DNA of 33,956 nt from Thermoanaerobaculum aquaticum (GTDB taxonomy: Bacteria > Acidobacteriota > UBA4820): positions 1 to 33,956 of the forward strand of contig DYJZ01000010.1 of the NCBI GenBank assembly GCA_020722885.1, read 5' to 3'. Below, in pieces: positions 1 through 33,956 of this stretch. A program made the position numbers and the translations under genes. The notes beneath the pieces were generated by a model, which was not told the origin of the DNA, made no database searches, and worked only from the letters and a program-made list of their open reading frames with translations. Positions within the stretch are counted from its first letter, which is position 1. Every line of letters starts with the position of its first letter.

Positions 1-27
1 TTGCGGTTTTTCCACTGCCATTTAAAA

Positions 28-296
28 GAACATTTCTAATTAGTTTAAGTAAGGAAATTATCATACAGTTTTGACAGGGGACTTATGGAAATCGCTCGAC
101 AGGTTTTTTCAAACACCTCCCATTGAACCCGAAACCTACCAGCCGAGCCTTTTTGAGGAGTAGTTGGACAGCATAATGAGATATACAGGACTAAAAACAG
201 TGAGCCTCGTTTTCAAGCCCCCCTTAATACCAGGCAAAAACCCTCAATTTTGATGATACACTTTCTGCTTTCAAATTATCCTAAAGAGCAGTGTGG
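28..296 (+). repeat. Dispersed intergenic repeat family B, copy 1
   Basis: Shares long near-identical stretches with 9793-10033 (e.g. 'ttttgacaggggacttatggaaatcgctc.acaggttttttcaaa', 'gaacccgaaacctac..gccgagcctttttgag', 'cctcgttttcaagcc', 'ctttcaaattatcct'). Confidence 0.85.
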
Positions 297-373
297 AAAA
301 GTAAAAATTAAAAAACGAAAAAATTTTTCTTTTATTTTTAATATTTTAATTTTTTTGTTACAATACTATTTGT

Positions 374-448
374 GGGCGGTTAGCTCAGTGGGAGAGCATC
401 TGCCTTACACGCAGAGGGTCGCGTGTTCAAGTCACGCACCGCCCACCA
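374..448 (+). tRNA. tRNA-Val (anticodon UAC), CCA encoded
   Basis: Cloverleaf: acceptor GGGCGGT/ACCGCCC, anticodon stem-loop TCTGC-CTTACAC-GCAGA, T arm GCGTG-TTCAAGT-CACGC, discriminator A plus CCA; TACAAT -10-like box at 359-364. Confidence 0.95.
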
Positions 449-507
449 TTTAAATAGCCTTAAAAACTATCAAAGAAAGTTATAGCATAGTTTCGTACAA
501 TTGCTTT

Positions 508-1131
508 TTATCCGGAAATTAAGGGAACAAAAACGCAGGAAGACTTTTGCTCTGCAAAAAGACCTTTCTCGGTTTTTCTTACAATGGTAAGGCGCTGTAT
601 GTAAGAAGAACCTATGGGAGCAAGCAGAATTCCTTCCACTTTAAGCTGGTTGAGAAGTTCTTCCGGGATTCTGGATGCAGAGGCAGAAACAATAATTTTG
701 TCAAATTGGCTTTCTTCTTTCCAGCCCAGCGTCCCATCTCCTATTTTTACAGGAATATCAACTATTCCAGCTTTTTTTAAGTTTTCTTTAATTTTTTCAC
801 CAAGTTCTTTTATTCTTTCAATACCATAAGGTAATGCTCCAAGTTTATACAAAAGGGCAAGAAGATATCCACTCCCCGCCCCAACTTCAAGAACTTTTTC
901 ACCCTCTTTAATTTTTGCCTCTTCGAGCATTTCCGCTATCATAACAGGCTGGCTTGTTGTCTGCCCAAAACCAATCGGTACAGGACTATCTTTGTAAGCG
1001 TCTGAACTAAAATCGGAAGGAACAAAAAACCTTCTGTCAACCGAAAGAAAAGCATTTAAAATTCTTTCGTTCTTAATTCCCCTTGCCTTTATCTGACTTT
1101 CTACCATAAACTCAAGCTCTTTTTTGCTCAT
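508..1131 (-). CDS. pcm: Protein-L-isoaspartate O-methyltransferase
   Basis: 207 aa; PIGFGQTTSQPVMIAEMLE and VLEVGAGSGYLLALL motifs typical of PCMT. Confidence 0.93.
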   Translation of the reverse strand: MSKKELEFMVESQIKARGIKNERILNAFLSVDRRFFVPSDFSSDAYKDSPVPIGFGQTTSQPVMIAEMLEEAKIKEGEKVLEVGAGSGYLLALLYKLGALPYGIERIKELGEKIKENLKKAGIVDIPVKIGDGTLGWKEESQFDKIIVSASASRIPEELLNQLKVEGILLAPIGSSYIQRLTIVRKTEKGLFAEQKSSCVFVPLISG

Positions 1132-1174
1132 AATAATATTTTAACCTATAATTTGTTTTTTAGGGGAGAGAGAA

Positions 1175-3832
1175 ATGTTTTTAGATTTCTATTTAGAAAG
1201 ATTTTTTGAGAGAATTGAAACTTACGATTTATCAAGCGGGTTCAGGGTTGTTCTTTTTGAGGAAAGGAAACTTCCTGAAGTGGCTTTAAACATTATGTTC
1301 CACATTGGAAGCAAAGATGAAAAAGAGGGTGAGAGAGGATACGCTCACCTTTTTGAACACCTTATGTTTCAGGGGTCTCTTAATTCTCCTGTCGACTACT
1401 TTAAAGCCCTTGAAAAGTTTGGAGCAAGAGTAAATGGTGGAACAATGGAGGATAGAACAATTTACTTCGATGTTTTCCCAAAAGATCTTCTTGAATATGT
1501 TTTTTTTCTGGAATCGGACAGATTAAAAAACCTTTTTCCTTTTATTACGGAAGATCGACTCTTAAATCAAATTGAGGTAGTTAAAAACGAAAAGAGGCAG
1601 ATTATTGAAAATCAGCCTTACGGAATTGTTGATGAAGCAATTTCTGAATTACTCTTCCCTGAAAATCATCCATACCGTCACCCGGTCATTGGATATTTTG
1701 AAGATCTTGAAAATGCAACACTAAAAAAGATGAAAAGTTTTTTTGACAGGTTTTATGTTCCCAGAAATGGCTCTATAGCCATCTGCGGTGATTTTGAAAA
1801 AGATAAGGTAATTAAACTTCTTGAAAAATACTTTGGTTCAATTCCATCTGGAAAGTTTGTTCCACCAATGAATGAGTGGATTCCACCAATTGTGGGAAAC
1901 CCATTTATGAGAGTCTTTTCAAATGTTGCACTTAAAAGGGTTTATTACCTATGGACCGTTCCTTCATTTTTCTCCAATGACAATAAAAATTTGATTCTTC
2001 TTTCGCTTTTGCTTTCAAATGGAAAAGATTCCCCTCTTCAAAAAAGGCTTGTTGTTGAAAATCCATACTGTCAGTCTGTTTCAGCATCTCTTTTTAATGG
2101 AGAGGTCTGTGGAGTATTTATTATTTCTGCAATTTTGAGAAAATCTGAAAACGAAAAAATTGTTGAAAAAATAATTTTTGAAGAAATAAATAAAATTAAG
2201 AATCAGGGTATTGAAGACAAAGATTTCAAATCCACTTTATTGAGTGTTGAATCTTCACGCATAAAAAGCCTTGAAAATATTGGAGGTTTTGGAGGACTTT
2301 CCGATATTCTCAACTTTTATAATTTATATTTTGGCAAACCTGATTATTTTAAAATTGACCTTAAGAATCTCTTTGCCACAAAAAAAGAGGAGCTTAAATC
2401 TTCACTACAAAAATATTTAAGCACACAGTATTTTGCAAAATTGTCTGTTGAACCAAAAAGAAAGTCAGAATGTGTTACTGTGAATAAACCTTCTGTAAAA
2501 ATCAAAATGGATTTTGCCCTTCAAACACCGATATTGGAGAGGTCAAAAAGCGGCTTAAATATCTATAGACTCAAAGAGGATATAATTCCTTTCTCAACAT
2601 TTAAGATTATTTTTAAAAAGGGCGCAAAAGATGACCCTGTAAATCTTTCTGGCCTTACCTCCATGGTAACAGACCTCCTTGATGAAGGTTCTTCAGGAAA
2701 AACAAATATAGAAATCTCAAGAGAATTCAAAGAAATAGGAGCTTTTTGCGACATCTCCTGCGACAAGGAGGCAATTACGATTTCAGTTCAATCTCCTTCA
2801 AGATTCTGCGAGAAGGTTGCAGACCTTCTTTCCTCAATCTCTTTCGCGCCAGACTTCCCTGAAGAAGAGATAGAGAGGGTAAGAAAATTAAAAATAGCAA
2901 CCAATAAATCTGGTCTCAAAAACCCGGAGGAACTTGGCGGTAAAATATCGAGGGCTCTTCTTTTTGGAAAAGATTCACCCTATGGGCATCTCATTGAAGG
3001 AAATTTTGCTTCACTAAATTCAATAAAAAGAGAAGATATAATTTCTTTTTATAGCGATATACTAAACAACTCTGAAAAATCGCTTCTTGCTGTAGGCAAT
3101 TTCAACGAAGAAGTTATTAAAATAGTAGAAGAAAAAGCAAGCAACAAAATAAAAAGCAAAAATTTTTTAAAAGAGTCTATTTCAACTCCTGCTCCTATAA
3201 ACAGTTTGAGACTCTTCTTTTTAAAATTTAAAGACATACCATCTGCATACATCACTGCTTTTACTTTAACGGAAGAAAGAAATAGTTTAGCATTTCCATC
3301 TTTAAGTATATTCAATACGATTTTCGGCGGGAAGTTTACGAGCAGACTAAACAAAGTAATGAGAGAGGAAAAGGGATACACATACGGAGTAAGGACATTA
3401 TTCCTCTTACAGAAAGGAAAACTTCCCTGGATACTCGAAACTACCGTTGAGAAAAGCAAAACAAGCGAAGCAATTTCAGACATTCTTTCCGAACTTGAAA
3501 AGATAACATCCAGTATGCCACCAACAAAGGAAGAGTTCGAGGAGGCAAAAAATGGTTCTCTTTCAAGATTTTTGCAGAACTTTGAAACTCAGGAGGAGAG
3601 AGCAGAAAACTTTGCAAAACTTATAGAAATGGACCTCCCCGTTGACTTTTACAAAGACTACATTAAAAGATTTGAAAAAACAACACTTAAGGAAGTCATA
3701 GAAAACTCAAAAAAAATCTTTACAACTGACAAAATCTCATTTTTAGTTGTGGGCAATGTAGACAAAACATTTCTCAAAAACCTTCCGTTTAAAGAAATCA
3801 CCGAAATTACAATTGAAGATTTCTTTTACTGA
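1175..3832 (+). CDS. M16 family (pitrilysin-like) zinc metallopeptidase, two-domain
   Basis: 885 aa; inverted zinc motif HLFEH (GYAHLFEHLMFQGS), downstream glutamate region NEKRQIIENQPYG; second M16-like half without HxxEH. Confidence 0.92.
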   Translation: MFLDFYLERFFERIETYDLSSGFRVVLFEERKLPEVALNIMFHIGSKDEKEGERGYAHLFEHLMFQGSLNSPVDYFKALEKFGARVNGGTMEDRTIYFDVFPKDLLEYVFFLESDRLKNLFPFITEDRLLNQIEVVKNEKRQIIENQPYGIVDEAISELLFPENHPYRHPVIGYFEDLENATLKKMKSFFDRFYVPRNGSIAICGDFEKDKVIKLLEKYFGSIPSGKFVPPMNEWIPPIVGNPFMRVFSNVALKRVYYLWTVPSFFSNDNKNLILLSLLLSNGKDSPLQKRLVVENPYCQSVSASLFNGEVCGVFIISAILRKSENEKIVEKIIFEEINKIKNQGIEDKDFKSTLLSVESSRIKSLENIGGFGGLSDILNFYNLYFGKPDYFKIDLKNLFATKKEELKSSLQKYLSTQYFAKLSVEPKRKSECVTVNKPSVKIKMDFALQTPILERSKSGLNIYRLKEDIIPFSTFKIIFKKGAKDDPVNLSGLTSMVTDLLDEGSSGKTNIEISREFKEIGAFCDISCDKEAITISVQSPSRFCEKVADLLSSISFAPDFPEEEIERVRKLKIATNKSGLKNPEELGGKISRALLFGKDSPYGHLIEGNFASLNSIKREDIISFYSDILNNSEKSLLAVGNFNEEVIKIVEEKASNKIKSKNFLKESISTPAPINSLRLFFLKFKDIPSAYITAFTLTEERNSLAFPSLSIFNTIFGGKFTSRLNKVMREEKGYTYGVRTLFLLQKGKLPWILETTVEKSKTSEAISDILSELEKITSSMPPTKEEFEEAKNGSLSRFLQNFETQEERAENFAKLIEMDLPVDFYKDYIKRFEKTTLKEVIENSKKIFTTDKISFLVVGNVDKTFLKNLPFKEITEITIEDFFY

Positions 3833-3878
3833 AATTTTCTTGCCCTTTTAAGGGAACCTTTTGAATCAAGGCTTCTTT

Positions 3879-5195
3879 TTAAATCGCTGGTAGCATGATG
3901 GACTCTGTTACTTTAGCTTTTTTAAGGTTTTTGTCAAAAGGCTCCACGCCCGGGGCAAGACTATCAAGCTGATTGTTTTCAAAAGTTTTTAAGGTATCCC
4001 TGAATCTCTCCTGTTGTTCAATGTCCCCTTTTTTCTTAAGATCATCGATTGCCTTTTTTTCAAGTTCGATTGCCTTCTCTTTCTGCCCTAATGACATTAA
4101 AAGGTGCGCCTCGGTATCAAGATAGTTTGGGTTGTTTTCCATTTGACAACTTTTTTGAGAAAGCGTCAGCGATTCATTTAGCCTTCTCTGATTCTCATAA
4201 TTGTGCCACGCAAGAGTATTTAAATCATTGGCAGAAGCATATTCTGAAAAAAGTATTCCTATATCGACCAAAGTATTTTGAGCTTCACGCCACTCCTTGC
4301 CATAAAGTGCATGATATAAAGACATTATGGCTTTAAAATCAAAAGTTGTTGGTTTAATGTTTAAAGACTTTATTTTTTCGTAGACATTATTTAAGGCTGA
4401 GTTAACCATAGGTGCCTTTGTCTGCATTGCCCCGCTATAAAGAAATTCAAGCGATTTGTGAACATCGCTGAAATCGAGAGGCTCATCATCCCATAGCAGG
4501 GTAATTCCCTTATTTTTCTGGCGGAATGACTTCATTATGCGGAAAGAATATAGTTCATCAAAAAGTTCCCTGAAACCCTGAAGAGTTTTTTCAATGAGTG
4601 CCTGTCCGCCGAATCCCTGCTTGTTTTCAGGATCCGCCCTGTATATTTTCTCAAGCAGGTCATTCGCTTCTTCGATATTCTTCTTTTCTTCTGTCTTAAG
4701 AAGCTTTTGAGCAAGAGTCAAAGCCACTTCAAGATTATCAGGATTTTTTGCGTAATTGCCTTTTAAGTCTTTTATCGATCTTGTCTCTTTGCAATTTTTT
4801 CTTAACGCTTTCAGAATGTCTTCTTTCTTGCCAAAACCCACCTTTCTTCCTATTTCATCGCCGTTTTTATTGAGGAACAGGATTGTGGGGTATGCTTTTA
4901 TGGAATATTTCTTCGCTGCTTCTGCCCCCTCTTTCTCTGCATCAAGCTTCATAGGGATCAGGCTCATCTTTTTTAACTCACTGACGACCTCTTCATCCTG
5001 CCATACTAATTCGTCGAGGATTTTACAGGGAGAGCACCAGTCAGTGAAAAAATCTATCATAACTATCTTATTCTCCTTCTTCGCCAACTCCAGTGCTTTG
5101 TTCAAATCCCCCTTGAACCATTTAATTTCCGCTGCCTGCACGACAACAACAGCCGCAAAAATCGATAGCAGAGCAAGGAATGTTCTTTTAATCAT
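3879..5195 (-). CDS. Secreted thioredoxin-fold protein with C-terminal helical/TPR-like region
   Basis: N-terminal signal peptide-like MIKRTFLALLSIFAAVVVVQAA; thioredoxin motif FFTDWCSPCK; AYPTILFLNKNG cis-Pro region. Confidence 0.85.
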   Translation of the reverse strand: MIKRTFLALLSIFAAVVVVQAAEIKWFKGDLNKALELAKKENKIVMIDFFTDWCSPCKILDELVWQDEEVVSELKKMSLIPMKLDAEKEGAEAAKKYSIKAYPTILFLNKNGDEIGRKVGFGKKEDILKALRKNCKETRSIKDLKGNYAKNPDNLEVALTLAQKLLKTEEKKNIEEANDLLEKIYRADPENKQGFGGQALIEKTLQGFRELFDELYSFRIMKSFRQKNKGITLLWDDEPLDFSDVHKSLEFLYSGAMQTKAPMVNSALNNVYEKIKSLNIKPTTFDFKAIMSLYHALYGKEWREAQNTLVDIGILFSEYASANDLNTLAWHNYENQRRLNESLTLSQKSCQMENNPNYLDTEAHLLMSLGQKEKAIELEKKAIDDLKKKGDIEQQERFRDTLKTFENNQLDSLAPGVEPFDKNLKKAKVTESIMLPAI

Positions 5196-5209
5196 TTCTC
5201 ACCTCCGTT

Positions 5210-5301
5210 CACATCTGTTAAAAAGAAATTCTAATACAAACATATAAGAAGTCAATAAAAAGAAAAGGGGTTGTCATAAATGTCAGGACTATTTAGAAAT
5301 T
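5210..5301 (+). repeat. Repeat family C, divergent copy (C3)
   Basis: 'cacatctgt..aaa.aaatt....aagaagtcaa...gaaaag...gtcaggactatttagaaat' matches 9515-9592. Confidence 0.7.
5228..5255 (-). promoter_or_regulatory. Predicted sigma70-type promoter of the thioredoxin-like gene (TTGACT-N16-TAGAAT)
   Basis: On the minus strand TTGACT (5250-5255) and TAGAAT (5228-5233), 16-bp spacer; lies inside repeat C. Confidence 0.6.
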
Positions 5302-5306
5302 TCCTC

Positions 5307-5435
5307 TAATACCAATTTGATATCTGTCGTTTAAAAATTCGTAGGTGAGGATACCTATCCCCGCCCAGGCCGGAATATGTATCCCAGCCTGCGGGGGAAG
5401 TTGATTTGGCTACTGTTGATGTCAAATTGGTGTTA
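5307..5435. mobile_element. MITE-like 129-bp inverted-repeat element
   Basis: Terminal arms TAATACCAATTTGATATC (5307-5324) and GATGTCAAATTGGTGTTA (5418-5435) complementary at 16/18; GC-rich internal palindrome; interrupts the C-D repeat order seen intact at 9515-9790. Confidence 0.55.
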
Positions 5436-5440
5436 ATAAC

Positions 5441-5710
5441 AATTGACTGTCATCACGAGGAGTGCTTCGAAGCGTTTACAAACAAAGTGATCTTCCATTG
5501 TGAAGAGAGGAGGATTGCTTCGTTTGACATTGCTCCAAAAGATAGCTAATATACGATGACAGTGTTGTTTGTTAAAGAGGGAGATTGCTTCGTAAGAGAA
5601 GGCTTCGAAGTAACACTCGCAATGACAGCTTTAGAGAGCACTCGCGACGACAACGTTTTTCTATGAGGAAGACTGCTTCAGTTGCTTAACCCACGAAGGC
5701 TTTCTCGCAG
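5441..5710. repeat. Cluster of degenerate 'GTCATTGCGAG...GAAGCAATC'-type palindromic repeats (family D, copy 1)
   Basis: Multiple variants: 'gactgtcatcacgaggagtgcttcgaag', 'aggaggattgcttcg', 'gagattgcttcg', 'cactcgcaatgaca'. Confidence 0.7.
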
Positions 5711-5779
5711 TGACTGCCTTTTTTGTGGAAGACAGCCCCAGTATCCTTTCCACTAACACTTCCTAAACTTCCATTTTCG

Positions 5780-5833
5780 AGGACATTTCTAATTAGTTTA
5801 AGAAAGGAGATTGTCATATAGTTATGACAGGAC
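5780..5833 (+). repeat. Repeat family B, truncated copy (B4)
   Basis: 'aggacatttctaattagtttaagaaaggagattgtcatatagttatgacagg' matches 28-80. Confidence 0.75.
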
Positions 5834-5897
5834 TTCTCCACTATATGGACAAAATCGAATTTTAGGTTTAACATAAATGCTTTAAAAGGGGTTTGAT

Positions 5898-6986
5898 ATG
5901 GCTCTTCTTGCAGGAATAGTTGGACTTTCACAAAGCGGAAAAACAACAATATTTAATGCACTCACATATTCAGGCACATCTCCTGAATTCAAAGGTTCTT
6001 CAAAGCATCCAAACATTGCTACAATTCCAATACCGGATGAAAGGCTTTCAGACCTTGCGACTCATTTCAAATCAAAGAAATTAACGCCGGCAACACTTGA
6101 ATTTATTGACCTTCCTGGCTTAAGAAAAGGTGCAACAGCTGAAGAGACAAGGTCTCTTCTTTCTCAGGTTAAAAATGCAGACCTTTTTATTAATGTTGTA
6201 AGATGTTTTGAAAATGAATCTTCTCCTCATCCTGAGGGTTCCTTAGACCCCGTAAGAGATATTAAAATTTTTGATTTTGAGCTGTTTTTTGCAGATCTTT
6301 CAACTGTCGAAAAAAGGATTGAAAGAATTTCGAAACTTGCAAAAAGCGGAGACGAAAAAGCTAAAGCGGTTTTGAAAATTTTGCAGAGTTTAAAATCATT
6401 CGTTGAGGCAGAAAAACCACTCAGGCTTTATAAATTCAAGGAAGATGAACTAAAACTTATATCAGATATGGAGTTTCTTTCAATCAAACCGGTTATTTAT
6501 GTTGCCAACCTGAGCGAAACAGACAGTGAATTAAGTGAAAAATTGTTTTCTGAAGTAGAAAATTATGCAAAAAATGAAGGGGCAAGAGTAGCCAGAATTT
6601 ATGGTAAGGTTGAATCTGAACTTGCAGAACTTCCTTTAGATGAGAGGAAAGAGTTTCTTTCCTCTTACGGTCTAAAAGATTCCGGACTTGAGAGGCTTTT
6701 AAAAGCCACTTTTGACCAGCTTGACCTTATGACTTTTTTAACAGCAGGAGAAAAAGAAACAAGAGCATGGACAATTAAAAAAGGAACAAAGGCGCCGGAG
6801 GCTGCAGGAAAGATACACAGCGATATTGAAAGAGGATTTATAAGAGTTGAGGTTTACACTTATGATGATTGGGTTAATTGCGGTAGAGATGAAAAAAAGG
6901 TCAAAGAAAAGGGGCTTTTGCGAGTAGAGGGAAAGGAATATATAATTCAAGAGGGAGACATCTGTCTTTTTAGATTTAATGTTTAG
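5898..6986 (+). CDS. ychF: YchF/OLA1-type ATPase (OBG family, TGS domain)
   Basis: P-loop GLSQSGKTTIFNALT, DLPGLRKGA, N-x-S-E in place of NKxD (VANLSETD), C-terminal TGS region ending EGDICLFRFNV. Confidence 0.9.
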   Translation: MALLAGIVGLSQSGKTTIFNALTYSGTSPEFKGSSKHPNIATIPIPDERLSDLATHFKSKKLTPATLEFIDLPGLRKGATAEETRSLLSQVKNADLFINVVRCFENESSPHPEGSLDPVRDIKIFDFELFFADLSTVEKRIERISKLAKSGDEKAKAVLKILQSLKSFVEAEKPLRLYKFKEDELKLISDMEFLSIKPVIYVANLSETDSELSEKLFSEVENYAKNEGARVARIYGKVESELAELPLDERKEFLSSYGLKDSGLERLLKATFDQLDLMTFLTAGEKETRAWTIKKGTKAPEAAGKIHSDIERGFIRVEVYTYDDWVNCGRDEKKVKEKGLLRVEGKEYIIQEGDICLFRFNV

Positions 6987-7039
6987 AATTTTTCATTTTG
7001 GTTATGTTAAACCTCAAATTGTCTTCTAAGGAGGAAAAA

Positions 7040-8518
7040 GTGAAGGAAAAAGAGAGATTCTATAAATTTTTTGGAGAAATACACGATATACTTGAGGCAC
7101 AGCAGATTCTTGAATGGGATCAACAGGTGATTATGCCAAAAGGGTCCTCTGAACAAAGAGCCGGTGTTATTTCAACTCTTGCCGAAATTGCCCATAAAAA
7201 ACTCACTTCTGAGGAAGCAGAAGAAATTATATCGAATTTTGAAAGTAAGGCAGAAACAAATTGGGAAAAGGCTCATTCAAGAGAAGCAAGGAAAATGTAT
7301 CAAAAACAGAAAAAAATCCCCTCTTCTCTTATTGCAGAAAGGTCAAAACAGGCAATAATTACTCAAAGCATCTGGAAAAAAACCAAACCTGCTTCCGATT
7401 ACAAAACCTTTCTTCCTTATCTAAAAAAAGTTGTTGACATAACAAGGGAAATAGCAAAATGTGGAGATGGTGATCAACCCTATGACTTTCTCCTCGACGA
7501 ATATGAACCCTTTATGACAATAAAAGAACTTGATCCCTTATTTGAAAATCTAAAAAAGGGGCTTAAAGAATTTGTTAAAAAATATTCATCAACAGATATT
7601 GAACAAAGGAAAAAAGCAGTATCAAAGTTTGTATCAATTCAAAATCAAGAGAAAATTTGTAGATTTTTCCTGAATGAAATGGGGTTTGATTTTGAAAGAG
7701 GAAGAATGGACATTTCTGCCCACCCTTTTACAACAGGAACAATGGATGATGTAAGAATGACAACGAGATATAAAGAATATTATCTTCCTGCTGCACTTTT
7801 CGGTGCTCTTCACGAAGGTGGCCATTCTCTTTACGAGCAGGGGCTTGATAGAGAAAACTTTAAATTTCCTGCCGGACAGTCATGTTCACTCGGACTTCAC
7901 GAATCTCAGTCAAGATTCTGGGAAAACATAATCGGTAGGTCAAGGGGATTCTGGGAGAGGTATTATGAAGAAGTAAACAATTTATCAGATAAAGCTTTTA
8001 ATGAAGTATCCCTCGATGAATTTTACAAAGGAATTAACTGTGTTGCTCCATCGTTTATAAGGGTTGAGGCAGACGAGGTTACCTACAACCTTCATATAAT
8101 ATTGAGGTATGAAATCGAAAAGGAACTTATTAACGAAAATTTGAATATAGAAGACCTTCCCTTGGTGTGGAATGATAAGTTTTTCGATTTCTTTGGGATC
8201 AAACCTCCCACCTTTGCAGAGGGTTTTATGCAGGATATCCACTGGTCTATCGGTCTTATAGGTTATTTCCCAACCTATGCTCTCGGAAACCTTTACAGTG
8301 GAATGATAAAAGAAACTCTTGAAAAAGAACTCTCTCCTATTTATGAGCTTATTAAAAATGGAAAACTTAAAGAAATAAGAAACTACCTTAAAGAAAAAAT
8401 TCATTTAAAAGCAAGACTCTATTCACCTAAAGAACTTTTAGTTAGAGTAACTTCAAGAGATATGTCAGAGGTTCCTTTTCTTAATTACCTGAAAAACAAG
8501 TACAATTTTTTGATTTAG
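7040..8518 (+). CDS. M32 family metallocarboxypeptidase (thermostable carboxypeptidase 1-like)
   Basis: HEGGH zinc motif (ALHEGGHSLYEQG), GLHESQSRFWEN; GTG start at 7040 preferred because of AAGGAGG 5 nt upstream (ORF track gives 6998). Confidence 0.9.
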   Translation: MKEKERFYKFFGEIHDILEAQQILEWDQQVIMPKGSSEQRAGVISTLAEIAHKKLTSEEAEEIISNFESKAETNWEKAHSREARKMYQKQKKIPSSLIAERSKQAIITQSIWKKTKPASDYKTFLPYLKKVVDITREIAKCGDGDQPYDFLLDEYEPFMTIKELDPLFENLKKGLKEFVKKYSSTDIEQRKKAVSKFVSIQNQEKICRFFLNEMGFDFERGRMDISAHPFTTGTMDDVRMTTRYKEYYLPAALFGALHEGGHSLYEQGLDRENFKFPAGQSCSLGLHESQSRFWENIIGRSRGFWERYYEEVNNLSDKAFNEVSLDEFYKGINCVAPSFIRVEADEVTYNLHIILRYEIEKELINENLNIEDLPLVWNDKFFDFFGIKPPTFAEGFMQDIHWSIGLIGYFPTYALGNLYSGMIKETLEKELSPIYELIKNGKLKEIRNYLKEKIHLKARLYSPKELLVRVTSRDMSEVPFLNYLKNKYNFLI

Positions 8519-8530
8519 AAAGGGGTTTGT

Positions 8531-9466
8531 ATGGAAAAAGTAGTTGTTATTGGCTCTGGTCCAGCAGGTTTAACTGCCTGCATTTATCTTTCAAGGGCGC
8601 TTTTATCTCCATTGTGCATTGAAGGATTCATCTCTGGAGGGGTTGCAGGAGGACAACTTATGACCACAATAGAGATAGAAAACTTCCCTGGCTTCCCTGA
8701 TGGAATTTCAGGACCCGAACTTATGATGAGAATGAAAACTCAGGCTGAGAAGTTTGGAACCACATTTCTTTCTGAAGATGTGGAAAGTGTCGATTTGAGT
8801 AAAAGACCTTTCAAAGTAAAGAGTACATCTAAAGAAATTGAAGCAGAAACTCTTATAATTTCAACAGGTGCTACAGCAAAAAGGCTACATCTTCCCTCAG
8901 AACAAAAATTCTGGAATAAAGGAATCTCCGCCTGTGCAGTTTGCGACGGTGGTCTTCCCTTTTTCAGAAATCAAATCCTTGCAGTTGTAGGAGGAGGAGA
9001 CTCGGCAATGGAAGAGGCTCATTATCTAACCCATTTTGCTAAAGAGGTAATTTTAATTCATAGAAGAGATTCCTTCAGGGCTTCAAAAGCAATGCAGAAA
9101 AAAGTTTTGTCAAATCCGAAAGTAAAAGTCATAAAAAATAGCGTTGTGGAAGATGTATTTGGGGAAGATTTTCTTGAAGGACTCAAAATCAAGAATCTAA
9201 AAAGCGAAAAGATAGAAGAGATAAAGGTTAGAGGGCTATTTTATGCCATTGGCCACGCACCCAACACCGCCTTTCTTAAAGGGCAAATTAAACTTGATGA
9301 GGAGGGATACATCCAGACAAAACCAGATTCAACAAGGACGAGTGTCGAAGGAGTATTCGCATGCGGGGATGTGAAAGATAAGTATTACAAGCAGGCAATA
9401 ACTGCAGCCGGGTCAGGATGTATGGCTGCCCTTGAATGCGAAAGGTACTTAACCAAAGTGGGTTAA
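8531..9466 (+). CDS. trxB: Thioredoxin-disulfide reductase
   Basis: GSGPAGLTACIYLSRA FAD motif, CAVCDGG redox motif, GGGDSAMEEAHYLT NADPH motif, GVFACGDV. Confidence 0.95.
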   Translation: MEKVVVIGSGPAGLTACIYLSRALLSPLCIEGFISGGVAGGQLMTTIEIENFPGFPDGISGPELMMRMKTQAEKFGTTFLSEDVESVDLSKRPFKVKSTSKEIEAETLIISTGATAKRLHLPSEQKFWNKGISACAVCDGGLPFFRNQILAVVGGGDSAMEEAHYLTHFAKEVILIHRRDSFRASKAMQKKVLSNPKVKVIKNSVVEDVFGEDFLEGLKIKNLKSEKIEEIKVRGLFYAIGHAPNTAFLKGQIKLDEEGYIQTKPDSTRTSVEGVFACGDVKDKYYKQAITAAGSGCMAALECERYLTKVG

Positions 9467-9468
9467 GT
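9447..9468 (+). terminator. Possible intrinsic terminator overlapping the trxB stop codon
   Basis: Perfect 8-bp stem ACTTAACC/GGTTAAGT with 6-nt loop, followed by T-rich sequence. Confidence 0.4.
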
Positions 9469-9514
9469 GTTACTTTCATTTTAATCTATTTAATTTTTTT
9501 CGCATCTATCCAGA

Positions 9515-9592
9515 ATCACATCTGTCCAAAATAAATTTTGACAGAACTATCTAAGAAGTCAAAAGCAAAAGTGTCAAGACTATTTAGAAATA
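9515..9592 (+). repeat. Repeat family C copy 1; 9515-9562 is the left arm of a 48-bp inverted repeat
   Basis: 9515-9562 is the reverse complement of 25006-25053 with one mismatch. Confidence 0.92.
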
Positions 9593-9596
9593 CTCC

Positions 9597-9790
9597 GTTG
9601 CGAGTGCTCACTAACCGTGTCATTGCGAGCCCCTCTTCGTAGCATCATCCCCCGAAGCAATCATCAACTTTTCAACAAAGGAAGATCACTTCGTTTGCAA
9701 CTGCTTCGAAGTGAACCTCGTGATGACAGTCAAGGATTAGCAACAAAGGTCGATCACTTCGTGTGTCCGTGCCTCGAAGTAAATTTCGTG
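9597..9790. repeat. Degenerate palindromic repeat cluster (family D, copy 2)
   Basis: 'gtcattgcgagcccctcttcg', 'ccccgaagcaatcat', 'actgcttcgaagtgaacctcgtgatgacag', 'cctcgaagtaaatttcgtgagga'. Confidence 0.7.
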
Positions 9791-9792
9791 AG

Positions 9793-10033
9793 GACATTAT
9801 CATATAGCTTTGACAGGGGACTTATGGAAATCGCTCAACAGGTTTTTTCAAATACCGCCCATTGAACCCGAAACCTATCTGCCGAGCCTTTTTGAGAACC
9901 AATTGGACAGCATTATAACATATACAGGCATAAAAACAGTGAACCTCGTTTTCAAGCCTCCCTAAAACGCGTCCAGAATCCACAATTTTTGAGGCTAAAC
10001 CTTCCGCTTTCAAATTATCCTCGAAAGCAGTTA
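9793..10033 (+). repeat. Dispersed intergenic repeat family B, copy 2
   Basis: Near-identical over long stretches with 28-296. Confidence 0.88.
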
Positions 10034-10057
10034 GTTAACCTATTCAAAAAAAGGGAC

Positions 10058-10087
10058 TTGACAAAGCACTTTTTTTCCTTTTACAAT
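10058..10087 (+). promoter_or_regulatory. Predicted sigma70-type promoter of the dcw cluster
   Basis: TTGACA (10058-10063), 18-bp spacer, TACAAT (10082-10087). Confidence 0.75.
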
Positions 10088-10089
10088 AT

Positions 10090-10115
10090 GAGTGGTCCAG
10101 AGTGGTCTGAAGTGG
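10090..10115 (+). promoter_or_regulatory. Candidate MraZ operator: three 10-bp-spaced GAGTGG/AAGTGG boxes
   Basis: GAGTGG 10090-10095, GAGTGG 10100-10105, AAGTGG 10110-10115, immediately downstream of the -10 box of the mraZ promoter. Confidence 0.7.
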
Positions 10116-10154
10116 CTAAATTATATAGTTAGCTATATTTAAAAGGGGAAGAAG

Positions 10155-10652
10155 ATGTTCAGAGGCGGAGCCGAAGCAACTGTTGACGAGAAGGGAAGGG
10201 TAAAAATCCCCTCCAAATTTCGTTCTCCCCTTTTAGAGCACTTTGGCCCAAGGGTATATGTTACATCATTTTGGGTCCCTTCTGTTAGAATCTATCCAAT
10301 TTCAGAGTGGGAAAAAATTGAAAAAGTGATGAGCTCATCTGGAGGAGCAAACGATCCGAGAGTGAGAAAATTCCTCTGGATGGCCACAATATTCGGAGAT
10401 GAGCAGGAAATAGATAGTCAGGGAAGAATTCTTATTCCACAAAGACTCAGGAAGTATGCGAGGATGGAAGGAGAAGTAATTTTCTGCGGCTATCCAACAA
10501 ACGATCTTGAAATATGGAATGAAAAACTGTTCTACGAAAAGTTCGGCGAACAGGCAATGTCGGATGAAGATCAGACTTACATCTCAAACCTGATCAAAGA
10601 GGGCTTAAATGGATTATATCCACATACCGGTAATGATAAGGGAGGTAAGTGA
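10155..10652 (+). CDS. mraZ: Transcriptional regulator MraZ
   Basis: 165 aa; two SpoVT/AbrB-like repeats (VDEKGRVKIPSKFR and IDSQGRILIPQRLRKYA); precedes rsmH. Confidence 0.95.
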   Translation: MFRGGAEATVDEKGRVKIPSKFRSPLLEHFGPRVYVTSFWVPSVRIYPISEWEKIEKVMSSSGGANDPRVRKFLWMATIFGDEQEIDSQGRILIPQRLRKYARMEGEVIFCGYPTNDLEIWNEKLFYEKFGEQAMSDEDQTYISNLIKEGLNGLYPHTGNDKGGK

Positions 10653-11532
10653 ACTACTTGAGGTAGAAAACGGAGGGAATTTCGTGGACTGCACAGTAGG
10701 TTTGGGAGGACACGCTGAAGCAATTTTAGGCGCTAATCCCAAATCTTCGCTTTTAGGACTGGATAGAGACTCTTCAGCACTCGATATTGCGAAAGAAAGG
10801 CTATCCCGCTTTGGAGAGAGAGTAAAGCTTTTAAACTGTGACTTCAAAGATGTGGATTTCTGGAAAAGAGAGCTTGTTGAAAGTCCGAATGGTATTTTGG
10901 TTGATCTGGGAATTTCTTCTCTTCAACTTCAACAAGGAAGAGGTTTCAGTTTTAAAGATACTAAATCGCTCGATATGAGAATGGACAGGTCGAAAGGAAT
11001 AACAGTAAAACAGTTTTTAAATACAGCCACTCAGGAGGAAATATCAAAAGTCCTTAAGAATTTCGGTGAGGTAGAAAACAGTGGAAAAATGGCAAAAGCA
11101 ATCGTTGATTTCAGGAAAAAAAAGCCTATTGAAACAGGAAGCGAACTATCAGAAATCATTGTAAGCACATCTCCTTCCTGGAAAAAAGAAAAAATACATC
11201 CTGCCACTAAAATTTTTCAGGCTTTAAGAATATTTGTTAATGACGAACTTACAAACCTTAGCACCTTCATTAAAGAGGCTGTAAAGCTTCTCTCATCTTC
11301 GGGAAAAATAATCATAATTTCATACCATTCCCTCGAAGACAGAATTGTGAAAAAAACCCTTGCAGAATTGAAAAGAGGATGCATCTGCCCTCCAAAACTT
11401 CCAGTGTGCGGTTGCGGACAGAAACCTCTGCTTTCTTATGTTTCAAAGAGCGCCGTAAGGCCCTCCCTTGAGGAGGTTTTAAATAATAATTCATCAAGGA
11501 GTGCAAAGCTAAGATATGGAGTGAAGGTTTGA
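10609..11532 (+). CDS. rsmH: 16S rRNA (cytosine(1402)-N(4))-methyltransferase
   Basis: N-terminal HIPVMIREV, DCTVGLGGHAEAIL, GILVDLGISSLQL, ISYHSLEDRIVK. Confidence 0.95.
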   Translation: MDYIHIPVMIREVSELLEVENGGNFVDCTVGLGGHAEAILGANPKSSLLGLDRDSSALDIAKERLSRFGERVKLLNCDFKDVDFWKRELVESPNGILVDLGISSLQLQQGRGFSFKDTKSLDMRMDRSKGITVKQFLNTATQEEISKVLKNFGEVENSGKMAKAIVDFRKKKPIETGSELSEIIVSTSPSWKKEKIHPATKIFQALRIFVNDELTNLSTFIKEAVKLLSSSGKIIIISYHSLEDRIVKKTLAELKRGCICPPKLPVCGCGQKPLLSYVSKSAVRPSLEEVLNNNSSRSAKLRYGVKV

Positions 11533-11891
11533 AAAAGATTGATTTTGTTGTAGGGAAACCTATTCCTCAACCTGACAGAAAAGCAGATTCAGACCTTTTG
11601 AAACTTGTCTTTATAACAATTCTAATTGCAATACCGCTTCTTATTTATGTGGCATTGAGCGTCAGTTATATGGCTATTGATTACCAAATTTCTGAACTTA
11701 TAAAACAGAAAGAAGAACTCAATAGAGAGAGAGCTGTTCTACTCCTTGAAAAAGAGAAACTATTAAATCTTGCAAATGTTGAAGAAATTGCTTCAAAAAA
11801 ATTGGGAATGATAAAAGAAAATCCAACGGAAATTAGAATTTCATTTGATGAAGAAACTGTAAAAAAGTTATCCGTCAGGGTGAAGCAATGA
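11529..11891 (+). CDS. ftsL: FtsL/DivIC-like septum protein (TTG start)
   Basis: 120 aa, single TM segment followed by coiled coil; located between rsmH and ftsI; TTG start overlaps the rsmH stop (TTGA). Confidence 0.75.
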   Translation: MKKIDFVVGKPIPQPDRKADSDLLKLVFITILIAIPLLIYVALSVSYMAIDYQISELIKQKEELNRERAVLLLEKEKLLNLANVEEIASKKLGMIKENPTEIRISFDEETVKKLSVRVKQ

Positions 11892-13603
11892 GAACCTGTA
11901 TCAATAACAAACGTTTTATCATTATAGCTCTTTTTCTTGTTGGCTTTACGATTTTCATTTTCGGAAAACTATTTTATCTTCAGGTTTTAAAATCAGACTA
12001 CTACAAGCAGGAAGCTATTGAGCAGGCACAGGGTGTCGTAAAAATTGATCTTCCGAGAACAGAACTTCTTGACAGAAATGGAGTCATTATTGCCGCAAGT
12101 ATTGAAAAGCCTTCTCTATGTGTTGTAAAGCCAAAGGAGCTCAAAGATATTGACGGGCTTTCAAGAAAAATATCTCGGCTGACAGGAGAAAAGTCCACTT
12201 ATATTGCAGAAAAACTGCGTTCCAGAAAAATTTTCACCTGGCTTGCGAGAAAACTTCCCGAAGAATTAACTGACGAAGCAGAAGAAATTGTTGCCTCATT
12301 TGATGGAGTTTCACTAATAAGGGAATGGGGAAGAGATTATCCCAGAGGGATTTTCGCCTCAAATCTCATAGGAACAGTAGGCGTAGATGGAGGCCTTTCA
12401 GGTCTTGAAGAAAACTGGGAAAGCAGACTTAGCAAAGGACAGAAAGAATATATTGTATTTAGGGTAGGAAAAAAATCGAGACTTTATCCTCTCGGGTTAA
12501 TTGATTCTGTAGTCCCACAGCCAGACAAAATATATTTAACAATTGATGAGGCAATTCAATACCAGGTTGAAAAGACTCTCGACGCTATTTGTGAGAACTT
12601 CAATCCTCTCGGAGCTTGCGCCATTGTTTTATCTGTTCCAGAAGGAGAAATCCTCGCTCTCGGCGTGAGGCCAACATTCGACCCCAACAAACCAGCCGAA
12701 ACGCCCTTTGCAAAATGGAGAAATATAGCGATTTTAGACAGTTATGAACCAGGAAGCACCTTTAAAGCCATTACTCTCGCCACTGCAATTGATTTTGACA
12801 CAAAAAAACCTTATGAAGAGGTTCCTGTCACACCTCTTGTTATAGGGCAGTACACGATTAAAGACGATCATCCACCTCACAAAAATTTCTACTCTCTCGA
12901 AGAGGTTCTTACATACAGTTCAAACTGCGGAGCAGCAAGGATTGGAATGTCAATACCCAGACAAACTTTTTACCAGTACATAAAAAAATTCGGCTTTGGT
13001 TCAGTTACCGCACTTGATTTTAAAGGTCAGAGTGAAGGACTGATAAGACGCCCGGAGGGTATCCCCAATAAGGTGCCCCCATGGTCAGATCTTTCTGCTC
13101 CCTCAATCTCTTTTGGTCAGGAGGTCAGAGCGACTCCTTTACAACTCGCACTGGCTTACGCCACGATAGCCAACAGAGGAATCAAGGTCAATCCAAAAAT
13201 TGAACTTAACTCACCAGATTTGGCACCAGAAAGGGTAATATCTGAAAAAACAGCACAAGTTATCACAAAAATGCTTGTCAATGTGGTTGATGAAGGCACA
13301 GGAAAGGGCGCAAGAATACCATATGTCCGAGTTGCCGGAAAAACCGGAACAGCCCAAAAACTGGGGAAAAAAATTGAGCCAGGAAGAAAAGGAAGAATAG
13401 CCTATTTTGTCGGTTTCGCTCCAGCAGAAAATCCGAAAATTGTAACACTCGTTATGGTTGATGATCCTATTGGGCAGGTTTACGGTGGAACCGTTTCTGC
13501 CCCTGCCTTTGCTGAAATTACATCCTTTGCCCTAAAGAGATTTAACATTGAATCTGAACCTTATACAAAAAACGAAATTGCCCTTCTTACAGGAGGTCTT
13601 TAA
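11888..13603 (+). CDS. ftsI: Division-specific transpeptidase FtsI / PBP2-3-like
   Basis: Active-site motifs STFK (EPGSTFKAIT), SSN (YSSNCGAA), KTG (AGKTGTAQK); N-terminal TM. Confidence 0.93.
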   Translation: MRTCINNKRFIIIALFLVGFTIFIFGKLFYLQVLKSDYYKQEAIEQAQGVVKIDLPRTELLDRNGVIIAASIEKPSLCVVKPKELKDIDGLSRKISRLTGEKSTYIAEKLRSRKIFTWLARKLPEELTDEAEEIVASFDGVSLIREWGRDYPRGIFASNLIGTVGVDGGLSGLEENWESRLSKGQKEYIVFRVGKKSRLYPLGLIDSVVPQPDKIYLTIDEAIQYQVEKTLDAICENFNPLGACAIVLSVPEGEILALGVRPTFDPNKPAETPFAKWRNIAILDSYEPGSTFKAITLATAIDFDTKKPYEEVPVTPLVIGQYTIKDDHPPHKNFYSLEEVLTYSSNCGAARIGMSIPRQTFYQYIKKFGFGSVTALDFKGQSEGLIRRPEGIPNKVPPWSDLSAPSISFGQEVRATPLQLALAYATIANRGIKVNPKIELNSPDLAPERVISEKTAQVITKMLVNVVDEGTGKGARIPYVRVAGKTGTAQKLGKKIEPGRKGRIAYFVGFAPAENPKIVTLVMVDDPIGQVYGGTVSAPAFAEITSFALKRFNIESEPYTKNEIALLTGGL

Positions 13604-15091
13604 ATGTTTAAGACCACTGTAAGAGAACTTCTAAATGTAATTCCATTCTCCAGTTTTAAGGGAGACACAAAAACAGAAATATGTGGAATATCCTGCAACA
13701 GCAAAGAAATCGAACCTTTAAATGTCTTTGCTGCTTTAAAAGGATTTAAAGAAGACGGAAGAATTTATGCCAGAGAGGCGGTAGAAAAAGGCGCCACTGC
13801 GGTTATTTCCCATTCTGATCCTCCTGAAGATTTTCCTTATAAAGATATACCCTGGATTGTATGCCAGGACGACCGCCTCACTTTCTCGATTGCTTCTTCT
13901 TTTCTATATCCAGTTACTGGAAAAAAACCAAAGCTGGCTGGAATTACAGGAACAAACGGAAAAACTACAATCGTATACCTTCTCCGTTCAATTTTCAGCA
14001 ATTACAGCAAAGGAGCAATTTTAAGCACTATTGAATACGACGATGGAAAGACCCTTAAAAGTGCCCAAAGAACCACTCCTGAAGCAGATTTTATAAAAAG
14101 GTGGCTGTGTAACATCTCGGAGTCAGAAATCCCCTTTGCCGCAATGGAGGTATCTTCTCATTCTCTTGAACTTCATAGGGTTTCTTCGATTGAGTTTGAC
14201 GCAGTTGCTTTTACGAATCTAACCAGAGACCATCTTGATTTTCACAAAACAATGGAAAATTATTATGAAGCAAAGAAAAAAATATTTTCCCTTCTCAATA
14301 AAAATGGATATGTTTTCGTAAATATAGATGATGACTACGGTAAAAGGGTTGTTTCTGAAATCAACTGCCAAAATTTAATCAAGGTTGGCTTTTCTTCTCC
14401 TGCTGACATTTATCCTGAAAATGTGTCTATAGACCTCGACGGAATAAAAGCTACAATCTGTTCTCCATGGGGGCAATTAAATATCGTTTCAAAACTTACT
14501 GGTAAATACAACCTTTTAAATATCTTGTTTGCAGTGGCAATTTCTTTTGCATTTAAGATTGATAAAACGTCCATAGAGAAAGCCATTGCAAATTTTGAAG
14601 GAGTACCTGGAAGACTTCAAAGGGTTGATGCCGGTCAGGATTTTTATGTCTTCGTTGATTATGCCCATTCAGACGACGCTTTAAGAAATGTCCTTCTCAA
14701 TCTTAAGCCTCTGACCAGAGGGAAGCTAATAACGATTTTTGGTTGTGGAGGAGACAGGGACAGGACAAAAAGGCCACTTATGGGAGCAGTTTCTACCAAA
14801 TTAAGCGATGTGGTTATTTTAACCACCGACAATTCAAGAAGCGAAGAACCTGAAGACATTGCAAGAGATATAGAACCTGGAATCTTTTCAGAACTGAACG
14901 ATTCAAAAATTTATATAAAAGAACTTGATCGAAGAATGGCAATACAAAAATCTTTTGAAATTGCAGAAAAAGGGGATGTCGTTTTGATTGCTGGAAAAGG
15001 TCATGAAAGAACCCAGAACATTAAGGGAAATATTTTTCCATTTCACGATCCTTCAGTCGTTCTTAATATTTTGCTGGAGATGAAGAAATGA
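13604..15091 (+). CDS. murE: UDP-MurNAc-tripeptide synthetase
   Basis: GITGTNGKTT, EVSSHSLELHRV, DNSRSEEPEDIARDI; dcw position. Confidence 0.93.
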   Translation: MFKTTVRELLNVIPFSSFKGDTKTEICGISCNSKEIEPLNVFAALKGFKEDGRIYAREAVEKGATAVISHSDPPEDFPYKDIPWIVCQDDRLTFSIASSFLYPVTGKKPKLAGITGTNGKTTIVYLLRSIFSNYSKGAILSTIEYDDGKTLKSAQRTTPEADFIKRWLCNISESEIPFAAMEVSSHSLELHRVSSIEFDAVAFTNLTRDHLDFHKTMENYYEAKKKIFSLLNKNGYVFVNIDDDYGKRVVSEINCQNLIKVGFSSPADIYPENVSIDLDGIKATICSPWGQLNIVSKLTGKYNLLNILFAVAISFAFKIDKTSIEKAIANFEGVPGRLQRVDAGQDFYVFVDYAHSDDALRNVLLNLKPLTRGKLITIFGCGGDRDRTKRPLMGAVSTKLSDVVILTTDNSRSEEPEDIARDIEPGIFSELNDSKIYIKELDRRMAIQKSFEIAEKGDVVLIAGKGHERTQNIKGNIFPFHDPSVVLNILLEMKK

Positions 15092-16464
15092 AGCAATTTT
15101 CTGCAAAAGAGTTCTTAAAATTTCAGGGAATAAAATTGTCAGGGAACTCTTCTGCTTCCTTCAAAGGATTATCATACGATTCAAGAAACATTAGAGAGAA
15201 CAACCTCTTTGTAGCATTAAAGGGCGAAAAGAACGATGGAAATGCTTTTATCGAAAGGGCATTTGAAAATGGTGCATCGGTTGTTCTTTCTTCAAGGAAC
15301 ACTAACCCACCAGAAAACAAAACTCTTATATTTTCTGAATATCCAGATAAAACAATCCAGGATTTTGCCTCTTATCAAAGAGAAAAATATCGGGGACTTG
15401 TGATAGGTGTGGTTGGCTCAACAGGCAAGACTACAACAAAAGATTTTTGCGCTCAATTTCTTTCCCTTTATGATTTGACATATGCAAGTGAAGGCAATAA
15501 AAACAATCTTCTTGGGGTTCCTGAAGCAATATTAAATGCTGATTACCAGGCAAAATACTGGGTTCTCGAGATGGGAATATCACTCCCTTCAGAAATGGAT
15601 TCTCTGGCGCAAATTGTTAAACCCAACTGTGTTGTTTTTACAAACATAAAGCCGGTTCATACTGAATTTTTAAAATCTCCTGATAACATTTTTAACGAAA
15701 AATCAAAGGTTTTAAAATATCTTTCACCCCCATCCTTCTTTATTTACAACAGAGATGATGAGTATTTGTGCAGACTGCCAGAAATGTTTAATTTTGAAAA
15801 TTATTCATTTGGATTTACAAAGGAATCCGATTTAAAAATGACAGTTCTTGAGGAGATGGGAATAGAAGGATTTAAAGTAAAATTTGATTTCAGAAAACAA
15901 TCGGCAATTCTTAATTTGCCTTTCCTAAATGTAGCGAATTTATACAATTTTTCTGCATCCTACCTTCTCTCACTAATTTTTTACGGAGATATTGGAGTTG
16001 GAAAACAGGTTTTACAAAAACTCACACTTTCGTCCCACCGCGGAAAGATCTACAAATTGAAAAATGGTGTAACTCTCTATGATGACTCATACAACTCAAA
16101 TCCAGAGGCTGTAAAGACTCTTCTTAGTAGTTGCAAATCCTTCAAGGGGAAAATAGTTGCAATTCTTGGAGAAATGCGTGAACTTGGAGATGAAAGTGAA
16201 AGATACCACAGAGAGGTCGGGGAATTATCTTCTCAGATTCTTACTTCTCTTCTTTGTATCGGTGGACAGGGGGCAAAGACGCTTTATGAAGAATTTAGGA
16301 AGACAGGGAAAAAATGCGGCTATTTCAAGAATTGGGAAGAGGGAAAACCTTTTTCAGACTCTTTATTGGAAGAGGGTTCTCTTTTGATAGTTAAAGGATC
16401 AAGGGCAATCTCTCTTGACAGATTGGTTGATGAAATCATTAACCAGATTGGAGTAATAGAATGA
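15088..16464 (+). CDS. murF: UDP-MurNAc-tripeptide-D-alanyl-D-alanine ligase
   Basis: GVVGSTGKTTTKDF, YDDSYNSNPEAVK, ILGEMRELGDESERYHREVG. Confidence 0.93.
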   Translation: MKQFSAKEFLKFQGIKLSGNSSASFKGLSYDSRNIRENNLFVALKGEKNDGNAFIERAFENGASVVLSSRNTNPPENKTLIFSEYPDKTIQDFASYQREKYRGLVIGVVGSTGKTTTKDFCAQFLSLYDLTYASEGNKNNLLGVPEAILNADYQAKYWVLEMGISLPSEMDSLAQIVKPNCVVFTNIKPVHTEFLKSPDNIFNEKSKVLKYLSPPSFFIYNRDDEYLCRLPEMFNFENYSFGFTKESDLKMTVLEEMGIEGFKVKFDFRKQSAILNLPFLNVANLYNFSASYLLSLIFYGDIGVGKQVLQKLTLSSHRGKIYKLKNGVTLYDDSYNSNPEAVKTLLSSCKSFKGKIVAILGEMRELGDESERYHREVGELSSQILTSLLCIGGQGAKTLYEEFRKTGKKCGYFKNWEEGKPFSDSLLEEGSLLIVKGSRAISLDRLVDEIINQIGVIE

Positions 16465-17801
16465 GAGTGGCGGTTCTCGGACTTGGACTTTCTGGAATGG
16501 GCACTCTGAAACTTTGTTTAAAAAACAATTTTGAGACAATTGCCATTGATAAAAAAGATTTCTCAGAATTATCAAATGAAACAAAAAAGGGACTAAAAAG
16601 AAATGTTCCTTTTTATCAGGAGAGAAAATCTCTTAAACTTCTTCAAGATATTGATTTGCTGGTTATATCACCTGGAATTCCAAAAGACAACATTGTGATT
16701 CAAAAAGCAAAGCACCTCGGGAAAAAAATAATTGGAGAAATTGAGTTTGCTTTTCGTTTCTGCAGGGGAAAAGTGATTGCGATAACAGGTTCAAATGGAA
16801 AAACCACAACAACTTCAATAGTTTTCTCTATTTTTAAATCTCATTTTGGCGATGTGCGTCTTGCTGGTAATATCGGCATTCCCTTTTCTGAAACAGTTAT
16901 CAATTCTACGGAAGAGACAATTTTTGTCCTTGAACTTTCTTCTTTCCAGCTTGAAGATATTGAAAATTTCAGAGCAAACACTGCCATTTTACTTAATTTG
17001 ACTCCTGACCATCAGGATAGATATGAAAAATTTGAGGACTACTGCAGGGCAAAGATCAATATTTTCAAAAACCAGAACAGGTCTGATTTTGCAATAATAA
17101 ACAGATTTGATGAAACAATAAGTAAATACAAACCTTTTATAAAAGCACAGAAATTTTTCTTCTCTTCAGCACCGCATAAAAGTAAAGGGGCTTACATAAA
17201 AGGCAATTGTGTTTATCTTAAGAAAAACAGTAAAGAAACAGAGAAACTTTTTGAGATTGAAAGCCTAAAATTCAAGGGGCCCCACAACATAGAAAATGCT
17301 ATGGCCGCAGCAATAGCAGGTTTCTTGAATGGAGTTCCCGGAGAAAAGATTCAAAATTCACTAAAAACTCTTCTTCCCTTAGAACACAGGCTTGAATATG
17401 TTTCAACAATAAACGGGGTTGAATTTTATAACGACTCAAAAGCAACAAATATAGACTCCGTCAAAAAGGCTCTTCTTTCTTTTGATAAAAATGTAGTACT
17501 TCTTCTCGGTGGAAAGGACAAGGGAGCAAACTTTGCCGACCTTGAAGACGAAGTTAAAAAGAGGTGTAAGAAGGTTGTATGTTTTGGTGCCGCAAGGCAA
17601 AGTATAAGAAAAGTCTTTGAAGGAAAAATAAGAACAGAATGCTTTAAGACGCTTAAAGAAGCGGTTGAATTTCAGATTAACAATGCAGAAAAGGGAGATT
17701 TCGTTCTTCTTTCTCCTGCCTGCGCTTCCTTTGACGAGTTCAAGAATTTTGAGGAAAGAGGAAAGAAATTCAAAGAATGGGTAAATAAGGCAAGGAAATG
17801 A
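16461..17801 (+). CDS. murD: UDP-MurNAc-L-alanine--D-glutamate ligase
   Basis: ITGSNGKTTTTS, LLNLTPDHQDRYEKFEDYCRAK, NDSKATNIDSVKKAL, LLSPACASFDEFKNFEERGKKF. Confidence 0.95.
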   Translation: MRVAVLGLGLSGMGTLKLCLKNNFETIAIDKKDFSELSNETKKGLKRNVPFYQERKSLKLLQDIDLLVISPGIPKDNIVIQKAKHLGKKIIGEIEFAFRFCRGKVIAITGSNGKTTTTSIVFSIFKSHFGDVRLAGNIGIPFSETVINSTEETIFVLELSSFQLEDIENFRANTAILLNLTPDHQDRYEKFEDYCRAKINIFKNQNRSDFAIINRFDETISKYKPFIKAQKFFFSSAPHKSKGAYIKGNCVYLKKNSKETEKLFEIESLKFKGPHNIENAMAAAIAGFLNGVPGEKIQNSLKTLLPLEHRLEYVSTINGVEFYNDSKATNIDSVKKALLSFDKNVVLLLGGKDKGANFADLEDEVKKRCKKVVCFGAARQSIRKVFEGKIRTECFKTLKEAVEFQINNAEKGDFVLLSPACASFDEFKNFEERGKKFKEWVNKARK

Positions 17802-18880
17802 AAGAAGCAAGATTTGACCGATACATTCTGACTTTAACTCTCCTTCTCATCTGCATTGGAATTGTAGCCATTTATTCAGCCTCCTTTATTTTTGCAATGA
17901 CACGAAAGGGAACACCAAATTATTTTCTCTGGAGGCAGATGCTTTTTGCAACAGCAGGAATTGCAATTATTTTCATCATAACAAAGATCAAATTAGATTT
18001 TATTTCAAACAAAAAGTTTTTGACATTAATCTTTCTTATTCAGATTTTTTTACTCATTCTCGTTTTCTTCTTTCCAAAGATTAATGGAGCACATAGATGG
18101 ATACAGGTTCTTGGGTTTTCCATTCAGCCATCTGAATTCGGGAAAATTACAGCGATTCTTATCACTGCTTTTTTCTTAAGCAAAAATCAGGACAAAATTT
18201 GCGACTGGAATAAGACTCTTTTTCAAATTGGAATTCCACTTTCTATAATGATAGTTCTAATTCTTATTGAAAAAGATTTTGGAATGAGCCTTTTGATATT
18301 TGGAATTGTAGCATCGATGATTTATGCAGCTGGCATTCCTTTTAAGAAAGCTCTACTAATTGCTGTTCCTGCCGTAATATTGGCAATTGCTCTTGTTGTT
18401 TTCGAGCCATACCGGCTGCAGAGACTTACAGGCAATCCTGAAAGCGATCCCCAACATTCAGGTTTTCAGGTAAGACAGTCTTTAATAGCGGTTGGTAGTG
18501 GAGGAATTGCTGGAAAAAATCTCGGAGGTGGCATTCAAAAGAGACTCTTTCTGCCTCTCCCCCATACAGACTTTATTTTTGCAAACATTGGTGAAGAATT
18601 TGGACTTGTAGGATCTTATCTTCTTATATTTCTTTTCCTTTATCTCAGTTATAGGGGTTTTAGAGTGGCGTTAAAAATTGATAATTCTTACTATTCCTTT
18701 ATTGCATTTGGAATAACATTCTGGATATTGTTACAGGCTCTTCTTCATATTGCAGTCAACATTAACCTCCTTCCACCCAAAGGGATGCCATTACCATTTA
18801 TTTCTTACGGCGGTTCGTCAATGATTTCCACCTGCATAGGGCTGGGGCTTCTTCTTAATATAAGCAGGGAGGCAGGATGA
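17798..18880 (+). CDS. ftsW: SEDS-family peptidoglycan glycosyltransferase FtsW
   Basis: Polytopic; GAHRWIQVLGFSIQPSEFGK, LPLPHTDFIFANIGEEFGLVG, GMPLPFISYGGSSM. Confidence 0.95.
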   Translation: MKEARFDRYILTLTLLLICIGIVAIYSASFIFAMTRKGTPNYFLWRQMLFATAGIAIIFIITKIKLDFISNKKFLTLIFLIQIFLLILVFFFPKINGAHRWIQVLGFSIQPSEFGKITAILITAFFLSKNQDKICDWNKTLFQIGIPLSIMIVLILIEKDFGMSLLIFGIVASMIYAAGIPFKKALLIAVPAVILAIALVVFEPYRLQRLTGNPESDPQHSGFQVRQSLIAVGSGGIAGKNLGGGIQKRLFLPLPHTDFIFANIGEEFGLVGSYLLIFLFLYLSYRGFRVALKIDNSYYSFIAFGITFWILLQALLHIAVNINLLPPKGMPLPFISYGGSSMISTCIGLGLLLNISREAG

Positions 18881-20259
18881 GACTCGACAGACTTAAAAGA
18901 ATTCATTTTATCGGTATTTCTGGAATAGGTATGAGCGGAATAGCCGAAGTATTACTCAATATGGGTTATAAAATTAGCGGTTCTGACTTAAGAACCACAG
19001 ATACAACACAGAGATTAAGTGCTTTAGGAGCCAGAATTTTCAAGGGACATTCTGCCTCCAATATTCAGGATGTCGAACTGGTTGTTTATTCTTCTGCGGT
19101 TCCTCTCGGAAACCCCGAAATCCATGAAGCAAAGCGAAGAGGAATTCCAGTAATTCAACGAGGTGAGATGCTCGCAGAATTAACAAGAATCAAAGATTCC
19201 GTAATAGTTGCAGGGTCTCATGGCAAGACAACAGTTACTGCAATGATTTCCCATATAGCAAACTCAGTCAATTTAGACCCTACAGTAATAATCGGAGGGC
19301 GATTGTCAACAATCGGTGGAACCGCAAAATTGGGGAAATCTAATCTGATTATAGCGGAAGCGGATGAATCAGACAAAAGCTTTTTACTTCTTTTCCCCTC
19401 TCTTGCAGTGATCACTAACATTGATCACGAGCATATAGATACCTACCCTACAATAGATTCCCTCAAAGAAGCCTACATCCAATTTGCTAACAGGGTGCCA
19501 TTCTATGGGGTGATCATCGCCTGCGGAGATGATTATCATTTACGGGAGACTATTTTAAAGTTTAAAAGAAAAATTATAACTTATGGTCTTCTTCCTGGAT
19601 CAGAGTGGTGTGGCGAAAAAATGGAATCAAACCAGCACGGGGAGACCTTCAAAGTATGGAAAAACTCCAAAGAAAAAGTAACTGTAAGAATCTCCCAGAA
19701 GGGTTCTCACAATGTCTTAAACTCAATAGCTGCTTTAGCAGCATCATCGGAGATGGACATTCCCTTAAAGGAGGCAGTGGAAGCCCTATCAACTTTCCCG
19801 GGAGTTGACCGCAGATTCCAATTTTTAGGCAGAGTAAATGAAATTGATTTTTACGACGATTATGCCCACCATCCTTCAGAGGTTAAAGCCCTGATAGAAA
19901 CTGCAAGAATTCAGGCAGGAAACAGAAGGGTCGTTGTGGCTTTCCAGCCCCACAGATTCACGAGACTGAAAGCTTTCGAGGAGTCTTTTGCAAAAGTTTT
20001 ATTACAGACAGACCTTTTATTTGTAACGGAAGTTTACAGTGCTTCAGAACCGCCAATCCCTGGAATTACCGGTGAAGCACTCTACAGAAGAATAAAGGAA
20101 TTGGGTCACACAAACTGCTACTACATTGGCAGTGTCTCTGATATGGCTTGTCAGATAATTCCTCATTTAAATGAAAATGATCTTGTGATAACGGTAGGAG
20201 CGGGAAATATAACAACGGTGTGCCCACAAATGCTCTCTCTCCTCAAGGATAAGAAATGA
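18877..20259 (+). CDS. murC: UDP-MurNAc--L-alanine ligase
   Basis: HFIGISGIGMSGIAEVL, VAGSHGKTTVTAM, FYDDYAHHPSEVKA. Confidence 0.95.
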   Translation: MRLDRLKRIHFIGISGIGMSGIAEVLLNMGYKISGSDLRTTDTTQRLSALGARIFKGHSASNIQDVELVVYSSAVPLGNPEIHEAKRRGIPVIQRGEMLAELTRIKDSVIVAGSHGKTTVTAMISHIANSVNLDPTVIIGGRLSTIGGTAKLGKSNLIIAEADESDKSFLLLFPSLAVITNIDHEHIDTYPTIDSLKEAYIQFANRVPFYGVIIACGDDYHLRETILKFKRKIITYGLLPGSEWCGEKMESNQHGETFKVWKNSKEKVTVRISQKGSHNVLNSIAALAASSEMDIPLKEAVEALSTFPGVDRRFQFLGRVNEIDFYDDYAHHPSEVKALIETARIQAGNRRVVVAFQPHRFTRLKAFEESFAKVLLQTDLLFVTEVYSASEPPIPGITGEALYRRIKELGHTNCYYIGSVSDMACQIIPHLNENDLVITVGAGNITTVCPQMLSLLKDKK

Positions 20260-21164
20260 AACTGGAAAGAGTGAAGGAAACTGCGCTTACTTTGAACTGC
20301 ACTTTTAAAGAGAACGAAATTCTTGCTCCATATACTCGTCTTGGAATAGGTGGCAAATCTCTTTTCTATATAAAGCCCTCTAAATGGTCTTCAGTAAAGA
20401 ATTTGTTCAGAACACTTATTGAAGAAAATATTCCTTTTAAAGTAATGGGAAAGGGGACAAACATTCTTATTTCTGACAGAGATCTGAATTTTGGGGTAGT
20501 TCATCTTGAAAATTTTGAAAAAAGTGTAATTTTTAGTGGAACAAGAGTAGAAGTTTCTGCTGACACTGCTCTAAATATTCTGGCTTACAAATGTTTGTCA
20601 AACAATTTTAGTGGATTGGAGGAAATTTCTCTAATCCCAGGAACTGTTGGTGGTGGAGTCTTTATGAATGCCGGTGCCTTTGGGAAAACCATATTCGATT
20701 TGATAGAAAAGGTTACCATTCTTAATAAATTTGGAGAGGAAAAGATTTTTGTGAGGAACGAACTTGAAATTGGCTACCGTCGCACAAACATAAAAGATCT
20801 GGGAATTGTTAAAAGTGTCACAATGGTTTTACAGAAAGAGGATAAAAAAAGGATAAAAGAAAAAACTGAGAAATACAAAAAGATAAGAGATTTGACACAG
20901 CCGTGGAAAGAAAGAACCTGTGGAAGCGTTTTCAAAAACCCGGAAGGAGTTGCAGCAGGCAAAATACTTGAAGAACTCGGCTATAAAGGAAAGAGAAAAG
21001 GAAGCGTGAAATTTTCAGAGAAACATTCTAATTTTCTTGTGGCAGAAAAAGGTGCAAAATTTGATGATGCATTTTCTTTAATTGAAGAAGCAAGACAAAA
21101 AGCAAGAGAAAAAGGCTTTGATCTTGATTATGAAATGGAGGTCTGGCAGGATGAATCAAATTAG
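20256..21164 (+). CDS. murB: UDP-N-acetylmuramate dehydrogenase
   Basis: YTRLGIGGKSLFY, GKGTNILISD, GTVGGGVFMNAGAFG, CGSVFKNP. Confidence 0.95.
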   Translation: MKLERVKETALTLNCTFKENEILAPYTRLGIGGKSLFYIKPSKWSSVKNLFRTLIEENIPFKVMGKGTNILISDRDLNFGVVHLENFEKSVIFSGTRVEVSADTALNILAYKCLSNNFSGLEEISLIPGTVGGGVFMNAGAFGKTIFDLIEKVTILNKFGEEKIFVRNELEIGYRRTNIKDLGIVKSVTMVLQKEDKKRIKEKTEKYKKIRDLTQPWKERTCGSVFKNPEGVAAGKILEELGYKGKRKGSVKFSEKHSNFLVAEKGAKFDDAFSLIEEARQKAREKGFDLDYEMEVWQDESN

Positions 21165-21972
21165 AAACATTGAGGGTCTCAAACTTAATAGCCCCTTCTC
21201 CTATGCCATAGAAAAAAATCATTCTGTGAGAAAAAAATCAAACAAATGGCTTTTCCCCATTGCATTTCTTATCTTGATTGCCATCTCACTCTCCATTTAT
21301 TCATTTTTAAGTGGAAGCCTAAATAATTCTCTTTTGTTGTCTGTCTTCTCGCTCAAAAAAATTACGGTTTACGGAGTTCAGGGAACAAATGCCGAGTTAA
21401 TAAAACAATCTCTTTCCGAATTCTCGGGAAAAAATCTTTTAACTCTTTCTTCAGATAAAGTGAAAGAGAATATTTCAAAGTTTGGACTTATCGAAGGGTT
21501 TCTCTTAAAAAAGACCTATCCTTCAGAAATTACAGTTGAAATCAAACTCAAACCTTCAACGGGTTACATAAAAATGAAGGGGATTTTTTATGAGATTGAT
21601 GGTGCAGGAAGTTTCTGGGAATCCTGTAAAACTCCCTCTCATTATATCGAGGTTGATTCAAATGTTGATATATCTGATATTGATTTTCAAACTATAGCCC
21701 AAAAGATCAACGAAATGAAAATTACGAACTTTGTTTTATTTTTACAGAAAAAAGATTCTGATTCTTACATCATAACAACCAGAGACAATATTAAACTTAT
21801 CGTATCGGGAAAAGATTTTAAAACTCAATGGGAGAAATATACAAAATCAAAAAGTTTTCTGAGGAAAAATTTTGGGGATGGGGGAATTGCAGACTTAAGA
21901 TGGAGCAACAGGATTATTCTAACTCCCATTGAAAAACCAATTGTGACTGAGGAGGAAAAGGGCAATGGCTAA
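21151..21972 (+). CDS. ftsQ: FtsQ/DivIB-like division protein with POTRA domain
   Basis: Single TM then POTRA-like region (ITVYGVQGTNAELIKQSL); between murB and ftsA; ATG 21151 (MNQIRN) preferred over ORF-track start 21082. Confidence 0.8.
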   Translation: MNQIRNIEGLKLNSPFSYAIEKNHSVRKKSNKWLFPIAFLILIAISLSIYSFLSGSLNNSLLLSVFSLKKITVYGVQGTNAELIKQSLSEFSGKNLLTLSSDKVKENISKFGLIEGFLLKKTYPSEITVEIKLKPSTGYIKMKGIFYEIDGAGSFWESCKTPSHYIEVDSNVDISDIDFQTIAQKINEMKITNFVLFLQKKDSDSYIITTRDNIKLIVSGKDFKTQWEKYTKSKSFLRKNFGDGGIADLRWSNRIILTPIEKPIVTEEEKGNG

Positions 21973-23188
21973 GAGTGACAACCACATTGTAGGAATAGAT
22001 CTTGGAACATCAAAAATAGGCGTTATAGTTGCTAAAGTTCTTGAAAAGGGGGAAATAGGAATAATTGGTTTAGGAAAAAGCGACGCTAAAGGAATGAGAA
22101 GAGGAAACATATCAAGCCTCAAAGAAGCTGAGGCAAGCGTTAAAAGCAGTGTTATTGAAGCGGAGACTATGTCAGGATACTCCATTCAGAAGGCTTATGT
22201 AAGCGTTGGCGGGTGTTACCTGAACAGTATAAATTCAAGAGGTGTAGTTGCAGTCTCATCAAAAAACAAGGTAATCGAACCAATTGATGTGGCAAGAGTT
22301 TTACAAAACGCCTCTTCAATAAGGGTTAGCAATGACCAGAAAATCTTTCATACTATTCCACAGGAATTCATTGTAGACGATCAGGATGGAATTTCAGATC
22401 CAATCGGGATGCACGGACAGAGATTGGAAGCCAATGTCCACATAATTATTGCTTCAGCAACCATTCTTCAAAATATTGCAACAGTAATTCACAATTGTGG
22501 AATTGAGGTTGAGGATTTTGTCTTTAATCTTCTGGCAGATTCTTACGCTGTTTTGACGCCAGAAGAAATGGAACTCGGTGTCGGGCTTATCAATATAGGA
22601 CACGGAACAACCGGCATTTCAATATTCGAAAAAGGAGCGATATGCCACAGCCATATAATTCCAATTGGAGGGGAACATTTCACCAATGACCTCTCTGTGC
22701 TGCTTAAAATAGGGATACCAGATGCTGAAATAGCGAAGAAAAAGTATGGCTGCGCATTGACAAGTATGGTTTCAGAAGATGAAATGGTCGAAATCCAAAG
22801 TTCACAACAGAAAAAAAGTACTGTTATAGCAAAGACAAAAATAGCAGAAATTCTTGAACCGAGATGCTTTGAGCTTTTCCAGCTTCTTTTTGAGAATATA
22901 AGGGATACTAAATTATTAAAGGCAATAAATTCAGGAATTGTTTTAACCGGAGGAGGTTCACTTCTTCCAGGAGTTTCTGAAGTTGCTGAAAGAGTCTTTG
23001 ACCATCATGTAAGACTTGGCGAACCAATGGGGGTAAGTGGATTAACCAATCTTGTCGACTCACCTCTTTTTTCAACATCAGTAGGTCTTGCTCTTTATGG
23101 AGCAAAATCTTTAAAGCAAAAGCAGACAGAAACCAAAAAAGGATTATTTTCAAGATTGTTTGGAAAGATGTTTGAATTTTTTGAATAA
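21965..23188 (+). CDS. ftsA: Cell division protein FtsA
   Basis: VGIDLGTSKIGVIVA, FHTIPQEFIVDDQDGISDPIGMHG, LTGGGSLLPG, C-terminal amphipathic KKGLFSRLFGKMFEFF. Confidence 0.93.
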   Translation: MAKSDNHIVGIDLGTSKIGVIVAKVLEKGEIGIIGLGKSDAKGMRRGNISSLKEAEASVKSSVIEAETMSGYSIQKAYVSVGGCYLNSINSRGVVAVSSKNKVIEPIDVARVLQNASSIRVSNDQKIFHTIPQEFIVDDQDGISDPIGMHGQRLEANVHIIIASATILQNIATVIHNCGIEVEDFVFNLLADSYAVLTPEEMELGVGLINIGHGTTGISIFEKGAICHSHIIPIGGEHFTNDLSVLLKIGIPDAEIAKKKYGCALTSMVSEDEMVEIQSSQQKKSTVIAKTKIAEILEPRCFELFQLLFENIRDTKLLKAINSGIVLTGGGSLLPGVSEVAERVFDHHVRLGEPMGVSGLTNLVDSPLFSTSVGLALYGAKSLKQKQTETKKGLFSRLFGKMFEFFE

Positions 23189-23204
23189 AAAATAGGAGGC
23201 AGAA

Positions 23205-24524
23205 ATGAGTGGTTTTGATTTGGATGACGGAAAAGAAAAAAACACAATTACTGAAAATGACCTGAATTACCTTTTTGCTCCAGAAGAATCGGCAGAAAAT
23301 GATTACAAAGTTTGTATCAAAGTATTTGGCATCGGAGGTGCAGGTGGAAACGCTATCAACAATATGATAAGAGCTGGGCTGAAAGGGGTTGAATTTTACC
23401 ATATCAACACAGATTTCAATGATCTTCAAAAATCCCTCGCTCCAAACAAGATAGCTATTGGCCACCATCTTACAAGGGGACACGGAACTGGAGGCGATTC
23501 AGAACTCGGTGAAAAAGCTGCACTTGAAAACAATAACGATATAATGGATGCTCTTAGTGGTGCAGACATTGTTTTCATAGCAGCTGGAATGGGTGGAGGA
23601 ACAGGAACTGGCGCAGCCTCTGTTGTGGCAAGTTACGCTGGTGCCATAAACGCCACAACAATCGCTGTTGTAACAAAACCCTACTCCTGGGAAGGACCAA
23701 AAAAAGCAAAAAGGGCAGAAGAAGGAATAAGGAAATTAAGACAGGCTTCAGCCACTTTGCTTGTTATTCCAAACGACAACCTTAAGGCATTTCTTCCTGA
23801 AAATCTTTCTATAACCGATTCATTTAAAGCTGCTGACGATATTTTACGACAGGGAGTTCAGGGGATAGCAGATCTTATAAACAAAGAAGGCCTTATTCAC
23901 AGGGACTTTGGCGATGTTAAGTCTGTTCTAAAAAAAGGGGGAAGAGCCATTTTAGGAATAGGTAAAGCAAAAGGAGAAAATAGAGCGATTGAAGCAGTTA
24001 AAATGGCAGCCAGCAATCCCCTGCTTGAATCGACTTCTTTGAAAGATGTTGATAAAGTTCTCCTTATCTTTTCGCAAAGTATACCCACCAACTCAGAAAT
24101 GACAATCGCCGCAGAGCATATAAAAAGTCTAACTTCTGAAGATTGTGAAATTTCCTTCGGAACATTTGACGAAAATCCCGATTCTGATGAACTCTGCGTT
24201 ACGGTTATCGCCGCAGCCTCAACCCCAGAAGAGTACTCAAATGAAATTGGTAAATTTCCTAAAATGCCAGTCATTTCCTCTAAGGACAGCGGAACAATGC
24301 CCATTCTTATTGATGAACCGGTTTTAGCCGAAGATCTGGGAGAAATGGGGGAAAATTCTGCAAATAAAACTCTCTACAGAGGAAGGAACAATAACCTTTT
24401 TGACAATACGCCAACGCCATCTGTTCCTCTTCCAAAAGTCCAGCCAGCGTACGAAATTGCCCAGACCCCTACAAAAATGAGGCTCGAAAATACTCCCGCA
24501 CTTTTGAAGAAAAAACAGGTTTAA
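23205..24524 (+). CDS. ftsZ: Cell division GTPase FtsZ
   Basis: GGAGGNAINNMI, AAGMGGGTGTGAAS, LRQGVQGIADLI, C-terminal peptide NTPALLKKK. Confidence 0.95.
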   Translation: MSGFDLDDGKEKNTITENDLNYLFAPEESAENDYKVCIKVFGIGGAGGNAINNMIRAGLKGVEFYHINTDFNDLQKSLAPNKIAIGHHLTRGHGTGGDSELGEKAALENNNDIMDALSGADIVFIAAGMGGGTGTGAASVVASYAGAINATTIAVVTKPYSWEGPKKAKRAEEGIRKLRQASATLLVIPNDNLKAFLPENLSITDSFKAADDILRQGVQGIADLINKEGLIHRDFGDVKSVLKKGGRAILGIGKAKGENRAIEAVKMAASNPLLESTSLKDVDKVLLIFSQSIPTNSEMTIAAEHIKSLTSEDCEISFGTFDENPDSDELCVTVIAAASTPEEYSNEIGKFPKMPVISSKDSGTMPILIDEPVLAEDLGEMGENSANKTLYRGRNNNLFDNTPTPSVPLPKVQPAYEIAQTPTKMRLENTPALLKKKQV

Positions 24525-24613
24525 CTTAATGATTATATTTACTAACGATAGAACATATTTCTCTCATTTTTGCCTCTTTGAAGGATTTTGCCATCACTGT
24601 GCTTGCTCTCACT

Positions 24614-24635
24614 AATGGGACACCTCCTTCCCATT
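24614..24635 (+). ncRNA. Hairpin presenting the anti-Shine-Dalgarno sequence CACCUCCU in its loop (possible 3'UTR/sRNA element)
   Basis: AATGGGA-CACCTCCT-TCCCATT: perfect 7-bp stem, 8-nt loop, 12 nt before the terminator stem. Confidence 0.4.
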
Positions 24636-24647
24636 AAGGACTTCATT

Positions 24648-24683
24648 GGCGGAAAAATTTTTTAATTTTTCCGCCCTTTTTTT
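24648..24683 (+). terminator. Strong intrinsic terminator of the dcw cluster
   Basis: GGCGGAAAAATT-TTTT-AATTTTTCCGCC stem (24648-24675) followed by TTTTTTT. Confidence 0.9.
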
Positions 24684-24771
24684 AACTCTTTAAATATCCT
24701 GTATTAGCACTAATGACAAAATTCCACCAATTACTTTTCTATCATTCTGCTGTTTAAAATTAAAATGTAGA

Positions 24772-24866
24772 CACTGCTGTCGAGGATAATTGAAAGCAGA
24801 AGCTTTATCCTCAAAAATTGAGGATTTTGGAGGGGTATTAAAGGGGTTTGAAAACGAGGCACACGG
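24772..24866 (-). repeat. Repeat family B, truncated inverted copy (B3)
   Basis: Reverse complement contains 'gcctcgttttcaaacccc', 'ctcaatttttgagg', 'cttctgctttcaattatcctcgacagcagtg', matching the distal halves of B1 and B2. Confidence 0.8.
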
Positions 24867-25005
24867 GATCGTCATTTAAATTTTGGTTTTTCCTCAAAGA
24901 GTGCACTTATTCAGCAATGGTTGAGCCTCATTTAAGTATTTTATAGTTCTCTTTTCAGGAAAAAATTATTTTATCCGAAAATGGCTCAACCTTTTTCTTT
25001 TCCCC

Positions 25006-25033
25006 TTGACTTCTTAGATGGTTCTGTCAAAAT
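25006..25033 (+). promoter_or_regulatory. Candidate queG promoter embedded in repeat C2 (TTGACT-N16-CAAAAT)
   Basis: TTGACT 25006-25011, CAAAAT 25028-25033; same register as the promoter-like sequence in C3. Confidence 0.4.
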
Positions 25034-25053
25034 TTATTTTGGACAGATGTGAT
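25006..25053 (-). repeat. Repeat family C copy 2; right arm of the 48-bp inverted repeat flanking the dcw cluster
   Basis: Reverse complement of 9515-9562, 47/48 identical. Confidence 0.92.
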
Positions 25054-26028
25054 ATGGACACAAATGAGATTTTAGAAGAAATCAAGCATATTTTAAAAAA
25101 GGAGAAGATAGAGGTTTTTGGTATAATCCCTTTTCCAGAAGAGAATTCAGAAAGTGAAAAAATGCTTGAGTTTTGTCTTAACCATCTTCCAGATTCACTT
25201 TTTTACCTGAAGAAACCTGCATGGAAAAACCCGAAGATTTATATTCCGTGGGTAAGAAGCATAATCTCGATAGCATTTCCCTACAATTCAACAAGAGAAA
25301 TTTCTCAAAACTTCATAAAAAGAGGCCGCACCTGGATTTCAAGGTATGGCTTTGGTGAAGATTATCACAAAGTTTTGAGAAATAAATTAAAATCATTAAA
25401 AAATTTTCTTACAAAAAATGGATTTCGTGCAAAAATATGCGTTGATACATTCCCAATTCTCGAAAGAAACATAGCATTAAAGGCAGGATTGGGGTTTATT
25501 GGAAAAAATGGACTTTTAATAAATCCTGTATTTGGAAGTTATCTTTTTCTTGCAGAAGTTGTCACCGACCTTGAACCCAAAGGGTATGAAAGTAAAAAGA
25601 ACTTTACTCAAACTGATCTCTGCAAGGGGTGTCAAAAATGTATTTCTGCATGCCCCACAAAAGCACTTACAGGAGATGGAAGCGTTGATCCATCAAAATG
25701 TATTCCGTCTTATAATGTTGAATGGAAGGGTAAACTTCCCTATACCGCTCCACAATTTTCTGGAAATGTTTTCGGCTGCGATATCTGTCAGGAGGTTTGC
25801 CCTTTCAATAAAAAAACCCCACTGACTGAGGAAAACTCTTTCTATCCAAAAGAAGGGCTTTTTGCCCCCCCTTTAGATGAATTTCTTGTAAAAGATGAAA
25901 AAGAGATCGCTAAGATAATAAAAGGAACCCCTCTTGAAAGAAGGGGTGCTTCAGGAATAATTGAGAACCTTAAAAAGGTTTCTTTAGAGCTTCAAACGAA
26001 AAGAGAAGAAACTGAACTTTCCTCGTGA
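25054..26028 (+). CDS. queG: Epoxyqueuosine reductase
   Basis: Two 4Fe-4S motifs CKGCQKCISACPTKAL and CDICQEVCPFN; KICVDTFPILERNIALKAGLGFIGKNGLLI; start at internal ATG 25054 because the upstream part is repeat C2. Confidence 0.9.
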   Translation: MDTNEILEEIKHILKKEKIEVFGIIPFPEENSESEKMLEFCLNHLPDSLFYLKKPAWKNPKIYIPWVRSIISIAFPYNSTREISQNFIKRGRTWISRYGFGEDYHKVLRNKLKSLKNFLTKNGFRAKICVDTFPILERNIALKAGLGFIGKNGLLINPVFGSYLFLAEVVTDLEPKGYESKKNFTQTDLCKGCQKCISACPTKALTGDGSVDPSKCIPSYNVEWKGKLPYTAPQFSGNVFGCDICQEVCPFNKKTPLTEENSFYPKEGLFAPPLDEFLVKDEKEIAKIIKGTPLERRGASGIIENLKKVSLELQTKREETELSS

Positions 26029-26939
26029 ATCCTCTTTATCGCTTCAGAAAGAATTGGCGCAACAGAAAGGATTTTAATTTTGCTGCACTGTTTTGCTTTT
26101 TCTTCTGCATCAATTGTGTTAGAAACAATCAACTGTTCAAGAGGAGCTTCATTAAGATTGCTCAAAGCATTTTTTGAGAGAACGGCGTGGGTCGCTGCAC
26201 AATAAATTTTGTTTGCCCCATTTTTTTTAAGAGCCTTTACACTTTCACACAGAGTTCCTGCAGTATCAACCATATCGTCAACAATCACGCAATTTTTTCC
26301 TCTTACATTACCAATAATGTTCATTACTTCAGCCACATTCGCAGCCTCTCTTCTTTTGTCAATGATTGCAAGTTCTGCATTAAGTCTTTTTGCGTATGCA
26401 CGCGCTCTTTCAACGCCTCCTGCATCTGGAGATACGATGGTTAAATTTTTGAGTTCAAGCGATTTAATATACTTGATGAGAATGGGAGCTGCAAAAAGAT
26501 GATCTACAGGTATATTGAAAAATCCCTGTATCTGTGCTGCGTGCACATCCATACACAATATTCTGTCAGCACCAGCTGCCTGAATCAGGTCGGCAACAAG
26601 ACGGGATGTAATTGGAACTCTCGGCTTATCTTTTCTATCCTGCCTTGCATAGCCATAATAGGGAATGACAGCTGTTATTCTTCTCGCTGAAGCCCTTTTA
26701 AAAGCATCTATCAAAATGAGAAGTTCCATAAGATTCTGGTTTACTGGAGTTGATGTGGGCTGGATTATAAAAGTATCCATTCCCCTTACATTTTCAAGTA
26801 TCTGGCAATAGGTCTCACCATCCGCAAAATTTGTTATTTTAATTTGTCCAAGAGGAATTTTTAGATTTTTCGCAATTTCATTAGCCAGATTTGGATTCCC
26901 TCTTCCAGAAAATACTAAAAGATTGTCTTTTTTTGCCAT
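25992..26939 (-). CDS. prs: Ribose-phosphate pyrophosphokinase
   Basis: VFSGRGNPNLANEIAKNL, FADGETYCQILENVRG, YYGYARQDRKD, VDDMVDTAGTL; true start MAKKDN at 26939 (ORF-track extension reads through the tRNA). Confidence 0.95.
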   Translation of the reverse strand: MAKKDNLLVFSGRGNPNLANEIAKNLKIPLGQIKITNFADGETYCQILENVRGMDTFIIQPTSTPVNQNLMELLILIDAFKRASARRITAVIPYYGYARQDRKDKPRVPITSRLVADLIQAAGADRILCMDVHAAQIQGFFNIPVDHLFAAPILIKYIKSLELKNLTIVSPDAGGVERARAYAKRLNAELAIIDKRREAANVAEVMNIIGNVRGKNCVIVDDMVDTAGTLCESVKALKKNGANKIYCAATHAVLSKNALSNLNEAPLEQLIVSNTIDAEEKAKQCSKIKILSVAPILSEAIKRIHEESSVSSLFV

Positions 26940-26956
26940 TTTTTCCCCTTTTTTGT

Positions 26957-27031
<75 letters not shown>

Positions 27032-27051
27032 GAAGTCAAATATAAAAGATT

Positions 27052-27080
27052 ATTTTAACCCTTTTTTAACAGTCGTTCAA
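27052..27080 (-). promoter_or_regulatory. Predicted promoter of tRNA-Gln/prs (TTGAAC-N17-TAAAAT)
   Basis: Minus-strand TTGAAC 27080-27075, TAAAAT 27057-27052, about 20 nt before the tRNA 5' end. Confidence 0.55.
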
Positions 27081-27083
27081 CTT

Positions 27084-27310
27084 ATTGTAGAAGTCCACAA
27101 CATTTGAGACTTTTTGGGGAGGAAAGGCAGCAAGACAAATTCATTTTTAACCTCCATAAAAATGGGTGAAGGTTTCAAGTTCTTTCGGAATGTTTCTACG
27201 CCTTTTGTTCTTCGGTGCGTGCGAGCCTAAAATCAAAGCCGAAGGCAATCCTCCTTACTCCTTTCGAGCTTTTTTCCTCAGAAAAGTCTTATGTGTTTCT
27301 GAACTTTTGC
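27084..27310 (+). repeat. Intergenic repeat family A, copy 1
   Basis: 'attgtagaagtccacaacatttgagactttttgggg.aggaaaggcagcaagacaaattcatttttaacctccataaaaatgggtgaag.tttcaagttctttcggaatgt' shared with 31509 onwards; distal 'ctcagaaaagt...gaacttttgca' also shared. Confidence 0.93.
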
Positions 27311-27327
27311 ATTTATAATAATATGTT

Positions 27328-28179
27328 TTAAGAAATTTTTTTTGCTAAAACGAAAAGGTTATCTATATTCATCTTTTTAAAGGTAAGGAAATAAAGAACC
27401 TGCGATGTTCTCCACCACAAGTTTTTGGCAAGAACTTTAATATAATCACTTTTTCCTGCAACAGATTGTATCGGGGGAAGATGGACAAATTCTATTGTCT
27501 CAAAGCCGCTCTCTTTTAGAAGACGCGTTATTGTTGATTTTTTGTATAGGTTAAGATGATCTCTTGCCTCAAGATAGTGTTTCCCTTCTTTTTCTCCAAA
27601 AAAAAGTTTTTTTATTTTGCTTTTTAGCAGCTGGACTTCTCCGTTGGGCGTATGAAGAAAAAGAAACCCCCCATCTTTTAAAAGATTTATACTTTTTTGT
27701 AATATAGAATGCGGTTTTGAAAGATGTTCAACAACATCCCACATGGTAATTATATCAAAACTATTATCTTCAAAATTGGTCTTTTCGAGTTTGCCACAGA
27801 AAAAATTTTTAAGTTTAAGTTTTTCTTTTCCGAAATTGTATCCCCCTTTTGAAATTTCTACTCCAAAAGATTCCCATCCTTTAATTTCACCTGCGAACTT
27901 TACAAAAAATCCAAGCCCAGCACCCACATCCAGGATTCTTCCCTTTCTGCCAATCATGTATTTTTTTGCAAAGGCATCATACATTTTATTGTGCGAAATA
28001 TTCCAGTATTCTATTGCTTCCACTTCATTTTCAATACTTTCAAAATAGCCGTCATAATCAGCGTCTCTCTCAAAAGAAGAAAAAAGGTGGCCACAATTCC
28101 TGCACCTTAAGTAATCAATTCCAAACTCTCTAAAAACAACTTTTTTTTCAGAGGTTTTGCAAAAAAGGCATTCAGCCAC
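27328..28179 (-). CDS. Class I SAM-dependent methyltransferase with N-terminal zinc ribbon
   Basis: CLFC...CRNCGHLF zinc ribbon; ILDVGAGLGFFVKFA; WDVVEHLSKPHSIL. Confidence 0.87.
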   Translation of the reverse strand: MAECLFCKTSEKKVVFREFGIDYLRCRNCGHLFSSFERDADYDGYFESIENEVEAIEYWNISHNKMYDAFAKKYMIGRKGRILDVGAGLGFFVKFAGEIKGWESFGVEISKGGYNFGKEKLKLKNFFCGKLEKTNFEDNSFDIITMWDVVEHLSKPHSILQKSINLLKDGGFLFLHTPNGEVQLLKSKIKKLFFGEKEGKHYLEARDHLNLYKKSTITRLLKESGFETIEFVHLPPIQSVAGKSDYIKVLAKNLWWRTSQVLYFLTFKKMNIDNLFVLAKKIS

Positions 28180-28194
28180 AGGTTCTCTTTTTCC

Positions 28195-29454
28195 TTAAAA
28201 GATTATTTTTTTTCTTGGCTTTGACAATCTTTTTTCAATTTCTGCGATGTCTTTTATCAAATCTCTGGATATAATTTCCACTCCATTTTTCTTTACAACA
28301 ACATCGTCTTCAATTCTGAAACCAATTCGTCTGCTCTGATTGTAAAGTCCAGGTTCAACTGTTATTACACTGTCTTCCATTAAAGGTTCATCAACATTTA
28401 TTCCATCATGGACATCGATTCCAAGATGGTGTGAAACCCCATGAAAATTGTATTGGGCAACCCCTTTGCTTTTGTAAAATTCTGCCACAACTTTATTGAT
28501 ATGGCTTATTGTAACACCTTCTTTTATTGTTTTTATCGCCAGATTTTGCGCTTCAAGAACAATTTCATAGTATTTTCGCTGCTCTTTTGTGAACTTCCCG
28601 GAAGATGGAAAAGTCCTTGTCAGATCAGAACAATATCCATCTTTTTGTACACCAAGGTCACAGACAACCGTTTCGTTTTTACCTATCAGTTTCCTGTTTT
28701 GATTATAGTGAAGAATTGTTGAATTCTTGCCAGACCCTATTATTGTAGCAAATGACTCTCTCTGAGTACCTCTTCTTGTAAAGATATATTTTACAACCGC
28801 TTCTACCTCATATTCGTAAATTCCTGGAGTGAGAATGTCCATAATTGCATTCTGAGCTTCTATGGCAATCTCCACAGCCTTTTTTATTTTAGAGATTTCA
28901 GAAGAATCTTTGATATTTCTCAGCTTTATAGCAATATCCTTTAAATTCTTTGGAACAATATGGGGCATTTTTTCTCTTATTTCCTTATAGAAAGCAGCAG
29001 CGCTCTCCGAGCCTGCCCCTTGTGGAATTGAAAAATCAAGGTAGATTTCCTTTACAATATTTAAAGGCTTTGTCAGAAAATCCATAAGTTCATAATTTGA
29101 ATGTACTGCTTCAAAACCAGTTTGCCTAATTGCTTTCTTCCTCGTTGAATCAGCATTGCCACTTTTGTCGAGGTGGCCCGATGATATTTCAATTGGTTCG
29201 TATCTTTCCCTCATCGGGTTCGGTGGAGGAAGAAAGAGGGCATCATAAAACCTTTGTCCATCAAACAAAATCACATAAGAAGCGTTTTGAATTTCTAAAC
29301 CCGTAAAATAAAAAAAGGTCGAATCGGGTACGAATCTGTCGAGAGCATGAGAACTACCGGAGAAGATTATTGAAAGAAAAGGTTTGCCATTTGAAAGATT
29401 ATTTAGGTTTTTTTTAAGTTTTTCTCTTCTTAAATTTAAATTATCTTTTGTCAT
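28195..29454 (-). CDS. pepP: Xaa-Pro aminopeptidase-like M24 peptidase
   Basis: VVCDLGVQKDGYCSDLTRTFPSSGKF, HGVSHHLGIDVHD, ITVEPGLY, GFRIEDDVVV. Confidence 0.88.
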   Translation of the reverse strand: MTKDNLNLRREKLKKNLNNLSNGKPFLSIIFSGSSHALDRFVPDSTFFYFTGLEIQNASYVILFDGQRFYDALFLPPPNPMRERYEPIEISSGHLDKSGNADSTRKKAIRQTGFEAVHSNYELMDFLTKPLNIVKEIYLDFSIPQGAGSESAAAFYKEIREKMPHIVPKNLKDIAIKLRNIKDSSEISKIKKAVEIAIEAQNAIMDILTPGIYEYEVEAVVKYIFTRRGTQRESFATIIGSGKNSTILHYNQNRKLIGKNETVVCDLGVQKDGYCSDLTRTFPSSGKFTKEQRKYYEIVLEAQNLAIKTIKEGVTISHINKVVAEFYKSKGVAQYNFHGVSHHLGIDVHDGINVDEPLMEDSVITVEPGLYNQSRRIGFRIEDDVVVKKNGVEIISRDLIKDIAEIEKRLSKPRKKIIF

Positions 29455-29849
29455 ATCTCTTTTGTCTTCTCTTTTATTGGCAGAACATTGCTGCCTTCTT
29501 TAATTCCCATTTTTAAATTTCCAGATATTGTACCTCCTTCAAGCACAGTAAGAAGAGGATTTTCCATAAATAGATCCCCTTCTATTCTGCCGCTGGGGTG
29601 TACTTCGACACAACCTTTAATTTTTATTGTTCCGGTTATTTTTCCATAACAGATAAGAGAATCACATTCAATCTCTCCCTGAACATTTCCTTTTTCTCCA
29701 ACCACAAGACGTTCAGAATCGGCAATCTTTCCTTTAAACTCTCCATCAACTCTAAAAGTCTGTTTAAAAGAAAGGTTTCCCTCCATTCTGACACCTTCTC
29801 CCAGCATTCCTCCAACAATAGAATGTTCTACTTTTTTCCCTGTGATCAT
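29451..29849 (-). CDS. Bactofilin family cytoskeletal protein
   Basis: Beta-helix-like repeats (MEGNLSFKQTFRVDGEFKGKI...GNVQGEIECDSLICYGKITGTIKIKGCVEVHPSGRIEGDL); start ATG 29849 with GGAGG upstream and ATGA overlap with parB. Confidence 0.9.
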   Translation of the reverse strand: MITGKKVEHSIVGGMLGEGVRMEGNLSFKQTFRVDGEFKGKIADSERLVVGEKGNVQGEIECDSLICYGKITGTIKIKGCVEVHPSGRIEGDLFMENPLLTVLEGGTISGNLKMGIKEGSNVLPIKEKTKEI

Positions 29850-30703
29850 TGTCTCCTCCCACCAAATCTGCAAATCCACTCCCAGATATGGTTAAGTTCT
29901 TCTTCATTTCCAAAGAAAATCTTTACAACCCCACCCTTCCCTTTCCTGTTTATAGAAACCTTTAATCCAAGTTTTTTCATCATCTCATTTTCTGCTGTGT
30001 GCGTGTTCGGATCAACGTTTCGCACCTTTGTACTTTTCTTTTCTTTTGCCACTGCCAGCTTTTCGGTTTCTCTCACAGACAGTCCATTTTTTATTACATC
30101 ATAAAGAATTCTTTCCTGGTTCTCCTTTCCTTTAACAGAAAGAATTGCTTTAGCGTGACCAAATGTTATTAAATCTTCGTAAATCGCCTTTTGGACTGAA
30201 GCAGGAAGAGAAAGAAGTCTTAGTGTGTTTGCTATTGTTGATCTCTCTTTTCCTATTTTGGTTGAAAGCTCCTCCTGCGTTAAATCAAATTGATCGGTCA
30301 GTGCTTTATAGGCTCTTGCAAGCTCTATTGGGTTGAGATCCTCCCTCTGTATGTTCTCAACAAGGGCTATTTCTAACATTTTTAAATCTTCTATATCTTT
30401 GATTAAAACAGGAACTGTAGGCAGACCGGCTTTTTGAGCCGCTCTCCATCTTCTTTCTCCGGCAATAATTTCATAAAAACCGTTTTCTGACGGCCTGACT
30501 ATAATCGGCTGAAGTATTCCATGCTCTTTTATAGAAACTACAAGTTCATTTATTTTTTCTTCTTTAATTATTGTTCTTGGTTGACTTTTTGAAACTTTTA
30601 ATTTTGCTGTTTCTACTTCAACAATCTTCTTACCACCTGTTTCTACAGGCGGAAGTAGGGCATCAAGTCCTCTGCCAAGCCCTTTCTTAAACTTCTCTTG
30701 CAA
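29846..30703 (-). CDS. parB: Chromosome partitioning protein ParB
   Basis: GLGRGLDALLPP, GERRWRAAQKAGLPTVPV, ENIQREDLNPIELARAY, HTH region. Confidence 0.95.
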   Translation of the reverse strand: MQEKFKKGLGRGLDALLPPVETGGKKIVEVETAKLKVSKSQPRTIIKEEKINELVVSIKEHGILQPIIVRPSENGFYEIIAGERRWRAAQKAGLPTVPVLIKDIEDLKMLEIALVENIQREDLNPIELARAYKALTDQFDLTQEELSTKIGKERSTIANTLRLLSLPASVQKAIYEDLITFGHAKAILSVKGKENQERILYDVIKNGLSVRETEKLAVAKEKKSTKVRNVDPNTHTAENEMMKKLGLKVSINRKGKGGVVKIFFGNEEELNHIWEWICRFGGRRQ

Positions 30704-31460
30704 GGAATTCCTCCGTTATTTTAAGATAGGATTGTGCCCCACGAGAAGCGATGTCATAAAAAATTATTGGCTTTCCAAAAGAAGGTGCCTCGGCAAGTCG
30801 AACATTTCTCGGTATGTAAGTCTTGTAAACTTTTGAACCAAAATGGTGCTTTACCTCCTCCATAACCTGCCTTGCAAGATTTGTTCTTTCGTCAACCATA
30901 GTCAAAAGGACACCCTTTATTGTCAGGCGAGGATTGATACTTTCTCTCACTCTTTCAATTGTTCTTATAAGTTCTGAAACCCCTTCCATGGCAAAATATT
31001 CAGCCTGAATCGGAATGAGAAGCGCATCTGAAGCAGCAAGAGCGTTTATCGTAAGAAGTCCCAGAGAAGGAGGACAATCGATCAAAATATAATCGTAGTC
31101 TCTTCTTAAAGGTTCCAGTATGTTTTTTAGAATTGTTTCTCTTCCTTTTTCAAGATTCGCCAGTTCCACTTCCGCCCCAGCAAGAGAAATAGAGCCACAA
31201 ATTATTGAAAGATTTGGAAGCTCGCTTTTTACAACTGTTTCTTCAGCTGATGCTCTTTCAGTAAGAAGATCATAAATTGTAGGGTTTTCACTTCTTCGTG
31301 AAAAGCCAAAACCTGATGTGCAATTTGTCTGTGGGTCAAAATCAACAATAAGAATTTTCTTTTCTGCTGCGGCAAGCGAAGCGCCTAAATTGATCACCGT
31401 TGTAGTCTTTCCAACACCACCTTTTTGGTTAGCGACGGATATAATCAAAGCCAATTTCAT
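30687..31460 (-). CDS. parA: Chromosome partitioning ATPase ParA/Soj
   Basis: KGGVGKTTTVINLG deviant Walker A, DFDPQTNCTSGFG, IDCPPSLGLLT. Confidence 0.95.
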   Translation of the reverse strand: MKLALIISVANQKGGVGKTTTVINLGASLAAAEKKILIVDFDPQTNCTSGFGFSRRSENPTIYDLLTERASAEETVVKSELPNLSIICGSISLAGAEVELANLEKGRETILKNILEPLRRDYDYILIDCPPSLGLLTINALAASDALLIPIQAEYFAMEGVSELIRTIERVRESINPRLTIKGVLLTMVDERTNLARQVMEEVKHHFGSKVYKTYIPRNVRLAEAPSFGKPIIFYDIASRGAQSYLKITEEFLAREV

Positions 31461-31508
31461 TACTCCTCAAAATTATATTTTGCCATAAATGAAATATTTT
31501 AACAAGAA

Positions 31509-31908
31509 ATTGTAGAGGTCCACAACATTTGAGACTTTTTGGGAAGGAAAGGCAGCAAGACAAATTCATTTTTAACCTCCATAAAAATGGGTGAAGATTT
31601 CAAGTTCTTTCGGAATGTCCCTGCACCTTTTGTTCTTCGGTTGGCGCGAGCCTCAAATTAAAACCGAAAGTAATCCTCCTTTAGCTTTTCTATTATAGCA
31701 TTTGATGCCACCAAAAACACTAAAAAACCGCGTGCTTGTTCCTATTCTTTCTTTCAACGAAAATTCCCCCTTTCCGGAAAAAATGCAAAGGCTGTGTAAA
31801 TAGGCGAATTTTCCACAATTTCCACAGCCTCTACTAATTATTCTTTTTAATAAGTTTTTTTCGCTCTTTTTTCACTCTCAGAAAAGTTTCATTTGTTGAA
31901 CTTTTGCA
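31509..31908 (+). repeat. Intergenic repeat family A, copy 2, with about 170 bp of extra internal sequence
   Basis: 31509-31682 matches 27084-27256; homology resumes about 31855-31908 ('tttcgctctttttt..ctcagaaaagt...gaacttttgca'). Confidence 0.9.
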
Positions 31909-31981
31909 GAATTCTGAAGAAGTTAATTTGTATCAAAAAACGATCTTTGACCTTGTTAAAGCCTTCTATTAAAGTCTTTAA

Positions 31982-33847
31982 TTAGTTGTCTGTAAACTTT
32001 AAAAGTTCATCAAAATTTAAATTCGAAAAAGAATCTTCAGACGCCTCTTCAATGTCATTACCTCTCTTATATTCCTTCTCAATTTCTTCTATTCTTGATC
32101 TGTCAATATTTTTCTCTTTAATAAATTGCTCTCGCAGCCCCTCATTGTTTTCCTTAATAACTCTTGGGAGAATTGAAGTCAAATATTCATTTTCGCTTAT
32201 AAACTGTTCAAGAGCGGATTCAAAAGCCCCTTCAGGAACTCTGTACTCCTCTCCAAAATTTTTCTTTACAAGCCCAAAAATTTCTTTTTTCAGAATGCTT
32301 ATGTGCGACGGTTTTCCCAAATCAAAATAGAATCTACTGAAAATATCTTTTATTTTCTGAAGTATAAAATTGTGAACCCTTTCTGCATTTGCAATGCTGT
32401 TAATCTGAAACGCTGCCTGGGTAATGTTCAACTCGTTTTTCTCAATTTTCTTTATTGTATTCATAAGAAGTTCAACCTTCTTTTTGCCGAACCTCAACGA
32501 ATAGACATTGTTGTAAATTGGTTCTATCAACAATTCTCCAAGAATCTTCGGATCAATTTCATCAAGCATCTTCTTGTTTCCAAGAAGAGATCTTATCTTA
32601 TCTTCACTTATCTCTGCTTCTTCAAGAAAAGCAAGATGATTTATTACATTCATTGCATTGTCAAGCCTGTCAAAATAGGTAACTATTTCTGTAAAGAGTT
32701 CAAAGGCTTCAAAATCTTCGGTTTCAGCCGCTTTTTCATCGAGTATTCTGCCGGTCTCCAGAAGAATATGTTCAAACCCATTGTCTCTGTTGACATGAGC
32801 CTTGTGTTTTATTTTAAGAAGTTTGCTGATTTCTTCTTTTCCTATTACCTCTCTTGGTCTTGCACTTGATAGAAACAGTCCTTCAAAAATAGAACGCATT
32901 TCCCTGAGAAATGGACTCTCTTTTTCTTTTTGAAGTAAATCTTTCGCTTTTGGTATCAAATTATCAAGCGTATCAAAGAGAGCCAGTGGAAGATTATGCC
33001 TCATTGCCAGGTTTCTCAATGAGTTTAAACGGGCAATTTTGTTTGAATCAAGAGGCGTATTTAAGGCAAATGCAAGTATGTCCTTGTATTCATCAACTAT
33101 GGCTCTGTTTTCCTGCGATTTGTAAAGGATATCGATTACAATTCTTCTTCTCTGGTATTCTTCAATATTTATCTCATCTGCAAATTTCATTACGAAAGCT
33201 TCATCCTCATCCGTCCACAATTTCTTTTTTGAATAGTGTCTTTGAACGAATTTGTAAAATTGGCTATTTGTTTTGTGTTTCAGTCTTACCATAAGAAGAA
33301 GAGCATCAGGATCTGAAATCTCCTTTAAAATGCTCTCTGAAAGTGCATCATCGTTTTCTTCCCCAACATAAGAAGTTCTTTTTAGAAGTTTGCCCAGAAT
33401 CTTTAAAAGAACCTCCTGTGTCCTTCTCAGCGAGTATGGCCAGTTGGCTTTGACCAGAAAAAAGATGTTCGATATTGCATTGCCCTCAAGAAATAATTCT
33501 TTGTATGTTATTTCTCCTCTTAGATTGGGGGAAAACTCAAGTCCTTTATCACCCTGCCGGGTTCCAAAAAGAAGAAGGCGATTTTGAATTTCCTTATGAG
33601 TCAGATCATTTAAAGGAAGAGGAGAGCCAAACATATACTCTGACACAATACCTCCTGTTCCGCTAAAAATAATTTTATCTTTTTCCAGCGTTATGTAATT
33701 GCCGGCAAGAAAGAAAGAGATTTCCCTTTCATCTTTTACTTTTTCTATTTCATAGAAATGTGAAGAGAGAGGCTTTTCCCCTGCAAGATTAGCAAAAAAT
33801 TCAATTTCTTTCGAATGTCTTCCGTGTAGACGAATATCTTTAATCAT
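31982..33847 (-). CDS. Uncharacterised 621-aa soluble, predominantly helical, charged protein
   Basis: Long ORF with ATG and plausible promoter TTGAAG-N18-TACAAT upstream; no catalytic motif recognised. Confidence 0.8.
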   Translation of the reverse strand: MIKDIRLHGRHSKEIEFFANLAGEKPLSSHFYEIEKVKDEREISFFLAGNYITLEKDKIIFSGTGGIVSEYMFGSPLPLNDLTHKEIQNRLLLFGTRQGDKGLEFSPNLRGEITYKELFLEGNAISNIFFLVKANWPYSLRRTQEVLLKILGKLLKRTSYVGEENDDALSESILKEISDPDALLLMVRLKHKTNSQFYKFVQRHYSKKKLWTDEDEAFVMKFADEINIEEYQRRRIVIDILYKSQENRAIVDEYKDILAFALNTPLDSNKIARLNSLRNLAMRHNLPLALFDTLDNLIPKAKDLLQKEKESPFLREMRSIFEGLFLSSARPREVIGKEEISKLLKIKHKAHVNRDNGFEHILLETGRILDEKAAETEDFEAFELFTEIVTYFDRLDNAMNVINHLAFLEEAEISEDKIRSLLGNKKMLDEIDPKILGELLIEPIYNNVYSLRFGKKKVELLMNTIKKIEKNELNITQAAFQINSIANAERVHNFILQKIKDIFSRFYFDLGKPSHISILKKEIFGLVKKNFGEEYRVPEGAFESALEQFISENEYLTSILPRVIKENNEGLREQFIKEKNIDRSRIEEIEKEYKRGNDIEEASEDSFSNLNFDELLKFTDN

Positions 33848-33862
33848 TTTCTACCATATATT

Positions 33863-33892
33863 ATTGTAACAGATAAATCAAACACTCTTCAA
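33863..33892 (-). promoter_or_regulatory. Predicted promoter of the 621-aa gene (TTGAAG-N18-TACAAT)
   Basis: Minus-strand TTGAAG 33892-33887, TACAAT 33868-33863. Confidence 0.5.
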
Positions 33893-33895
33893 TGC

Positions 33896-33956
33896 ATTGT
33901 GGAAGTCCACAACATTTGAGACTTTTTGGGAAGGAAAGGCAGCAAGACAAATTTAT
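33896..33956 (+). repeat. Intergenic repeat family A, copy 3 (cut by window end)
   Basis: 'attgtggaagtccacaacatttgagactttttgggaaggaaaggcagcaagacaaatt' nearly identical to copies 1 and 2. Confidence 0.93.

Follow-up and report, generated by a model that had tools for sequence, protein, structure and literature searches.

A MITE-like repeat in fixed register with predicted sigma70-type promoters of a bacterial genome

The choice of an insertion site through a host protein bound to DNA is established for the yeast Ty elements and has been proposed for IS1202-type insertion sequences at XerC sites. By way of TFIIIB, Ty3 inserts within a few bp of Pol III starts, on their upstream side, with a 5-bp duplication (PMC8632968). 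Insertion sequences of the ISAjo2 type, which belong to the IS1202 family, lie 5 bp from a XerC site in one orientation and carry a 5-bp target site duplication (Harmer, Pong and Hall 2023, PMC10132070). The authors suggest that the transposase contacts XerC bound at the site (PMC10132070).

Repeat A, described here, has three copies in a 33,956-nt window, the whole of contig C6 of a draft MAG (1.9 Mb, 107 contigs, 91% complete) that was examined in full. A resembles IS1202/ISAjo2 in its 5′-TG ends, imperfect inverted repeats (24–26 bp in ISAjo2), 5-bp duplication and single orientation. In both cases, too, a DNA-bound host protein has its binding site 5 bp away; the protein is XerC for the insertion sequences and would be RNA polymerase for A. 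However, the insertion sequences target dif or pdif, whereas A is found at sigma70 promoters and not at a dif/XerC site. They are full 1.5-kb elements with a transposase, and close to both termini they have a second site for it, whereas A shows no internal end repeat beyond those of shuffled sequences. Their ends are TGT/ACA; the left end of A is TGT and the right end TGC. Their TnsB-like transposase has 441–457 residues; the candidate found in the sister species G002, which belongs to a family other than A, has 410 residues and matches IS481 and rve weakly.

Ty3 and other Pol III-targeted retrotransposons are like A in their position a few bp upstream of starts, the 5-bp duplication, a promoter that still works, and a promoter-bound factor, which is putative for A. 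Ty3 differs in being a retrotransposon with an integrase that depends on the eukaryotic TFIIIB, and there is no sequence relation. A may thus be compared with Ty3 and the IS1202-type elements in its manner of insertion, and we claim membership in neither group. With Tn7 and Tn7-like elements A shares TG/CA ends, the 5-bp duplication, and an orientation and distance that are constant relative to a recognised site. The target of Tn7 is an att site where glmS ends. In contrast to what these elements have, neither an rve (TnsB) nor a TniQ gene was found in the 91% complete, 107-contig assembly. The bacterial MITEs (Correia/NEMIS, MITEAba12 and others) are, like A, short, multicopy, gene-free and variable inside, with inverted ends; we know of no fixed promoter register among them. 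To our knowledge, no bacterial transposon docks in one orientation about 5 bases upstream of promoters. Promoter-targeted bacterial transposons were not found in the literature searched, which was mainly open-access, and priority is not certain.

The element and its ends

The three window copies had been noticed in a sequence-only reading of this DNA, and all stand, on the + strand, with their left termini refined to 27086, 31511 and 33898. Copy 1 (226 bp, 27086..27311) begins with TGTAGAAGTCCACAAC... and ends with ...GAACTTTTGCA. Copy 2 (398 bp, 31511..31908) has a longer interior, and copy 3 (33898..33956) is truncated by the contig end. BLAST and pattern searches locate A at 43–49 places in the whole genome, and 45 distinct left ends could be read with their flanks. 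The left end of the family is TGTAGAAGTCC..., in fuller form TGTAGAAGTCCACAACATTTGAGACTTTTTGGGAAGG..., and the right end is ...GAACTTTTGCA, in fuller form ...CAGAAAAGTCTTATGTGTTTCTGAACTTTTGCA. The left edge is abrupt, its first bases being T in 96% and G in 93% of the copies. Read inward, both termini start with TG and pair as imperfect terminal inverted repeats. The left and right consensus ends align with a score of 42 versus 22 (sd 4) in shuffles, and 0 of 2000 shuffles equalled that score.

A right end could be identified in 19 copies. Exact 5-bp target duplications (GGCAA, GTGGT, AAAAT and GACAA) survive in only four of these, where base composition predicts about 0.04; the right ends of the others are diverged or recombined. 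Three more copies match at 4/5 positions, both complete window copies among them. Copy 1 is flanked by CTTAT on the left (27081..27085) and TTTAT on the right (27312–27316), and copy 2, whose site is empty in G001 and G002, by GAAAT (31506..31510) and GAATT (31909–31913). For copy 3, the 5 bp between the element and the -35 box (33893..33897) are the left duplication, and the right one lies off the contig.

These boundaries change the junction given by the sequence-only reading as ACAAT on the minus strand. The repeat edge is real and reads CTTCTACA on that strand, but the final T is a host base; read outward, the host base beside the edge is adenine in 24 of the 45 copies and T in a minority. 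As this one base had been counted into the repeat edge, the distance of 3–4 bp reported between A and the -35 box is corrected to 5 bp, the length of the target duplication.

A is multicopy and shorter than about 1 kb, with defined boundaries, terminal inverted repeats, a 5-bp target duplication, and an interior that carries neither a gene nor a transposase gene. It is therefore a MITE-like, non-autonomous transposable element. Its total length is mostly 0.2–0.7 kb. Palindromic repeats GTCATTGCGAGTGCTCCTTCG...GAAGCAATCTTCC are nested in the interiors of many copies (e.g. L097, L103 and L104), so that the copies are mosaics. A search of 26900–33956 against Rfam returned tRNA as the single match and no RNA family for A.

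A second, unrelated repeat of this genome, B, has the ends TCACTGCTGTCCAG.../TCACATCTGTCCAAAAT... and occurs in the window at 35–294, 5431–5831, 9516–10033 and 24771–25053. It is also found inside some A copies or in place of their right end. At L101 (G000, contig C65) an A copy has its -10 box apparently displaced by a B end just 3′ of the -35, and this stretch also contains a further B end, which adjoins a TTGACA upstream of tRNA-Asp.

Register with promoters, and empty sites

The orientation is identical in 45/45 copies. The left end faces a sigma70-type promoter, and the promoter reads away from A. The -35 starts exactly 5 bp from the A edge in 38 copies and at 4 or 6 bp in the other seven, and all 45 are thus within 1 bp. 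Aligned outward without gaps, the 45 flanks consist of five variable bases, TTGACA, 17 bases and TAtAAT, many with a ribosome-binding site at about position 48. T stands at position 6 in 43/45 and at position 7 in 38/45, and G at position 8 in 35/45.

Promoters throughout are predicted from sequence. They were scored with a matrix of textbook E. coli sigma70 frequencies, which is independent of the present data. The best promoter in 200 nt lies at offset 4–6 for 31/45 copies. The mean score in the first 12 nt is 8.1 bits versus 2.0 (sd 2.2) in first-order shuffles. Of the 45 copies, 32 have a site of at least 6 bits at offset 5 and five have one at offset 4, with 0–2 at each other offset up to 59. 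The same matrix test found no register at the right ends of A (n=30) or at either end of repeat B in the same genome (n=15 and 10), and B is thus rejected as a promoter-docking repeat. Because A right ends and B ends show no register, survival in intergenic DNA is insufficient to explain the docking. The fixed register proposed from three copies therefore holds genome-wide, far beyond chance; a search of the whole genome for randomly placed or oriented copies returned the register in 45/45.

The genes docked by A include metG, relA/spoT, SHMT, rpsF, purD, nusA, rpsA, ackA, urocanase, and the tRNAs for Met, Thr, Gly and Gln. Many are housekeeping genes, and they share no theme.

The three window promoters named by the sequence-only reading, TTGAAC-17-TAAAAT, TTGTTA-17-CAAAAT and TTGAAG-18-TACAAT, are correct. 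The promoter of tRNA-Gln/prs has its -35 TTGAAC at 27075..27080 and its -10 TAAAAT at 27052..27057, both on the minus strand and placed by register and sister comparison; it occurs without A in G002 as TTGAAT-17-TAAAAT. On the same evidence the parA promoter has its -35 TTGTTA at 31500..31505 (-) and its -10 CAAAAT, extended as ATGGCAAAAT, at 31477..31482 (-). This -10 had been the weakest assignment, and it is right because two sister species conserve the promoter at that place without A, as TTGTTA/TTGTCA ... TGTGGCAAAATAT. For the 621-aa gene, the register gives the -35 TTGAAG at 33887..33892 (-) and the -10 TACAAT at 33863..33868 (-), with a spacer of 18. The gene itself (31985–33847, -), which adjoins copy 3, encodes a protein with no Pfam match.

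The upstream regions of orthologous genes were compared in the sister species G001, G002 and G003. A-free orthologous promoters are present for nine genes: metG, rpsF, purD, parA, tRNA-Gln/prs, rpsA, SHMT, urocanase and the L081 gene. The metG promoter is TTGCCT-17-TAAAAT in G001, and the rpsF promoter stands without A in all three sister species. For parA, the A-free promoter is TTGTTA or TTGTCA followed by TGTGGCAAAAT, which is conserved in G001 and G002. Since these orthologous promoters are present without A, A inserted beside pre-existing promoters. When A is removed in silico and one copy of the duplication is kept, the flanks and the sister sequences can be aligned across the junction; the clearest case is parA with its upstream neighbour, the 621-aa gene. 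In G001 the end of the 621-aa gene lies directly upstream of parA, with no A between them. A is absent from G001 and G003, and the single copy of G002 is docked as CTTCTACA-AAGCC-TTTGACA...TATACT.

What guides the insertion

Where the -35 is good, the position of A follows the -35 (offset 5, with a spacer of 17 or 18). Eight copies have a weak -35 with 2–3/6 matches (AAGAAA, TTTTGT, TCTTTA, TTCATT, TTGTTG, TTGTAT, TTGCTC and TTGCAT). All eight keep a -10 of 4–6/6 at the usual place, seven of them at the exact modal position; the -10 is a perfect TATAAT in four, and several have an extended TG. The urocanase gene has a poor -35 in G002 as well, and thus its -35 was probably already poor when A arrived. 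Among 428 other TTGACA-like hexamers in non-coding DNA, only 22% are followed at 16–18 bp by a -10 that matches 4/6 or better, the other 335 having 3/6 or worse, compared with 22/25 of the comparable A sites. Judged by these sequences, the target of A is the promoter in the form recognised by sigma70. This suggests that promoter-bound RNA polymerase is the guide.

We consider it probable that A is a MITE-like element inserted at sigma70-type promoters with the bound RNA polymerase holoenzyme, and not the hexamer alone, as its guide. The transposition machinery would place A at such a promoter, always with the left end toward it. The staggered cut would span the 5 bp that directly precede the -35 hexamer, from about -40 to -36, which would correspond to the upstream edge of the polymerase. 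The transposase or a partner would contact the holoenzyme on the DNA, with sigma region 4 or the alpha-CTD at that edge as candidates. The core promoter remains intact after insertion, so that A would multiply where harm is small. The ends, the duplications, the register with its orientation and the greater age of the promoters are established from the sequences, whereas the protein as guide is an inference.

The transposase or a partner could instead read promoter-like DNA itself, either a TTGACA-like motif or a bipartite -35/-10, without contacting RNA polymerase. TTGACA is indeed the strongest signal of the flanks by the counts given above, and its complement, TGTCAAG, is loosely similar to the tip of A, TGTAGAAG; some insertion sequences favour targets resembling their own ends. 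The register also follows the -35 where a good -35 is combined with a spacer of 18. However, A avoids the abundant non-coding TTGACA-like sites that lack a -10, and copies at AAGAAA, TTTTGT and TCTTTA keep the register of the -10. A variable spacer and a trade-off between the two boxes are properties of sigma70 itself. Direct reading of DNA is thus unlikely, although it is the foremost alternative to guidance by the holoenzyme.

Much less probable is random insertion, after which selection would retain the copies that spare promoters or that, at an exact spacing, serve as a regulatory module upstream of them. Insertion leaves the core promoter intact and many neighbours are housekeeping genes, as selection would have it. 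Yet neutral survival would scatter copies in the way of repeat B and of the A right ends, whereas A keeps one position. The same promoters run without A in the sister species, and it is implausible that 45 insertions beside unrelated genes were each useful independently. The sequence-only reading had offered, as one choice, a portable regulatory module linking chromosome segregation, prs and the 621-aa gene. This fails because the relatives have the same promoters without A and the docked genes are a miscellany without a common theme. Conservation of A at orthologous promoters, expected of such a module, was not seen in the sister species, given their single copy in G002. Its other choice, a target-selective element, is strongly supported by the terminal inverted repeats, the 5-bp duplications, the docking of 45/45 copies and the empty orthologous promoters. 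An effect of A on the adjoining promoters is possible. That the -35 is the element's own, as in the many insertion sequences that carry outward -35 boxes and as the TTGACA that closes the G002 family on its right might recall, is scarcely credible, since the five bases from edge to -35 and the -35 itself vary among copies and the -35, spacer and -10 are common to the A-free orthologues, so that the empty sites contradict it.

If the holoenzyme guides A, the transcription machinery itself joins the list of guides, with bp precision beside sigma70 promoters. It would show how a small genome can bear dozens of insertions beside essential genes, and such sites would be natural, expression-neutral insertion sites. 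For uncultured bacteria the copies also provide a promoter map within the genome, each marking a likely working promoter, with the transcription start predicted about 41–43 bp from the left edge of A.

The missing parent and a second docked family

The sole DDE transposase seen in the genome, for which DDE_Tnp_1 was also searched, is the IS1182-like L209; its ends are not A-like, and it is rejected as the parent of A. No parent with matching ends and a transposase was found in the draft assembly or in the sister species. Repeats break the assembly, and it may be unassembled or lost. Across 396 genomes of the phylum, the A end motif gave only scattered matches beyond this genome and the one G002 copy. 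G126 has seven matches and G324 two; three were inspected, and they are not A-like. A scan of a contig collection with the motif gave ten matches, about the chance expectation, one being the G002 copy. An exact 18-base match to the A end lies 5 bp from a promoter-like site, TTGAAT-17-TATAAT, in a Dojkabacteria MAG (L196, 7119–7175), and it is taken as chance because it is single-copy there. The plasmid, phage and viral collections contained no match to A.

G002 carries an intact 410-aa DDE transposase (L213/L215; D172, D233, E269), the element with its gene being found at L215 263–1495, and internally deleted, short derivatives at L249, L252 and L256. The 773 kb of G002 sampled in stretches yielded seven distinct left ends of this family, with two weaker matches set aside. 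At five of the seven the best promoter of 200 nt lies 8–10 bases from the motif CTCAA, and its -10 lies 30–32 bases from CTCAA; were the terminus two bases farther out, as the right end suggests, this would be about the -10 distance in A. A score of at least 6 bits is reached at 5/7 left ends versus 4% in shuffles. The two ends that are not docked are L244 and L249/L256.

The tie between A and the G002 family is their like docking and not their sequence. Since its interior is not significantly similar to that of A, the G002 family is an independent example and not the proven parent of A. We lean, by a small degree, towards transposition marked by the polymerase holoenzyme as a bacterial counterpart of Ty3, in at least two families of one Aminicenantes genus, one of which retains its transposase gene. 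A had also been considered as a cut-down form of the G002 transposon, both having the hairpin GTGGAAAT(T)GACGA, and a BLAST comparison of the two interiors returned no significant match. Every copy of the G002 family finishes on the right in TTGACA or a near match, and the left end of the family seems to carry the end motif twice.
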